The translations under genes and the position numbers were made by a program. From Ferrovibrio sp. MS7 (GTDB taxonomy: Bacteria > Pseudomonadota > Alphaproteobacteria > Ferrovibrionales > Ferrovibrionaceae): a DNA stretch of 64,000 bases. Positions 1 through 64,000 of the stretch are shown one piece after another. Position 1 is the first letter of the stretch. Each line of letters begins with the position of its first letter. The notes beneath the pieces were generated by a model that saw only the letters and a list, made by a program, of their open reading frames with translations, was not told where the DNA came from and did no database searches. The stretch covers positions 2,508,001-2,572,000 of the forward strand of contig NZ_JBBKBA010000001.1 of assembly GCF_038404985.1 (NCBI RefSeq), written 5' to 3'.

Positions 1-1
1 G

Positions 2-25
2 CGCAAGCCGGCCTGGACGATTTGA
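2..25 (+). CDS. C-terminal tail of an upstream gene, probably enoyl-CoA (methylglutaconyl-CoA) hydratase (partial)
   Basis: Only the last seven codons are in the window. They read RKPAWTI and end at the TGA at 23-25, 20 bases before the start of the carboxylase gene. A C-terminus of the form (E)KRKPxW is common in enoyl-CoA hydratases. In leucine-degradation operons methylglutaconyl-CoA hydratase (LiuC) often precedes the carboxylase alpha subunit, so this identity fits the context. It remains an inference from seven residues, and the frame could also be non-coding. Confidence 0.35.
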   Translation, partial: RKPAWTI

Positions 26-45
26 GGCGAACGGGAGAGACGCGC

Positions 46-2055
46 ATGTTCCGCAAGATCCTGATCGCCAATCGCGGCGAAATCGCCTGCCGGGTGATCC
101 GCACCGCAAAGCGCCTCGGCATCGCCACCGTGGCGGTCTATTCCGACGCCGATGCCAATGCCCGCCATGTGGCGCTGGCCGATGAGGCCGTGCGTATCGG
201 CCCGGCGCCGGTGCGCGAGAGCTACCTGCGCGCCGATGTCATTATCGCCGCTGCCAAGGCCAGCGGCGCCGAGGCCATCCATCCGGGCTATGGCTTCCTG
301 TCCGAGAATGCTGAATTCGCCGATGCGCTGGCCGAGGCCGGGCTGGTTTTCATCGGCCCGCCGGCTTCTGCCATCCGCGCCATGGGCCTGAAAGGCGCCG
401 CCAAGGCGCTGATGCAGGAAGCCCGCGTGCCAGTGGTGCCGGGCTATCACGGCGACAACCAGGATGCCGATTTCCTGCTTGGTGAGGCCGAGCGCATCGG
501 CTGGCCGGTGCTGATCAAGGCGGTGGCAGGCGGCGGTGGCAAGGGCATGCGCCGGGTCGACAAGGCTGCCGAGTTCAAGGCGGCGCTGGCCGGGGCGCAG
601 CGCGAAGGCGCCAATGCCTTCGGCAATGATCGCGTGCTGCTGGAAAAATATCTGGTCAAGCCGCGCCATATCGAGATTCAGGTGTTCGCCGACAAGCAGG
701 GCAATGCCGTGCATCTGTTCGAGCGCGATTGCAGTGTGCAGCGCCGGCATCAGAAGGTGCTGGAAGAAGCGCCGGCACCGGGCATGCCCGCGGCGATGCG
801 CCAGGCCATGGGCCAGGCGGCGGTGAATGCCGCCAAGGCGATTGGCTATGTCGGCGCCGGCACGGTCGAGTTCATCGCCGATGTCAGCGACGGGTTGAAG
901 CCGGACCGTTTCTATTTCATGGAGATGAACACCCGCCTGCAGGTGGAGCATCCCGTCACCGAGATGATCACCGGCCAGGACCTGGTGGAATGGCAGCTCC
1001 GCGTTGCCGCCGGCAATCCGCTGCCGCTCAAGCAGGAAGAACTGCGCATCGACGGCCATGCGGTCGAGGCGCGCATCTATGCCGAGGACCCTATTAAGAA
1101 TTTCCTGCCCTCGGTGGGCAAGCTGCACCGCCTGCGGCCACCGGCGGAGGATGCGCATGTGCGGGTCGATACCGGGGTGCGCGAAAATGACAGCGTGACG
1201 CCGTTCTACGATCCGATGATCGCCAAGCTGATCGTGTGGGACCATGACCGTGGCGCTGCCCTGCGCCGCATGGGCCAGGCGCTGGCGCAGTATCAGGTCG
1301 CCGGTGTCACCACCAATATTCCGTTCCTCATCGCGCTCGCCGGCCATCCGGCGTTTGGCGAGGGCGATCTCGATACCGGCTTCATCGAACGTTTCCGTGC
1401 CGACCTGATTCCGCCCGTGCAGGGCGCCGATGCCAGTGCCCTGGCGCTGGCGGCATTGGCCGTGGTGCTGGAGCGCCGCGCCCAGCGCAGCGGCGGCAAG
1501 GGCGATCCGTGGTCGCCCTGGGCGGCGGTGAATGGCTGGCGGCTCAATGACCAGGGCTATGATGAATTGATCTTTCGCGAAGGCGAGAGCGAAACCCGGC
1601 TGCGGATTGAGTATGCCGCCGATGACGCGATCCGCGTGAAACTGCCGGGTGGTGCCGTGTTGACGGCCGCGGGCAAGCTGCAGGATGGCAGCCTGGATGC
1701 GGTGCTGGATGAGCGCCGCTTCAGCATCGGCCTGGTCCGTCAGGGGCTGGACCTGACCCTGTTGCTGCCGGGCCGGGTGCAGAAGCTGAGCCTGGTGGAT
1801 CCGCTTGCCGCCGGTGAGATGGATGAAGCTGCTGGCGGCGCGCTCACCGCGCCGATGCCGGGCAAGGTGGTGCAGGTGCTGGTGGCGGAAGGTGTGGCGG
1901 TAGAGAAGGGCCAGGCGCTGATGGTGCTGGAGGCGATGAAGATGGAACACACCATCGCGGCGCCAGCGCGCGGCAAGGTAGCCAAGCTGAACTTCAAGGC
2001 CGGCGATCAGGTGAGCGAAGGCGCCACTTTGATCGCGCTGGAAGCGGAAGGATGA
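46..2055 (+). CDS. liuD: 3-methylcrotonyl-CoA carboxylase, biotin-containing alpha subunit
   Basis: Cytosolic biotin-dependent carboxylase subunit of 669 residues. The N-terminal part is biotin carboxylase: it starts FRKILIANRGEIACR, has the ATP-grasp glycine loop GGGGKGM at about residues 162-168, and carries EMNTRLQVEHPVTE. The last ~75 residues are a biotinyl domain with the acceptor motif EAMKMEH, biotinyl lysine about 632. The length suits MCC alpha; acetyl-CoA carboxylase AccC is shorter. Propionyl- or geranyl-CoA carboxylase alpha look similar. The adjacent HMG-CoA lyase favours leucine breakdown (3-methylcrotonyl-CoA to 3-methylglutaconyl-CoA). The ATG at 46 is preceded by GGGAGAGA. 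The carboxyltransferase beta subunit must lie outside the window. Confidence 0.88.
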   Translation: MFRKILIANRGEIACRVIRTAKRLGIATVAVYSDADANARHVALADEAVRIGPAPVRESYLRADVIIAAAKASGAEAIHPGYGFLSENAEFADALAEAGLVFIGPPASAIRAMGLKGAAKALMQEARVPVVPGYHGDNQDADFLLGEAERIGWPVLIKAVAGGGGKGMRRVDKAAEFKAALAGAQREGANAFGNDRVLLEKYLVKPRHIEIQVFADKQGNAVHLFERDCSVQRRHQKVLEEAPAPGMPAAMRQAMGQAAVNAAKAIGYVGAGTVEFIADVSDGLKPDRFYFMEMNTRLQVEHPVTEMITGQDLVEWQLRVAAGNPLPLKQEELRIDGHAVEARIYAEDPIKNFLPSVGKLHRLRPPAEDAHVRVDTGVRENDSVTPFYDPMIAKLIVWDHDRGAALRRMGQALAQYQVAGVTTNIPFLIALAGHPAFGEGDLDTGFIERFRADLIPPVQGADASALALAALAVVLERRAQRSGGKGDPWSPWAAVNGWRLNDQGYDELIFREGESETRLRIEYAADDAIRVKLPGGAVLTAAGKLQDGSLDAVLDERRFSIGLVRQGLDLTLLLPGRVQKLSLVDPLAAGEMDEAAGGALTAPMPGKVVQVLVAEGVAVEKGQALMVLEAMKMEHTIAAPARGKVAKLNFKAGDQVSEGATLIALEAEG

Positions 2056-2059
2056 TGCC

Positions 2060-2962
2060 ATGAGCCTGCCCAGCCAGATCCGCCTATGGGAAGCCGGCCC
2101 GCGCGACGGGTTGCAGAACGAGAAGAGCGTGGTGCCCACCGATGTGAAGGTGGAGCTGATCGAGCGCCTAGTGGAATGCGGCGCTACCTATATCGAGGCG
2201 ACCAGTTTCGTGTCGCCGAAATGGGTGCCGCAGATGGGCGATGCCGCCGATGTGATGACGCGGATTTCGCGCAAGCCCGGCGTTACCTATCAGGTGCTGA
2301 CGCCGAACGAGAAGGGCTACGATTCCGCCAAGCAGTATGGCGCCCGCGCCATCGCGGTATTCGCGGCAGCAAGCGAGAGTTTCTCCCAGCGCAATGTGAA
2401 TTGCTCCATTGAGGAGAGCCTGGAGCGGTTTCGTCCGGTGGTGCAGAAGGCCAAGGCGGATGGCGTGCGCGTGCGCGGTTTCGTTTCGGTGGTGCTGGGC
2501 TGCCCCTTCGAGGGCGAGGTCGATCCGGTGAAAGTGGCCGGTATCGCCAAGCAGCTTGCCGAGATGGGCTGCGATGATATTGGCTTGGGCGACACTATCG
2601 GCACCGGCACGCCGGGCAAGACCAAGCGTCTGATCGAGGAAACCGCGAAATTCATTCCGCTCGACCGCATCGGCATGCATTTTCACGATACCTACGGTCA
2701 GGCGCTGGCGAATACCTATGCCTCGCTGGAAATGGGCATCACCAGCCATGATGCCTCGGTTGCCGGCCTTGGCGGCTGTCCTTACGCGCCAGGTGCCACC
2801 GGCAATCTTGCCACCGAGGATCTGGTTTACATGCTGGAAGGCCTCGGCATTGACAGCGGCTTCGATCTCAAGCAATTGGTGCGCACCGCCTGGTGGATTT
2901 CCGAGAAGCTCGGCCGTCCGCCGGTGTCGAGTGTCGCCAAGGCCTTGAAATCGAAGATTTGA
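2060..2962 (+). CDS. liuE: Hydroxymethylglutaryl-CoA lyase
   Basis: Class I aldolase-like TIM-barrel enzyme of 300 residues that splits HMG-CoA into acetoacetate and acetyl-CoA, the last step of leucine degradation. Visible family marks are the N-terminal GPRDGLQN (Arg15, Asp16), metal-binding MHFHD (His207, His209) and the signature GLGGCPYAPGATGN with catalytic Cys240. It starts four bases after the carboxylase stop, so the two are co-transcribed and probably translationally coupled. It lacks an organelle-type presequence. Paralogues such as isopropylmalate/homocitrate synthases lack the GGCPYAPGA loop. The symbol mvaB is also used for this family. Confidence 0.93.
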   Translation: MSLPSQIRLWEAGPRDGLQNEKSVVPTDVKVELIERLVECGATYIEATSFVSPKWVPQMGDAADVMTRISRKPGVTYQVLTPNEKGYDSAKQYGARAIAVFAAASESFSQRNVNCSIEESLERFRPVVQKAKADGVRVRGFVSVVLGCPFEGEVDPVKVAGIAKQLAEMGCDDIGLGDTIGTGTPGKTKRLIEETAKFIPLDRIGMHFHDTYGQALANTYASLEMGITSHDASVAGLGGCPYAPGATGNLATEDLVYMLEGLGIDSGFDLKQLVRTAWWISEKLGRPPVSSVAKALKSKI

Positions 2963-3396
2963 TGCCGGTTCATCTGCTCAAGCTTGCTGTTGGTATTGAA
3001 AGCCTGGAGCATTTCCGCGAACGCCTGAAGGCGCGTGCGGAAGGCGCCAAGGGCAAGAAGCAGCCTGGGCATTTTACCCATGTGACACGCCACCGCCCGA
3101 AGCGCGACAAGGAAGTGCTGGATGGCGGTTCGCTCTACTGGGTGGTGAAGGGCCAGCTATGCGCCCGCACCCGGATTCTCGCCCTTGATGACGTGACGCT
3201 GGACGATGGCCCGCATTGCGCCATCAAGCTGGAAGCGAAACTGATCCCGGTGCTGCCGCAGCCGCGCCGTCCGCATCAGGGCTGGCGTTATCTCGAAGAT
3301 GCCGATGCGCCGCCCGATCTCAGCAAGGCGGGCGAAGGCGCCGCCGAGCTGCCGCCCAAGCTGATGGCGGAACTGCGCGCCCTGGGCTTGCTGTAA
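2962..3396 (+). CDS. DUF1489 family protein
   Basis: A 144-residue protein that begins PVHLLKLAVGIESLEHF. It has a central stretch with HVTRHRPKRDKEVLDGGSLYW and a C-terminal ELPPKLMAELRALGLL. These match the alphaproteobacterial DUF1489 (COG5458) family, whose biochemical role is not known. The start was placed at the ATG that overlaps the HMG-CoA lyase stop (TGATG, 2960-2964), because family members begin with this HLLKL segment; an in-frame start upstream at 2893 lies inside the lyase gene. No signal peptide or membrane segment is seen. The gene is sandwiched between leucine catabolism and mipZ with minimal spacing. Confidence 0.8.
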   Translation: MPVHLLKLAVGIESLEHFRERLKARAEGAKGKKQPGHFTHVTRHRPKRDKEVLDGGSLYWVVKGQLCARTRILALDDVTLDDGPHCAIKLEAKLIPVLPQPRRPHQGWRYLEDADAPPDLSKAGEGAAELPPKLMAELRALGLL

Positions 3397-3400
3397 GCCG

Positions 3401-4195
3401 ATGCCGCGCATCATCGTCGTCGGCAACGAGAAGGGCGGTTCGGGCAAGTCCACCACCGCAATGCATGTGCTGATCGGCCTGGCGCTGGAAGGCGGCCGGG
3501 TGGCGGCGATCGATCTCGATGGTCGCCAGCGCACGCTGGCGCGCTACCTGGAAAACCGGCAGGCCTATATCACCCGCCATGGTGTGCGACTGGCGATGCC
3601 GTCCTATGCCGTGGTGCCTTTGAGCGACCGCGATACCCGCGCCGAGGCCGAGGCCGATGAAGCGGCGCGCTTCCGTGCCGCGCTGGATGGCTTCGCGCCG
3701 GACCACGATTTCATCCTGATCGACTGCCCCGGCGCCGATACGCATCTCTCGCGCCTTGGCCATTCCTTCGCCGACCAGCTTCTGACTCCGGTGAATGACA
3801 GCTTTATCGATGTCGACCTGCTCGCCACCGTGGATGCCGAGACGCTGCGGGTGCTGAAGCCCAGCCGCTATGCCGAAATGGTGTGGGAGCAGCGCAAGCA
3901 GCGCTTCAACCGCGACCGCCAGAGCATCGACTGGGTGGTGATTCGCAACCGCGTGTCGCATCTCGACGCCCGCAACAAGCGCCATGTCGGCCAGGTGCTG
4001 CAGGCGCTGGAAAAGCGGATCGGTTTCCGCTTCCTGCCGGGCCTATCGGAACGCGTGATTTTCCGCGAATTATTTCTCTCCGGCCTGACCCTGCTGGATC
4101 TCGATAAAACCGGCGGCGGCCTATCCATGGCCCAGGCTGCAGCACGCCAGGAAGTGCGAAATCTGCTGCTCGGCCTCAATCTGGTTACGGATTAG
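3401..4195 (+). CDS. mipZ: MipZ-like ParA/MinD-family ATPase, division-site positioning
   Basis: A 264-residue P-loop ATPase. The deviant Walker A motif KGGSGKST is at residues 11-18, preceded by VVGNE, and the second motif is IDLDGRQRTLARYLENR. The combination NEKGGxGKST plus DLDxRQ is characteristic of MipZ, which forms a gradient from the ParB-bound origin and inhibits FtsZ ring assembly near the poles. The length agrees with MipZ. Plain ParA or MinD paralogues usually lack the RQRT segment. It starts four bases after the DUF1489 gene (stop TAA 3394-3396, ATG 3401). Function is inferred from family resemblance. Confidence 0.88.
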   Translation: MPRIIVVGNEKGGSGKSTTAMHVLIGLALEGGRVAAIDLDGRQRTLARYLENRQAYITRHGVRLAMPSYAVVPLSDRDTRAEAEADEAARFRAALDGFAPDHDFILIDCPGADTHLSRLGHSFADQLLTPVNDSFIDVDLLATVDAETLRVLKPSRYAEMVWEQRKQRFNRDRQSIDWVVIRNRVSHLDARNKRHVGQVLQALEKRIGFRFLPGLSERVIFRELFLSGLTLLDLDKTGGGLSMAQAAARQEVRNLLLGLNLVTD

Positions 4196-4212
4196 GCATT
4201 TCCCCTAAATGC
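4196..4212 (+). terminator. Small hairpin after mipZ (weak terminator candidate)
   Basis: GCATTT (4196-4201) and AAATGC (4207-4212) form a 6-bp stem with a CCCCT loop directly behind the mipZ stop codon. No T-run follows, so if it ends transcription it does so weakly or with Rho. Confidence 0.25.
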
Positions 4213-4317
4213 AGCGCAGCATTGCGGAAAAGGCTTGCCAGCAGGCCGCCGCGTAACAATATTAGCGGCCGATCAAAGCGCTCTGCTCAGAGGGCGCTGG
4301 TTAAGGAGGGACACCCT

Positions 4318-5292
4318 ATGAAGAAGTTGCTTACCGGCATTGCCGCCGGCCTGATCGCCATCGCCGGCAGCGCCGCTCAGGCGCAGGATTATCCGAACAA
4401 GGTCATCACCATGGTGGTGCCGTTCGCTGCGGGTGGCCCGACCGATACCGTTGCCCGCCTGCTGGCGCAGTCGATGGGCACTTCGCTGAAGCAGCAGATC
4501 ATCGTCGAGAATGTCGGCGGTGCCGGCGGCACCCTTGGTGCTGCCCGCGTTGCCCGTTCGGCCGGCGATGGCTACACCATCTTCCTGCATCATATCGGCC
4601 ATGCCACCAGCGCCACGCTGTACCGCAAGCTGCCCTATGACACCATCAACGATTTTGAGGCCATCGGCCTGGTCACCGACGTGCCGATGACCCTGGTGGC
4701 GAAGTCCGATCTGCCGCCGAAGGATTTCAAGGAGCTGATCTCCTACATCAAGACCAACAAGGACAAGATCTCCTACGGCAATGCGGGCGTTGGCGCCGCG
4801 TCGCATCTCTGCGGCCTGATGCTGATGAGCGCGCTGCAGACCCAGATGACCACCGTGCCCTACAAGGGTACCGGCCCGGCCATGAACGACCTGCTGGGCG
4901 GCCAGATCGACCTGATGTGCGACCAGACCACCAACACCACCGGTCAGATCAAGGGCGGCAAGATCAAGGCCTATGCCGTCACCACCAAGACCAAGGTGCC
5001 GGCGCTGCCGGACCTGCCGACCATGGACAGCTCGGGCCTGCCGGGCTTTGAAGTGGCGGTGTGGCACGGCGTCTACGCCCCGAAGGGCACGCCGAAGCCG
5101 GTGATCGACAAGCTGGCGACCGCGCTGCAGGCGGCGCTGAAGGACCCGATGGTGGTGCAGCGCTTCGCCGAACTCGGCACCGAGCCGGTGGCGCAGGAGA
5201 AGGCGACCCCGGCGGCGCTCTCGGCCCATCTGAAGGCTGAAATCGCCAAGTGGGCCCCGGTGATCAAGGCCGCTGGTGAATACGCCGACTAA
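4318..5292 (+). CDS. tctC: Tripartite tricarboxylate transporter periplasmic binding protein (TctC/Bug family)
   Basis: A 324-residue exported binding protein. The signal peptide runs MKKLLTGIAAGLIAIAG to a cleavage site near AQA|QDYPNK. The mature part has the Bug/TctC marks: YPNKVITMVVPFAAGGPTD near the N-terminus, IVENVGGAGGTLGA, and YGNAGVGAASHL. It would capture a carboxylate in the periplasm and deliver it to TctAB; the ligand cannot be read from sequence. The ATG at 4318 has a strong AAGGAGGG site, and an upstream in-frame start at 4222 would place residues before the signal peptide. It is followed by a 14-bp hairpin and then tctB and tctA. Confidence 0.9.
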   Translation: MKKLLTGIAAGLIAIAGSAAQAQDYPNKVITMVVPFAAGGPTDTVARLLAQSMGTSLKQQIIVENVGGAGGTLGAARVARSAGDGYTIFLHHIGHATSATLYRKLPYDTINDFEAIGLVTDVPMTLVAKSDLPPKDFKELISYIKTNKDKISYGNAGVGAASHLCGLMLMSALQTQMTTVPYKGTGPAMNDLLGGQIDLMCDQTTNTTGQIKGGKIKAYAVTTKTKVPALPDLPTMDSSGLPGFEVAVWHGVYAPKGTPKPVIDKLATALQAALKDPMVVQRFAELGTEPVAQEKATPAALSAHLKAEIAKWAPVIKAAGEYAD

Positions 5293-5327
5293 AAAAGTTC
5301 CGTGTTTCAATAATTTGTCGTAAACGA

Positions 5328-5360
5328 TACGCCTGTTCCGCTTGCAGCGGGACAGGCGTA
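5328..5360 (+). promoter_or_regulatory. Strong hairpin between tctC and tctB
   Basis: Arms 5328-5341 and 5347-5360 pair over 14 bp (one G-U) with a TTGCA loop. No T-tract follows. It lies 35 bases behind the tctC stop and about 117 bases before the tctB start. Such intercistronic stem-loops usually protect the upstream mRNA or attenuate read-through, so that binding protein outnumbers permease. The pairing is seen directly; the role is inferred. Confidence 0.6.
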
Positions 5361-5476
5361 AGCGTATGGCGGAGGGCAGGGAGGCCCAGCCGCCTGTAGT
5401 CAGGCACCCACCAAGTGGGGCCGGTAGCCTTATAGCAGTGGCCAGACTCAGAGCGGCCGCCACGAAGGGGGATGTG

Positions 5477-5941
5477 ATGCAGGGATTGATCCGCAATCCG
5501 AAGGATTTCTGGTCGGGGGCGCTGTTTCTTGCGCTTGGTCTCGGCTTTCTCGTCGTCGGCCAGGATTATTCGTTCGGCACGGCGCGGCGCATGGGGCCGG
5601 CTTTCTTCCCGACCGTGCTGGCTGCCATTCTCTGCATCATCGGCGTGGCTGTTCTGGTGCGCGGCCTGCTGACCCGCGGTGAACCGATTACCGGTTTCGC
5701 GCTCAAGGGCTTGGTACTGGTCACCGTAAGCTGCATCATTTTCGCCGTGACGGTGCGAGGCGCCGGTCTGGTTGCCTCGGTGGCCTTGCTCACGCTGATC
5801 AGCGCGATCGCTTCCGTGCATTTCAAGTTGAAGAACACCATCATCATGATGGTGGCGCTGGGCGCCTTCTGCGCCCTGGTCTTCGTCAAGGCATTGGGAT
5901 TGCCGATCCCCATCCTGGGCCCCTGGCTCGGCGGCAATTGA
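5477..5941 (+). CDS. tctB: Tripartite tricarboxylate transporter small membrane subunit TctB
   Basis: A 154-residue protein with about four hydrophobic segments. It begins with NPKDFWSGALFLALGLGFLVVG and then carries GTARRMGPAFFPTVLAAIL, the usual start of TctB proteins. It pairs with TctA in the inner membrane to form the permease. The ATG at 5477 follows GAAGGGGGA; the longer reading from 5342 would run through the intercistronic hairpin and is unlikely. TctA follows after 10 bases. Confidence 0.88.
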   Translation: MQGLIRNPKDFWSGALFLALGLGFLVVGQDYSFGTARRMGPAFFPTVLAAILCIIGVAVLVRGLLTRGEPITGFALKGLVLVTVSCIIFAVTVRGAGLVASVALLTLISAIASVHFKLKNTIIMMVALGAFCALVFVKALGLPIPILGPWLGGN

Positions 5942-5951
5942 GGATCGCGTC

Positions 5952-7454
5952 ATGGAACTGCTGCAAAATCTTGCCATCGGCTTTGACGCGGCGCTGACGC
6001 CGCTGAACCTGCTCTACTGCCTCGGCGGCGTTTTTCTCGGCACGCTGATCGGCGTGTTGCCGGGCCTCGGCCCGGTGGCGACCATCGCCATGCTGCTGCC
6101 GGCCACCTTCGCGCTGCCGCCGGTTTCCTCGCTGATCATGCTCGCCGGTATTTACTACGGCGCCCAGTATGGCGGCTCCACCACGGCCATTCTGATCAAC
6201 CTGCCGGGCGAAAGCTCATCGGTGATCACGGCCTTGGATGGCTATGCCATGGCGCGCAAGGGCCGCGCCGGCGTGGCGCTGTCCACGGCCGCGCTTGGCT
6301 CCTTCTTCGCCGGCACGGTCGCCACCTTCCTGCTGGCGGTGTTCGCGCCGCCTTTGGCCGAGATCGCGTTGAAATTCGGCCCCGCCGAGTATTTCTCGCT
6401 GATGGTGCTGGGCCTCGTCGCCTCGGTGGTCCTGGCGCATGGCTCGCTGCTCAAGGCCATCGGCATGATCGTCATCGGCCTGCTGTTCGGCATGGTTGGC
6501 ACTGACGTGAATTCCGGCGTGCCGCGCTTCACCTTCGAGACGCCCGAACTGGCTGATGGTATCGGCTTCGTCGCCGTTGCCATGGGCATGTTCGGCCTCG
6601 GCGAGATCATCAAGAATCTCGAGGATGAGAGCGAACGCGCGGTCTTCGTCAAAAGCGTTACCGGCCTGATGCCGACGAAGCAGGATTTCAAGGACATGGT
6701 GGCCCCGATCCTGCGCGGCACGGCGCTCGGCTCGGCCCTCGGTATCCTGCCGGGCGGCGGCGCCATGCTGTCGTCCTTTGCCGCCTATTCGCTCGAAAAG
6801 AAGATGTCGAAGAACTCGGCGAATTTCGGCAAGGGCGCCATCCAGGGTGTGGCGGCACCGGAATCGGCCAACAATGCCGGTGCGCAGACCTCGTTCATCC
6901 CGATGCTGACGCTGGGCATTCCGTCCAATCCGGTTATGGCGCTGATGATCGGCGCCATGATCATCCAGGGCATCCAGCCCGGCCCGGCGGTGATGACCGA
7001 ACAGCCGGCTTTGTTCTGGGGCATCATCGCCTCAATGTGGATCGGCAACTTCTTCCTCATCGTGCTGAACCTGCCGCTGATCGGCATGTGGGTGCGGATG
7101 CTCAGCATCCCCTACCACATCCTGTTCCCAGGCATCCTGGTGTTCTGCGCCATCGGCGTGTACAGCCTCAACAACACATCCTTCGATGTGTTTCTGATGG
7201 CTGGCTTCGGCGTGCTGGGCTACATCTTCGCCAAGCTGGAATGCGAGCCGGCGCCGATGCTGCTCGGTTTCATCCTTGGCCCGATGATGGAGGAATACCT
7301 GCGCCGCGCCATGACGCTCTCGCGTGGCGACCCCACCGTGTTCTTCACCCGCCCGATCAGCGCCACCATGCTTGTGCTGGCGGCCCTGGCGCTGGCCGTG
7401 GTGCTGATGCCGGCGATCCGCAAGAAGCGCGAGGAAGCTTTCCAGGAGGAGTGA
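5952..7454 (+). CDS. tctA: Tripartite tricarboxylate transporter large permease TctA
   Basis: A 500-residue inner-membrane protein with about 11-12 hydrophobic segments. It contains the TctA hallmark GVLPGLGPVATIAMLLPATF near the N-terminus and GIYYGAQYGGSTTAILINLPGE, and a second copy-like GILPGGGAMLSSFAAYSLEKK in the middle, reflecting the known internal duplication of the family. It is the proton- or sodium-coupled channel subunit working with TctB and TctC. A perfect GC-rich terminator follows at 7480-7510. Confidence 0.92.
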   Translation: MELLQNLAIGFDAALTPLNLLYCLGGVFLGTLIGVLPGLGPVATIAMLLPATFALPPVSSLIMLAGIYYGAQYGGSTTAILINLPGESSSVITALDGYAMARKGRAGVALSTAALGSFFAGTVATFLLAVFAPPLAEIALKFGPAEYFSLMVLGLVASVVLAHGSLLKAIGMIVIGLLFGMVGTDVNSGVPRFTFETPELADGIGFVAVAMGMFGLGEIIKNLEDESERAVFVKSVTGLMPTKQDFKDMVAPILRGTALGSALGILPGGGAMLSSFAAYSLEKKMSKNSANFGKGAIQGVAAPESANNAGAQTSFIPMLTLGIPSNPVMALMIGAMIIQGIQPGPAVMTEQPALFWGIIASMWIGNFFLIVLNLPLIGMWVRMLSIPYHILFPGILVFCAIGVYSLNNTSFDVFLMAGFGVLGYIFAKLECEPAPMLLGFILGPMMEEYLRRAMTLSRGDPTVFFTRPISATMLVLAALALAVVLMPAIRKKREEAFQEE

Positions 7455-7479
7455 TCTTCCCGGATACTCTCTTACGGCA

Positions 7480-7517
7480 GGGCGCGGCTTCCTTGGGAGC
7501 CGCGCCCTTTGCTTTTC
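7480..7517 (+). terminator. Rho-independent terminator between tctA and the convergent hydrolase gene
   Basis: GGGCGCGGCT (7480-7489) pairs perfectly with AGCCGCGCCC (7498-7507), loop TCCTTGGG, followed by TTTGCTTTT. It ends the tct operon. Its place just before the stop of the minus-strand hydrolase (7521) lets it also act for that gene, although the T-run is on the plus side. Confidence 0.8.
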
Positions 7518-7520
7518 GGT

Positions 7521-8498
7521 TTAAGGCTGTCGCAGCAGGGTGCGACGGAAGAAATCGAGCATGTCGGCGGTGGCGGCGACGCGCGCCTCGGCATCGGCGC
7601 CGACGGTAGCACCGATCCCGCCGCAGGAGGCCATCACGCGGGCGGCGAATTCCTTCCAGCCTTCGCGGCTGCTGGCGCCGGATTTGGCATCGCGGATCTG
7701 GCCGTCATCCTCGATCCTGAGGTCGCATTCGCCGAAGGTCTGCACATTGCTGCGGCGCGCCGGGTAATCCGCCATCCAGGCATGGCCGGCAGAATCATAG
7801 AGCCTCGTGCGTATGTCGGCGCCGGCCACCCTTAGCCGCACAGCGTAGCCGAGGCAGTTGGCGGCCGGTGTGTAGTCGTCGCGCGCGCCGAGCAGCAGCA
7901 GCAAAGGCGCCGCGCTGGGCCGCGGATTGTCCCATTGCGTGCTGCAGCCGGGATAGAATGGCAGATGCGCGGCGAAGCGTGGCTGGCCGGGAAGCGCATC
8001 GGCCAGACGGCGCTCGGCGGTGAACAGGGCCGCGACGCCGCCGCGCGAGAAGCCGGTGATGCCGATCCGCCGGGCATCGATCCCCGGCTGCCGCGCCAGC
8101 AGGGCAAGGGCCTGGAAGCCATCCAGCACCGAGGCTGCCATCGGCACCCGGCCCTGGTCGCGGGCGGTTTCCTTGACGCCGCGGCCGGCGAAGCTGTCGA
8201 CGATCAGCGTGGCGATGCCGATGCGGTTCAGCGGCTCGGCCACCGTATCCTGCATCCATTGTGCGTAACCACCGCTGCCCGGAATGATCACCACCGCAGG
8301 TACAGATGCGGCAGCATTGTCTGGCCGCGAAAGATGGCCCTGCAGTTCCACCGGACTCTGGCGATAGCTGCCGTTGATGATCTCGGCATAATCCTGCGGC
8401 GTGAAGCTGCCGAAAGCCAGTACCTCCACTGGCCCGGCCCTGGCCGCTGCAGAAGCGGCAGCAGCCAGCAGGCCGAGAGCGAGGAAGGCTGCGCGCAT
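7521..8498 (-). CDS. Secreted alpha/beta hydrolase (dienelactone-hydrolase-like)
   Basis: A 325-residue protein. A signal peptide (MRAAFLALGLLAAAASAAARA) is followed by a hydrolase fold: the oxyanion strand VVIIPGSGGYAQW, then the nucleophile elbow GFSRGG with Ser151, preceded by DARRIGITG as in dienelactone hydrolases. A late HAWM segment probably supplies the catalytic His. The substrate is unknown. The start was set at 8498 because it begins the signal peptide; longer in-frame readings enter the permease gene. It begins seven bases after the TRAP permease stop, so it belongs to the same operon and may process an extracytoplasmic substrate of that transporter (inference). Confidence 0.75.
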   Translation of the reverse strand: MRAAFLALGLLAAAASAAARAGPVEVLAFGSFTPQDYAEIINGSYRQSPVELQGHLSRPDNAAASVPAVVIIPGSGGYAQWMQDTVAEPLNRIGIATLIVDSFAGRGVKETARDQGRVPMAASVLDGFQALALLARQPGIDARRIGITGFSRGGVAALFTAERRLADALPGQPRFAAHLPFYPGCSTQWDNPRPSAAPLLLLLGARDDYTPAANCLGYAVRLRVAGADIRTRLYDSAGHAWMADYPARRSNVQTFGECDLRIEDDGQIRDAKSGASSREGWKEFAARVMASCGGIGATVGADAEARVAATADMLDFFRRTLLRQP

Positions 8499-8505
8499 GG
8501 CCGGG

Positions 8506-10455
8506 TTAGCGCAGGCCGGCCGGCGAAGGGATACTGGCACCCGGGTCGCTGCCATTGCGGGCGCGCTGGTATGCCCAGATGCCGATGCCGATGGCCAGGC
8601 CGGCAAAGTCGGTGATGGTCTCCGGCACGATCAGCATGATCGCACCGGCAAACAGCACCACGCGCAGCGGCCAGTTCAGCGGCCCGTTCAGCCAGCCTTC
8701 GGTGGAGCAGGCGAGGAAGAACACGCCGGCCGAAGCGGTGGCGACGACATGCAGGATGGTGAGCAGATCACCCTGCGCCAGCAAGGCCGGGCTGATGAAA
8801 AACATGAACGGCACGATGAAGGTGGCAAGGCCCAGCTTCACCGCGATGATCGAGGTGCGCCACTGGTCCGCCTGGGCTATTGCCGCCGCAGCGAAGGAAG
8901 CCAGCGCCACTGGCGGCGTGATCGAGGAGATCACCGCGTAATAGAAGATGAACATATGCGCCACCAGCGGCTCGATGCCGATGCGGATCAGGCCCGGTGC
9001 CACCACCGACGCCGCCACCGCATAAGCCGCCGTGGTCGGCATGCCCATGCCCAGGATCAGGGAAATGAACATGGCGAAGAACATCGCCAGCACCTGATTT
9101 TCACCGGCGATGCTGAGTATCAGGTGCGAGAAACGGCCGCCGACACCGGTAAGCGCGATGACACCGACAATGATGCCGGCGCAGGCGCAGATCGCCACCA
9201 GCTGCGCTGTCTCGCGCGCCGCCAGGGCCAGGGCATCCAGCGTGGCGCGCGGCCCCATGCGGTGCTCGCGGCTGATCCAGCTTGCCACCAGGGCGGAAAC
9301 CAGGCCGAGCGTGCCGGCGCGGAACTCGGAATAGCCCGCCATCAGCGCCCAGATCAGCACCACGATGGGCGCCAGCAGATAGAGCTTGCGCAGCATGGTG
9401 GTGATCGGCGTCAGTTCGCTGCGCGGCAGGCCGCGCAGGCCATGCTTCACCGCATGCAGGTCGCAATGCACATAGCAGGCGATATAGAACAGCAGGCAGG
9501 GAATGACTGCCGCCAGCGCGATTTCGGTATAGGCGATGCCGGTGATTTCGGCCATCAGGAAGGCGCCGGCGCCCATCACTGGCGGGGTGATCTGGCCGCC
9601 GGTCGACGAAGTGGCCTCGATAGCGCCGGCGGTGGAGCGGTCATAGCCGACACGCCGCATCATCGGGATGGTGATCATGCCGCTGGCCACCACATTGCCG
9701 ACAGCACTGCCGGAAATGGTGCCGAACAGCACGCCTGAAAGCACCGCCACCTTGGCCGGACCGCCGCGCGCCCAGCCGACCAGCGATACCGCGAGGTCGT
9801 TCATGTAGTCGCCGGCCTTGGAGGCGGTGAGGAAGGCGCCGAAGGTGATGAACAGCACGATATAGCTGGAGGATACCTGGGTGGTGACGCCGAAGATGCC
9901 CTGGTCGGAATAGATGTAGGAGAAGAAGAAGGGCAGGCTGTAGCCCTTGTGATAGAGCATGCCCGGCAGCCAGGGGCCGACGAAGCAATACAGAATGAAC
10001 ACGCTGGCGATGATCGGCAGCGCCAGGCCGGCGGTGCGGCGGGTCATCTCCAGGATCAGCAGGGTGCCGATGAAGCCGGCGGCGACATCGCCCGGCTCAT
10101 ACAGCGCACCGGCACGGAATTGCAGTTCATCGATATTGAAGGAGACATAGCCGGCGCAGGCGATGGAAAGCAGGATGAACAGCCAGTCGAGCAAAGGGAT
10201 GCGGTCCAGCGAGCGGCCAGCCTTGGCGGCATAGAGGCCGAAGCAGATCACGCCGCCCCAGCCAACATGGATGGCGCGAAACATGATGGAGTCGATGGGG
10301 AAGGCATTCAGCACCAGCAGGTGAAACACCGTGAAGCTGACGCAGAGCCAATAAAACAGATGCCCAGGCAGGCCGGGCAGGTCGCGCTTGAAGCCGGTGA
10401 ACTCATATTTGTCCGCGGCGGCGAGATCGACGCTTTCCTGCTGTGCCGTTGCCAT
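8506..10455 (-). CDS. TRAP transporter fused permease subunit (4TM-12TM type)
   Basis: A 649-residue polytopic membrane protein. It is the fused DctQM-like form that goes with TAXI receptors: the N-terminal ~150 residues carry the small-subunit helices, and the rest is the large permease with GTISGSAVGNVVASGMITIPMM, STGGQITPPVMGAGAFLMAE and ILGMGMPTTAAYAVAASVVAPGL. These conserved segments line the ion/substrate path. It is co-transcribed with the TAXI receptor upstream (10562-11542) across a hairpin, and with the hydrolase downstream. Substrate unknown; TAXI systems with known ligands carry dicarboxylates or amino acids. Confidence 0.9.
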   Translation of the reverse strand: MATAQQESVDLAAADKYEFTGFKRDLPGLPGHLFYWLCVSFTVFHLLVLNAFPIDSIMFRAIHVGWGGVICFGLYAAKAGRSLDRIPLLDWLFILLSIACAGYVSFNIDELQFRAGALYEPGDVAAGFIGTLLILEMTRRTAGLALPIIASVFILYCFVGPWLPGMLYHKGYSLPFFFSYIYSDQGIFGVTTQVSSSYIVLFITFGAFLTASKAGDYMNDLAVSLVGWARGGPAKVAVLSGVLFGTISGSAVGNVVASGMITIPMMRRVGYDRSTAGAIEATSSTGGQITPPVMGAGAFLMAEITGIAYTEIALAAVIPCLLFYIACYVHCDLHAVKHGLRGLPRSELTPITTMLRKLYLLAPIVVLIWALMAGYSEFRAGTLGLVSALVASWISREHRMGPRATLDALALAARETAQLVAICACAGIIVGVIALTGVGGRFSHLILSIAGENQVLAMFFAMFISLILGMGMPTTAAYAVAASVVAPGLIRIGIEPLVAHMFIFYYAVISSITPPVALASFAAAAIAQADQWRTSIIAVKLGLATFIVPFMFFISPALLAQGDLLTILHVVATASAGVFFLACSTEGWLNGPLNWPLRVVLFAGAIMLIVPETITDFAGLAIGIGIWAYQRARNGSDPGASIPSPAGLR

Positions 10456-10505
10456 GCCTTCCCCCGTGTAATTTTTTGTTTACGCACGCCCTTGATATAA
10501 AAGAG

Positions 10506-10534
10506 GCCGCCATCGTGATTTGCACGATGGCGGC
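10506..10534 (-). promoter_or_regulatory. Hairpin between the TAXI receptor and TRAP permease genes
   Basis: GCCGCCATCGTG (10506-10517) and CACGATGGCGGC (10523-10534) form a perfect 12-bp stem with a 5-base loop. On the transcribed minus strand it is followed by CTCTTTTATA, a modest U-rich run. It sits 27 bases behind the receptor stop and before the permease start, so partial termination or 3' end protection of the receptor mRNA is likely (inference). Confidence 0.6.
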
Positions 10535-10561
10535 GCCCTTATACTTGCAGGATTGTGGCGA

Positions 10562-11542
10562 TCAGCTCGCCGGCGGCATGGCAGCCGGATTCAGCTTGAT
10601 GCCCTTTTCCTGATAGTACTTCACCGCACCCGGATGGAACGGCAGGAAGCCGTTGCGCGACGCATTGGCGGCAATGGTCTCCACAGCGGCGGCATGGCCC
10701 TTGACCATGCGGTCGTTGTTTTCCAGCACCGACTTGACGATCTTGTAGGCGACGTCATCCGGCAGGCTCTTGTGGGCGATGCCGAAATTGTACACGCCGA
10801 CCGTCTTCTGGTCGCCGGGCATCGACTTGTAGGTGCTCTTCGGGATCACGCTGTCGGAAAGTTCCGGCATCGCCTTCTTCAGCATGTCGAGCTGCGCGTC
10901 GGTGAAGGAGATGAAGCGCACCGGGCGCTGGGCCTCGAGTTCCGAATAGGAGGCGATCGGCAGGCCAGCGGCGAAGGCGAAGACATCCAGCAGGCCATCG
11001 GCAAGCTGGTTCTGCATGTCCGAAGCCTGGCCGAAGCGCCAGTTCGCCTTGATGCCGAGCGTATCGAACATCAGCGGGAAGTAGGTGCCCGGCGTGCCCG
11101 CCTTCGGCCCGGCGCCGATATTCTTGCCGGCCATTTCGGCGACGGTCTTGATGCCGGTCTTTTCCGTGGTGACGAAGTGGAACGGCGTGTCATACATCGG
11201 GAACAGGGCGCGGATGTTGGAGAACTTCTTGCCCTTGGTCCACTCGCCGGTGCCGTTCCAGGCCTGCAGCGCGATGCCCATGGTGGTCATGCCGAGTTCG
11301 ATATTGCCGCCTTCCACCAGAATGATGTTCTGGTTCGGGCCCTGGGTCTGCTGCGTCGAGACGTTGATGCCGATGGTGTCGGTGAGCAGGGTTGCCACCA
11401 CACCGCCATAGATGAAGTAGGTACCGCCGACCGAGGCCGTGCCGAGCGTCAGCGACTTCGGCTGCGCCATGGCCGTACCGGCGAGGCCGATAGCGGCAAC
11501 GGCCGCAAACGCAAGGGTCTTCAAGGGCGTGAAACGCGTCAT
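10562..11542 (-). CDS. TAXI-family TRAP transporter solute receptor
   Basis: A 326-residue exported protein. The signal peptide ends near AMA|QPKSLTLG. The mature N-terminus LTLGTASVGGTYFIYGG is the hallmark of TAXI (TRAP-associated extracytoplasmic immunogenic) receptors, which normally partner with fused permeases, as seen next door. On the minus strand the ATG is preceded by GGAGGAACACTAG, a good ribosome site. It is first in its operon. The ligand cannot be predicted. Confidence 0.9.
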   Translation of the reverse strand: MTRFTPLKTLAFAAVAAIGLAGTAMAQPKSLTLGTASVGGTYFIYGGVVATLLTDTIGINVSTQQTQGPNQNIILVEGGNIELGMTTMGIALQAWNGTGEWTKGKKFSNIRALFPMYDTPFHFVTTEKTGIKTVAEMAGKNIGAGPKAGTPGTYFPLMFDTLGIKANWRFGQASDMQNQLADGLLDVFAFAAGLPIASYSELEAQRPVRFISFTDAQLDMLKKAMPELSDSVIPKSTYKSMPGDQKTVGVYNFGIAHKSLPDDVAYKIVKSVLENNDRMVKGHAAAVETIAANASRNGFLPFHPGAVKYYQEKGIKLNPAAMPPAS

Positions 11543-11650
11543 CTAGTGTTCCTCCGGTTTATTATTATCGGTCTTGGGCGCCGCGTAGCGCCCTGCCGCC
11601 GACAACCTTAACCACTGCGCTGCCCCAGGCCAACCCTAAAATCCCCCAGA

Positions 11651-11678
11651 GGTTGGGTGCCTGGGGTTGGGTGCCAGG
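11651..11678. repeat. Tandem 14-bp duplication upstream of the VWA gene
   Basis: GGTTGGGTGCCTGG (11651-11664) is followed at once by GGTTGGGTGCCAGG (11665-11678), 13 of 14 identical. It lies in the intergenic region between the divergent TAXI receptor and VWA genes. It could be slippage or a regulator half-site pair; nothing decides between them. Confidence 0.6.
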
Positions 11679-11738
11679 GTAGTGCGCCTGGGCAGGCTGC
11701 CCTGGCAAACCAGGCACATGGCCTCTATATCTGTTGGC

Positions 11739-12476
11739 ATGACGGATGCGCCGAGTGGCAAGCCAGGACAATCGCTGCCCGCCGCTGCCAATGCGAAGGC
11801 GGTGGAGGCATTTCTGCGCCAGGCGGCTTTGGCGCCGCGCCCGGTGCCGCAGACTGGCCGGGGGCGGCTGATTTTCGCCATGGATGCCACCGCCAGCCGC
11901 GGCGGCACCTGGGCCGAGGCGCAGAAGATTCAGGCCGAGATGTTCAAGGCCGTGGCGGGCCTCGGCGGCCTCGATATCCAGCTCGTCTTCTTCCGTGGCA
12001 TGGGCGAATGCCGGGCCTCGCCCTGGGTGTCGGATGCACAGGCGATGCTGCGGCTGATGCGCCAGGTGGAATGCGTCGGCGGCCATACCCAGATCGAGCG
12101 CGTGTTGCGCCACACCGCGGCCGAAGCGCGAGAGGCGGTGGCGAATGGCGCCCGCGTCAATGCGCTGGTCTATGTCGGCGATTGCCTGGAAGAGAGCCCC
12201 GACGAAGTGGCAGCAAAGGCCGGCGAACTCGGTTTGCTCGGCGTGCCGATCTTCGCCTTCCAGGAAGGCGAGGAACCGACGGCGCGGGCCTGCTTCAAGG
12301 ATATGGCTCGGCTGACGCGCGGCGCTTTCGGTGCTTTCGATGCGGCTTCGGCTGCCACGCTGCTGCAACTGCTCACCGCCGTCGCGGTCTATGCTGCCGG
12401 CGGCTACAAGGCGCTGAGCCAGTATTCCGCCAATGCCGGTGCCGAAGTGCGCCGGCTTACCAGCCAGCTCGGCTAG
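11739..12476 (+). CDS. VWA-domain protein
   Basis: A cytoplasmic protein of about 245 residues. A von Willebrand A-like fold is suggested by GRLIFAMDATASRGGTW, whose DATAS is a DxSxS-type MIDAS metal site, followed by LDIQLVFFRG and ALVYVGDCLEESPDE as the later strands. No signal peptide is seen. The start at 11739 (MTDAPSG) was preferred; an alternative ATG at 11718 adds seven residues, and neither has a strong ribosome site. The J-domain membrane protein follows after three bases, so the two are surely co-expressed and probably act together. Function unknown. Confidence 0.75.
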   Translation: MTDAPSGKPGQSLPAAANAKAVEAFLRQAALAPRPVPQTGRGRLIFAMDATASRGGTWAEAQKIQAEMFKAVAGLGGLDIQLVFFRGMGECRASPWVSDAQAMLRLMRQVECVGGHTQIERVLRHTAAEAREAVANGARVNALVYVGDCLEESPDEVAAKAGELGLLGVPIFAFQEGEEPTARACFKDMARLTRGAFGAFDAASAATLLQLLTAVAVYAAGGYKALSQYSANAGAEVRRLTSQLG

Positions 12477-12479
12477 CCT

Positions 12480-13250
12480 ATGGCTCTGGTCCTCGGCATC
12501 GGGCTCGCCGCCCTGGCGCTGTTCCTGTTCGGCGGCAGGCTGTTCCTGCAGGCTGACCCCAAAGCGCTGGCCAAGGGCATCCGCATCGGGCTCGGCATCG
12601 TGTTGGGCGGCTTGGCCGGCTTCCTGTTCCTGCGTGGCCGCATCGATATGGGCAGCCTGCTGGCGCTGGCTGCGGCGGCGATGTTTGGCAAGGGGCGGCT
12701 GGCCGGGCTGTTTGGCGGCTGGTTCGGCGGCCCCGGCGCCAGTTCCTGGAACCGCGCCCGCACCGGCCATGAGGCCACGAATGGCGGGGCTGGCGGCAGC
12801 ACGGCCGAGGCCGCGCCGCAATCCGCCGTCGAGACCGCCTGGCTGCGCATGCGGCTGGACCATGCCAGCGGCACCATGACCGGCGAGATATTGCAAGGCC
12901 CGCTGGCCGGGCGGCGGCTGGATGATCTGGACCCGCCGGGCCTGTTCGCCCTGCATGCCGCCCTGGGGGCCGAGGACCCGAACGGCATCGCGCTGCTGGA
13001 GGCTTATATGGAGCGCCGGCTGGGGCCTGACTGGCGCGATCAGGCGGGCGAGGGCGGTGCAGCGACAGGCGATGCCGGCAGCATGAGCCGCGAGCAGGCT
13101 TATGCCGTATTGGGGTTGCAGCCAGGGTCGACCGAGGGGGAAATCCGTGCCGCGCATCGTCGCCTGATGCGGACGGCCCATCCCGACCATGGCGGTTCCA
13201 CCTATCTTGCCGCCCAGATCAACCGGGCCAAGGATGTGCTGCTCGGCTGA
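12480..13250 (+). CDS. Membrane protein with C-terminal J domain (DnaJ-like co-chaperone)
   Basis: A 256-residue protein. Residues 1-90 hold two to three hydrophobic segments (LVLGIGLAALALFLFGG, IGLGIVLGGLAGFLFLRG, LLALAAAAMF). A linker follows, then a compact J domain at about 196-256 (QAYAVLGLQPGSTEGEIRAA) with the HPD tripeptide at 234-236, which would stimulate an Hsp70 ATPase. The arrangement (N-terminal membrane anchor, short terminal J domain) resembles Pam18/TIM14-like proteins. It lies three bases behind the VWA gene. Its client is unknown. Confidence 0.8.
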   Translation: MALVLGIGLAALALFLFGGRLFLQADPKALAKGIRIGLGIVLGGLAGFLFLRGRIDMGSLLALAAAAMFGKGRLAGLFGGWFGGPGASSWNRARTGHEATNGGAGGSTAEAAPQSAVETAWLRMRLDHASGTMTGEILQGPLAGRRLDDLDPPGLFALHAALGAEDPNGIALLEAYMERRLGPDWRDQAGEGGAATGDAGSMSREQAYAVLGLQPGSTEGEIRAAHRRLMRTAHPDHGGSTYLAAQINRAKDVLLG

Positions 13251-13346
13251 CGCCGCAATTGGTTGAAATTGTGGGGCGGCGGAGAACGCGCAAGTATGGT
13301 AAATTTCGAGTTATCCGATTCGCCGGGGGACCGAGAGAGCGTATCC

Positions 13347-13838
13347 ATGAAAACTCGAGTCATTGGCCTTGCGGCAATTCTTGTGACCTGTGTTGCAGTC
13401 ACCGGTTGTGCCAACAATCAGCTTACCAGCAGTGGCGGCGGCGCGCGCGCCGACAACGCCTCGCGTGCGGCACCGCCACAGATCGCCGGCATTGCCCTGC
13501 CGGATGGCTACAATCTGGATACCAACCGCACGATCATCCTCGGTGAGGGCGACCGCTGGATCGGCCGGTTGTCCTATGCGATCAATTCCAGCTCCGACGA
13601 CATGTTCGATTTCATGCGCCGCGAGATGCTGAATTACGGCTGGACCGAAGTCGCCGTGGTGCGCTCTGAGATCAGCCAGCTTACCTATCTTTCGGCTGCC
13701 GGTGACCGCGTTGCCTCGATCCTGATCAGCAAGCAGTCGCTCTATGGCTCCAAGGTCGACATGACCGTGTCGCCCGCCGCTGGTGCTGCTTCCGGCGCAG
13801 GCATCGCACCGCCGCGCAGCACCGGCAACCGCCGCTGA
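13347..13838 (+). CDS. Hypothetical lipoprotein
   Basis: A 163-residue protein with a lipoprotein signal: MKTRVIGLAAILVTCVAVTG followed by Cys21 (lipobox VTGC). The mature part has a serine/glycine-rich spacer, then a single small domain (IALPDGYNLDTNRTIILGEGDRWIG ... FMRREMLNYGW ... VASILISKQSLYGSKVDMTV). I do not recognise its family. Starts further upstream (13263, 13296) would bury the signal peptide, so 13347 was chosen. It lies about 100 bases after the J-domain gene and probably has its own promoter. Confidence 0.65.
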   Translation: MKTRVIGLAAILVTCVAVTGCANNQLTSSGGGARADNASRAAPPQIAGIALPDGYNLDTNRTIILGEGDRWIGRLSYAINSSSDDMFDFMRREMLNYGWTEVAVVRSEISQLTYLSAAGDRVASILISKQSLYGSKVDMTVSPAAGAASGAGIAPPRSTGNRR

Positions 13839-13874
13839 TTGGCGTCGCTAACTGGCGCCGCTGATTTGGCGCCA
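13833..13874. repeat. Degenerate 13-14 bp tandem repeat behind the lipoprotein gene
   Basis: Three imperfect units, CGCTGATTGGCGT (13833), CGCTAACTGGCGC (13846) and CGCTGATTTGGCGC (13859), run from the last codons of the lipoprotein gene into the spacer. TGGCGCC (13853-13859) and GGCGCCA (13868-13874) can also pair as a 7-bp stem, so the block may act as a weak terminator. Confidence 0.45.
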
Positions 13875-13921
13875 AGCATAGTGGCGCTTGCATCGCGGGC
13901 AGGGGCGCGGTAGTCAGCCGC

Positions 13922-14848
13922 ATGCTTACCGGCTATCTCGCCGCAGAGGGCTTCGAGCCTGAATTGCGCACAGAATTGCAGGATCGGCGCATCGTCGCCG
14001 AGCATGGCCGCCTGCTGCTGGCGGAAGGCGAGCCTGTGGCGGCCGCCTGGGCAGCGAATATCTGGCATCAGCCGCAGGAATTTCCCATTGCCTCGATCGG
14101 CGAGGCGGCGGGCATCCTGAAAGGCATGCAGCGCAACTGGGCCGCCTATGCGCCGCTGCATCACCGCCGCGCCAAGCTGATCCAGGAAAAACTGCCGCAT
14201 GTTTCGGCCAAGCCGCTGCGCTTCGGCGACTTGCCGCCGAAAGCCCCGATGGGCAGTTTCACCTTGCTGGCACCGGACCGCATGCTGGCATCCGGGCAAT
14301 GCTCAAGCCCGCTGCCGCATGGCGACTGGGCGTTCCAGGAGGACCGCGAGGGACCGCCGAGCCGCGCTTACTTGAAGCTCTGGGAAGCGCTGACCCGCTT
14401 TGCCCTGCTGCATGGCGAGATGCCGAAGCCGGGCGAGGCGACCATTGATCTCGGCGCCTGCCCGGGGGGCTGGACCTGGGTGCTGGCCGGCCTCGGTGCC
14501 CGCGTCGATGCCATCGACAAGGCACCGCTGGCGCCGAATGTCGCCGCCATGCCGGGGGTCACCTGGCGCCAGGGCAGCGCCTTCGCGCTCGATCCGCGCC
14601 AGGAGCCAGCGGTCGACTGGCTCTGTTCCGACGTGATCTGCTATCCGGCCCGGCTGCTGGCCCTGGTGCAGCGCTGGATCGCAGCGGACAAAGCGCTGCG
14701 GATGATCTGCACGCTGAAGTTCCAGGGCGAGACTGACCACGCCACGGCAGCAGCTTTCGCGGCCATTCCCGGCGGCACTTTGCTGCACCTGCACCACAAC
14801 AAGCATGAGCTGACATGGTTGTGGCGCAAGCCGGGCCTGGAAGCCTAA
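13922..14848 (+). CDS. RlmM-like SAM-dependent rRNA 2'-O-methyltransferase
   Basis: A 308-residue protein. The C-terminal half is an FtsJ-type methyltransferase: SAM loop IDLGACPGGWTW at about 175-186, then DAIDKAPL, and a likely K-D-K-E tetrad (Lys152 in AYLKLWEAL, the Asp of WLCSDV, the Lys of CTLKFQGE, the Glu of HHNKHELTW). The N-terminal half is a THUMP-like region. This fits the RlmM (YgdE) group that methylates C2498 of 23S rRNA, though it is shorter than the E. coli enzyme as I recall it. It is a single gene facing the flavoprotein gene at 14946. Confidence 0.75.
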   Translation: MLTGYLAAEGFEPELRTELQDRRIVAEHGRLLLAEGEPVAAAWAANIWHQPQEFPIASIGEAAGILKGMQRNWAAYAPLHHRRAKLIQEKLPHVSAKPLRFGDLPPKAPMGSFTLLAPDRMLASGQCSSPLPHGDWAFQEDREGPPSRAYLKLWEALTRFALLHGEMPKPGEATIDLGACPGGWTWVLAGLGARVDAIDKAPLAPNVAAMPGVTWRQGSAFALDPRQEPAVDWLCSDVICYPARLLALVQRWIAADKALRMICTLKFQGETDHATAAAFAAIPGGTLLHLHHNKHELTWLWRKPGLEA

Positions 14849-14945
14849 CCGAACCGTCACGGATCAGTGCTGGTAGAATCAGGCTCGCCACGCCTATACT
14901 TGCGGCAACGACAACGCGAATAGTCTCACCTTCAGGAGGGGCAGC

Positions 14946-16364
14946 ATGTGGTGGGTGCTGGGTGGGATCGTCGCCATTGCTGGCGGCACCTTTGTTTATT
15001 TCTACGTCTATGACCGTTGGGTGCAGCGCGATCATGCGATCCGCCGCAACTTCCCGATCTATGGCCGTTTCCGCTACATCATGGAGAACCTGGGCGAATA
15101 CTTCCGCCAATACTGGTTCACTGCCGATTGGGAAGAGCGCCCGTTCAACCGCCTGACCCGCGCCTGGGTCTACCGTTCGGCCAAGGCGGTATCGAATTAT
15201 GTTGCCTTCGGCTCCGAGGTGGATGCGCAGCAGCCCGGCCATATCTACTTCCTGCATTCCGCCTTTCCGGTGAATGACGACGAGGCGGAACCCTATACCG
15301 GCAAGTGGATCGGCAAGGGTGTGGTGGCAAACCCGTTCAAGCCGAACAGCTTCTTCAATATCTCCGGCATGTCCTACGGTGCGTTGTCTTCCGCCGCCGT
15401 CACCGCGCTGTCGGAAGGCGCGGCGCTGGCCGGCATCTGGCTCGATACCGGCGAGGGTGGCCTGTCGCCCTATCACCTCAAGGGCAATTGCGACGTGGTG
15501 TTCCAGATCGGCACGGCGAAGTATGGCGTGCGTGACAAGGACGGCCGTCTCGATGAGACCAAGCTTGCCGCCATCGCGGCCTTGCCGCAGGTCAAGATGT
15601 TCTGCGTCAAGCTCAGCCAGGGCGCCAAGCCCGGCCGTGGCGGCATCCTGCCGGCGGCGAAGGTGAATGAGGAGATTGCCGGCATCCGCCTGATCGAGCC
15701 GCACAAGGCGTCGATCTCGCCAAGCCGGCATCCCGAGATCACCGATGTGCGCAGCCTGGTGAATTTCATCGGCCGGGTGCGCGATGTCACCAACAAGCCG
15801 GTTGGCATCAAGATGGCGCTGGGCGACGACAGCTTCATCGACGCCCTGTTCGAGTATCTGCGCGAGCGGCCGATGGAGGCACCGGATTTCATCCAGCTTG
15901 ATGGCGGCGAGGGCGGCACTGGTGCGGCGCCGGCGCCGCTGGCCGATTATGTCGGGCAATCCATCGTGCAGGCTTTGCCGTTGCTGGCGGAGAAGCGGCG
16001 GCAATATGGCCTGCGCAACCGCATCCGCATCATCGCTTCGGGCAAGCTGCTGACGCCGGACAAGGTTGCCTGGGCGCTGTGCCAGGGCGCCGATTTCGTC
16101 GTCTCGGCGCGCGGCTACATGTTCGCGCTCGGCTGCATCCAGGCAATGAAGTGCAATACCGGCCATTGCCCGACCGGCGTGACCTCGAACGAACCGCGCT
16201 TCATGCGCGGCCTTGATCCGGCACGCAAGGCGGTGCGCGTGGCGAACTACGCCAAGGCGGTGCAGCATGACGTGGAAGCCATCGCCCATGCCTGCGGCTG
16301 CAAGAGCCCGCGCGATTTGAAGGCGCATCACGTGCGGGTGCAGGGTGAGACGCTGAAACTCTAG
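14946..16364 (+). CDS. FMN-binding glutamate synthase family protein, membrane anchored
   Basis: A 472-residue protein. One N-terminal transmembrane helix (MWWVLGGIVAIAGGTFVYFYVY) is followed by the FMN-binding TIM barrel of the large glutamate synthase subunit: MSYGALSSAAVTAL, LDTGEGGLSPYHL, IQLDGGEGGTGAAP, and cluster cysteines Cys397, Cys403 and Cys408 in the C-x5-C-x4-C arrangement of a 3Fe-4S site. The glutaminase and beta subunits are absent, so it is not a full GOGAT. Members of this stand-alone group have no settled function. A good AGGAGGGG site precedes the ATG. It converges on the HMCES gene ten bases away. Confidence 0.82.
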   Translation: MWWVLGGIVAIAGGTFVYFYVYDRWVQRDHAIRRNFPIYGRFRYIMENLGEYFRQYWFTADWEERPFNRLTRAWVYRSAKAVSNYVAFGSEVDAQQPGHIYFLHSAFPVNDDEAEPYTGKWIGKGVVANPFKPNSFFNISGMSYGALSSAAVTALSEGAALAGIWLDTGEGGLSPYHLKGNCDVVFQIGTAKYGVRDKDGRLDETKLAAIAALPQVKMFCVKLSQGAKPGRGGILPAAKVNEEIAGIRLIEPHKASISPSRHPEITDVRSLVNFIGRVRDVTNKPVGIKMALGDDSFIDALFEYLRERPMEAPDFIQLDGGEGGTGAAPAPLADYVGQSIVQALPLLAEKRRQYGLRNRIRIIASGKLLTPDKVAWALCQGADFVVSARGYMFALGCIQAMKCNTGHCPTGVTSNEPRFMRGLDPARKAVRVANYAKAVQHDVEAIAHACGCKSPRDLKAHHVRVQGETLKL

Positions 16365-16374
16365 CCCTTGACGC

Positions 16375-17028
16375 TCAGACCAGCGTGGTGGCTACCAGCC
16401 GCTCGAAGCAGCCGGCATCGTCGTGCTTCACGCTGTTGACCCGGTCGCTGACACGGTAGCGTGCCATCGGCTCGTCTGGAAACGGGCGCAGCAGGCCGAT
16501 GGCCGGCGGACCCGGTGTCAGCCAGCTTGCGTAATCCTCCGGCGCCACGATCACCGGCATGCGCTCATGCAGCGGCGCCAGATAGTGGTTGGCGGCGCAG
16601 GTGAGGATGGTGAAGCGCTGGAAGGGCTGGCCCGTCTTGTCGGCAGCGTCTTCCCACAGGCCGGCAAAGGCAAACGGCGTGCCGCCTTTCATGCCGATGC
16701 GCCAGGGCTGCTTGCGTTTCTCGTCAAGTTGCTGCCATTCGTAGAAACTATCCGCCGGCACCAGGCAGCGACGCAAGTTGAGCGCGTCTCGGAATGTCGG
16801 TTTGGTCGCTGCGGTCTCGGCGCGTGCATTGATCAGCGGCGCCCCGTTCGGCCCCTCGAAACCCCAGCGCATGCTGGTGAGGTGGCGGCTGGCTTCGTCC
16901 TGCATCACCACCCAGGCCTGCTGCGTCGGTGCAATATTCCAGCGCGGCGCCACATTCGGGCGTTCAGCCGGATCGAACATCTGCCCCAGCACTTCCATGG
17001 TCACGGTCAAGGCGAAGCGGCCACACAT
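16375..17028 (-). CDS. SOS-response-associated peptidase / abasic-site DNA crosslinker (YedK/HMCES family)
   Basis: A 217-residue protein starting MCGRF, the hallmark of the SRAP family. Cys2 becomes the N-terminal nucleophile after methionine removal and forms a thiazolidine link to abasic sites in single-stranded DNA. Other conserved parts seen: PRWNIAPTQ, RWGFEGP, INARAETAATKPTFRDAL, RCLVPADSFYEW and the late HERMPVIV with the active-site His. It lies seven bases after the stop-proximal end of the next minus-strand gene, so they are probably co-transcribed. No clear LexA box was seen upstream. Confidence 0.92.
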   Translation of the reverse strand: MCGRFALTVTMEVLGQMFDPAERPNVAPRWNIAPTQQAWVVMQDEASRHLTSMRWGFEGPNGAPLINARAETAATKPTFRDALNLRRCLVPADSFYEWQQLDEKRKQPWRIGMKGGTPFAFAGLWEDAADKTGQPFQRFTILTCAANHYLAPLHERMPVIVAPEDYASWLTPGPPAIGLLRPFPDEPMARYRVSDRVNSVKHDDAGCFERLVATTLV

Positions 17029-17034
17029 AGCCGG

Positions 17035-17787
17035 CTATTCCAACAGGCCGTGGCGCGCCAGGATGTTGGTGGCAATGCCGTTCTTGCTGATCCGCTCCAT
17101 GCCCTGCTCGAATTCCGCCAGCAGGCTTTCGCCGCCGATCCTGGAGCGTGAGACCATCAAGTGCAGGGTTGAGCGCGAGAGCGGCTGATCAGAAAAGCGG
17201 AACAGGCGGCGCGGCAATTCCTCGCTGCGCATCAGATGCCAGCCAACCGGCTTGCTGACGACGAAGAAATCGACGCGGCCAGCCTGGATCATCTTCAGGC
17301 AACTGGCGGCAGCGGTGGTTTCGATCTGCCGCGCCGTGCCGTTTTCGAGCAGCGCGCGCAAGGCTGGCTGCGGTGTCCAGCCGAGCGGCAGACAGGCACG
17401 CGGCCCCGGCATGCCAGGGCCGATTGCCTTCACCGCAGCATCGCGTTCGCTGCTGCTCAGCACATAGGTGTCGATGTTAAACAGCGCGCTGGAGAAGAAA
17501 AAGCTGGAGGCACGCTCGGGCGAGGGCACATAGGGCAGGGCGGCGTCGTAGCGCCCGAGCTTGGTTTCCTCCAGCGCACGATTCCAGGAAGTGTAGGCAA
17601 TGGATGTTTCGCGTCCCGAGGCGCTGAACGCAGCGCGAACCAGTTCAGTCAGGGCGCCGCCATCGGGCAGCTTGGGATCGGCGAAAGGGGGGTAGTCGGT
17701 GCCGGTGACCAGCCGCAGCGGTTCTGCCGCCGGCACAGGGGCGGCAGCCAGCAGAAGCGGCAAAAGAAGCAGGAGCCGGCGCAGCAT
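17035..17787 (-). CDS. Periplasmic substrate-binding protein, amino-acid ABC transporter type (SBP_bac_3)
   Basis: A 250-residue exported protein. The signal peptide MLRRLLLLLPLLLAAAPVPA is followed by LRLVTGTDYPPFADPKLPDGG, then SWNRALEETKLGRYDAALPY and later a segment on sensing hydrophobic ligand contacts. This matches family-3 binding proteins. No permease or ATPase gene is near, so it is an orphan that may act as a sensor or feed an unlinked transporter. The gene lies just upstream (minus strand) of the HMCES gene. Confidence 0.75.
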   Translation of the reverse strand: MLRRLLLLLPLLLAAAPVPAAEPLRLVTGTDYPPFADPKLPDGGALTELVRAAFSASGRETSIAYTSWNRALEETKLGRYDAALPYVPSPERASSFFFSSALFNIDTYVLSSSERDAAVKAIGPGMPGPRACLPLGWTPQPALRALLENGTARQIETTAAASCLKMIQAGRVDFFVVSKPVGWHLMRSEELPRRLFRFSDQPLSRSTLHLMVSRSRIGGESLLAEFEQGMERISKNGIATNILARHGLLE

Positions 17788-17849
17788 GCCGCGACGTTAT
17801 GCGGTTTTGCCGGTCGCCGGAAGGGGCTGGCAGACACAAGCCGGGCGGC

Positions 17850-18593
17850 TTACCCCAGCGTGGCGAACCAGGGGAAGGTTTCCAGCAGGAAATAGCTGAA
17901 CTGCCCAAGGCTGTTGGTGAAGATCAGCACGCCAGTGGTGACCAGCAGGGCGCCGGCGGCAATCTCCACCTTGCGCATGTGACGGCGGAAACGCTGCATG
18001 AAGCGCATGAACGGCTTCATCGCCAGGGCCGCGAGCAGGAACGGGATGCCAAGGCCGAGAGCGTAGGTGGCGAGCAGCGAAACGCCGTAGCTGAGATCCG
18101 AGCGGCTGCCGGCGATGGTCAGGATGCTGGCCAGGATCGGCCCGATGCAGGGCGTCCAGCCAAAGGCGAAGGCGAGGCCGATGACATAGGCGCCGAGCCA
18201 TGAGGTCGGCCGGTTTTCCGGATTGATGCGGGCCTCGCGGTAGAGCAGGCCGATCTTCAGCAGCCCCATGAAATGCAGGCCGAACAGGATGATGATGCCG
18301 CCGGCAATCTTGCCGATGATGTCGAGATGCTGCACCACAAGCTGATTGATCGCCGAAGCCGAGGCGCCCATGATCACGAACACGGTGGAAAAGCCGAGCA
18401 CGAAGGCGATGGCCGCCATCAGCACGCGGCGTGTTTCCGCCTTGTCGATCTCCTGGCGCTCCAGCATCTCGTCCAGCGACGTGCCGGCGACGAAGCAGAG
18501 ATAGGCCGGCACCAGCGGCAGCACGCAGGGGCTGAGAAAGCTCAGCGCCCCGGCACCGGCGGCGACGGCATAGGAAACATCGAGACCGTTCAT
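17850..18593 (-). CDS. ccdA: CcdA-type cytochrome c biogenesis / thiol-disulfide transmembrane protein
   Basis: A 247-residue inner-membrane protein with six hydrophobic segments. It carries the two redox-active cysteines expected of CcdA/DsbD: Cys23 in LSPCVLPLVPAYL and the cysteine in FGWTPCIGPILASI. It shuttles reducing equivalents from cytoplasmic thioredoxin to periplasmic thiol proteins, for cytochrome c maturation or sulfur metabolism. It lies nine bases downstream of the YedE gene on the same strand, so a sulfur-linked role is plausible. Confidence 0.88.
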   Translation of the reverse strand: MNGLDVSYAVAAGAGALSFLSPCVLPLVPAYLCFVAGTSLDEMLERQEIDKAETRRVLMAAIAFVLGFSTVFVIMGASASAINQLVVQHLDIIGKIAGGIIILFGLHFMGLLKIGLLYREARINPENRPTSWLGAYVIGLAFAFGWTPCIGPILASILTIAGSRSDLSYGVSLLATYALGLGIPFLLAALAMKPFMRFMQRFRRHMRKVEIAAGALLVTTGVLIFTNSLGQFSYFLLETFPWFATLG

Positions 18594-18602
18594 CTGGTTC
18601 CT

Positions 18603-19703
18603 TCAGCGCGCGGCGAACAGGGCGCGCACGGCATCGCGCAGATTGCCCTCTTCGAGATAGCGCACCCCCAGCACGCCGCCAAGGCAGATGCCGCCGAAGG
18701 CGATCACACTGGAGAGAGCCAGGGTTGAAAAGCCCGTAAGGCCCTGGCCGATGGTGCAGCCGAGCGCGAAGACGCCGCCGACGCCCATCAGCGCGCCGCC
18801 GAGCAGATGGCCGATCAGGTCGTCGCGGCTGGAAAAGCTTTCGATGCGGAAACTGCCGTCGAGCTTCGCCACCAGGAAGGCGCCGAGGATCATGCCGCCC
18901 ACGGTGCTGATGCCGAAATTCAGTGTCGCGCCGGTGAAGGTCATCAGGTAGAGCAGGCTGTCGGCCACCGGCGCCACGAAGGTGACGGAAGCCAGCGGTA
19001 CCGGTTCGAATTCGTCGTTGCCGAGAATCCCGGTAACGGCCCAGCCGGCGACCGCGATCAGCCCGACGCCGATGCCGCCAATCACCAGCTTAGGTCTGGC
19101 GCGGAAGCGGGCATTGCTCAAGGCATAGGCCACCAGGCCACCGCCGATGCCGAGTGCCAGCAGGATGCGCAGGGGACGGGCCGGCAGGCCGAGCGCGGCG
19201 AACAGATCGGGCAGGGACTGGGTCGGAATGCCGCGCGCCTTGAGGTCGATCACCGTCAGGCCCTCGAACCATTGCCGCGCCGGGCCGATGATGCCGCGCA
19301 AGGTGGCGTAGGCGGTGACGCCCAGCACCAGCAGGGCGACCAGGGATTTCAGGTTGCCGGCACCGAAGCGGACCAGGGTGCGGCTGCCGCAGCCGCCGGC
19401 CTGCACCATGCCGAAGCCGAATACCAGGCCGCCGAGTAGGGCGCCCAGCCAGCCGAGATTGGTGGTGGCGTAGATGGCCCCATCCAGGTTCACCAGGCCG
19501 GCCAGATGCAGGCCCTGGGCGCCCAGGATGGCGGTGCCGATGGCCAGCAGCCAGGCGCGGAACCGGCTGCCATCGCCCAGCAGGACCAGGTCGCTGATAC
19601 CGCCCATGGTGCAGAAGTTGGTCCGCTGTACCAGGCCGCCGAAAATCACGCCCAGCAGCAATCCGCCGCCATTCACCAGCAGCGCCGTCGAAATCTCACC
19701 CAT
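18603..19703 (-). CDS. YeeE/YedE family transporter (thiosulfate/sulfur-compound permease, TsuA-like)
   Basis: A 366-residue membrane protein with about nine to ten helices. It shows the three conserved cysteine segments of the family: RTNFCTMGGISD near the N-terminus, QAGGCGSRTLVRFGAGN, and LGCTIGQGLTGFSTL towards the C-terminus. Characterised members (TsuA) import thiosulfate through a cysteine-lined path. The start was placed at 19703, before ISTALLVNGGGLLLG; a longer reading to 20060 would run antisense through tusA. It is divergent from tusA, its usual partner, and co-oriented with ccdA. Confidence 0.88.
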   Translation of the reverse strand: MGEISTALLVNGGGLLLGVIFGGLVQRTNFCTMGGISDLVLLGDGSRFRAWLLAIGTAILGAQGLHLAGLVNLDGAIYATTNLGWLGALLGGLVFGFGMVQAGGCGSRTLVRFGAGNLKSLVALLVLGVTAYATLRGIIGPARQWFEGLTVIDLKARGIPTQSLPDLFAALGLPARPLRILLALGIGGGLVAYALSNARFRARPKLVIGGIGVGLIAVAGWAVTGILGNDEFEPVPLASVTFVAPVADSLLYLMTFTGATLNFGISTVGGMILGAFLVAKLDGSFRIESFSSRDDLIGHLLGGALMGVGGVFALGCTIGQGLTGFSTLALSSVIAFGGICLGGVLGVRYLEEGNLRDAVRALFAAR

Positions 19704-19770
19704 CGCGGCCGGCTCCCTAAAACGCCCCCGACGCCGAAGAGCGCCAAGGGTTTCCAAAATTGTCGCTGTG

Positions 19771-19776
19771 ATTATA
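19771..19776 (-). promoter_or_regulatory. Candidate -10 box for the yedE-ccdA transcript
   Basis: TATAAT on the minus strand, 68 bases upstream of the YedE start, inside the divergent 141-bp region with tusA. No convincing -35 stands 17 bases upstream, so the call rests on the -10 alone. Confidence 0.3.
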
Positions 19777-19844
19777 TAAACAACAGGGCGAAAGTGAAGT
19801 TTCGGCCATTCTCGCTTGTTGGTCGGTGGAATGAGGGTGCGGCG

Positions 19845-20069
19845 ATGAGCCAGGTTCTGGATTTGCGTGGGCTGACTTGCCCGCTGCCGGTGTTGCGCAC
19901 CAAGAAGGCGATGCAGTCGGTGCCCAAGGGCGGCAGCCTGACCGTGGAAGCGACAGACCCGGCGACCCAGGCGGATATTCCGGCTTTGTGCGAAGCAGCC
20001 GGCTACACACTGCTGAGCAGCACTGAAGCCAACGGCATATATACTTTCAATATTCAGCATCCGGGCTGA
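19845..20069 (+). CDS. tusA: TusA-family sulfurtransferase
   Basis: A 74-residue protein with the TusA signature LDLRGLTCPLPVLRTKKAM, persulfide-carrying Cys12 in the CPxP motif. TusA-like proteins hand sulfane sulfur to molybdopterin, tRNA thiolation or thiosulfate-oxidation routes. Its gene is divergent from a YeeE/YedE transporter, which elsewhere is commonly fused or linked with TusA. The start at 19845 gives the normal family length. Confidence 0.9.
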   Translation: MSQVLDLRGLTCPLPVLRTKKAMQSVPKGGSLTVEATDPATQADIPALCEAAGYTLLSSTEANGIYTFNIQHPG

Positions 20070-20132
20070 AGCGGGCGTTGGCGCGCTGGCACGAATCCGC
20101 TACGCTGCCAGTAACAGTAACAGGGATGCCTG

Positions 20133-20342
20133 ATGGCAAAGTTGACCGCTTCCGACATCGTTCCGGGCCAGCGTTTCGAGCAGCGTCAGGGCTTCACCTG
20201 GCGGGTGGCACGCCTGATCCAGTTCCCCAGCGAGGATGTGGTGCATGTGCAGCTCATTAATGAGCGCGATGCCAGCAGCACCAAGACCGTTTCGGTCAGC
20301 GCCTTGCTCGACCGCCACATGTTCCGCCTCATCGACAAGTGA
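20133..20342 (+). CDS. Small hypothetical protein (69 aa)
   Basis: A 69-residue protein beginning MAKLTASDIVPGQRFEQR, with WRVARLIQFPSEDVVHVQLINE and a C-terminal SVSALLDRHMFRLIDK. It looks like a compact all-beta fold. It has no signal peptide, membrane segment or cysteine. I do not recognise the family. Coding is supported by a clean frame, codon use like its neighbours and tight linkage: the lipoprotein start follows within nine bases. Confidence 0.65.
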   Translation: MAKLTASDIVPGQRFEQRQGFTWRVARLIQFPSEDVVHVQLINERDASSTKTVSVSALLDRHMFRLIDK

Positions 20343-20350
20343 TCCAGGCT

Positions 20351-20881
20351 ATGCCGTATCGGCCAGCCATTGCCACGCTGATCCTGGCGCTGGTGCTGGC
20401 TGGCTGTTCCGGCATGAAGGCGATGGCCGATAAACCGGCGGAACCGCCCGCTGCCGATGCTGCGCCTGTCGATCTGCCGCCGCCACCTGCGATGGTGGAG
20501 ATGAAGGCGGAACCGATGCCGGCGCCACCGCCGGCGCCCCCGCCAACTCCCGCGCCGCCAGTGCCGCGTTTCGCCGGCCATGTCGCCAGTTTCAAAAACC
20601 TGGGTGACGCCGAACGCGGCTGGGTTGCTTTGTCGAAGCGCTATTCCATTTTGCAGGGTTTGATGCCCCGTTACGTCGAAGTCGATCTCGGCAGCAGCCG
20701 CGGAAAGACCGTGCGCGTGCTGCTCGGCGGCTTTGTCGACCGCGATGCCGCCCGCGCTTATTGCTACGATATGCGCCGCGAAGGCCTGTTCTGCGCACCG
20801 CATCCCTTGCCAAGTGCGGCGCCCTTGCCGAACCCCGGTTCTCCCTCGCCGAGTCCAGGTTCCTTATCGAACGCGGGCTGA
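20351..20881 (+). CDS. SPOR-domain lipoprotein
   Basis: A 176-residue protein. A lipoprotein signal (lipobox LAGC, Cys19) is followed by a long proline/alanine-rich spacer. The last third is a SPOR-like fold: RFAGHVASFKNLGDAERGW, then VDLGSSRGKTVRVLLGGFVDRDAARAYC. SPOR domains bind denuded peptidoglycan at division sites. Whether the lipoprotein sits in the outer membrane cannot be told. A GTG at 20339 would add four residues. Confidence 0.75.
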   Translation: MPYRPAIATLILALVLAGCSGMKAMADKPAEPPAADAAPVDLPPPPAMVEMKAEPMPAPPPAPPPTPAPPVPRFAGHVASFKNLGDAERGWVALSKRYSILQGLMPRYVEVDLGSSRGKTVRVLLGGFVDRDAARAYCYDMRREGLFCAPHPLPSAAPLPNPGSPSPSPGSLSNAG

Positions 20882-20977
20882 ACGCGTAGATAACACGCGC
20901 AGTCCGAGGTTGCAGTTCCACGGTTGCGCATTTAGTATCCTTCTAAATAAGCCCCCAGACGCAAGGATTGCAGTCGC

Positions 20978-21865
20978 GTGACGGTGAATAAGTCCGTCGT
21001 TCAGGAGACCCTCCGGCTTATCGGCGTGGTTGAAAACCAAAGCCGTGAGCTGATGGCTTTTTGCCAGGACTCCTCGAATTCCAGCCCGCATTTTCAGGAC
21101 TACAAACGCTTCGTCGAGAAGATTGAGCATTTCTATGTCTTCGTCGATCTGGTGGAAGGCCGCATCCCGGAATTCGAGACGGCCAAGCGGGAACCGCTGA
21201 ACAAGCATCTCTCGAAGATCCGCTGGAAGGTCATCATCCTGGAACTCGATACCACGCGTATCTACCTGGTGAAGATCACCCAGTCCGGCCGCAAGCTGCC
21301 GCTTGGCGCGCGCGAGTTCCTGGTCCGCCGGCTCGAGCGCCTGAGCGAGATTTCGCAATACTACGACCGCTTCGGCGAAGAGCATGAATTGGCGCCGCCG
21401 GCCCAGGCGCTGATCGAGGCGGTGGAGAAGCTGCTGCGGGCCGGCATCGAGCAGGCGCCACGGCTCGAGGAATTCACCAATTCGATGACGAATACGCCGC
21501 TGCCGCGTCCCTCAGCGACGCCGATGCAGCCAACCATGGCGCCGACCAGCAGCTATTCGATGGCGGAAACCATCCGCCTGGATCCGGCGCGCATGCGGCA
21601 GCCATTGCTGCCGGTGGTGCCGGAGAAGGTGAATGTGAAAGAGACCTGGGGCCGCTTCTATGTCGAGAAGGGCTCGCTGGTGGCGGTATCGCAGGCCTGC
21701 AAGGTGGCCTCCATCTCCATCGACCAGCTTGCGACAAAGCTGGGCCTGAGCCGCGTAGCTCTGTCGCTGATGCTCAGCGGCCAGGATCCGATGCCGCGCC
21801 AGGCGGTAGACAAGCTGCAGCAATTCATGGGCGAGCAGGCTCGTCGCGTGCGGCCGGAACGCTGA
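20978..21865 (+). CDS. Unknown protein with C-terminal helix-turn-helix
   Basis: A 295-residue cytoplasmic protein starting at GTG 20978. Residues 1-165 look largely helical (RLIGVVENQSRELMAF ... FVEKIEHFYVFVDLVEGR ... REFLVRRLERLSEISQYY). A proline/threonine-rich linker follows at about 170-215. Residues 239-284 resemble an XRE-type helix-turn-helix: ISIDQLATKLGLSRVALSLMLSGQ. I do not recognise the N-terminal domain. The architecture suggests a transcription regulator with a helical sensor or oligomerisation domain (inference). A weak AAGGA lies ten bases before the start. No partner gene is close except comEC downstream. Confidence 0.65.
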   Translation: MTVNKSVVQETLRLIGVVENQSRELMAFCQDSSNSSPHFQDYKRFVEKIEHFYVFVDLVEGRIPEFETAKREPLNKHLSKIRWKVIILELDTTRIYLVKITQSGRKLPLGAREFLVRRLERLSEISQYYDRFGEEHELAPPAQALIEAVEKLLRAGIEQAPRLEEFTNSMTNTPLPRPSATPMQPTMAPTSSYSMAETIRLDPARMRQPLLPVVPEKVNVKETWGRFYVEKGSLVAVSQACKVASISIDQLATKLGLSRVALSLMLSGQDPMPRQAVDKLQQFMGEQARRVRPER

Positions 21866-21941
21866 TCGTTTTGGGGCGCTGATCCTGTTCCCGATTTAAG
21901 CCGGCTTGCCGCCGCCAGCCGATCCGGCACAGGATCGCGCC

Positions 21942-24218
21942 ATGGCGCTGCCATCCTTTCCTTTCACCGGTTTGTGGCCCAGCCTGCGGCATGGGTTGCG
22001 CCTGCGGCTGCAGGCGATAGCGGCTTTTCGCCCCTGGCCGGCGCTGCTGGCCGAGCGCGAACGCTGGTTCCTGTGGTTGCCGGTTCTGCTCGGGCTCGGC
22101 ATCGCACTCTACTTCCTGCTGCCCAAGGCACCGGCGGCAATGCCGCTGCGCATCCTCGTCACGCTCGGTTTGGTGTTGCTGCTTGGGCTGATCTGGCGCC
22201 GTCCGGTTTGGGCGGTGGCCTTCGCGCCGCTGGTGTTGCTGCTCGGCGGCCTCTGGCTGGCGGCCGAGCGGGCAGAAGATGTGGCGGCGCCGGTGCTGCA
22301 GCGGCGCCTGCCGGCGAGCTGGATCGAAGGCCGCGTGCTGCTGGTGGAGCCGCGCGACCATGGCCATCGCCTGACCATCGATCAGGCCTGGATCGAAAAG
22401 CTGGAGCCGGAAGCGACGCCGGCACGGCTGCGCGTTACTCTGCGCCAGGGTGGTGAAGGCCTCAGGCCCGGCGAGCGTGTACGCCTGCGCGCCGTGCTCG
22501 GTCCGCCATCCGGCCCGGTGATGCCCGGCGCCTTCGATTTCGCGCGCACTGCTTGGTTTCAGCGCATTGGCGCCATCGGCACCGCCAATGGCGCGGTGGA
22601 AATCCTGCCACCACTCCCGGCATCGAGCCTGGATGCCTGGGGCGATGCCTGGCGGATTGGCCTTGCCAACGCGCAGCAACGCCTGACCGAACGCATCCTT
22701 GCCGCGCTGGATGGCGCCGATGGTGCCATTGCTGCCGCGCTGATGACCGGCGTGCGTGGTCCGATCCCGGAAGAGATCGACGATGCCTTCCGCGATTCCG
22801 GCCTCGCGCATATCCTCTCAATCTCCGGCCTGCATCTGGCGCTGGTCTCCGGCATCCTGTTCGCCGCCATTCGCGGCTTGCTGGCACTGCTGCCTTATGC
22901 CGCGCTGCATTGGCCGATCAAGAAGATTGCCGCTGTTGCCGCACTGATTGGCGCTGCCGCCTATATGCTGATCTCGGGTTCTGCGCTGGCAACACAGCGT
23001 TCGTTTCTCATGGTCGCCTTGGCGCTCGGTGCGGTGTTGCTTGACCGCCAGGCGCTCAGCCTGCGCAGTCTGGCGCTGGCGGCTTTGCTCTTGCTGCTGC
23101 TGGCGCCGGAAAGCCTGCTCGATGCCGGCTTCCAGATGAGTTTCGGCGCCGTGGCGGCGCTGATCGCCAGCTACGAAGCACTGGAGCAGCCGCTGGCGCG
23201 CTGGCGGGGACAGGCCGGGCCGTTGCGCATGGCGGGCTTGTGGCTCGCCGGCGTGCTGCTCAGCAGTTTCGTCGCCGGTATCGGCTCAGGGCTGTTCGCG
23301 GCCTATCACTTCAACCGCTTTGCCGATTATGCATTGATCGCCAACCTGATCGCCTCGCCGCTGGTATCGTTCTGGATCATGCCGCTGGCCATGCTGGCCT
23401 TCGCGCTGATGCCGTTCGGTCTCGAGGCTTTGGCACTGGTGCCGATGGGCTGGGGTGTCGAGGGCCTGATCGCCATTGCCGTATGGGTCGCCGGCTGGCC
23501 GGGGGCGGTGGCGACGATCCCGGCGATGCCGGCCTGGAGCCTCGGCGCCATGGCCATCGGCGGCTTGTGGCTCTGCCTGTGGCGGCTGCCCTGGCGCTGG
23601 CTCGGCCTGCTGCCGATCTGCGCCGGCCTGGCTTCGCCGCTATTCACGCCGCTGCCGGATCTGCTGATCAGCGGCGATGCCCGCCGCATTGCGTTGCGCG
23701 GTGGCAATGATGCTGATCGCTATTATTTCAGCAGCCCGGCCAACCTGCCGGCCAATGCCGCGCCGCGCGGCTTCGAGGCGGAAACCTGGTGGCGCCGCCT
23801 CGGTGCGCCAGCCCTGCTGCCCTGGCCGAATGCGCGGCGCGCGGCTGCTGCAGGCGCGGATGGTTCCCTGCGCTGCGAACCGGAAGGCTGCACTGCGCGC
23901 GTGAAAGGCTGGGTGATTGCGCTGCCGCGCGAGGAACGGGCGCTGGCCGAGGATTGCCGCCGCGCCGATATCGTGGTGGCGCCATTTCCAATACGCGGCC
24001 GCTGCGCCGGCGCGCGGCTGGTGATCGACCGCTTCGATCTCTGGCGCGAAGGCGCGCATGCGCTCTACCTGCACGACGAGGGTCGTTTCAGTCTGCGCAA
24101 GGTGGCTGCTGAGCGTGGCCTGAAGCCATGGTCGCCGCCGCGCGGCCATGGCGCGGCGAATGCCGCACAGCCGGGCAGGGGCGAAGGCGCGGTGTTGATG
24201 GACGAGCTGGGCGAGTAA
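21942..24218 (+). CDS. comEC: ComEC/Rec2 family DNA-uptake channel protein
   Basis: A 758-residue membrane protein. The N-terminal part has two to three helices and a DUF4131-like beta domain (RVRLRAVLGPPSGPVMPGAFDFART). The competence domain follows with the family motif FRDSGLAHILSISGLHLALVSG, several helices, and LDAGFQMSFGAVAALIASYE. ComEC translocates one strand of incoming DNA through the inner membrane. The C-terminal ~150 residues lack the HxHxDH metal motif of the metallo-beta-lactamase domain found in other ComECs, though [15 protein letters not shown] is a remnant. Start at 21942 rather than the longer 21906. It converges on lexA. Confidence 0.88.
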   Translation: MALPSFPFTGLWPSLRHGLRLRLQAIAAFRPWPALLAERERWFLWLPVLLGLGIALYFLLPKAPAAMPLRILVTLGLVLLLGLIWRRPVWAVAFAPLVLLLGGLWLAAERAEDVAAPVLQRRLPASWIEGRVLLVEPRDHGHRLTIDQAWIEKLEPEATPARLRVTLRQGGEGLRPGERVRLRAVLGPPSGPVMPGAFDFARTAWFQRIGAIGTANGAVEILPPLPASSLDAWGDAWRIGLANAQQRLTERILAALDGADGAIAAALMTGVRGPIPEEIDDAFRDSGLAHILSISGLHLALVSGILFAAIRGLLALLPYAALHWPIKKIAAVAALIGAAAYMLISGSALATQRSFLMVALALGAVLLDRQALSLRSLALAALLLLLLAPESLLDAGFQMSFGAVAALIASYEALEQPLARWRGQAGPLRMAGLWLAGVLLSSFVAGIGSGLFAAYHFNRFADYALIANLIASPLVSFWIMPLAMLAFALMPFGLEALALVPMGWGVEGLIAIAVWVAGWPGAVATIPAMPAWSLGAMAIGGLWLCLWRLPWRWLGLLPICAGLASPLFTPLPDLLISGDARRIALRGGNDADRYYFSSPANLPANAAPRGFEAETWWRRLGAPALLPWPNARRAAAAGADGSLRCEPEGCTARVKGWVIALPREERALAEDCRRADIVVAPFPIRGRCAGARLVIDRFDLWREGAHALYLHDEGRFSLRKVAAERGLKPWSPPRGHGAANAAQPGRGEGAVLMDELGE

Positions 24219-24247
24219 AAGAAAAGGGCGCCATCGCTGGCGCCCTT
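24215..24247 (-). terminator. Terminator of lexA
   Basis: AAGGGCGCCA (24224-24233) pairs with TGGCGCCCTT (24238-24247), loop TCGC. Read on the minus strand the stem is followed by TTCTTTTACTC, a fair U-run, so it terminates lexA; the same stem can act on comEC transcripts. Confidence 0.75.
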
Positions 24248-24270
24248 CGCTCAATCCGATATGCCGACGC

Positions 24271-25020
24271 TTAGTAGCGGCGCAGCAGGCCGACCAGGCG
24301 GCCCTGCACCTTGACCCGGTCGGGGCCGAAAATGCGGGTCTCGTAGGCGGTGTTGGCGGCTTCCAGCGCCACCGAATTGCCCTTGCGGCGCAGGCGCTTC
24401 AAGGTCACTTCCTGATCATCCACCAGCGCCACCACGATGGTGCCGTTCTCGGCATTGTCGCTGCGCTGGATCACCACGGTGTCGCCATCCAGGATGCCGG
24501 CATCCACCATCGAGTCACCGGCCACTTCCAGCGCGTAATGGTCGCCATTGCCGAGCAGGCCGATGGGCACGTCGATCTGCGTCGAGAGGTCGCGCAATGC
24601 CTCGATCGGTGTACCGGCGGCGATGCGGCCATAGAGCGGCAGGGTGACGATATCGCGGGCGTTGAACGGGCTGACGGTAACCGGCGTGCCCTGCATCGGC
24701 TGCATCATGTCGCCGGTGCCGCGCGGCATCAGGCGGTTCCGGGCCGGCGCGGCGCGGGAAGCGGTGGTGACCCCGGCGCCGGCACCGCCGCGCAGCGGCA
24801 CCGCCGAGTCGGGCAGGCGCAGCACTTCCAGGGCGCGGGCGCGGTGCGCCAGGCGGCGCAGGAAGCCGCGTTCCTCCAGCCCGGTGACCAGGCGGTGGAT
24901 GCCCGACTTCGACTTCAGCTTCATCGCTTCCTTCATTTCCTCGAAGGAGGGCGAGACGCCCGAGGTCTCGAGCCGTTCATGAATGAACATCAGCAGGTCA
25001 TGTTGCTTGCGGGTGAGCAT
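24271..25020 (-). CDS. lexA: SOS-response repressor LexA
   Basis: A 249-residue repressor/autoprotease. The N-terminal winged helix is [17 protein letters not shown] ... [11 protein letters not shown] ... [16 protein letters not shown]. After a ~45-residue linker comes the S24 protease domain with cleavage site Ala135-Gly136 (in GRIAAGTP), nucleophile Ser170 ([11 protein letters not shown]) and Lys208 (EVTLKRL). RecA filaments trigger its self-cleavage. The ATG is preceded on the minus strand by AAGGGAGAA. Two GTTC-N7-GTTC-like sites upstream indicate autoregulation. The linker is somewhat longer than in many LexA proteins. Confidence 0.95.
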
Positions 25021-25103
25021 CCGCTTTCTCCCTTGCCCTGAGTGTTCCGCCTCGGTGCTTTATCTGGCCTGGGAAACCAGAAGATTGGGGGCACTGATTT
25101 GGA

Positions 25104-25118
25104 ACGAAATTGAAACCT
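25104..25118 (-). promoter_or_regulatory. SOS box for lexA, one mismatch (GTTT-N7-GTTC on minus strand)
   Basis: On the plus strand GAAC (25104-25107), seven bases, AAAC (25115-25118). On the lexA strand this reads GTTT-N7-GTTC, one change from the alphaproteobacterial LexA box GTTC-N7-GTTC. It is 84 bases upstream of the lexA start. Confidence 0.55.
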
Positions 25119-25127
25119 GGTGGATGT

Positions 25128-25142
25128 TCTAAATTGGTTCTG
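25128..25142 (+). promoter_or_regulatory. Consensus SOS box (GTTC-N7-GTTC)
   Basis: GTTC (25128-25131), TAAATTG, GTTC (25139-25142): an exact match to the alphaproteobacterial LexA operator. It lies between lexA and the chemoreceptor gene, 24 bases from the second, imperfect box. It most likely serves lexA autoregulation; effects on the divergent gene are possible. Confidence 0.75.
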
Positions 25143-25355
25143 CCGGATGGTCAAGGGCTTTTTTCCACAGGCCCCACAGGTTGCGGAGCGGCGATACCGC
25201 CGACCCAAGATATACGTATCCGGCCTGAAACTGCTTCTTCACAAGCTGCCGCTGGTAGGCTGCTACCGCCTCCCTTATACCTTGGTCCAAAGCCTGTTGT
25301 GCAGGCTAGAACAAAGGCCGCAAAAGCCGCCGCTACGGCATCAGAGGGGATTGCC

Positions 25356-27650
25356 ATGGGATTCGGTATCCGACAGAAGTTGAACATTGCCATTGCCGTG
25401 CTGGCGGCGATCACTTTGCTCTCCAATGGTGTGGCGGCGCTGTTCTTCAGCCGGGTGCAGAACACCTATGCCGGCATCACCGGCGAGAGCCTGCCCGATG
25501 TGGTGGCGGCGCTGAGCATGAAGACGCTGAGCGCGGAACTCACCTCCGCCGCGCCGGCGCTCGCGGCGGCGGCCGATGATGCCGAGCGGGTTCGCGTTCT
25601 CGGTGAACTCGAAGGTTTGCAGAAGCGTCTGGCGCAGACTCTCGACGTGGTCAAGCTGAGTGGTGCCGAACCGGCGCAACTCGAGGAAATCGGCAAGGCG
25701 GTGGAATTCCTCCAGGGTCGCATCGCCCAGATCAACCGCTCGGTGACGGCGCGGCTCGACTGGATCGCGCAGCGCCAGGAGAAGTCGGCCAAACTCGCTG
25801 CCGATTTCGTTGACTTCCAGGCGCTGGTGAAGCCGCTGACCGATAAGGCGATCGACGATATTGGGCGCGGTGCCGGCGGCAGCATGGCGCGAGCGGCACG
25901 CGCGCTGATGGAAGCTGCAGCGGCGGTGAACCAGATGATTGGTGTGCTGAGTGTTGCCGCGCAGGCACCGAGCAACGACGATCTGACCAAGCTGCAAAGT
26001 GAATTCGCCACGCTGAACAACATCATCCTGCAGGATCTGGAATTGGCCAGCGCGCATATCGATATCGCGGCCATCCGCACCGCTGCCGGCAATCTGCAGG
26101 CCTATGGTTCCTCCAGCGACAGCCTGTTCCAGCTTCGCCGCGGTGAATTGCGTACCTCCATGACCGCCGGTGTGGCGCTGAAGCAGGCGCGCGATGGCGC
26201 GGCACAGCTTGCCGAGAAGATCGAGGTGGTGGTTGGTGCCGCGTCGCAGCGCGCCGACACGGCTGCCGCTTCGGCTGCCGGGCAGGGACGCATGGTGCTG
26301 GTGGTGCTGGGTGTGCTGGCGCTGATCAGCTTGATCGCGGCGGTGGCGATCGGCGGCTTCTTCATCGGGCCGCAGGTTTCAGCGCCGATTGGCCGCCTCA
26401 CCGATGCGATGCGCCGGTTGGCCGACCGCGACTGGTCGGTGACGCTGGCCGATACCACGCGGCGCGATGAAATCGGCGACATGGCGCGGGCCGTCGATGT
26501 GTTCAAGACCGCCGGCCAGGAGAATGAACGCCTGCAGCGCGAGGTGGAGGAAAGCCGCGTCGCCTTCGAGCGCGAGCGCCAGGCCCAGGAAGCGCTGCTG
26601 GAACAGGCCATCGGCCAGATCGTTGCGGCGGCGAATGACGGTGACTTGAGTCGCCGCATCGACGCTGACGCGCTGCAGGGCGTGATGCGCACGCTCGGCA
26701 TCGGCGTCAATGGCCTGCTCGGCACTGTGGAGCGGGCGCTGGGCGATCTCGGCGGCATGCTTGGCGCGCTGGCCCAGGGTGATCTCACCCACCGCATCAA
26801 CGGAGGCTATCGCGGCGTGTTCGAACGCCTGGCGCTGGATGCCAACACACTGGCCGAGCGGCTGGCCGAATTCGCCGGCCGGCTCGGGCAATCCGCCGGT
26901 CTGGTGCGCGATGCCTCGGCCGAGATTTCCGCCGGCAGCCATGATCTGGCGCAGCGCACCGAAGCGCAGGCCGCCAGCCTGCAGCGCACGGCGGCGACCA
27001 TGGAGGAAATCACCGCCACCGTGCGGCACAATGCCGACAACGCCCGCCAGGCCAGCCAGTTCGCGGTGGCGGCACGAGACACGGCGGAAGGCGGCGGCCG
27101 TGTGGTTGGCGAGGTGGTGACGGCGATGGGTCGCATCGAGGGCTCGAGCCAGAAGATCGTTGATATCGTCGGCCTGATCGACGAGATCGCGTTCCAGACC
27201 AACCTGCTGGCGCTGAATGCTTCCGTGGAAGCAGCGCGGGCAGGCGAGGCGGGCAAGGGTTTCGCGGTCGTGGCGCAGGAAGTGCGCAACCTGGCGCAGC
27301 GCTCGGCGGAAGCCTCGCGCGAGATCAAGGCGCTGATTTCGGAATCCAATGGCCAGGTGCGCGAAGGCGCCAAGCTGGTGCGGCAGGCCGGTTCCAGCCT
27401 GGAGGCCATCGTCGATGCCGTGAAGCGTGTTGCCGGCATCATCGAGGAAATCGCCATCGGCAGCCAGGAACAGGCCTCGGGCCTCGATGATGTGAACCAG
27501 TCGGTCGCCGAGATGGACGAAATGACCCAGCGCAACGGCGCCCTGGTGGAGCAGACCACCGCCTCGGCGCAGTCGATGGCCGATCAGGCGAAGGGGCTGG
27601 CCGACCTGGTGGCGTTCTTCAAGACGGGAGCTGTCCAAACCGCCGCCTGA
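25356..27650 (+). CDS. Methyl-accepting chemotaxis protein
   Basis: A 764-residue chemoreceptor. TM1 is near residues 10-34, TM2 near 308-332 (VLVVLGVLALISLIAAVAIGG), enclosing a ~270-residue mostly helical periplasmic domain. A HAMP domain follows (ISAPIGRLTDAMRRLADRDW-like), then a second HAMP-like linker (GDLSRRIDADALQG ... ALAQGDLTHRINGGYRG). The signalling domain has the hairpin tip DEIAFQTNLLALNASVEAAR and AGEAGKGFAVVAQEVRNLA. No CheB/CheR-tethering pentapeptide is apparent. The ligand is unknown. Start at 25356, directly before TM1. Confidence 0.9.
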   Translation: MGFGIRQKLNIAIAVLAAITLLSNGVAALFFSRVQNTYAGITGESLPDVVAALSMKTLSAELTSAAPALAAAADDAERVRVLGELEGLQKRLAQTLDVVKLSGAEPAQLEEIGKAVEFLQGRIAQINRSVTARLDWIAQRQEKSAKLAADFVDFQALVKPLTDKAIDDIGRGAGGSMARAARALMEAAAAVNQMIGVLSVAAQAPSNDDLTKLQSEFATLNNIILQDLELASAHIDIAAIRTAAGNLQAYGSSSDSLFQLRRGELRTSMTAGVALKQARDGAAQLAEKIEVVVGAASQRADTAAASAAGQGRMVLVVLGVLALISLIAAVAIGGFFIGPQVSAPIGRLTDAMRRLADRDWSVTLADTTRRDEIGDMARAVDVFKTAGQENERLQREVEESRVAFERERQAQEALLEQAIGQIVAAANDGDLSRRIDADALQGVMRTLGIGVNGLLGTVERALGDLGGMLGALAQGDLTHRINGGYRGVFERLALDANTLAERLAEFAGRLGQSAGLVRDASAEISAGSHDLAQRTEAQAASLQRTAATMEEITATVRHNADNARQASQFAVAARDTAEGGGRVVGEVVTAMGRIEGSSQKIVDIVGLIDEIAFQTNLLALNASVEAARAGEAGKGFAVVAQEVRNLAQRSAEASREIKALISESNGQVREGAKLVRQAGSSLEAIVDAVKRVAGIIEEIAIGSQEQASGLDDVNQSVAEMDEMTQRNGALVEQTTASAQSMADQAKGLADLVAFFKTGAVQTAA

Positions 27651-27783
27651 GGGCAGTTTGCAGGACTTTGTTAACGTCTTGCTCAGCTTTAGAGAGCATT
27701 CTGCGAACAAAGCGGCGAATCGGGCCGCCGAATCGGAGATGCAGTATGCGGCTGGGCATGAGCGACAAATTCTGGGGGCGGCG

Positions 27784-29187
27784 ATGAGCGACGGTTTGCG
27801 GCTGCGCCGCCAGGATCAGCCGCGCGGCGGCTCGCCGGCTCATGCAGCCAATGCCTATGGCGCCACCATGGCACGGGCAGCACCCGGTGCGAAGATCGAA
27901 GCGGCTGCCCCGGCAGCGACACCGAAGCGCAAAACATTCGCCGTCCTGGCACATTGGTCATTATGGGGCGGGGCCTTCCTGCTGCTGGGCGGCGGCGTGG
28001 TGCTCGGCACCATGCTGGGCGGCCCGGCGACCTCGCTGCAGAATCAGGCGCCGCGCACGGTCAGCGTGGTGCCGCAGGCGATTGCCAAGCCGCAGGCTGC
28101 CCTGCCGGAAAGCCGAACCGCTGAACTGCATTTACCCGCGGGCTGGAACCCGCGCGGCTTGTCTTCCGAGACGGAAGAACGTCCGGCCCTGGCGCCCCCG
28201 CCGCCACCCGCCATGCCCGCACCAGCGGCGGCTGCCGCAGAGCCGGTGATGCCGGCACCGCAGCCCGCGCCAGTTCAGGCCGAATTGCCCAAGCCTGTCG
28301 AGCCGGTCCCGGTTTTACAGCAAGTGGCGGCGCTGCCGCCCGCGCCGGCTGCCGCCCATGCCGCCAAGCAGGCCAAGCCGGCAGCCCTGCCGGTGCCGCC
28401 GCAGAGCTTCGTGCCGCCGTCGGCACATACCGCGCCGCTGCCCGGCACTGAGCGCTGGCGCCAACTTGCCGTGCCGGCGCCGCTGGATGCCAAGCCGCCC
28501 TATATCGCCATCGTCATCGACGACATGGGCCTCGACCGGCGCAACTCGGCGCGCGCGGTGAATATCCCAGGGCCGCTGACGCTGTCCTACATGAGCTATG
28601 CCAACGAGCTTTCGGAGCAGAGCGCCTCGGCGCGCGCCAAGGGCCATGAGGTGATGCTGCATCTGCCGATGGAGCCGCTGGATGCCAAGCGCAACGACCC
28701 GGGGCCGAATGCGCTCTATGTCGGCATGGAAGAGGGTGAGCTGCGCCGCCGGGTGAATTGGGCGCTGGACCGCTTCGACGATTATGCCGGCGTCAACAAC
28801 CACATGGGCAGCCGCTTCACCGCCGATCCGCGCGGCATGGCGATTGTGCTTGATGAATTGCAGCGCCGGGGCCGTTTCTGGCTCGACAGCCACACCGGCC
28901 CGAATTCCGCCGGCCTGCCGTTGGCGCATAAGCGCGGTCTTGCTGCCACCGGGCGCGACCTGTTCCTTGACGACGAACGCCAGTCCGGCGGTGTCGCGGC
29001 CCAGCTCGCCGCGCTGGAGCGCATTGCGCGCAGCAATGGCGATGCCATCGGCATCGGCCATCCACATACCGCGACGCTGGAGGCGCTGGAACGCTGGGTA
29101 AAAGATGCCAAGGCGCGCGGTTTCAGCCTGGTGCCGGTGACCACCGTGCTGCGCAACCGCAACCCGGAACGCATCGCCTCGAACTGA
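27784..29187 (+). CDS. Divergent polysaccharide deacetylase family protein (Deac_2)
   Basis: A 467-residue protein. It has a cytoplasmic basic N-terminus, one membrane helix at about 52-74 (LWGGAFLLLGGGVVLGTML), a proline/alanine-rich periplasmic spacer, and from about residue 235 the Deac_2 (DUF610) domain: PPYIAIVIDDMGLDRRNSARA, VMLHLPMEPLDAKRNDPGPN, YAGVNNHMGSRFTADP and AIGIGHPHTATLEAL. Conserved Asp and His residues suggest a carbohydrate-deacetylase fold; activity is unproven for this family. In many relatives it follows a carboxy-terminal protease gene, which is not the case here. Start at 27784. Confidence 0.85.
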   Translation: MSDGLRLRRQDQPRGGSPAHAANAYGATMARAAPGAKIEAAAPAATPKRKTFAVLAHWSLWGGAFLLLGGGVVLGTMLGGPATSLQNQAPRTVSVVPQAIAKPQAALPESRTAELHLPAGWNPRGLSSETEERPALAPPPPPAMPAPAAAAAEPVMPAPQPAPVQAELPKPVEPVPVLQQVAALPPAPAAAHAAKQAKPAALPVPPQSFVPPSAHTAPLPGTERWRQLAVPAPLDAKPPYIAIVIDDMGLDRRNSARAVNIPGPLTLSYMSYANELSEQSASARAKGHEVMLHLPMEPLDAKRNDPGPNALYVGMEEGELRRRVNWALDRFDDYAGVNNHMGSRFTADPRGMAIVLDELQRRGRFWLDSHTGPNSAGLPLAHKRGLAATGRDLFLDDERQSGGVAAQLAALERIARSNGDAIGIGHPHTATLEALERWVKDAKARGFSLVPVTTVLRNRNPERIASN

Positions 29188-29190
29188 AGT

Positions 29191-29742
29191 TTATTTTGGC
29201 GCGGGTTCGCCGTCGCTGTAGGCATCGAGTTCGAACGTGGCGATATCGGCGATGGTGATCTCGCTTTCCGACACGGCAGTGGGATTGCCGCGTGCGAAAC
29301 GCTGGTCGATCTTGATGCAGCCGAGCAGGTGGTCGATCTTCTCGCCATCATTGGACAGCGGCAGCAGGATGCGGGCATAGCGGATATAAGGCCGGCCGGC
29401 GAGGTGCAGCGTGTTGCGGCGGAAATGCACCTTGCGCTGGAAGGCGCAGATGCAGAAGCTTTCATCGAAGAATTCGCGCAGCGGGCTGATCACGGCTTCA
29501 TCCAGCCAGCGGCCATGCAGCTTGGTCAGCACCAGGCTTTCCACGTCGCTGCCGGCAAGGCGATAGCGGAACCGCTCCTGCTCGTGGTCAACCTCGATAA
29601 TGAAAATGCTCGGCAGCAAATGGCGCAGGTCAACGGGATCGATACGGTCCCGCGGCGGCGGAAAGCGGCCCGCCTTGCGCTTCAGCCAGTAGAGGTAGAG
29701 CCAGCGCAGATCAGATTCGTCGATATGTTCGGCAAAGCGCAT
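29191..29742 (-). CDS. PAS-domain protein (PAS_5 type)
   Basis: A 183-residue cytoplasmic protein. It begins DESDLRWLYLYWLKRKAGRFPPPRDRIDP and continues with LRHLLPSIFIIEVDHE and FRYRLAGSDVESL, the layout of stand-alone PAS_5 proteins common in Rhodospirillales. No effector domain is attached. The ligand and partner are not known. It ends three bases before the convergent deacetylase stop. A 17-bp palindrome lies 24 bases upstream of the start. Confidence 0.75.
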   Translation of the reverse strand: MRFAEHIDESDLRWLYLYWLKRKAGRFPPPRDRIDPVDLRHLLPSIFIIEVDHEQERFRYRLAGSDVESLVLTKLHGRWLDEAVISPLREFFDESFCICAFQRKVHFRRNTLHLAGRPYIRYARILLPLSNDGEKIDHLLGCIKIDQRFARGNPTAVSESEITIADIATFELDAYSDGEPAPK

Positions 29743-29765
29743 GGAGGCGTCCGAGGAATTCTTCC

Positions 29766-29782
29766 TAGATACTTATTATCTA
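29766..29782 (-). promoter_or_regulatory. Inverted repeat upstream of the PAS gene
   Basis: TAGATA (29766-29771) and TATCTA (29777-29782) form a 6-bp inverted repeat around CTTAT, in an AT-rich patch within GC-rich DNA. On the minus strand it includes GATAAT, close to a -10 box. It may be a promoter with an overlapping operator. Confidence 0.35.
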
Positions 29783-29869
29783 GTGTAATCCGCCAATAAA
29801 GCCAGCGTAAATTCCTGCGGCGGGAATATTGCGTGGCAGCAAAGCCCGTAGCGCTGGTGCGGCTCCAGT

Positions 29870-30772
29870 TCAGGCCTTGTGGCACAGCCGATAGGCGGTT
29901 CCAGGCACCAATTCGCCGGCTTCCACCCGCAGGGGTTCGTCCACTCGGTCGGCCACCATCAAGCCAGCCTGAGCCGCAACAACTGGAATATGCTTTTCGT
30001 CGTGCTGATAGCGTCCGCTTGCCGCCAGGCGGTAGCCCAGCGCGGTCGGGGTCAGGTCACGCTCGATGGTGATGAAAATCTGCCCGCCAGGTCTGAGCGC
30101 GGTAGCCATCAAGGTAAAAATTTCGGTCACATCTCCGACGTAGTTCAGCATCTCGGCGGCCAGGATGCCATCATATTGCTGATCCGCCTGCTGTAGAAAA
30201 ACATGGGCATCGGAGCAGAACAGGCGGGTATAGTTACCGTTGCGCGCTGCCTGATCGAGCATGCGTTGGGCGATGTCGACGCCATCCATGGTGGCGGCAT
30301 AGGGCTTGAACGGCTGGCCGGAAAATCCGGTGCCGCAGCCGAGGTCAAGTATCGCCAGTTTATTTTCCGGCTGCCAGACGCGGGTGATGAGCTGGTGCAG
30401 CATCTCCGGGCCGCGATAGCCGAGTGTTGCCATATCGTTATCGAAATCGGCAGCGTTGGTGTTATAGAGCCAGGCGATGTAGGCACTCGGCATGCGGGCT
30501 GGATTGGCGCCAGCGGCGGCATCCGCCAGATGGCGGATCACACCGGAATGAGGAGCTAACGCTCGGGCTTTCTCAAAACATTCGCGGGCTTCGCCATGCT
30601 GACCTGTATGGGCAAGACAAAGCGCCAAGCCGAGCCAGGAGATTGGACGGTCGGCCAACATCAGACCGGAGCGAAAATAGCGTGCGGCCTCGTCGTAGCG
30701 TTTGGCGTCACGGGCGGCAATGCCACGCTGCTCCCAGAGCAGGGCGGCATCCTCAATTTTTTCGGAAGACAT
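29870..30772 (-). CDS. TPR-containing class I SAM-dependent methyltransferase
   Basis: A 300-residue protein. Residues 10-90 form two to three TPR-like repeats (RDAKRYDEAARYFRSGL, GLALCLAHTGQHGEARECFEKA). The methyltransferase core has motif I ILDLGCGTGFSG at 141-152, DGVDIAQRMLDQA, and YDGILAAEMLNYVGD. The fold resembles small-molecule methyltransferases of the UbiE/Tam type with an N-terminal TPR scaffold. Substrate unknown. The start at 30772 (MSSEKIEDA) was chosen over 30802. Codon use looks a little less GC-rich than the neighbours by eye. It is last in the ppiD-trpE-glycosylase operon. Confidence 0.78.
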   Translation of the reverse strand: MSSEKIEDAALLWEQRGIAARDAKRYDEAARYFRSGLMLADRPISWLGLALCLAHTGQHGEARECFEKARALAPHSGVIRHLADAAAGANPARMPSAYIAWLYNTNAADFDNDMATLGYRGPEMLHQLITRVWQPENKLAILDLGCGTGFSGQPFKPYAATMDGVDIAQRMLDQAARNGNYTRLFCSDAHVFLQQADQQYDGILAAEMLNYVGDVTEIFTLMATALRPGGQIFITIERDLTPTALGYRLAASGRYQHDEKHIPVVAAQAGLMVADRVDEPLRVEAGELVPGTAYRLCHKA

Positions 30773-30809
30773 CGAACAGGATAGGCAGATATCTGCAATC
30801 AAGCCAGTC

Positions 30810-31529
30810 TTATTCGTCGCCGCGCATCTTCTTCAAGGTTGCTTCGTCATAATTCTGGCCCACCGACATGGCACAGACGCGCGAGACATGCATGTAGGGC
30901 AGGCCGGACTCTTTCGCCCAGGCGTTGAACTGATCCTGGATCTTACGCAGGTCTTTCTTCGATGCAGCAGTCTGACTCAATTCAACGCCGGCATCGCGCA
31001 GGCAGGTGATCACATCGTTAGAAGTGACAAAGCCGTCCTTGCCGAGAAAGCGCAGCAGATACTGGCCGGTGTTGCCGCCGAGTCTGCTGCCGCGCTTGGC
31101 CAGCAATTCCATCAGGCCGACCTGATCTGTCACCGGCCAGGATTGGAGGAATTTGCCGAAGCTGCCATGTTCGGCAGCGATATCGAGCACGAATTGCGCA
31201 TTGGCGCGCACGGTCATGATCTTCTGGCCATTGCGCACGATGCGGGTGTCGGAGGCCAGCTTCTCCCAGAATTCATCGGGCTTGTGCAGCAGCTTCTTCG
31301 GCTGGAAGTTTATGAAAGCCGCCTCGAAGCCATCCCACTTGGCGTCGATCACCTGCCACACGAAGCCGGCGGAGAATACGCGCTTGGTCATCTCGGCCAG
31401 CACGCGGTCATCGTTAAGCTTCCCCAGCGCCTTCTGGTCAGGCACTTTGGGCAGCAGCGCCTGCAATGCCTTGTCACCGCCCTTGCGCTTGGCGGCACGC
31501 GCCCAGATGAACTTGAACGCGGTTGCCAT
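30810..31529 (-). CDS. DNA-3-methyladenine glycosylase I-like protein
   Basis: A 239-residue protein with the adenine-glycosylase helix-rich layout: MTKRVFSAGFVWQVIDAKWDGFEAAF, then DTRIVRNGQKIMTVRANAQFVLDI and a GGNTGQYLLRFLGKDGFVTSNDV hairpin region. It resembles Tag (COG2818), which excises 3-methyladenine. The N-terminal Cys and the C-terminal His/Cys zinc ligands of E. coli Tag are not apparent. The catalytic Glu position reads Lys/Arg by my hand alignment. It may therefore be a divergent member with changed activity. It lies 19 bases after trpE. Confidence 0.72.
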   Translation of the reverse strand: MATAFKFIWARAAKRKGGDKALQALLPKVPDQKALGKLNDDRVLAEMTKRVFSAGFVWQVIDAKWDGFEAAFINFQPKKLLHKPDEFWEKLASDTRIVRNGQKIMTVRANAQFVLDIAAEHGSFGKFLQSWPVTDQVGLMELLAKRGSRLGGNTGQYLLRFLGKDGFVTSNDVITCLRDAGVELSQTAASKKDLRKIQDQFNAWAKESGLPYMHVSRVCAMSVGQNYDEATLKKMRGDE

Positions 31530-31548
31530 GCTGCCTCCAGGTCCTGCG

Positions 31549-33069
31549 CTATTGTCCCCGGCCGCCGCCTTGAGCGAAGCGTTCGGCTTCCTCGGCGGCG
31601 CGCATCAGCGCCTTGGCCTTGTTCACGCATTCGACATGTTCCGACATCGGGTCGCTATCGGCGACGATGCCGGCGCCAGCCTGCACGTACATGGTGCCGT
31701 CCTTGACCAGGGCGGTGCGCAAGGTGATGCAGGTATCCATCGAACCATTGGCGGAGAAATAGCCGACGCCGCCGGCATAGAAGCTGCGCCGCGTGCTTTC
31801 CAGTTCGTCGATGATCTCCATGGCGCGCACCTTCGGCGCACCGGAAACAGTGCCGGCCGGGAAGCCGGCGAACAGCGCATCCAGTGCATCCAGTTCGGGA
31901 CGGATCTTGCCCTCGACATTGGACACGATATGCATCACATGGCTGTAGCGCTCGATGGTGTTGCGCAAGGTGACACGCACGCTGCCAATCTGCGACACGC
32001 GGCCGACATCGTTGCGCCCCAGGTCGAGCAGCATCAGATGTTCGGCCAATTCCTTCGGATCGGCCAGCAGGTCGGCGGCGAGTGCCGCATCTTCCTCACT
32101 GGTGGCGCCGCGCTTGCGCGTGCCGGCAATGGGACGGACGGTGACGGTGTTGTCGCGCAGCCGCACCAGAATCTCGGGGCTGGAGCCGACCAGGCAGGGG
32201 CCGCCGAGATTGACATAGAACATGAACGGCGATGGGTTGGTACGGCGCAGCGCGCGGTAAAGCGCGAAGGGCGGCAGCCGGAAGGGCAGCGAGAAACGCT
32301 GCGACAGCACCACCTGGAAAATATCGCCGGCGGCGATGTATTCCTTCGCCTTCGCCACCATCGCCATGTATTCCTCGGGCGACATGTTCGATTGCGGCTC
32401 GGGCAGGGCTTCGAGATCGGCGATCTGCTCGCGCACCGCGCCAAGCGGGCGGTCGAGGTCGTTCACCGCATCGGCAAGGCGTTCGGAGGCGAGATTGTAA
32501 GCGGCGCGCGCATCCATGCCGGCCTGCGGGCGCACCGGCGTCACCAGGGTGATGACGTCGAGCACGGAATCGAACACCGCCATCAGCGTCGGCCGCATCA
32601 GCAGGCCGTCGGGCAGGCCCAGCGTATCGGGATTGGCATCCGGCACGCGCGGCTCGATCAGCCGGATCATGTCGTAGCCAATATAACCGGTGATGCCGGC
32701 TGCCATCGGCGGCAGGTTCGGCGGCAGGTCGATGTGGTTCTCGGCCAACAGGCGGCGCAGCGCGGGCAATGCCGGTTCGGGGCAGGGTTCGAAGCTGTCG
32801 GGATCGAAGCGGGCGCGGCGATTGATCTCGGCCTTGCCGCCGCGGCAGCGCCACAGCAGGTCCGGCTTCAGGCCGATGATGGAATAGCGGCCGCGCGTCG
32901 AGCCGCCTTCCACTGATTCCAGCAGCGAGGCGAAGGGCCGGCCATTGCCGAGCTTGAGGAAGGCCGAGACCGGCGTTTCCAGGTCCGCCACCAGGGTGGT
33001 GGACAGCACCTGGGCTTCGCCGGCCATGTAGCGCTGCGCGAACGCGGTGTAATCAGGCGTGAGCTTCAT
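31549..33069 (-). CDS. trpE: Anthranilate synthase component I
   Basis: A 506-residue chorismate-utilising enzyme that makes anthranilate with a glutaminase partner, the first step of tryptophan synthesis. Motifs seen: the regulatory ESVEGGSTRGRYSIIG near the N-terminus (the LLES tryptophan-site segment), FQVVLSQRFS, GSSPEILVRL, PIAGTRKRG, DLGRNDVGRV, GAPKVRAMEIIDELE and GAGIVADSDPMSEH. It is the ordinary separate form, not the TrpE-TrpG fusion. It begins 15 bases after the ppiD stop, so there is no room for a leader-peptide attenuator. trpG, trpD and trpC are not in the window. Confidence 0.96.
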   Translation of the reverse strand: MKLTPDYTAFAQRYMAGEAQVLSTTLVADLETPVSAFLKLGNGRPFASLLESVEGGSTRGRYSIIGLKPDLLWRCRGGKAEINRRARFDPDSFEPCPEPALPALRRLLAENHIDLPPNLPPMAAGITGYIGYDMIRLIEPRVPDANPDTLGLPDGLLMRPTLMAVFDSVLDVITLVTPVRPQAGMDARAAYNLASERLADAVNDLDRPLGAVREQIADLEALPEPQSNMSPEEYMAMVAKAKEYIAAGDIFQVVLSQRFSLPFRLPPFALYRALRRTNPSPFMFYVNLGGPCLVGSSPEILVRLRDNTVTVRPIAGTRKRGATSEEDAALAADLLADPKELAEHLMLLDLGRNDVGRVSQIGSVRVTLRNTIERYSHVMHIVSNVEGKIRPELDALDALFAGFPAGTVSGAPKVRAMEIIDELESTRRSFYAGGVGYFSANGSMDTCITLRTALVKDGTMYVQAGAGIVADSDPMSEHVECVNKAKALMRAAEEAERFAQGGGRGQ

Positions 33070-33084
33070 GCGCCGGGCCGCCGC

Positions 33085-34989
33085 TTAGAAAGCGAGCGCG
33101 CGCTGGCGGGCGGCAGCGTTCACCGTCACGCCAAGACTGGCTTCAATCTGCTTGCGGTAACGCTCTTCAAGTTCGCCAACCAGGCCCTGGGTAAGCTGCT
33201 GGCCAGTGCGATCACGCTGCGCCGCCATGGCTGCGATATCCGCCGGCACGATGCGGCTGAGCCGCGCCACGATCACATCGCCACCCGAACTTGCCGGGCC
33301 GACGGCCACTTCGCCGGGCTGCTTGGCGGAGAACAGCAGGCTCACCACGGTGGGCGACAAAGCACGGTCGGCGGGCTGGCCGCCACGGCTCAAGGGCGGC
33401 GTGGTCTGCACCACCAGGTTAAGCGCCTGGGCTTCCTTCAGCAGGTCGCCGCCGGCGCGCAGCCGCTCGGCGATCTGCAGCGCAAGCTGGTCGGCGGCCT
33501 TGCCGCGCTTGGCGGCAGTCACGGCGGCGGCGGCTTCATCGCGCACCTCCGCCAGCGGCTTTACCGCCGCAGGCTTCACGGCGGTCACCTGCAGCAACTG
33601 GAAGCCGCCGTCATTCTGGTCGAGGATCAGCGGATCGACCTTCTCGGCAAGCTGGAAGGCTTCGGTGATGAAAGCCGGCTGAGTCTGCGGCAGGGTTTCC
33701 ACTGGTTTGCCGGTGGCATCGCTGCCACGCGCATCCAGCCCGGCCTGGGTCGAAACCGCGATCTTGTGCGTTTTGGCGATATCAGCCAGCGGCATGCCGC
33801 CGGCGATCATATCCTCCACCTGCGGGCGCAGCTTCATCAGCGCATCGCCGGCCTTGTGCAGCGCCACCTGCTGGCGCAGTTGCTCCTTCACCTCGGCAAG
33901 CGTGGTGGTCTTGCCCGGCTGAATCTGCGTGACGCGCAGCAGATGCCAGCCGAAGGCGCTCTTCACCGGCTCGGCAACACCGGGCTGGGCCAGAGCGAAG
34001 ACCGGCGCGGAAAGATCCGGCGGCAGTTGTTCCTTCTGCACCAGGCCGAGCGAGACGTCGGTTTCTTTAAGCTGGCGCGTGCGCTGCGCCATGGCGAGGA
34101 AATCCTCGCCGCCCAGCACTGCCTGGCGCGCTGCCTTGGCCTCGTCTTCGGTGTTGAACACCACCTGCTGCACCTGGCGCCGCTCAGGCTCGATATAGTT
34201 GCCCTTGTGGGCCTCGTATTCCTCGGCGATTTCCTCGTCGCTCACCACGATCTCAGCCGCCAGCGCGGCCGGGGTGAAGGCAACCCAGGCGATGTCACGG
34301 CGCTCCGGCGTGGTGAAGCGCGGCGCGTTGGCCTTGTAGAATTCCTCGATCTCGGCATCGGTGGGTGCCGCCGGGGCCGGCAGCTTGGCGGCTTCCAGGC
34401 GGATGTAATCCGCGGCGCGGGTTTCCAGGCGATAGGCCAGCACGCTGTCCACGGCGAGGACCGGCATGGTCTCGACACCAGAGAGCAGGCTGCCGAGCAA
34501 CTGCTCGCGCAGCAGGTCGCGGCGCACTAGTTCCACCAGCATGGCTTCGGAATAGCCTTCGTTGCGCAGGAAGGTCTCGTAGCGCAGGCGGTCGAACTGG
34601 CCGTTCGTGCCCTTGAAGGTATCGGCGCGGGTGATGTAGTCGCGCACCACGCCCGACGTGGCGGCCAGGCCCTGCTTCAGCGCCTGCTGCTCATAGGCGC
34701 GGGCGGCGATCAGGCCGTTCAGCACGCTCTCATCGAGGCCGAATTGCTGCATCTGTTCCCGGGTCATCACGGTGCCGATGCGGCGGGAGAGCTGCTGGCC
34801 CTCGCGGCGCAGCGCATCGGAGAATTCCGCAGCGGAAATCTCCTGACGACCGATTTTGGCTACCGCCGGGATCGAATTGGAGCTACGGACATAGTCGCCG
34901 ATACCCCAGGCGCCGAAGCTGACCACCAGCAGCAGCATGAGAATCTTCGCAACCCAGGAACCCGCGCCTTTGCGCATCTGTGCAAGCAT
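33085..34989 (-). CDS. ppiD: Membrane-anchored periplasmic peptidyl-prolyl isomerase (PpiD-like, SurA N-terminal)
   Basis: A 634-residue protein with one N-terminal helix (WVAKILMLLLVVSFGAWGIG). The SurA_N-like helical domain has FSDALRREGQQLSRR and VLNGLIAARAYEQQA. A parvulin-type PPIase domain lies at about 240-360 (ETDVSLGLVQKEQLPPDLS ... VKSAFGWHLLRVTQI), and a C-terminal domain rich in Ala/Lys follows. It assists folding of exported proteins at the inner membrane. It is first gene of the minus-strand operon ppiD-trpE-glycosylase-methyltransferase and is divergent from tpiA. Confidence 0.88.
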   Translation of the reverse strand: MLAQMRKGAGSWVAKILMLLLVVSFGAWGIGDYVRSSNSIPAVAKIGRQEISAAEFSDALRREGQQLSRRIGTVMTREQMQQFGLDESVLNGLIAARAYEQQALKQGLAATSGVVRDYITRADTFKGTNGQFDRLRYETFLRNEGYSEAMLVELVRRDLLREQLLGSLLSGVETMPVLAVDSVLAYRLETRAADYIRLEAAKLPAPAAPTDAEIEEFYKANAPRFTTPERRDIAWVAFTPAALAAEIVVSDEEIAEEYEAHKGNYIEPERRQVQQVVFNTEDEAKAARQAVLGGEDFLAMAQRTRQLKETDVSLGLVQKEQLPPDLSAPVFALAQPGVAEPVKSAFGWHLLRVTQIQPGKTTTLAEVKEQLRQQVALHKAGDALMKLRPQVEDMIAGGMPLADIAKTHKIAVSTQAGLDARGSDATGKPVETLPQTQPAFITEAFQLAEKVDPLILDQNDGGFQLLQVTAVKPAAVKPLAEVRDEAAAAVTAAKRGKAADQLALQIAERLRAGGDLLKEAQALNLVVQTTPPLSRGGQPADRALSPTVVSLLFSAKQPGEVAVGPASSGGDVIVARLSRIVPADIAAMAAQRDRTGQQLTQGLVGELEERYRKQIEASLGVTVNAAARQRALAF

Positions 34990-35125
34990 GTACCACCCGA
35001 AACGTGGGAAATTAAAAGTCGCGGGATACTAAAGTGTGGGGAGGGGCGGGGCAAGCCATGCGGCCTTTGCCTTTTGCCCGGAAGATGCTAGAGAAACGCG
35101 GTTTTTTTGAGCAGGAGTGGGTCAG

Positions 35126-35881
35126 ATGAGCCAGGCGCGGAAGCCCCTGATTGCCGGCAATTGGAAGATGAACGGCGCCCTGGCGGCGGCCGAGGCCGAG
35201 GCGCGTGCGCTGGCCGCCCGGGTCGGGGCTGAAAAGCCGGCCGCCGAGCTGGCGCTGTGCCCACCGGCGACGCTGATTGCCGCGCTTTCCGGCTGGCTTT
35301 CGGGCAGCGGCATCGCGGTCGGCGGTCAGGATTGCCATGCCAAGGCCAGCGGCGCCCATACTGGCGATATTGCCGCCGAGATGCTCAAAGAGGCGGGTGC
35401 CAGCATGGTGATCGTCGGCCATTCTGAGCGCCGCACCGATCATGGCGAGACCGATGCCGCCGTGAAGGCCAAGGCCGCCGCCGCGCACCGCGCCGGCCTG
35501 ATTGCCATCGTCTGCTTAGGCGAGACCCTGGCGCAGCGCGATGGCGGCGAGACGCTGAAGGTTGTGGCCAGCCAGTTGCGCGGCTCGCTGCCAGACGATG
35601 CCAGCGCCGCCAACACCGTGATCGCCTATGAACCGGTCTGGGCCATCGGCACCGGCCGCACGCCGACCCTGGAGCAGGTGGCCGAAGTGCATGCCCTGAT
35701 CCGCCAGGAATTGCGTGCGCGGTTCGATGACGGCGCCGGGTTCCGCATCCTGTATGGTGGCTCGGTGAAGCCGGATAACGCCAAGGCGCTGATGGCGGTG
35801 GCCGATGTGGACGGCGCGCTGGTTGGCGGCGCCAGCCTCAAGGCTGCCGATTTCTGGCCGATTGTGGCGGCGAAAGGCTGA
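35126..35881 (+). CDS. tpiA: Triose-phosphate isomerase
   Basis: A 251-residue glycolytic enzyme that interconverts dihydroxyacetone phosphate and glyceraldehyde 3-phosphate. Active-site parts are GNWKMNG with Lys14, VGHSERR with His99, [10 protein letters not shown] with Glu169 and phosphate loop [10 protein letters not shown]. The start is ATG 35126, eight bases behind AGGAG (35113-35117); a GTG at 35117 overlaps that site. It opens the conserved secG-pyrG-kdsA-eno-pdh cluster. Confidence 0.96.
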
Positions 35882-35886
35882 GCGAA

Positions 35887-36963
35887 TTGGGCGCGCACGA
35901 ACTCGACAGCAATTCCGACCTGGCCGCGCTGAAGCGCGTGACCGAGCGGTTTGCCGTCGCCGTGACGCCTCATATCCGCGCCCTGATCGATCCCAGCGAC
36001 CACAGCGATCCCATCGCGCGGCAATTCGATCCCAGCATCGAAGAACTGCACGAAGCGCCGGAAGAACTCAGCGATCCGATTGGCGATGCAACGCATTCGC
36101 CGCTGCCCGGCATCGTGCACCGCTATCCTGACCGGCTGCTGCTCAAGTTAGTGAATGTCTGCCCGGTCTATTGCCGCTTCTGTTTCCGCCGCGAGACAGT
36201 CGGCCCCGGCAACCAGGGCCTCACCGGCGATGAACTCGACGCGGCGCTGAACTACATCGCCGCGCGGCCGGAGATTTTCGAGGTCATCCTCACTGGTGGC
36301 GACCCGCTGATCCTTTCGGCGCGGCGCCTGGGCGAGGTGATCGCGCGGCTGAATGCCATCCCGCATCTTGGTATCATCCGCATCCACACGCGCGTGCCGG
36401 TGGTCGATCCTGGCCGCATCACGTCGGAACTGGTGGAAGCCCTGCGTGGCCCGAAGCCGGTTTATGTGGTGGTGCATGCCAATCATGCGCGGGAATTCTC
36501 AGCCGAGGCGCGGCAAGCCTGCGCGCTGCTGGCCGATGGCGGCCTGCCGCTCTTGGGCCAGAGCGTGCTGCTGCGCGGCGTGAATGACAGCGAGGCGGCG
36601 CTTTCGGCCCTGTTCCGCGCCATGCTCACCGCGCGGGTGAAGCCCTACCACCTGAACCATCTCGACCGCGCCCGGGGCACCAGCCATTTCCGCGTGCCGC
36701 TGGAAGAGGGGCAGGCGCTGATGGCGCGGCTGCGTGGCCGGCTTTCCGGCCTGGCACAGCCGACCTATATCCTTGATATCCCTGGCGGGCACGGCAAGGT
36801 GCCGGTCGGGCCGCTCTATGCGGAAAAGGCCGAAAACGGCGAATGGCGGGTCACCGATCCCTGGGGCTGCGTCCATGCTTATGGCGAGGGGGCTTCCCCA
36901 CAGGCGGCGGCTGGTGTAAAAGCCCCGCCGGAACGGCCTCTTGCCGGGGCCGATGCGGAGTAG
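35887..36963 (+). CDS. KamA/EpmB-type radical SAM lysine 2,3-aminomutase family protein
   Basis: A 358-residue radical SAM enzyme. The 4Fe-4S cluster motif CPVYCRFCFRR gives Cys92, Cys96 and Cys99. Further family parts are ILTGGDPLILS, IHTRVPVVDPGRI, GQSVLLRGVNDS, and the PLP-binding region PYHLNHLDRARGTSHFRVP with IPGGHGKVPVG near the C-terminus. It is shorter than clostridial lysine 2,3-aminomutase and close to EpmB, which moves the amino group of lysine before it is attached to EF-P. No efp or epmA is visible here, so either role is open. The start appears to be TTG 35887, five bases after tpiA; no ATG fits the N-terminus. Confidence 0.8.
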   Translation: MGAHELDSNSDLAALKRVTERFAVAVTPHIRALIDPSDHSDPIARQFDPSIEELHEAPEELSDPIGDATHSPLPGIVHRYPDRLLLKLVNVCPVYCRFCFRRETVGPGNQGLTGDELDAALNYIAARPEIFEVILTGGDPLILSARRLGEVIARLNAIPHLGIIRIHTRVPVVDPGRITSELVEALRGPKPVYVVVHANHAREFSAEARQACALLADGGLPLLGQSVLLRGVNDSEAALSALFRAMLTARVKPYHLNHLDRARGTSHFRVPLEEGQALMARLRGRLSGLAQPTYILDIPGGHGKVPVGPLYAEKAENGEWRVTDPWGCVHAYGEGASPQAAAGVKAPPERPLAGADAE

Positions 36964-36969
36964 GACGAG

Positions 36970-37287
36970 ATGATTACCTTTATCCTGGTAGTGCACCTGT
37001 TGCTGGCCGTGGCGCTGATCGGCGTCATCCTCGTGCAGCGTTCCGAAGGCGGCGCGCTGGGCATCGGTGGCGGCGGTGGCGGCAGCCTGTTCTCGACCCG
37101 CGGCCAGGCCAATCTGCTTACCCGCACCACGGCGATCCTGGCCACCTGCTTCATCGGCACCAGCATCATACTGGCGATTCTCGCCGGTGGCCCGTCGCGC
37201 TCGCGCTCGATTCTCGACCAGCCGGGCACCTCGGCTCCGGCCGCGCCCGCCCAGCCGACCCGTCCGGCCGTTCCGCTCTCTCAGTAA
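36970..37287 (+). CDS. secG: Preprotein translocase subunit SecG
   Basis: A 105-residue inner-membrane protein with two helices flanking a glycine-rich loop. MITFILVVHLLLAVALIGVILVQRSEGGALG is followed by a Gly stretch, LFSTRGQANLLTRTTAILAT and the second helix. A proline/alanine-rich tail ends the protein. It is part of SecYEG. It sits in its usual place before pyrG. Confidence 0.93.
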   Translation: MITFILVVHLLLAVALIGVILVQRSEGGALGIGGGGGGSLFSTRGQANLLTRTTAILATCFIGTSIILAILAGGPSRSRSILDQPGTSAPAAPAQPTRPAVPLSQ

Positions 37288-37308
37288 GTGATTGAGAAAG
37301 CAGCTTAA

Positions 37309-39021
<1,713 letters not shown>

Positions 39022-39049
39022 TGGCCGGGCTTGGGTGTAGACTGACGGC

Positions 39050-39898
39050 ATGACCAAAGACGAAAACCTGCCCCCCATCCGCCACGTTCAGGTTGGCGAA
39101 TTCAAGATCGGCAACGACCTGCCGCTGGTGCTGATCGCCGGCCCCTGCGCCATGGAAAGCCGCATGCATGCGCTGGATATGGCCGGGTCGTTGAAGGACC
39201 TCACCGACAAGCTCGGCATCAACCTGATCTACAAGTCGTCTTTTGATAAGGCGAACCGTTCCTCGATCCGTTCCAACCGTGGCCTCGGCCTGGAAGCTGC
39301 GCTGCCGATCTTTCAGGAAATTCGCGACACGCTGGGCCTGGCCGTCATCACCGATGTGCATGCGCCGGAGCAATGCGCGCAGCTTGCCGATAGCGTCGAC
39401 CTGCTGCAGATCCCGGCCTTCCTCTGCCGCCAGACCGACCTGCTGGTCGCGGCGGCGCAGACCGGTCTGCCGGTGAATGTGAAGAAGGGCCAGTTCCTGG
39501 CGCCGTGGGACATGAAGAACATCGTCGAGAAGTTCGACCATGTCGGCAATCCCAACGTGATGCTCTGCGAGCGCGGCGTGTCGTTTGGCTATAACACCCT
39601 GGTCAACGACATGCGGGCTTTGCCGATCATGGCCGAGACCGGCTGCCCGGTGGTGTTCGACGCGACGCATTCCGTGCAGCAGCCGGGTGGGCGAGGCACC
39701 ACTTCGGGCGGCGACCGCCGCTTCGTGCCGGTGCTGGCGCGTGGCGCCGTGGCCATCGGCGTGGCGGCCGTGTTCATGGAAACCCACAAGGACCCGGACA
39801 GCGCGCCGTCCGACGGCCCCAACATGGTGCCGTTCGACCAGATGGAACTGGTGCTCGAGCAACTGCTCGAATTCGACCATCTGGCCAAGGCTTACTGA
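39050..39898 (+). CDS. kdsA: 2-dehydro-3-deoxyphosphooctonate aldolase (KDO-8-phosphate synthase)
   Basis: A 282-residue TIM-barrel enzyme joining arabinose 5-phosphate and phosphoenolpyruvate to KDO-8-phosphate for lipopolysaccharide. [10 protein letters not shown] puts a cysteine (Cys33) in the place that distinguishes the metal-dependent class from the metal-independent E. coli type (Asn there). Other parts: [42 protein letters not shown] and a late DGPNMVP. It overlaps the convergent thioesterase gene by seven bases at the 3' ends. Confidence 0.96.
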
Positions 39899-40350
39899 GC
39901 TTCCTCATAGATTGGTTTCAGCATTGCGATGGCGCTGGCATGGACGGCGCTGCCATTGCGTAGTTCCGCCTGCAGGAAAGCGAATTGCCGCGTGGTCCGC
40001 GTTGCCCAGGCATGGAAGGCGAGCGCGGGGCTGAGCCGCGCCAGCGAGAGGAATTGCACCGATAGCGCCAGGGTGACGACGGTATGCGTTGCGTAATGCC
40101 CGAGGGAGCACAGCAACACGGCGGCATCGAAGCCGGCGGCAATGACACCGCCATTGAGCGCCGCCGCGCTGCCGCCGCCGCCAATCGCCCCCTTGGGCAA
40201 CGCCGCGAAGCGCACCACGCCCTGGCCGTTTTCCTCCAGTGACCCGTGTAAGCCGAACCACTCGATCTCTGTCCGCCGGTTGAACTGGCCGAGGGCGAGG
40301 CGGCGGGCATCCGGCGCGACGCGGAAGGGGGTGGCGGTGAGGGCGGTCAT
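39892..40350 (-). CDS. PaaI-like hotdog-fold thioesterase
   Basis: A 152-residue protein. The hotdog fold is suggested by the central helix motif [15 protein letters not shown] with ALNGG before it, then [21 protein letters not shown], the usual strand pairing of PaaI/4HBT thioesterases. It would hydrolyse an acyl-CoA; the acyl group is unknown. It is divergent from the TetR-family regulator, which probably controls it. Confidence 0.72.
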
Positions 40351-40374
40351 GGTGGCTTCTCAGTTCTATTGCAT

Positions 40375-40403
40375 TTGACATAGTATGTTGATCACCATAG
40401 AAT
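40375..40403 (+). promoter_or_regulatory. Sigma70-type promoter of the TetR gene with palindromic operator
   Basis: TTGACA (40375-40380), 17-base spacer, TAGAAT (40398-40403): a perfect -35 and a -10 with one mismatch. The spacer begins with ACATAGTATGT (40378-40388), a palindrome of 5+1+5, which is a likely operator for the regulator itself or the divergent thioesterase gene. Confidence 0.65.
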
Positions 40404-40441
40404 CGGCCACAGCCTATCGCAACAGGATTCCAACCCGCCCC

Positions 40442-42407
<1,966 letters not shown>

Positions 42408-42408
<1 letters not shown>

Positions 42409-42755
42409 TGCCGATGCGCGCCGCCGCCGCTTTTCTTTTTCTCGCGGCGGCGGCGCTCTCTGCCTCGCCAGTGCGTGCCCAGGGCATCGACCTCGCCGGC
42501 CGCTGGGCTTCGAGCCAGGGGCAATGCGACCTGGAATTCATCGCCTTCGAACGCGATGGCAATTTCCGCTCGCAGTTGGAAGAAGAACCGCGCGAAGGCA
42601 CCTGGAAGCTGGCGCGTGATCGCGTCACGCTGATCGCCAACGACGAGCCGGATCGGCCCTGGACGCTGCATATCCTGGATTACACCGCGAACCGCCTGGT
42701 GGTGCTGGACGAAGCCATCGAGAGCGACCGCCGCTTGCAGCGCTGCCGCCAGTAA
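42408..42755 (+). CDS. Small secreted hypothetical protein
   Basis: A 115-residue protein with a clear signal peptide (RAAAAFLFLAAAALSASPVRA|QG). The mature ~90 residues read like a small beta-barrel or lipocalin-like domain: GIDLAGRWASSQGQCDLEFIAFERDG, then EEEPREGTWKLARDRVTLIAND. Two cysteines may form a disulfide in the periplasm. I do not recognise the family. It starts inside the enolase stop (TAATG), so it is translated from the same mRNA; a second ATG at 42414 is possible. Confidence 0.65.
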
Positions 42756-42758
42756 ATT

Positions 42759-43667
42759 TCACCCCGGCACGAAATGCGGGATCACCTGGCCGGTGGCCGG
42801 GTCGTGAATGCCGAGGCCTGAAGGCCTTGAAGCGATCATCCATACACCGAGGATCGGGCCGCCAATCGGCGGCGGCGCGAGCAGGGCTTCCTCGCCATGG
42901 CGGCGGCGCAGCCAGGGCAGGAAGGCCGGGCTGGCCAGCAGCGCCTTCCAGGCCGGCTCGATCACCCGCACGCCGCTCGGTCGCAGCAAGTTGGCGACGC
43001 GCAGATCCTGCCACGGCCGCTGCACGCAGAGCCGCGTGATCGGTCGGCGCCATTGATCGAGCAGGCGGCGGCCATTCCAGATCAACTGGTCGGCGGCAAT
43101 CGCCACCGCCTCGACGCCGCCTTGCAGGGCGGTCTCGCGCAGATAGGTCAGCACCATCTGCTCGCCGGGTGCCGCTTCCAGGAAATGCACGCGGTGACCA
43201 TAGAGGCCGAAATGCCGCCAGGCCTGCACCAGGGTCTCATGGATATGATTGAACTGGCGGTCATCCGGGCGATGCCAATCGCGCCATTCCGCCTGCAGCA
43301 CGCCGGCCTGCAGCAGGCCGTGCGGCGTGAGCGCATCGAGATCATACAGGCGCGGCACGCCATCGGCGGTCAGCACGAAGTCGATGCGGCTGATCAGGTT
43401 CTTGTCCTGCCGGCCCCAGCTTTCAGCAGCCATGGCGAGGCCAGTCTGGTCGAGCCCGAATTCCGCCGGCACGCCGCCCGCCAGCAGGGCGGCCACGGCT
43501 TCGAGCGTGAGTTCCTCGACATGGGCCGCCGCCGCTTCCAAGTGGTCGATCTCGGCAGGGCTCAGGCTGTAGGCATCACTGCCAGCCGTCGAATCGGAAT
43601 CGGCAAGGCCGAGCACGGCCTGATGGCTCGGCCAATCGGGGTGCGGCGGGGTCTCGGCGCGGCGCAT
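42759..43667 (-). CDS. Glutathionylspermidine synthase-like ATP-grasp protein (short form)
   Basis: A 302-residue protein related to the YgiC/YjfC and GspS C-terminal group. Seen are LISRIDFVLTADGVPRLYDLDALTPHGLLQAGVLQAEW, the family core that includes the metal/ATP ligands, and a terminal IPHFVPG as in relatives that end RFVPH. It is about 80 residues shorter than usual, in the central part. Family enzymes ligate a peptide or glutathione to a polyamine or similar amine; the acceptor here is unknown. It is a lone minus-strand gene within the plus-strand metabolic cluster. Confidence 0.75.
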   Translation of the reverse strand: MRRAETPPHPDWPSHQAVLGLADSDSTAGSDAYSLSPAEIDHLEAAAAHVEELTLEAVAALLAGGVPAEFGLDQTGLAMAAESWGRQDKNLISRIDFVLTADGVPRLYDLDALTPHGLLQAGVLQAEWRDWHRPDDRQFNHIHETLVQAWRHFGLYGHRVHFLEAAPGEQMVLTYLRETALQGGVEAVAIAADQLIWNGRRLLDQWRRPITRLCVQRPWQDLRVANLLRPSGVRVIEPAWKALLASPAFLPWLRRRHGEEALLAPPPIGGPILGVWMIASRPSGLGIHDPATGQVIPHFVPG

Positions 43668-43833
43668 GGTGTGAGCATATTCGGGTCACGCAGGTTGCAA
43701 AAGCGCAATTGCCGACACCCCAGGGATTCAGCAACAGTAGAATCAGGCTAACGCTTTGACTCTCTGGCATGAATCGCCGCCGATCACGGTTTTGTTGTTG
43801 ACCCGGCGACTCGGATGTGATTCGATTCAAGGC

Positions 43834-44145
43834 ATGGGAGCCCTGCGCGAGATCAAACGTCACTCACTGGCCGCCATCGTGCCGGTGATCTGCTTCGCCA
43901 CCATCGCCTATTTCGGCTATCACGCCGTGGAGGGCGAGCATGGGCTGAATGCCTATACCCGCCTCTCGGTGCAGATTCACGACACCAAGGCCGCCCTGGC
44001 CGAGATCACCGCCGAGCGCAAGCAGCTCGAGCGCCGCGTCACCCTGCTGCGGGCCAGCGGCCTGGATGCAGACATGCTGGAAGAGCAGGCGCACCGCTCG
44101 CTCGGTCTACTGATGAACCGCGAATTGGTAATTCTCGGACGCTGA
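43834..44145 (+). CDS. ftsB: FtsB/DivIC-family septum formation initiator
   Basis: A 103-residue bitopic membrane protein. A short cytoplasmic stretch and one helix (HSLAAIVPVICFATIAYFGYHAV) precede a coiled coil (VQIHDTKAALAEITAERKQLERRVTLLR). FtsB forms a complex with FtsL and FtsQ at the divisome. The place between eno and pdhA is conserved in alphaproteobacteria. The start at 43834 (MGALREIKRH) gives the usual length; 43756 is an upstream alternative. Confidence 0.85.
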   Translation: MGALREIKRHSLAAIVPVICFATIAYFGYHAVEGEHGLNAYTRLSVQIHDTKAALAEITAERKQLERRVTLLRASGLDADMLEEQAHRSLGLLMNRELVILGR

Positions 44146-44160
44146 CACCCCAGCTTTCAG

Positions 44161-44196
44161 ACCGAAAATTTCGCCACTTAACCGAAATTTGGTTAA
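44161..44196 (+). promoter_or_regulatory. Candidate operator region upstream of pdhA
   Basis: ACCGAAAATTT (44161-44171) and ACCGAAATTT (44181-44190) are direct copies 20 bases apart, i.e. two helical turns. The second is embedded in the inverted repeat TTAACC (44178-44183) / GGTTAA (44191-44196). The patch is strikingly AT-rich. A regulator of the pyruvate dehydrogenase operon is likely to bind here; which one is unknown. Confidence 0.45.
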
Positions 44197-44275
44197 ATAC
44201 CAAAAAGTCCTTGTTTTAACTGAATTTATCGCCATCCTGGCTCCCGGTTTAAGACATTTCCCGGGAGGAAATCCG

Positions 44276-45277
44276 ATGGCGAAAAGCCCGAGCAAGGCCG
44301 CTGCGCCCAAGCTGCCCGATGCCGACACGCTGCTTGGCTATTACCGCGACATGCTGCTGATCCGCCGCTTCGAGGAGAAGGCCGGCCAGCTTTACGGCAT
44401 GGGCCTGATCGGCGGCTTCTGCCACCTCTATATCGGCCAGGAAGCGGTGGTGGTGGGCCTGCAGGCCTGCTCCAAGCAGGGCGATGCCGTGATCACCTCC
44501 TACCGCGACCACGGCCATATGCTGGCCTGCGGCATGGACCCGGGCGGCGTGATGGCCGAGCTTACGGGCCGCATCGGCGGTTATTCCAAGGGCAAGGGCG
44601 GCTCGATGCACATGTTCAGCCGCGAGAAGAATTTCTATGGCGGCCACGGCATCGTTGGCGCGCAGGTGCCGCTCGGGACCGGCCTGGCTTTCGCGCAGAA
44701 ATACAACAACACCGACAATGTCACCTTCTGCTATTTCGGCGATGGCTCGGCCAACCAGGGCCAGGTCTATGAGAGCTTCAACATGGCCGAGCTCTGGAAC
44801 CTGCCGGTCGTCTATGTGATCGAGAATAACCAGTATGCCATGGGCACCGCTGTTGCCCGCGCCTCGGCACAGCCGGCGCTGTATAAGCGCGGTGAAAGCT
44901 TCGGCGTGCCGGGCCGCCAGGTGGATGGCATGAATGTGCTGAGCGTGCGCGAGGCCGGTGCCGAAGCCGTGGCGCAATGCCGCGCCGGCAAGGGCCCGGT
45001 GATCCTGGAAATGATGACCTACCGCTATCGCGGCCATTCGATGTCGGACCCGGCGAAGTATCGCTCGAAGGAAGAAGTGAACAAGATGCGCGCCGAGCAT
45101 GATCCGATCGATCAGGTGCGCCAGATGCTGCTCGACAACAAGCTGTGCGACGAGGATGCGCTCAAGGCCATCGACAAGGAAGTGAAGGAAGTGGTGCAGA
45201 AGGCTGCCGATTTCAGCCAGAGCAGCCCGGAGCCCGATCCGTCGGAACTCTGGACTGACATCACGGTAGAAGCCTGA
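44276..45277 (+). CDS. pdhA: Pyruvate dehydrogenase E1 component, alpha subunit
   Basis: A 333-residue subunit of the thiamine-diphosphate decarboxylase. It has the TPP motif [10 protein letters not shown] starting at Gly155 and ending ENNQYAMGT, the phosphorylation-loop-like [16 protein letters not shown], and [15 protein letters not shown] near the N-terminus. With PdhB it forms the alpha2beta2 E1 that makes acetyl groups for E2. A strong GGGAGGAAATCCG precedes ATG 44276. The in-frame start at 44189 overlaps the operator-like region and was rejected. Confidence 0.96.
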
Positions 45278-45299
45278 AGCAGGGAAGGGGACGCAGACC

Positions 45300-46658
45300 A
45301 TGGCTATTGAGATTTTGATGCCCGCCCTTTCGCCGACCATGACCGAAGGCAAGCTGGCCAAGTGGCTGATCAAGGAAGGCGACACGGTGAAGGCCGGCCA
45401 GGTGATGGCCGAGATCGAGACCGACAAGGCGACGATGGAATTCGAGGCCGTCGATGAAGGCGTGCTGGAGAAGATCCTGATCACCGAAGGCACCGAAGGC
45501 GTTGCCGTGAACACGCCCATCGCGCTGCTGCGTGGCGAAGGTGAAGCGGCGGCCCCGGCTGCTGCCAAGGCTGCGCCGGCCCCTGCTGCCGCGCCCGTTG
45601 CGGCACCGGCGGTGGTGACGGCGCCCGCCGCGCCGGCCAAGGAGTTGGCCGATCCCGATATTCCGCCGGGCACCGAGATGGTGACAATGACCGTGCGCGA
45701 GGCGCTGCGCGAAGGCATGTCGGAAGAAATGCGCCGCGACAAGAGCGTGTTCCTGATGGGCGAGGAAGTCGGCCAGTATCAGGGCGCCTACAAGATCAGC
45801 CAGGGCATGCTGGATGAATTCGGCCCGCAGCGCGTGATCGACACGCCGATCACCGAGATGGGCTTCACCGGCCTTGGCGTCGGTGCGGCTTTCGGTGGCC
45901 TGCGTCCCATTGTCGAATTCATGACTTTCAATTTCTCGATGCAGGCCATCGACCAGATCGTCAACTCGGCGGCCAAGACGCTTTACATGTCTGGCGGCCA
46001 GATGGGCTGTCCCATCGTGTTCCGCGGCCCGAATGGCGCCGCCGCCCGCGTCGCCGCGCAGCATAGCCAGTGCTATGCCGCGTGGTATTCGCATATCCCG
46101 GGCCTCAAGGTGGTGGCGCCGTATTCGGCGGCCGACTTCAAGGGCCTGATCAAGGCGGCGATCCGCGATCCGAACCCGGTGATCTTCCTGGAGAACGAGA
46201 TTCTCTATGGCCGCAGCTTCGAGGTGCCGAAGCTGGACGATTACGTGGTACCCATCGGCAAAGCGCGCATTGCGCGGGCCGGCAAGGATGTCACCCTGGT
46301 GGGATATGCGATTTCGGTCGGCTATTGCCTGCAGGCCGCCGAGAAGTTGGCCGAACAGGGCATTGAGGCCGAGGTGATCGACCTGCGCACTATCCGCCCG
46401 ATGGATACCGCGACGATCATCGCCTCGGTGCAGAAAACCAACCGCCTGGTCACGGTGGAAGAGGGCTTCCCGCAATCCGGCATCGGCGCTGAAATCGCCG
46501 CCCGGGTCATGGAGCAGGCTTTCGACCATCTCGATGCGCCGGTGCTGCGCGTCACCGGCAAGGATGTGCCGATGCCTTACGCGGCCAATCTCGAAAAGCT
46601 TGCCTTGCCCAGTGTGGCTGAAGTGATCGAGGCGGCGCGCGCCGTCTGCTATCGCTGA
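45300..46658 (+). CDS. pdhB: Pyruvate dehydrogenase E1 component, beta subunit, with N-terminal lipoyl domain
   Basis: A 452-residue subunit. Residues 1-80 are a lipoyl domain ([19 protein letters not shown]; lipoyl Lys43 in [10 protein letters not shown]) and an Ala/Pro-rich linker runs to about 120. The rest is the E1 beta fold: [67 protein letters not shown] and [15 protein letters not shown] lipoyl domain on E1 beta is a known alphaproteobacterial feature. Its lipoyl-domain DNA is nearly identical to that of pdhC. Confidence 0.96.
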
Positions 46659-46669
46659 AGGAGCGCGCC

Positions 46670-47980
46670 ATGCCGACAGAAATCCTGATGCCCGCGCTTT
46701 CGCCGACCATGACGGAAGGCAAGCTCGCCAAATGGCTGATCAAGGAAGGCGACACGGTCAAGGCCGGCGACGTGATGGCCGAGATCGAGACCGACAAGGC
46801 GACGATGGAATTCGAAGCCGTCGATGAAGGCGTGCTGGAAAAGATCCTGGTCGCCGAAGGCACCGAAGGCGTGGCGGTGAACACGCCCATCGCTGTGCTG
46901 CGTGGCGAGGATGAGAAGCCTGGTGCGGCGCCTGCTGCCAAGGCTGCGCCTGCTGCTGCACCCGCTGCGGCGCCGGCTCCTGCTGCCGCTGCTGCACCGG
47001 CGCCGAAGCCGGCCCCGGCTGCGGCACCGGCTGCTGCATCTGCTCTGGCCCATGCCGGCGAGCGCGTGTTCGCGTCGCCGCTGGCGCGCCGCATCGCGGC
47101 GGATGCCAGCCTCGACCTCAAGGCGATTGCCGGTTCCGGCCCGCATGGCCGTATCGTCAAGGCCGATGTGGAAGCCGCCAAGGCTGGTGGTGGCGCCAGG
47201 AAGGCGGCTCCGGCCGCCGCCGCCGGTGCACCGGCGCCGAAGCCCGCAGCGCCTGCCGCTGCCGGCCCTGGTGCGCGCCAGCTCGCCGACCTGCTCAAGA
47301 TGCCGTATCGCCTTGAGCCGCTGTCGATGATGCGCAAGACCATCGCGCGGCGCCTGACCGAGTCCAAGCAGACGGTGCCGCATTTCTACCTCACCATCGA
47401 TTGCGAGCTGGATGAATTGCTCAGCCTGCGCACCCGGCTGAATGCCAAGGCGGAGAGCAAGATCAGCGTCAATGATTTCGTGATCCGTGCCGTGGCGCTG
47501 GCGCTGAAGAAGGTGCCGGCGGCGAATGGTTCCTACGACGAGAGCGGGTTGCTCTACTATGAGCATGCCGATGTCTCGGTCGCGGTGGCGACGCCGAACG
47601 GCCTGATCACGCCGATCGTCAAGGCGGCAGAAGGCAAGGGCCTGGCGCAGATCGCCGCCGAGACCAAGGACCTCGCCGCCCGCGCCCGCGATGGCAAGCT
47701 GAAGCCGGAAGAATTCCAGGGCGGTACCTTCTCGGTGTCCAACCTCGGCATGTTTGGCATCAAGCAGTTCGCCGCCGTGATCAACCCGCCGCAGGGCTGC
47801 ATCCTGGCAGTGGGTGCCGGCGAGCAACGCGCGGTGGTGAAGAACGGCCAGTTGGCTGTCGCGACCGTGATGAGCTGCACGCTGTCGGTCGATCATCGCG
47901 TCGTCGATGGCGCTGTCGGTGCCGAGTTCCTGCAAGTCTTCAAGGGCTATGTCGAAGACCCGCTGACCATGCTGCTGTGA
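46670..47980 (+). CDS. pdhC: Pyruvate dehydrogenase E2, dihydrolipoamide acetyltransferase
   Basis: A 436-residue core subunit. One lipoyl domain (residues 1-80, Lys43), an Ala/Pro-rich swinging arm, a peripheral-subunit-binding domain ([32 protein letters not shown]), a second linker and the catalytic acetyltransferase domain with the HRVVDGAVG motif (His409, Asp413). It transfers acetyl to CoA and scaffolds E1 and E3. It starts 11 bases after pdhB. Confidence 0.96.
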
Positions 47981-47990
47981 GGCCCAGGGT

Positions 47991-48707
47991 ATGAATAAAG
48001 TCTTGGGCATGAGCAAGGTCGCGATTGTCACCGGCGCCGGCAAAGGCATGGGCGCCGGCATCCTCAAGCAACTGGCTGCTGAGGGCTACAAGGTTGCTGC
48101 CATGTCGCCGTCGGGTGCCGCCAAGACGCTGGCCGAGAGCGTCGGCGGCATCGGCCTTGCTGGTTCGAACGCGGTGGCGGCGGATGTAGAGGCGTTGGTC
48201 AAGCTGACGCTCGACACGTTCGGCCGCATCGACGCGGTGGTGAACAATACCGGCCATCCGCCCAAGGGGCCGCTGCTGGAGATCACCGACGAAGCCTGGC
48301 TGCAGGGTTTCGAGCTGGTGCATCTGAGCGTCGTGCGCATGCTGCGGCTGGTGACGCCGGTGATGGAGCGCCAGGGCAGTGGATCAATCGTCAACCTGCT
48401 GACCTATGCGACGCTGGAGCCGGAAGCGGATTTCCCGGTCTCAGGCCCGGTGCGCGCTGCGCTGGCGGCTTTCACCAAGGTCTATGCCGATCTCTATGCG
48501 CCCAAGGGTATCCGTATCAACAACGTGCTGCCGGGCTTCATCGACAGTCTGCCGGAAAAAGCCGAGCGCAAGGCCCGCATCCCGATGGGGCGCTATGGCC
48601 GCGTGGCGGAAATCGCTGGCGCCGTGAGTTTCCTGCTGTCTGACGCCGCCGGCTACATCACCGGGCAGAATCTGCGCGTGGATGGCGGCATCACCAAGTC
48701 TCTTTAG
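47991..48707 (+). CDS. SDR-family protein lacking the catalytic Tyr-x-x-x-Lys
   Basis: A 238-residue Rossmann-fold protein. The cofactor loop TGAGKGMG is at 14-21, NNTG at 85-88, and the C-terminal AAGYITGQNLRVDGG matches short-chain dehydrogenases. The active-site region reads NLLTYATLEPEADFPVSG followed by PVRAALAAFTK. The Tyr and Lys of YxxxK fall at Val150 and Val154 by hand alignment, and the catalytic Ser is replaced by Leu/Thr. It is therefore a non-canonical or inactive SDR. It sits between pdhC and lpd with ten-base gaps, so it is made with the pyruvate dehydrogenase complex. Start 47991 has a GAGG site eight bases upstream. Confidence 0.8.
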   Translation: MNKVLGMSKVAIVTGAGKGMGAGILKQLAAEGYKVAAMSPSGAAKTLAESVGGIGLAGSNAVAADVEALVKLTLDTFGRIDAVVNNTGHPPKGPLLEITDEAWLQGFELVHLSVVRMLRLVTPVMERQGSGSIVNLLTYATLEPEADFPVSGPVRAALAAFTKVYADLYAPKGIRINNVLPGFIDSLPEKAERKARIPMGRYGRVAEIAGAVSFLLSDAAGYITGQNLRVDGGITKSL

Positions 48708-48716
48708 GAGAGAGCC

Positions 48717-50123
48717 ATGAGCGACACGCAATTCGATGTCATCGTCGTCGGCAGCGGTCCGGGCGGTTACACCACGGCGATCCGCGCCACCCAGCTTGGT
48801 TTCAAGACTGCGATCATCGAGCGCGAGCATCTCGGCGGCATCTGCCTGAACTGGGGCTGCATCCCGACCAAGGCGTTGCTGCGCTCGGCGGAAATCTATT
48901 CCCATATCAAGCATGCCGAGGCTTTCGGCTTCACGGTTGAAGGCAAGGTCACGATCAACGCGCAGAAGGTGGTGGAGCGTTCGCGCAAGGTGGCGGCGCA
49001 GCTTTCCGGCGGCGTGAAACACCTGATGAAGAAGAACAAGATCACGGTGTTCGATGGCCATGGGGCGCTAAATGGTCCCGGCAAGCTGAAAGTGACCAAG
49101 GACGGCAAGCCGGTGGCCGATCTCACCGCCAAGCACATCATCCTCGCCACCGGCGCGCGGGCGCGCTCGCTGCCCGGCCTGGAGCCGGATGGCAAGCTGG
49201 TCTGGACCTATAAGGAAGCCATGGTGCCGCAGGGCCTGCCGAAGTCGCTGCTGGTGGTTGGCTCCGGCGCCATCGGCATCGAATTCGCCAGCTTCTACCG
49301 TACGCTCGGCGCTGAGGTGACGGTGGTTGAGGTGATGGACCGCGTGCTGCCGGTGGAGGATGAGGAAATCTCCGGCCTGGCGCGCAAGGCATTCGAGAAG
49401 CAGGGCATGAAGATCCATGTCGGCACCACGGTGACGGCCCTGAAGAAAGGCACCGACAGCGTCACCGCGACGCTCAAAGACAAGGCCGGCAAGGAAAGCT
49501 CGATCACCGTCGAGCGCGTCATCCTCGCCGTCGGCATCGTCGGCAATGTCGAGAATATCGGCATCGAAGGCACCAAGGTGAAGGTCGACCGCACCCATAT
49601 CGTGGTGGACGACTACAGTCGCACCGACGAGCCCGGCGTCTATGCTATCGGCGACCTTACCGGCCCGCCCTGGCTGGCGCATAAGGCTGGTCATGAGGGC
49701 GTGATTTGCATCGAGAAGATCGCCGGCCTCAAGGACGTGCATCCGCTGAATACCTCGAACATCCCGGGCTGCACCTATTGCACGCCGCAGATTGCCTCGG
49801 TCGGCCTCACCGAAGCCGCCGCCAAGGCCAAGGGCCATGAGGTGAAGGTCGGCCGCTTCCCGTTCCTGGCCAATGGCAAGGCCATTGCGCTGGGTGAGCC
49901 GGAAGGCTTGGTGAAAACCGTGTTCGACGCCAAGACGGGTGAGCTGCTCGGCGCCCATATGATCGGCGCGGAAGTGACCGAGATGATCCAGGGCTTCGGC
50001 ATCGCCAAGACGCTGGAAACCACCGAGGCGGAACTCATGCATGCCGTGTTCCCGCACCCGACTTTAAGCGAAATGATGCATGAGTCGGTGCTGGATGCTT
50101 ACGGCAAGGTGTTGAATTTCTAG
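48717..50123 (+). CDS. lpd: Dihydrolipoyl dehydrogenase (E3)
   Basis: A 468-residue flavoprotein that reoxidises dihydrolipoyl groups with NAD. The FAD loop is VVGSGPGGYTTAIRA, the redox disulfide CLNWGC (Cys43, Cys48), the NAD loop VVGSGAIGIEFASFY, the second FAD segment GVYAIGDLTGPPWLAHKA, and the C-terminal HAVFPHPTLSEMMHE with the active-site His-Glu. It closes the pdhABC-SDR-lpd operon. Confidence 0.97.
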   Translation: MSDTQFDVIVVGSGPGGYTTAIRATQLGFKTAIIEREHLGGICLNWGCIPTKALLRSAEIYSHIKHAEAFGFTVEGKVTINAQKVVERSRKVAAQLSGGVKHLMKKNKITVFDGHGALNGPGKLKVTKDGKPVADLTAKHIILATGARARSLPGLEPDGKLVWTYKEAMVPQGLPKSLLVVGSGAIGIEFASFYRTLGAEVTVVEVMDRVLPVEDEEISGLARKAFEKQGMKIHVGTTVTALKKGTDSVTATLKDKAGKESSITVERVILAVGIVGNVENIGIEGTKVKVDRTHIVVDDYSRTDEPGVYAIGDLTGPPWLAHKAGHEGVICIEKIAGLKDVHPLNTSNIPGCTYCTPQIASVGLTEAAAKAKGHEVKVGRFPFLANGKAIALGEPEGLVKTVFDAKTGELLGAHMIGAEVTEMIQGFGIAKTLETTEAELMHAVFPHPTLSEMMHESVLDAYGKVLNF

Positions 50124-50175
50124 GGATTTCTCCCGGTATCGCGGGCTTGGGCGCAACGTGCTATCTAGTTAAGTC

Positions 50176-50643
50176 ATGAAAGAGCATTTCCTGCGCAAGC
50201 TGGCGGAGATCGAGAAGCGCAACGCCCAGACCACGGATGACCAGGAGCGCCTGGCTCATGCCAAAGCGCGGCGTGAGCGCGAAGGCTTCGATCGCTTGGC
50301 GCTGCATCTCGATACGGTGGCGATGCCGGCTTTCGAGGCTTTTGCCGAGGTTCTGGCCGAACGCCGGATTGTGGTGAAGCCGCGTTTCGATGCCGGCGTT
50401 TTTGAACGTGCTGCCGAATTGCCGCCACTGGCGGAAGTGGTGGTGGAGCGTGGCAATGGCAAGCATTACGCGCTTTCCTATCGCCTCGACGGCGCTAGTT
50501 ATGTGATGCGGCTGTCGCTGGGCAGCATGGAGCGCAAGGCGATCCTGCCGCCGGCCCGCCTGACCGCCACCAGGCTGCGCGGCGACCTGGATGTGCTGCT
50601 GGAAGCCGTGCTGACGCCCGAGAGTAGCGTGAGGAAGCCGTGA
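50176..50643 (+). CDS. Hypothetical protein between lpd and lipA
   Basis: A 155-residue protein, cytoplasmic. A charged helical N-terminus ([33 protein letters not shown]) is followed by a mixed alpha/beta part ([36 protein letters not shown]). I do not recognise the family. Coding is supported by codon use and by a GTGA overlap with the start of lipA (50640-50643), which ties its translation to that gene. Confidence 0.65.
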
Positions 50644-51587
50644 CCGATTTGACTCCCACCCTGCGCCACCCCGAGAAGGCCCACAAGCCGGATACGCCGG
50701 TGCTGCGCAAGCCGGAATGGATCCGCGCCAAGGCGCCGACCTCGCCGGAAGTGGCCGAGACGCGCAAGCTGATGCGCGATTTGAAGCTGAATACCGTCTG
50801 CGAGGAAGCGGCCTGCCCGAATCTCGGCGAATGCTGGAAGCAGAAGCACGCCACCGTGATGATCCTCGGCGCCGTCTGCACCCGCGCCTGTGCCTTCTGC
50901 AATGTCGCCACCGGCAAGCCGGTGGGCATCGACCATGACGAGCCGGACCATGTCGCCGAAGCGGTCGGCAAGCTCGGCCTGCATCATGTGGTGATCACCT
51001 CGGTGGACCGCGATGATCTGGCCGATGGCGGCGCGAAGCATTTCGTCCGCACCATCCAGGCGATCCGCCGTGCGTCGCCGGACACGACGATTGAAGTGCT
51101 CACCCCGGATTTCCTGCGCAAGCCGGGCGCCATCGAGGCGGTGGTGGAAGCCAAGCCCGATGTCTACAACCACAATCTTGAGACCGTGCCGCGCCTCTAC
51201 CCCACCATCCGGCCTGGTGCGCGCTATTTCGCCTCGCTGCAACTGCTCGCCCGCGTGCGTGAACTTGACCCGGCGATTTTCACCAAGTCCGGCCTGATGG
51301 TCGGCCTGGGCGAAGAGAAGCTGGAATTGATGCAGGTGATGGACGACCTGCGTGTTGCCGATGTGGATTTCCTCACGCTGGGCCAGTATCTGCAGCCGAC
51401 CCGCAAGCATGCGGCGGTGGCGCGCTTCGTGCCCCCGGCCGAATTCATCGAGTTCAAGACGCTCGGCCTCGCCAAGGGCTTTCTGCGCGTCGCGTCCTCG
51501 CCGATGACGCGCTCGTCGCATCATGCGGGTGAGGATTTCGCCGCGCTGAAGGCCGCCCGTCTCGCCAAGCTGGCTGCCGCGGAATAA
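50640..51587 (+). CDS. lipA: Lipoyl synthase
   Basis: A 315-residue radical SAM enzyme that inserts two sulfurs into octanoyl-lysine of E2, E1-beta and other lipoyl domains. The auxiliary cluster motif [12 protein letters not shown] gives Cys54, Cys59 and Cys65. The SAM cluster motif CTRACAFC gives Cys80, Cys84 and Cys87. [17 protein letters not shown] and the terminal SSHHAGED are also typical. It begins with GTG overlapping the upstream stop and ends overlapping the next ATG (TAATG). Confidence 0.96.
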
Positions 51588-52024
51588 TGCCGACCCATGC
51601 CGAGAAGCGGGTGCTGCCGTATCGCCCGGACCAGCTTTACGACCTCGTGGCTGCCGTCGAGCATTACCCGGTCTTCCTGCCCTGGTGCATCGGTGCCCGG
51701 ATCCGCGAGCGGTCGGAGACCCTGCTGGTTGCCGACCTGATCATCGGCTTCAAGGTGTTCCGCGAGCGCTTCACCTCGCGCGTGACCCTGGACCCGAGCA
51801 AGCAGCGCATCGATGTCGCCTATAGCGACGGGCCGTTCAAATACCTGCGCAACCACTGGATATTCCATCCGCACCCGCAGGGTTGCGAGATCGACTTCTT
51901 CGTCGATTTCGAGTTCCGCAACCGCATCCTGCAAAAGACGATAGAGTTACTGTTCAGTGAAGCCGTGCGGCGCATGGTCGCGGCCTTTGAAACCCGCGCC
52001 GAGGCATTATACGGTAAGAAGTAA
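51587..52024 (+). CDS. RatA/Coq10-like START-fold protein
   Basis: A 145-residue protein matching the polyketide-cyclase/Coq10 group: RVLPYRPDQLYDLVAAVEHYPVFLPWC, then VADLIIGFKVFRERFTSRV and DGPFKYLRNHWIFHP. It is annotated either as ubiquinone-binding Coq10 or as the RatA ribosome-association toxin. In alphaproteobacteria the place next to lipA and the Coq10 relation favour a quinone-binding role. No antitoxin gene is near. It overlaps the lipA stop by one base. Confidence 0.85.
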   Translation: MPTHAEKRVLPYRPDQLYDLVAAVEHYPVFLPWCIGARIRERSETLLVADLIIGFKVFRERFTSRVTLDPSKQRIDVAYSDGPFKYLRNHWIFHPHPQGCEIDFFVDFEFRNRILQKTIELLFSEAVRRMVAAFETRAEALYGKK

Positions 52025-52057
52025 GCGTCCCGCCCACCGAACGATGGGAGTCCGCCA

Positions 52058-53485
52058 ATGCTTGCCTTGCCGCCGACCAGTAACCTGATCTCCAGCAGCC
52101 TGATCGAGAAGGGCCTCAAGGGCCTGCGCGATGCCTGGCGCGGCATTTCTGGCGGCGACGCCAGCCTGGGCCGAGATGGCATATTGGGGCCGAAGGACCG
52201 CGACAGGTTGCTGGCTCTGTTCCGCGATTGCCTGGAGGAACGCGGCGGCGAAGTGACCGCCCGCGCCCGTGCTGCTTCGCTCGGGCGGCTCTATCTCGGG
52301 CTCAACGAAGAAGGCCGATTGGCTTTCCTGCAGGCGTTGGCGAGCGATTTTGGTGCGGCACCAGCCGGTGTCCAAAGCGCTATCGATGCAGTACTCAAAG
52401 CCGACGATCCGGTGGCGCGACATAAGGCCGAGCGCCGCTTGCGCCAGTCGCTGACTCCGGCGCGGCATCGTTTGCTTACCCAGTTCACAGCCTTGCCGCA
52501 GGGCGTGAAGTTCCTCGTCGACATGCGCGCCGATGCCAACCGCTTTACCAAACAGGCGCCGGAACTGGCAATCCTTGATGCCGACCTGGAAGACCTGTTC
52601 GCCGCCTGGTTCGATATTGGCTTTCTGGAATTGCAGCGCATCACCTGGAACAGCCCGGCGGCCCTGCTGGAAAAGCTGATCGCTTACGAGGCGGTACATG
52701 CCATCGAAAGCTGGGATGATCTGCGCAACCGGCTAGACAGCGACCGCCGCTGCTATGCTTTCTTCCATCCGCGCATGCCGTTGGAGCCGCTGATCTTCGT
52801 AGAGGTGGCGCTGGTGCGCGGCATCGCCGGTAATGTGCAGGCGTTGCTCGATCAGAGCCAGCCGGTGCTGGAAGCCGCCGCCGCCGATACCGCGATCTTC
52901 TATTCGATCTCGAACACGCAAACCGGCCTGCGCGGCATCTCGTTCGGCAACTTCCTGATCAAGCGCGTGGTCGATGACCTGAGCCGCGAATTGCCAAACC
53001 TGAAAACCTTCTCCACGCTATCACCGATCCCGGGCTTCCGCTCCTGGCTCAAGGAAGCCATCGCCGAAGGCCTGCCCAATGTGGTGAAGAGTGCCGAGCG
53101 CGATGCGCTCTCGGCCGCACTCGGCAAGCGTTTCTCCAAGGGTATGCTGCCGGAAATCCTGGCCGACAATGCCTGGGCCGATAACGAGGAACTGGCGGCG
53201 GCCTTGAAGGCACCGCTGCTGCGGCTTTGCGCGCGTTACCTGCTCACCGCGCAGAGCAAGGGCAAGCCGCGCGATCCGGTGGCGCGTTTTCACCTGAGCA
53301 ACGGCTCGCAGGTGCATCGCCTCAATTGGCTCGGCGATCGCTCGAAGAAGGGCTTCAAGGAATCCGCCGGCCTGATGGTGAATTACCTCTACCGGCTGGA
53401 TGAGATCGACGCCAACCACGAACGCTTCGTGCGCGATGGCACCATCGCCGCGTCCGGCGAAGTAAAGCGGCAGGCGGATATTTGA
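52058..53485 (+). CDS. Malonyl-CoA decarboxylase
   Basis: A 475-residue enzyme converting malonyl-CoA to acetyl-CoA and CO2. A helical N-terminal domain (LGRLYLGLNEEGRLAFLQAL) precedes a GNAT-like catalytic domain: LQRITWNSPAALLEKLIAYEAVH, CYAFFHPRMPLEPLIFVEVAL, FYSISNTQTGLRGISFGNFLIK, FSTLSPIPGFRSWL and the C-terminal DPVARFHLSNGSQVHRLNWLGD. The conserved Ser and His of the family lie in these segments. No malonyl-CoA synthetase or transporter gene is adjacent. It has its own 33-base spacing from the gene upstream. Confidence 0.92.
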   Translation: MLALPPTSNLISSSLIEKGLKGLRDAWRGISGGDASLGRDGILGPKDRDRLLALFRDCLEERGGEVTARARAASLGRLYLGLNEEGRLAFLQALASDFGAAPAGVQSAIDAVLKADDPVARHKAERRLRQSLTPARHRLLTQFTALPQGVKFLVDMRADANRFTKQAPELAILDADLEDLFAAWFDIGFLELQRITWNSPAALLEKLIAYEAVHAIESWDDLRNRLDSDRRCYAFFHPRMPLEPLIFVEVALVRGIAGNVQALLDQSQPVLEAAAADTAIFYSISNTQTGLRGISFGNFLIKRVVDDLSRELPNLKTFSTLSPIPGFRSWLKEAIAEGLPNVVKSAERDALSAALGKRFSKGMLPEILADNAWADNEELAAALKAPLLRLCARYLLTAQSKGKPRDPVARFHLSNGSQVHRLNWLGDRSKKGFKESAGLMVNYLYRLDEIDANHERFVRDGTIAASGEVKRQADI

Positions 53486-53502
53486 TGCTTTCAAATTAGG
53501 CC

Positions 53503-53573
53503 GTCACCGCCGGGCTTGACCCGGCGGTCTCACTCCTTCGGGATAAGATGCGCGGATCAAGTCCGCGCATGAC
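53503..53573. repeat. Head-to-head pair of extragenic palindromic elements
   Basis: Element A: ACCGCCGGG (53506-53514), loop CTTGA, CCCGGCGGT (53520-53528), preceded by GTC. Element B: ATGCGCGGA (53548-53556), loop TCAAG, TCCGCGCAT (53562-53570), followed by GAC. On opposite strands both read GTCA-stem-CTTGA-stem-TCT, so they are two copies of one repeat family in inverted order. They lie between the convergent ends of the malonyl-CoA decarboxylase and cinA genes, as REP/BIME elements do, and can terminate or protect both transcripts. Confidence 0.7.
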
Positions 53574-53576
53574 GAT

Positions 53577-54071
53577 CTATTGAGTAACTACTTCCATCGC
53601 CATGGTGAGGGCATCGCGCACGGTTGCCAGACGTACCTTGCCGCGACCGATATCGCCGTAATCCATCTGGGCATGGCGCGTTTCCGCGCCCTTGCGTGCC
53701 ACCGCGATATGCACGCGACCGGCAGGCTTGCGGCCAGAGGCGCCGGGGCCGGCAACGCCGGTGCAGGCGATGGCGATATCGGCGAGGCTGCGGCGCAATG
53801 TGCCTTCCGCCATGGCGCGGGCGACCGGCTCCGAGACCGCGCCATGGCCGGCGACGATCTCCGCCGGCACGCCGATACTGGCCGACTTGGCCTCATTGGA
53901 ATAGGTGACGAAGCCGCGCTCGAACACATCCGAGGAGCCGGCGATTTCGGTGAGCGTGGCGGAGATCAGGCCGCCGGTGCAGCTTTCAGCCGTGGCGAGT
54001 TTCAGCTCGCGCTCACGGCAGGCCTGCAGCAGCGTTTCGGCTAGGCGGAGATTTTCATCGGTCATCATCAT
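53577..54071 (-). CDS. pncC: CinA C-terminal domain protein (nicotinamide-nucleotide amidohydrolase PncC)
   Basis: A 164-residue protein that deamidates NMN to nicotinate mononucleotide in the pyridine nucleotide cycle. Family parts: LATAESCTGGLISATLTEIAGSS with the catalytic Ser/Cys region, FVTYSNEAKSASIGVP, GAVSEPVARAMAEG and ACTGVAGPGA. It lacks the N-terminal CinA domain, as in single-domain PncC. Three consecutive ATG codons (54071, 54068, 54065) precede TDENLRLAE; which is used is unclear. The pgpA stop is two bases upstream, so the genes are coupled. Confidence 0.9.
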   Translation of the reverse strand: MMMTDENLRLAETLLQACRERELKLATAESCTGGLISATLTEIAGSSDVFERGFVTYSNEAKSASIGVPAEIVAGHGAVSEPVARAMAEGTLRRSLADIAIACTGVAGPGASGRKPAGRVHIAVARKGAETRHAQMDYGDIGRGKVRLATVRDALTMAMEVVTQ

Positions 54072-54073
54072 TG

Positions 54074-54523
54074 TCACCAGTAATGCGCAAGCAGCGCCAT
54101 CGCGATGGCGCCATAAACCGCCGCAAGGACATCGTCGAGGAAAACGCCGGCGGTGCCGGAGAGTGTGCCATCGGCCCAGGAGGCGGGCCAGGGCTTGGTG
54201 ATGTCCAGCACGCGGAACAGCACGAAGCCGATGGCATAGAGAGCCAAGTCGGGCGGCACGAAGAGCAGCACCAGCCATTGCCCGGCGACTTCGTCGATGA
54301 CGATTTCCTGCGGGTCTTCGCCGGGCCAGCGTTGCAGGAAATCGCTGATCGACCACCAGCCGATGACGCAGATGACCAGGAAGCCGATGCCGAGTGCCAG
54401 CGGGCCGCCATAGCTCTGCATGGCCCAGGCGAAGGGCAGGGCGCCAAGCGAGCCCCAGGTGCCCGGCGCCTTCGGCAGCTTGCCGAGGCCGAACCAGGTG
54501 GCGAGGAGAAAACTCAGACTCAC
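54074..54523 (-). CDS. pgpA: Phosphatidylglycerophosphatase A
   Basis: A 149-residue inner-membrane phosphatase of phosphatidylglycerol synthesis. Seen are [23 protein letters not shown], the PgpA N-terminal signature, [10 protein letters not shown] with the acidic metal ligands, [15 protein letters not shown] and [11 protein letters not shown], and four hydrophobic segments. The GTG start overlaps the ispDF stop (GTGA), indicating coupled translation. Confidence 0.93.
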
Positions 54524-55701
54524 AGCGGCAGCCGCAGGGTGGCGAGCGCCTGCGCCGCAATGCCTTCGCGCCGGCCGGTGAAGCCCAGGCCCTCGGTGGT
54601 GGTGGCCTTCACCGCGACACGGCTGATATCGATGCGGCAGATTTCGGCGATGCGTGCGCGCATGGCATCGCGATGCGGCCCGATCTTCGGCGCTTCACAG
54701 ATGAAGGTGAGGTCGAGATGGGCGATGACGCCGCCGCGTGCCCGCACCAGGTCGGCGGCATGCTGCAGGAAACGGTCGGAGGCAGCGTTTTTCCAGCGCA
54801 TATCGCTCGGCGGGAAATGCTTGCCGATATCGCCATCGGCCAGCGCGCCGAGAATGGCATCGGTGAGTGCATGCAGGCCGACATCGGCATCGGAATGGCC
54901 AGCCAGCGAGCGGCTATGCGGCACTTCGATGCCGGCCAGCATAAGCTTGCGGCCTGGTTCATCGCCGAAGGCGTGCACGTCATAGCCCTGGCCCATGCGG
55001 ATATCGCCGAGGCTCAGCAGCAACTGCCGCTCGGCACGGGCGAAATCGCCGGGTTCCGTCAGCTTGAAATTCTCTTCCTCGCCTAAGACCAGTTGCACCG
55101 CCAGACCGGCCTGTTCGGCCACCGCCGCATCATCCGTGTGCGTCCCATTCCTGAAGGCCTGATGCGCTTCCAGGATGGCGCCGAAATGGAATGCTTGCGG
55201 TGTCTGGGCCCGCCACAGGCCTTGGCGGTCGGCGCCGCCCTGGATCAGGCCATCTTGCCCTGCGGCGCGTTTCAGCGTATCCACCACCGGCACCGCAAGG
55301 ATCGCGCCTGGGCTCTGGCCTAGGGCAGTGAGCAGGCGGTCGATGGCGGCGGCCTTCAGGAAGGGCCGTGCGGCATCATGGATCAGCACGGTAGCCGGCG
55401 GTTCGGGCAGAGCATTCAGGGCCTCGAGGCCAAGACGTGTGGACTCCTGCCTGGTTTCGCCGCCAAAACAGGCAACGGCCAATTTTTCAGCAGACGGCAG
55501 GCCCTGGGTTGCTTCATGGTAGAGGGCCTGATCGTCGGGATGGATCACCACCTGCACCAGGCCGATGGCATCATGGGTCAGGCAGGCAAGCAGGCTATGC
55601 CGCAAGACGGGGATGCCGCCAAGATATTGGTATTGCTTGGGGATTCCGCCACCGGCGCGCAGGCCGCGGCCCCCGGCGACGATCAGGGCGGCATGTTTCA
55701 T
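54520..55701 (-). CDS. ispDF: Bifunctional IspDF: MEP cytidylyltransferase / MECDP synthase
   Basis: A 393-residue fusion of two enzymes of the non-mevalonate isoprenoid route. The IspD part (about 1-225) has [32 protein letters not shown] and AQTPQAFHF. The IspF part (from about 233) begins [11 protein letters not shown], with zinc-binding DVH, then [32 protein letters not shown]. The fusion is common in alphaproteobacteria. The ATG at 55701 has AGGG nine bases upstream; the GTG at 55710 is less likely. First gene of the ispDF-pgpA-pncC operon. Confidence 0.96.
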
Positions 55702-55829
55702 GGCCGGCACCCTAACCGAGGCGGGGCGGGTCTGGCAAATCGTAGGGTAGCGCTGGATTCATGTTGCAGCGCAGTAAAAACACCGGTACCATGGTCAACA
55801 AGTGGGCAGCTAAGGCTGATGTCTAAAAA

Positions 55830-56816
55830 ATGAGCATAGAAATTGGTTCGGTAAAGATCGAGGATCCGGTGATCCTTGCGCCGATGTCTGGCGTGACGGA
55901 TTTGCCGTTCCGCCGGCTGGTCAAGCGCTCCGGCGCGGGCCTTGTCGTGTCCGAGATGATTGCCTCGGAGGCGATGGTGCGTGCGTCGCGCCAGTCGCTG
56001 AAGATGGCCGAGAATAGCCCTGAGGAATTCCCGTTGTCGATGCAGCTTGCCGGCTGCGAGGGCCATGTCATGGCCGAGGCGGCGAAGCTGAACGAGGACA
56101 AGGGCTTCGCCATCATCGATATCAACATGGGCTGCCCGGTGAAGAAGGTGGTGAACGGCTATGCCGGTTCCGCCCTGATGCGCGATCTGGCTCATGCCAA
56201 GACCCTGATCACCGCCACGGTGAATGCCGTGAAGCTGCCAGTGACGTTGAAGATGCGCACCGGCTGGGATGAGCAGAGCCGCAATGCGCCGGAACTTGCC
56301 CGCATCGCCGAAGGCGAGGGCATCAAGATGCTCACCGTGCACGGCCGCACCCGCTGCCAGATGTATAACGGTCGCGCCGACTGGAGCTTCGTGCGCCGTG
56401 TGAAGGAGGCCGTATCGATCCCGGTGATCGTGAACGGCGATATCACCACGCTGGAAGAGGCCCGTGCCGCGCTGGATCAATCCGGCGCCGATGGCGTGAT
56501 GATCGGCCGTGGCGCCTATGGCCGCCCCTGGTTCCTGGCGCAGGTGATGGAATATCTGCGCAGCGGTACGGTGATGCCGGACCCGAGCCTGGATGAGCAG
56601 GAGCGTATCGTGCTGGAGCATTACGATGCGATGCTGGAATTCTATGGCCTGCAGACGGGTGTGAAAATCGCACGCAAGCATGTCGCCTGGTATTCCAAAG
56701 GCCTGCCTGGCTCGGCGGATTTCCGTACCCGGATCATGCAGATCGAGCAGCCCGATGACGTGCGCCGTGCGGTGCGCGACTTCTACGCGCCGCAGCTCGA
56801 TCGGTTGGCAGCGTGA
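55830..56816 (+). CDS. dusB: tRNA-dihydrouridine synthase (DusB/NifR3)
   Basis: A 328-residue flavoenzyme reducing uridines in the tRNA D-loop. Family parts: [52 protein letters not shown] with catalytic Cys102, VKMRTGWDE-like [32 protein letters not shown] and [12 protein letters not shown]. As nifR3 it is the standard first gene of the ntrBC operon in alphaproteobacteria. The ATG is preceded by an A-run and no clear Shine-Dalgarno site. Confidence 0.95.
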
Positions 56817-57955
56817 CCGTGATGCCTGAGACCGCCGAGAAACGCAGCATGCTCGACCCCTCCCTGGTATTGGGCGCCATTCCCAACCCGATCCTGGTGC
56901 TGGATGGTACCGGTGACATCGAATACGCCAATCCAGCGGCCGAGCAGTTCTTCGACTCCGGCCTGGCGATGCTGAGCCGGCAGAATATCCGCGACGTGGT
57001 GCCGTTTGGCAGCCCGATCCTGGAACTGGTGAGTCAGGTGCAGCGCGACCGCTACGTGGTGTCGGAATACGATGTCGATCTCGGTTCGCCGCGGCTTGGT
57101 GAACGCCTGGTTGATGTGCAGGTTTCGCCGGTGCCGGAAAAGGAAGACTTTGTCATCCTGCGCCTGGATGAGCGCAGCATGGCGGCGAAGATCGACCGCC
57201 AGTTGACCCATCGTGGTGCGGCACGCTCCGTCACCGGCATGGCCGCGATCCTGGCGCATGAAGTGAAGAATCCGCTCTCCGGCATCCGTGGTGCGGCGCA
57301 GCTTCTGGAAGCCAGCGTCAGCCAGGCTGATCGTGAGTTGACGCGGCTGATCTGCGATGAAGCCGACCGTATTTGTGCCTTGGTTGATGGCATGGAAGTG
57401 TTCTCCGACAAGCGCCCGATTGAGCGCGGCCCGGTGAATATCCACCAGGTGCTGGAGCATGTGCGTCGCGTGGCGCAGGCCGGCTTCGGCAAGAATGTAC
57501 GCTTCATCGAGCGCTACGATCCGTCGCTGCCGCCGGTCTACGGCAACCGTGACCAGTTGGTGCAGGTGTTCCTCAATCTGGTGAAGAATGCTGCCGAGGC
57601 TATCGACGGCGATTCGGGCGGCGAGATCATTCTCACCACGGCCTACCGCCATGGCGTGCGTTTGGCGGTGCGCGGCTCGCGTGATCGTCTGCACCTGCCG
57701 CTCGAAGTAACCGTGCAGGATAACGGCCCCGGTGTGCCCGAGGATATCCGGCCTTATCTGTTTGACGCATTTGTGACCTCCAAACCGCAGGGTTCTGGCC
57801 TGGGGCTTGCATTGGTGGCGAAGATTATCGGCGACCATGGCGGCGTCATCGAATGCGATAGCCGTCCCCGCCGAACGGTGTTTAGTGCGCGGCTGCCGGT
57901 CCATACCACTGCGGTGGATGCGATCACGGCAGACGAAATTGGAGAGCAGGCATGA
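56813..57955 (+). CDS. ntrB: Nitrogen regulation sensor kinase NtrB
   Basis: A 380-residue cytoplasmic histidine kinase. A PAS domain ([27 protein letters not shown]) is followed by the dimerisation region with His149 in [22 protein letters not shown] and the ATPase domain ([33 protein letters not shown]). It phosphorylates NtrC under nitrogen limitation and reverses this when bound by PII. The GTG start (56813) overlaps the dusB stop; ATG 56822 is an alternative. Confidence 0.95.
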
Positions 57956-59400
57956 GCAACAAAGGTACGATCCTGGTCGCAGACGATGATCGCTCGATTA
58001 GGACCGTGCTGGACCAGGCTTTGGGCCGGGTCGGCTATCAGGTACGTTCCACCGGCAATGCGGCGACGCTGTGGCGCTGGACCTCGGAAGGTGAGGGCGA
58101 CCTGATCATCACCGACGTGGTGATGCCGGACGAGAATGGCCTGGACCTGCTGCCGCGCATCAAGCGTATCCGGCCCGATCTGCCGATCATCGTGATGAGC
58201 GCACAGAAGACCCTGCTCACCGCCGTGAAGGCGGCCGAGCGCGGCGCCTACGATTACCTGCCCAAGCCCTTCGACCTCAAGGAATTGCTGCGCGTTGTGG
58301 AGCGCGCGCTGAGCCAGCCTAAGGCGATGCCGTCGGAAGCCGCCGAGGCGGCGAATGACGAGGAAAAGCTGCCGCTGATCGGCCGTTCGCCCTCGATGCA
58401 GGAAATCTACCGCGTCATGGCGCGCCTGATGGGCACCGATCTGACGGTGCTGATCTCGGGCGAGAGCGGCACCGGCAAGGAACTGGTGGCGCGCGCGCTG
58501 CATGATTACGGCAAGCGCCGCAATGGCCCCTTCGTGGCGATCAACATGGCGGCGATTCCGCGCGAGCTGATCGAGTCCGAATTGTTCGGTCACGAAAAGG
58601 GCGCCTTCACCGGTGCTAATGCGCGCTATGCCGGCCGCTTCGAGCAGTCGGAGGGTGGCACGCTGTTCCTGGACGAAATCGGCGATATGCCGATCGAGGC
58701 GCAGACCCGCCTGCTGCGCGTGTTGCAGCAGGGCGAATACACCACCGTGGGCGGCCGTACCGCGATCCGTACCGATGTGCGCATTGTCGCCGCCACGAAC
58801 CGCGATCTGCGCCAGTTGGTGAACCAGGGCCTGTTCCGCGAGGACTTGTTCTATCGCCTGAACGTAGTGCCGCTGCGCCTGCCGCCGCTGCGCGAGCGTG
58901 GCGAGGACATCCCGGATCTGGTGCGGCATTTCCTTAATCAGGCCCATGCCCAGGGGCTGCCGCTCAAGACCGTGTCGCCGGAAGCCATGGAGCGGCTGCG
59001 CCGCTACCGCTGGCCGGGCAATGTGCGTGAGCTGGAGAATCTGGTGCGCCGCCTGGCCGCGCTTTACGCCGAGGATGTGATCGGCGTGGAGGTGATCGAG
59101 AACGAGCTGGCCGAGCCGCCGCAGGCTGCCCGGGCGCCGGAGCCGAACGAGGAGGAGACCCTCGCCGGTGCGATTGAACGCCATATCACGAAGTATTTTG
59201 CCGCCCATGGCGACGATCTGCCGCCCAACGGGCTTTACGACCGCATGCTGCGTGAGCTGGAAATACCGCTGATCTCGCTTAGCCTGGCTGCGACGCGGGG
59301 CAACCAGATCAAGGCGGCCTCGATGCTGGGGCTGAACCGCAACACGCTGCGCAAGAAGATCCGCGACCACAACATCCAGGTCATTCGCGGTCTGAAATAG
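57952..59400 (+). CDS. ntrC: Nitrogen regulator NtrC, sigma54-dependent activator
   Basis: A 482-residue enhancer-binding protein. The receiver has Asp55 ([11 protein letters not shown]). The AAA+ domain has GESGTGKE (Walker A), the intact sigma54 loop [29 protein letters not shown] and RHFLNQA-type sensor regions. The C-terminal Fis-like helix-turn-helix is [23 protein letters not shown]. It starts with an ATGA overlap on ntrB. It drives glnA, amt and related genes with RpoN. Confidence 0.96.
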
Positions 59401-59446
59401 CCTGTCTGGCTCTGCCGGGCGGCTGTTTACCGGCCGGGCCGGCTGA

Positions 59447-59475
59447 TTCACAGGCGCTGCCGGGTGGTATAGACT
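59447..59475 (+). promoter_or_regulatory. Candidate promoter of ntrYX, start codon close behind
   Basis: TTCACA (59447-59452), 17 bases, TAGACT (59470-59475; the overlapping TATAGA is at 59468-59473). The -35 has five of six consensus bases and the -10 four. The ntrY ATG is at 59485, only nine bases beyond, and has no Shine-Dalgarno site, so the mRNA may be leaderless. Confidence 0.35.
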
Positions 59476-59484
59476 GCCCGGCCA

Positions 59485-61836
59485 ATGACCCTGGACCCTG
59501 CCGTAAACGATCCATCCGCTAAGCCCGCCGGGACAGCCCCCGGGGTGCTGTTATGGCGTCGCCTGGTCGCCTGGATCGCGCGCCACCGGGTGATGCGCTA
59601 TTTCGAGATCGCCGTCGCGGTTTCAGCCCTGGCGCTCGGCATTGTCACCTATGTGGCGATGACCCCAGGCGCGATGCGCGAACTCAGCCCGCGCGAAATC
59701 CAGTTCATGCTGCTCTCCGACCTGGTGGCCCTGCTGGCGCTGATTGCCGTGGTGGCGCGCCGCCTGGTGATGCTGTGGATGCAGCGCCGGCGCGGCGCGG
59801 CGGGTTCGCGTCTGCATGCCCGGCTGGTGGTGATTTTTGCCGTGCTGTCCTCGCTGCCGGCGGTGTTGATGTCGGTGTTTGCCGTGCTGTTCTTCAGCCT
59901 CGGCCTGCAAACCTGGTTCAGCGACCGTGTGAACACGGCGGTGAAGGCATCGGTGGCGGTGGCAGAGGCCTATTCCCAGGAGCACCGCAAGACGATCCGC
60001 GCCGATATACTGGGCATGGCGGTCGATCTCAACCGTGAAGCCTCGCGCCTGGGGCGCAACCCGATCCTGTTCCAGCAGGCGGTGCTCACCCTGGCCCGGC
60101 TGCGCGGCCTGGGCGAGGCCATGGTCTTCACCTCGACGCGCGAAATCCTGGCCCAGACACGGCTCGGCATGCAGTTCGACCTGGATCAGATCACCGATCC
60201 GATGCTGTTCGATGCCGCCAACGGCCAGCTTGTGTTTATCGCTGCTGACTCCGACGAGCGCGTGCGCGGCCTGATCAAACTCGATGGCTTCGTCGATGCC
60301 TTCCTCTATGTCGGCCGCTTCATCGACCCGCAGGTGCTGGCCAACCTGGATCGCACCCGTGCGGCGGCCGCGCAATATAACCGTCTGGAGCAGGAGCGTT
60401 CCGGCCTGGAAGTCCGCTTCGCCGGCCTGTTCATCCTGGTATCGCTGCTGCTGCTGCTGGCCTCGATCTGGCTCAGCCTCACCATGGCCACCCGGCTGGC
60501 GACGCCGATAGGCGAGGTCGTATCCGCCGCAGAGCGGATCAGTACTGGCGAACTTGGGGTGCGCGTTACCGAACAGCCGGGCGAGGACGAGATCGGCAAT
60601 CTCGGTCGTGCCTTCAACCGTATGACGGGCCAGCTTGCGGCGCAGCAGGCACAGCTCATCAGTGCCAACCGCCAACTCGACGAGCGCCGCCGCTTCACCG
60701 AAACCGTGTTGGCTGGTGTCTCGGCTGGTGTCATCGGCGTTGATCTCAGCGGCAAGGTCACGTTGCCGAACCCTTCTGCTCTGCATCTGCTGGAGGCCGG
60801 GTTCGACGATGTGGTGGGCAAGCCGTTCATTGATGTGGCGCCCGAGATGGCGCCCCTGTTTCTGCAACTTCGAGATAATCCCGCCGAACAAGTCGCACGC
60901 GGTCAGGTGGTGGTTCAGCGTGGCGAAGCGCCGCGCAGCCTGCTGGTCCGCGTGGCGCGCGAGATCACTGGCAATGAGCTGCTGGGCTACGTCGTCACCT
61001 TCGATGACGTAACTGAACTGATGGCGGCGCAGCGCAATGCCGCCTGGGCCGATATCGCCCGGCGCATTGCCCATGAGATCAAGAATCCGCTTACCCCGAT
61101 CCAGCTTTCCGCCGAGCGGCTGAAGCGCAAGTATCTCAAGGAAGTCAGTACGGATCCGGAGATCTTCGCGCAATGCACCGATACTATCATTCGCCAAGTG
61201 GGTGATATCGGCCGCATGGTGGATGAATTCTCCGCCTTCGCCCGCATGCCGCGCCCGGTCTACCGCGAGGAAGACCTCACCCAGATCGTGCGGCAGTCAG
61301 CGTTCATGCAGCAGGTGGCGCGCGGCGATATCGGTTTCGAGAGCCGTTTCCCGGCCGATCCGGTGCTGCTGAAATGCGATGCACGGCAGATTTCGCAAGT
61401 GCTGACCAATGTGCTGCAGAATGCGCTGGATGCCATCGATGGCCGCGAACGCCGCGAGGATACCGCATTGCCGCCAGGCCGCATCCGGATCGAGTTGCGG
61501 CTGGAACAGGCCGAGGCGCAGCTTCTGATCTGCGACAACGGCAAGGGCCTGCCGGCGGAATTGCGGGGCCGGCTATTCGAGCCTTATGTGACGACGCGTG
61601 TCAAAGGCACCGGCCTCGGCCTTGCCATTGTGAAGAAGATCATCGAGGAGCATGGCGGCCAGATCACGCTGGAGGATGCCCGGGCGTTTGATCCGGAAGC
61701 GAAAAGTGGTAGTTTGGCGCGGATTCGATTGCCGCTCATGCCCGCCATCGGGCAGCAGCAGGGGGGCGGCGCCGAAACCACGAACCATATCGAGACGACG
61801 AAGCAGATGGTTGGCGTGAGCAGTCATGGCGCGTGA
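59485..61836 (+). CDS. ntrY: Nitrogen regulation sensor kinase NtrY
   Basis: A 783-residue membrane histidine kinase. Helices near residues 30-60, 75-95 and 112-140 precede a periplasmic part with LGMAVDLNREASRLGRNPILFQ. A further helix at about 310-330 (LFILVSLLLLLASIWLSLTMA) leads to HAMP (PIGEVVSAAERISTGEL), a PAS domain and the kinase core with His530 in RRIAHEIKNPLTPIQLSAERLKRK, then NVLQNALDAID and GTGLGLAIVKKI. It pairs with NtrX and is linked to nitrogen, redox or envelope control. Confidence 0.95.
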   Translation: MTLDPAVNDPSAKPAGTAPGVLLWRRLVAWIARHRVMRYFEIAVAVSALALGIVTYVAMTPGAMRELSPREIQFMLLSDLVALLALIAVVARRLVMLWMQRRRGAAGSRLHARLVVIFAVLSSLPAVLMSVFAVLFFSLGLQTWFSDRVNTAVKASVAVAEAYSQEHRKTIRADILGMAVDLNREASRLGRNPILFQQAVLTLARLRGLGEAMVFTSTREILAQTRLGMQFDLDQITDPMLFDAANGQLVFIAADSDERVRGLIKLDGFVDAFLYVGRFIDPQVLANLDRTRAAAAQYNRLEQERSGLEVRFAGLFILVSLLLLLASIWLSLTMATRLATPIGEVVSAAERISTGELGVRVTEQPGEDEIGNLGRAFNRMTGQLAAQQAQLISANRQLDERRRFTETVLAGVSAGVIGVDLSGKVTLPNPSALHLLEAGFDDVVGKPFIDVAPEMAPLFLQLRDNPAEQVARGQVVVQRGEAPRSLLVRVAREITGNELLGYVVTFDDVTELMAAQRNAAWADIARRIAHEIKNPLTPIQLSAERLKRKYLKEVSTDPEIFAQCTDTIIRQVGDIGRMVDEFSAFARMPRPVYREEDLTQIVRQSAFMQQVARGDIGFESRFPADPVLLKCDARQISQVLTNVLQNALDAIDGRERREDTALPPGRIRIELRLEQAEAQLLICDNGKGLPAELRGRLFEPYVTTRVKGTGLGLAIVKKIIEEHGGQITLEDARAFDPEAKSGSLARIRLPLMPAIGQQQGGGAETTNHIETTKQMVGVSSHGA

Positions 61837-63214
61837 CATTCTGATTGTCGACGACGAAGCGGATATCCGCAACCTGATCGCTGGCATCCTGGAGGATGAG
61901 GGTTATGAAACCCGCATGGCCGGCGATTCCGATGCCGCTCTCCGCGAAGTTGACTCTCGCCGCCCCAGTGCCGTGATCCTTGATATCTGGTTGCAGGGTA
62001 GCAGGCTCGATGGCCTGGAAATCCTTGACCGCATCGCTCGCGATCATCCCAATGTGCCGGTGATCATCATTTCCGGTCATGGCAATATCGAAACCGCTGT
62101 GTCGGCGATCAAGCGTGGCGCCTACGATTACATCGAGAAGCCGTTCAAGAGCGACCGCCTGCTGCTGCTGGTGGAGCGCGCACTGGAGCAGGCCCGCCTG
62201 CGCCGCGAGAACGAGGAACTGCGCCAGCGTTCCGGCAGCATCACCGAGATGATCGGCCATTCGCCGGCGATCAACGCACTGCGTCAGGCCGTGGAGCGGG
62301 TGGCGCCAAGCAACAGCCGCGTGCTGATTTCCGGCCCGCCGGGTTCCGGCAAGGAACTGGTGGCGCGGCTGCTGCACGCCCGTTCGCGCCGTGCCGGCGG
62401 CCGGCTGGTAGCGCTGAATGCGGCGGCCATGACGCCGGACCGCATGGAAACCGAACTGTTCGGCGTTGAAGAGGCCAGCGGCGGCTCGCATCGCGTCGGT
62501 GTGCTGGAAGAAGCCCATGGCGGCACGCTGTTTCTTGATGAAGTGGCTGACATGCCGCTGGAGACCCAGGCCAAGATCCTGCGTGTGCTGACCGAGCAGA
62601 GCTTCGAGCGCGTTGGTGGTCGCACCCGCGTACAGGTGGACGTGCGCGTGGTCAGCGGCACCAGCCATGATCTTGCCGCCCGGGTGCAACAGGGCCTGTT
62701 CCGCCAGGATCTCTATCATCGCCTCAATGTCGTGCCGCTGAAGGTGCCCGCGCTTCGCGACCGGCGCGAGGATATTCCCGAACTGGCCAAGTATTTCGTG
62801 CATTTCGAGGCCCAGCGTCAGGGCGTGCCGGAGCGTGAACTGGCCGAGGATGCGCTGCTGGCGCTGCAATCGGCGGAATGGCCGGGCAATGTGCGCGAGC
62901 TGCGCAATGCCGTGGCGCGGCTGCTGATCATGATGCCGGGCGAGCAGCGCGGCGCCATCCATGCCGACATGTTGCCGGCCGATCTTGGCGCCACGCCGCC
63001 AGTGGCTTTGCGGCCCGAGACCACCACGGAAGTGATGGCGCTGCCGCTGCGCGATGCCCGCGAGGTGTTCGAGCGCGAATACCTGCTGGCGCAGATCACC
63101 CGCTTCGGCGGCAATGTTTCGCGCACCGCCAGCTTCATCGGCATGGAACGCTCCGCGCTGCACCGCAAGCTCAAGGCGCTGGGTGTTGCCAATCTCGACC
63201 GCAACGGCAGCTAG
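61826..63214 (+). CDS. ntrX: NtrX response regulator, AAA+ type without GAFTGA
   Basis: A 462-residue regulator paired with NtrY. The receiver has Asp53 (VILDIWLQGSRLDG). The AAA+ domain has GPPGSGKE and [13 protein letters not shown]. Where NtrC has GAFTGA, this protein reads ELFGVEEASGGSHRVGVLEE, so the sigma54-contacting loop is absent. A Fis-like C-terminal helix-turn-helix is present (GGNVSRTASFIGMERSALHRKL). It overlaps the ntrY 3' end by 11 bases. It may act without RpoN or as a repressor. Confidence 0.93.
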   Translation: MARDILIVDDEADIRNLIAGILEDEGYETRMAGDSDAALREVDSRRPSAVILDIWLQGSRLDGLEILDRIARDHPNVPVIIISGHGNIETAVSAIKRGAYDYIEKPFKSDRLLLLVERALEQARLRRENEELRQRSGSITEMIGHSPAINALRQAVERVAPSNSRVLISGPPGSGKELVARLLHARSRRAGGRLVALNAAAMTPDRMETELFGVEEASGGSHRVGVLEEAHGGTLFLDEVADMPLETQAKILRVLTEQSFERVGGRTRVQVDVRVVSGTSHDLAARVQQGLFRQDLYHRLNVVPLKVPALRDRREDIPELAKYFVHFEAQRQGVPERELAEDALLALQSAEWPGNVRELRNAVARLLIMMPGEQRGAIHADMLPADLGATPPVALRPETTTEVMALPLRDAREVFEREYLLAQITRFGGNVSRTASFIGMERSALHRKLKALGVANLDRNGS

Positions 63215-63265
63215 GCCATGAAGGTGATCGCGCCATGAAAGTCATCGCGCCATGAAAGTCATCGT
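63215..63265 (+). repeat. Triple 17-bp tandem repeat carrying the trkA start codon
   Basis: Three consecutive units begin at 63215, 63232 and 63249: GCCATGAAGGTGATCGC, GCCATGAAAGTCATCGC and GCCATGAAAGTCATCGT. Units 2 and 3 differ at one base, unit 1 at two. Each carries an ATG, and the third is the real trkA start. Because the period is not a multiple of three, each ATG is in a different frame. Confidence 0.9.
63218..63255 (+). promoter_or_regulatory. Two tandem six-residue minicistrons (MKVIAP) in front of trkA
   Basis: ATG 63218 opens MKVIAP and stops at TGA 63236-63238. ATG 63235 opens an identical MKVIAP and stops at TGA 63253-63255. Each stop overlaps the next start as ATGA, the last one giving the trkA start at 63252. 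Ribosomes leaving ntrX (stop 63212-63214) could thus re-initiate stepwise to reach trkA. The peptides are seen; translation is not proven. Confidence 0.5.
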
Positions 63266-64000
63266 TTGTGGCGCCGGCCTGGTTGGCACCACCATCGCCC
63301 GGCAGCTTGCTGCCGAGGGCAATGAAGTGACGGTAATCGACCAGTCGGCGGAGCAGGCGCATAAGGTTGCCGAGACCTACGATCTCCGCTCCATTGTCGG
63401 CCATGCCTCGCATCCGGATGTGCTGGACCGTGCCGGTGCCGCCGATGCCGACATGCTGATCGCGGTGACCTATGCCGACGAGGTCAACATGATCGCCTGT
63501 GAGGTCGGCCGCGCCATTTTCAAGGTGCCGACCAAGATCGCCCGTATCCGCGCCCAGAGCTATCTGAAGCCGGAATGGTCCGATCTGTTCAATGGCGAGA
63601 ATATCTCCATCGACTACATCATCTCGCCGGAAATCGAGGTGGCGCGCGCGATTCACCGCCGCATCCTGACGCCTGGCGCCTTCGACATGATTCCCTTCGC
63701 CGGTGACCGTCTGCGCTTGATCGGCGTGCGCCTGGAAGAAGAATGCCCGGTGCTGAACACGCCGCTGCGCCAGCTTACCGAGCTGTTCCCGGACCTCAAC
63801 ATCAATGTCTGCGGCATCGTGCGCAACGACGAGATGATCGTGCCCGAGGCCGACGATCACATGGAGGCGGGCGACGAAATCTATTTCCTCGCCATGACCA
63901 GCCATGTGCAACGCGCCATGCGGCTGTTTGGCCATGAGGAGCGCGAGGCGCGGCGTATCGTGCTGGCCGGCGGCGGCAATATCGGCCTGTTCCTGGCACG
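63252..64000 (+). CDS. trkA: Trk potassium-uptake NAD-binding protein TrkA (partial, runs off the window)
   Basis: The first 249 codons are present. The protein begins MKVIVCGAGLVGTTIARQLAAEGNEVTVID, a Rossmann RCK_N domain, then VGHASHPDVLDRAGAADADMLIAVT. An RCK_C domain follows (GVRLEEECPVLNTPLRQL ... EAGDEIYFLAM). A second RCK_N begins at the window end (RRIVLAGGGNIGLFLA). TrkA gates the TrkH/G potassium channel by nucleotide binding. It follows ntrX directly, as is usual in alphaproteobacteria. Confidence 0.94.
   Translation, partial: MKVIVCGAGLVGTTIARQLAAEGNEVTVIDQSAEQAHKVAETYDLRSIVGHASHPDVLDRAGAADADMLIAVTYADEVNMIACEVGRAIFKVPTKIARIRAQSYLKPEWSDLFNGENISIDYIISPEIEVARAIHRRILTPGAFDMIPFAGDRLRLIGVRLEEECPVLNTPLRQLTELFPDLNINVCGIVRNDEMIVPEADDHMEAGDEIYFLAMTSHVQRAMRLFGHEEREARRIVLAGGGNIGLFLA

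Follow-up and report, generated by a model that had tools for sequence, protein, structure and literature searches.

At the ntrX-trkA junction of Ferrovibrio sp. MS7, the start region of trkA is present three times in tandem, and the two upstream copies form short putative cistrons that each end on the start codon of the following copy. On balance, and by a small measure, we lean towards reading this array as a duplication born of replication slippage that would preserve the coupling of trkA to ntrX through successive stop-start steps. We infer that ribosomes use the array and that selection has retained it in this species. A one-step version of the array, present before trkA in members of two other families, hints that it is more than accident.

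The trkA start region is triplicated behind ntrX

The stretch of DNA analysed here, the window, comprises 64,000 nucleotides. Reading the sequence directly, we found three 17-nt units in tandem at the ntrX-trkA junction (63214-63264, 51 nt in total; Table 1). TRF called positions 63215-63264 with a period of 17, 2.9 copies, 93% matches and a score of 86, the second among the 64 TRF rows in the window; dinucleotide shuffling of the window, repeated 60 times, gave no score above 72. An earlier note on this DNA had described a 17-bp unit repeated three times, which both the sequence and TRF confirm, the first unit being the divergent one.

Each unit carries one ATG (ATG1 at 63218, ATG2 at 63235 and ATG3 at 63252). 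Minicistrons of six codons start from the first two, at -34 and -17 relative to the trkA start. Their TGA stops share 4-nt ATGA overlaps with the next start at 63235-63238 and 63252-63255, just as had been claimed. The two minicistrons had also been called identical; this holds for the peptide, MKVIAP in both, but not for the DNA, which reads AAG GTG in minicistron 1 and AAA GTC in minicistron 2. Where unit 1 departs from the other two inside the frame, it does so only in the third base of a codon (AAG/AAA and GTG/GTC). With 3 nt from the ntrX stop to ATG1, compared with 37 nt from that stop to the trkA start, and two 4-nt ATGA steps thereafter, the geometry of the putative relay can be read from the sequence as the earlier note proposed.

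Table 1 Features at the ntrX-trkA junction and further arrays in the same genome
Feature	Position	Strand	Remarks
ntrX, NtrC-family response regulator	61826..63214	+	stop TAG 63212-63214; Pfam Response_reg, Sigma54_activat, HTH_8
Unit 1	63214..63230	+	older, diverged; begins on the final base of the ntrX stop; 14/17 compared with units 2 and 3
Minicistron 1	63218..63238	+	MKVIAP; begins 3 nt past the ntrX stop; TGA over ATG2
AGGTGATC, Shine-Dalgarno-like	63222..63229	+	within minicistron 1; ends 5 nt before ATG2
Unit 2	63231..63247	+	identical to unit 3; TRF
Minicistron 2	63235..63255	+	MKVIAP; TGA over trkA ATG
Predicted 10-bp RNA hairpin	63247..63274	+	trkA ATG in the 5' arm
Unit 3	63248..63264	+	carries the trkA start; TRF
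trkA	63252..63998	+	start ATG3; extends beyond the window end; Pfam TrkA_N, TrkA_C
Other arrays whose period is not divisible by 3	L130 8578, L131 18316, L132 1737, L132 8166		TRF

The identity of the upstream gene as NtrX-like agrees with an NtrY_N kinase (Pfam) encoded upstream of it, and the ORFs downstream of trkA resemble what we take to be dat, hfq and hflX. An ATG at 62878 opens a frame of 125 codons (62878-63255) that runs off-frame through the end of ntrX, is continuous with the frame of minicistron 2 and ends at the TGA over the trkA ATG; in DNA this rich in GC, we regard it as an ORF that arose by chance.

Three other possibilities were ruled out. An upstream in-frame alternative start of trkA is excluded, since the trkA frame contains no ATG, GTG, TTG, CTG, ATT or ATC between its stop at 63225 and ATG3. 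A dispersed repeat is excluded by an exact-match search of the own genome with the unit pattern written with AAR GTS, which returned two matches, both inside the array, and no dispersed copies. An assembly artefact is excluded by an independent conspecific assembly that carries the same array.

The array is confined to one species of the genus

Among ten genomes of the genus, the array occurs in two that represent one species, namely the own genome and that of Ferrovibrio sp. Gw_Bodden_bin_214 (G001; L001/L034). The remaining eight have no array and a single trkA start. The records of these relatives carry the name Ferrovibrio, and the order-level sample consists of the same 18 genomes as that of the family and added nothing. 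Four of the Ferrovibrio sisters (L008, L015, L037 and L111) carry other short frames that end on the trkA ATG (MAAS, MVAP, MGRLA and one GTG-started frame).

Around the junction, 61 of 3747 aligned bases (1.6%) distinguish the two conspecific genomes, none of them within the array; at this divergence, the absence of changes in 51 nt is expected and needs no selection. Both genomes have three units (n = 2), which leaves unsupported the earlier suggestion that copy-number changes tune TrkA. A contingency locus, in which slippage would alter the number of units among strains, can point to the identity of units 2 and 3, which implies that one of the events was recent or that something keeps the copies uniform. 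We nevertheless consider such a locus very unlikely: the unit number is the same in both conspecifics despite their divergence, an array of three is short for fast slippage, and no genome with two or four units was found in the places searched.

Stop-start overlaps come free with the unit length

When a start region whose ATG is followed by A is duplicated with a unit length of 2 (mod 3), a TGA falls on the next ATG unless an earlier stop intervenes. The ATGA overlaps are automatic under these conditions and are therefore not independent evidence for a function. This is one of the points in favour of a neutral tandem duplication, in which the final copy preserved an intact trkA and any effect of the minicistrons escapes selection: a unit of 17 nt belongs to the one in three unit lengths that give the overlaps for nothing. 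The two wobble differences of unit 1 likewise fit synonymous drift of trkA, in that the true start may have drifted after a first duplication and then have been duplicated a second time, which would require no selection on the peptide. The eight sister genomes, moreover, manage without the array.

Short tandem arrays as such, of 15-24 nt, are also not rare in this genome. In 444 kb of it, including the window, four other arrays with a TRF score of at least 70 have a period not divisible by 3 (Table 1). Two arrays of the own genome span the stop of a predicted ORF. One (L132 8166-8229; G000:C1:2480001-2500000) has four 16-nt units with a TGA in each and forms a mirror image of the start array; the other (L130 3344-3399) has 24-nt units in 2.3 copies, again with a TGA in each.

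Copies of gene starts behave differently from arrays in general. In the own-genome sample, none of 265 predicted starts has a copy matching at least 11 of 12 bases within 80 nt upstream. Among 183 ntrX-trkA junctions, a copy of the first 12 nt of trkA was found only in the window and in L215, where it is weak and distant (10/12 bases, 63 nt upstream). As discussed below, this rarity is set against a recurrence at trkA, and we regard the neutral account as rather unlikely overall.

A one-step version precedes trkA in two other families

A pattern of two MKV-type start cassettes, run over 385 genomes of the class, matched 17 places, compared with 5 for the reversed pattern. The evaluation of cassettes covers 8 of the 17; the rest had no 60-codon ORF from either ATG in the sequence retrieved or no match to the pattern used for the evaluation. 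Among the listed places, the long-ORF ATG under the cassette stop was that of trkA three times, in the own genome and in one genome each of two families (G368, family f42; G397, family f91). Of the other such places, one is at a presumably hisH-like gene, and at one the cassette may belong to the 3' end of the preceding gene. By a rough estimate that assumes equal base frequencies, fewer than 0.1 trkA places would be expected by chance.

In genus g268 of family f42, three genomes (G368, G477 and G478) carry an MKVTGP minicistron at trkA, while the four of genus g165 in family f91 encode MKVIAR (G397 and G501), MKVLIR (G503) and MKAPTR (G502). In all seven the minicistron starts exactly 17 nt ahead of trkA, its TGA overlaps the trkA ATG, and it begins 4 or 7 nt past the stop of the upstream ORF. 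This ORF was identified as ntrX from its position, its length and a short motif rather than from Pfam. The four g165 genomes have trkA genes that are 87-95% identical and a 24-nt spacer that differs at 3-8 sites; start, length and overlap of the minicistron are retained in all four despite codon divergence. The spacers of the three g268 genomes are alike at 23-24 of 24 positions, too similar to judge retention of the frame.

The distribution of this version is narrow. Neither the 11 other f42 genomes nor the 7 other f91 genomes for which trkA was fetched have an ATG minicistron at -17, and the g268 genomes G476 and G479 are also without one. Class-wide, the fixed 17-nt pitch at trkA was found only in G368, G397 and G501 (3 of 384 genomes, largely the same as those of the pattern search), which shows that the architecture is rare. 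In G195, a g165 genome of 1.5 Mb whose ntrX stop was not found, MKFMLK is encoded at -17 and may be there by chance. A similar arrangement exists at another gene in G115 (L249), where an MKVAP minicistron lies 14 nt upstream, likewise with an ATGA overlap, of a gene that presumably is hisH-like.

These observations are where the neutral account meets its difficulties: for all the rarity of start-region copies, the 17-nt pitch recurs at trkA in two more families, the minicistron stays open in four diverging g165 genomes, and three of the listed cassette places with a stop over a long-ORF ATG belong to trkA. The simplest reading is that the array and the one-step versions have three separate origins. 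A broader proposal, which we put forward tentatively and rate as somewhat short of probable, is that self-bridging duplications arise repeatedly from the start region of trkA. A copy of the 17-nt cassette would have been gained between ntrX and trkA in no fewer than three lineages of Alphaproteobacteria, the 2 (mod 3) pitch would turn it into a re-coupling minicistron, and frame and overlap would be selected rather than the peptide, with the window species having gone one step further.

Upstream ATGs tend to stop on the trkA start

We also asked in which frame ATGs occur in alphaproteobacterial ntrX-trkA spacers. The counts cover ATGA starts of trkA only and spacers of 3-65 nt (frame sets) or 11-65 nt (bridging and pooled counts), with dereplication at a similarity of 0.70 or 0.60; neither the window nor its conspecific L034 was included. 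In a first set (79 loci; L039 and L097 were left out, having no trkA start in the locus), 9 of 13 ATGs upstream of trkA lay in the stop-start frame (one-sided binomial P 0.009). A second set, drawn as a check on the first (102 of 107 loci; L138, L143, L144, L154 and L241 dropped), gave 12 of 20 (P 0.013), and both sets together gave 21 of 33 (P 0.0004). In the pooled untargeted spacers, 23 stop-start ATGs compared with 12.8 in shuffles (5/1000), and 13 ATGs in the other two frames with 26.7 (0/1000). These counts suggest that off-frame ATGs running into trkA are avoided and that those stopping on the trkA start are somewhat favoured.

Predicted gene starts of the own genome served as control. 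ATGA starts (75 genes) showed no such bias, with 17 stop-start ATGs against 22 and 4 in the other frames, and non-ATGA starts (190 genes) gave 58 against 27 and 13; the latter, odd counts make us suspect wrong start calls in the control. At these loci, the starts of ntrX and dat provided too few cases for a control.

A spacer was counted as bridged when a minicistron starts at most 10 nt from the ntrX stop, with its own end in reach of trkA. For this count 215 loci were taken and 211 kept (4 were without an upstream stop), and 4 more that were uncertain were left out. ATG minicistrons bridged 13 of 72 dereplicated untargeted spacers of 11-65 nt, compared with a mean of 6.6 in dinucleotide shuffles, of which 7 in 1000 reached 13 or more. 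Under stricter dereplication the excess was weaker (8 of 43 compared with 4.1 shuffled; 24/1000). Adding the targeted loci raised the count to 16 of 77, a number biased by their mode of discovery. The other 59 of the 72 spacers are unbridged, so coupling is not required everywhere.

A Shine-Dalgarno-like site and a predicted hairpin at the trkA start

The only strong Shine-Dalgarno-like pairing of the three starts lies in front of ATG2. For AGGTGATC, the predicted duplex with the 16S tail has an energy of -6.9 kcal with a 9-nt tail and of -13.4 kcal with a 13-nt tail, both calculated with a presumed tail. With the same presumed 9-nt tail, the values are -2.6 kcal for ATG1 and +0.3 kcal for ATG3, the trkA start. 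Pairing at eight sister trkA junctions ranges from -4.8 to -8.1 kcal. A search for the 16S rRNA gene in the own genome (99.9% complete) found none, the search being positive in 9 of 14 control genomes; rRNA may be masked in this genome copy.

The predicted hairpin over ATG3 has an energy of -13.8 kcal (z -1.97), and 8 of 200 shuffles were equally good. The trkA start is predicted to be unpaired with a probability of 0.08-0.11, and ATG2 with 0.32, which makes it mostly paired; AGGTGATC is predicted to be half paired (0.46). Predictions of a sequestered trkA start were not consistent in relatives.

Together, these features could describe a ribosome-loading leader, in which AGGTGATC recruits ribosomes to ATG2 independently of ntrX and a ribosome translating minicistron 2 unfolds the hairpin and arrives at trkA, much as in engineered bicistronic designs. 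The exclusive strength of the site before ATG2 and the predicted pairing of ATG3 are what this account would explain. We judge it improbable, however: the Shine-Dalgarno-like letters are merely the codons for K-V-I, the site is itself half paired and ATG2 mostly paired in the predicted structure, and the pairing depends on the presumed tail. Moreover, no comparably strong site precedes trkA in the one-step relatives. In g165 the pairing is -2.2 kcal for the minicistron and +0.3 to +0.4 kcal for trkA, neither having a Shine-Dalgarno sequence, and in g268 it is -3.8 kcal before trkA.

A proposed stop-start relay from ntrX to trkA

In the reading we favour, a coupling preserved through stop-start steps, replication slippage would have copied the trkA start region twice, possibly with the ATCG that closes each unit as microhomology. 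Given the 17-nt unit and a second codon that begins with A, each copy would become a six-codon minicistron stopping on the next start. A ribosome finishing ntrX would restart 3 nt on at ATG1, terminate at the TGA over ATG2 and restart there, and do so once more at the TGA over ATG3 to enter trkA. In this way trkA, which is 37 nt off and lacks its own Shine-Dalgarno sequence, would remain coupled, every step being within termination-reinitiation range. Such a relay could, as the earlier note suggested, set the NtrX:TrkA ratio. Comparative support comes from the 17-nt architecture at trkA in the two other families, from the frame bias and from the excess of bridging minicistrons in ntrX-trkA spacers; the restriction of the array to a single species speaks against it. 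According to a study on six native gene pairs, a distance of about 20 nt nearly abolishes coupling and reinitiation declines steeply (PMC10666635); a bare gap of 37 nt should therefore uncouple trkA. AGGTGATC before ATG2 may provide a second ribosome entry, and a ribosome on minicistron 2 would open the hairpin over ATG3.

If this is true, a simple rule would follow, by which the start-region duplications that survive are those that place a stop on the next start. The junction would also represent a natural two-step minicistron chain, with zero-, one- and two-step relatives for gauging reinitiation steps.

Relation to known systems

The array is a variant form of known stop-start coupling, and its nearest analogue is MIRU, a mycobacterial repeat family with tens of base pairs per unit. 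MIRUs are described as mobile repeats that, according to a review, insert at start codons, the repeat's ORF being coupled to the gene at -4 nt (PMC12548453), and the founding report (Supply 1997, cited in PMC12548453) names a two-component system operon in its title. The likeness is one of geometry alone, as the repeat ORF of the array meets the next gene at the same -4 nt. Unlike a MIRU, the unit has 17 nt, occurs in an alphaproteobacterium and is a copy of trkA's own start at one genomic place, as judged from the exact-match pattern; identity with MIRU is ruled out on these last two grounds.

Literature searches returned no paper whose title or abstract start describes a duplicated start cassette or a minicistron between ntrX and trkA; one paper contains all of the words ntrX, trkA, operon and hfq (PMC2848018). 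The TAACTGA heptamer repeats of Beggiatoaceae are, like the array, tandem and immediately before start codons, but their unit contains stops and no start codon, and 169 sets are reported from one genome (PMC4679880), compared with one array here. The enrichment of A at the fourth site, by which ATGA traps off-frame ribosomes (PMC5850271), offers a general reason why stop-start-frame ATGs are harmless, but predicts neither duplicated starts nor an excess of minicistrons close behind the previous stop.

Leader genes and minigenes are a further comparison. Short untabulated ORFs nearby are proposed to raise translation through reinitiation (PMC4833913), and a two-codon minigene influences the translation of txe (PMC8708949). 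The six-codon ORFs of the array similarly lie directly upstream of a structural gene, their translation being putative here; leaders and minigenes are single, whereas the array repeats the start of its own target gene in tandem and lies between two genes of an operon. In the engineered bicistronic design, a coupled second cistron is fed by a short one ahead of it (PMC5995908), as it would be in the array, but the array is natural and its Shine-Dalgarno-like site consists of the duplicated gene's own codons.

The geometry is that of ATGA-coupled gene pairs. Termination-reinitiation coupling at -4 nt ATGA overlaps has been described (PMC10666635; PMC6728339), and the array has both the 4-nt stop-start overlap and the distance logic in common with these pairs. 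It differs from them in that its overlaps belong to duplicated six-codon minicistrons, two of which are chained between genes that do not themselves overlap.
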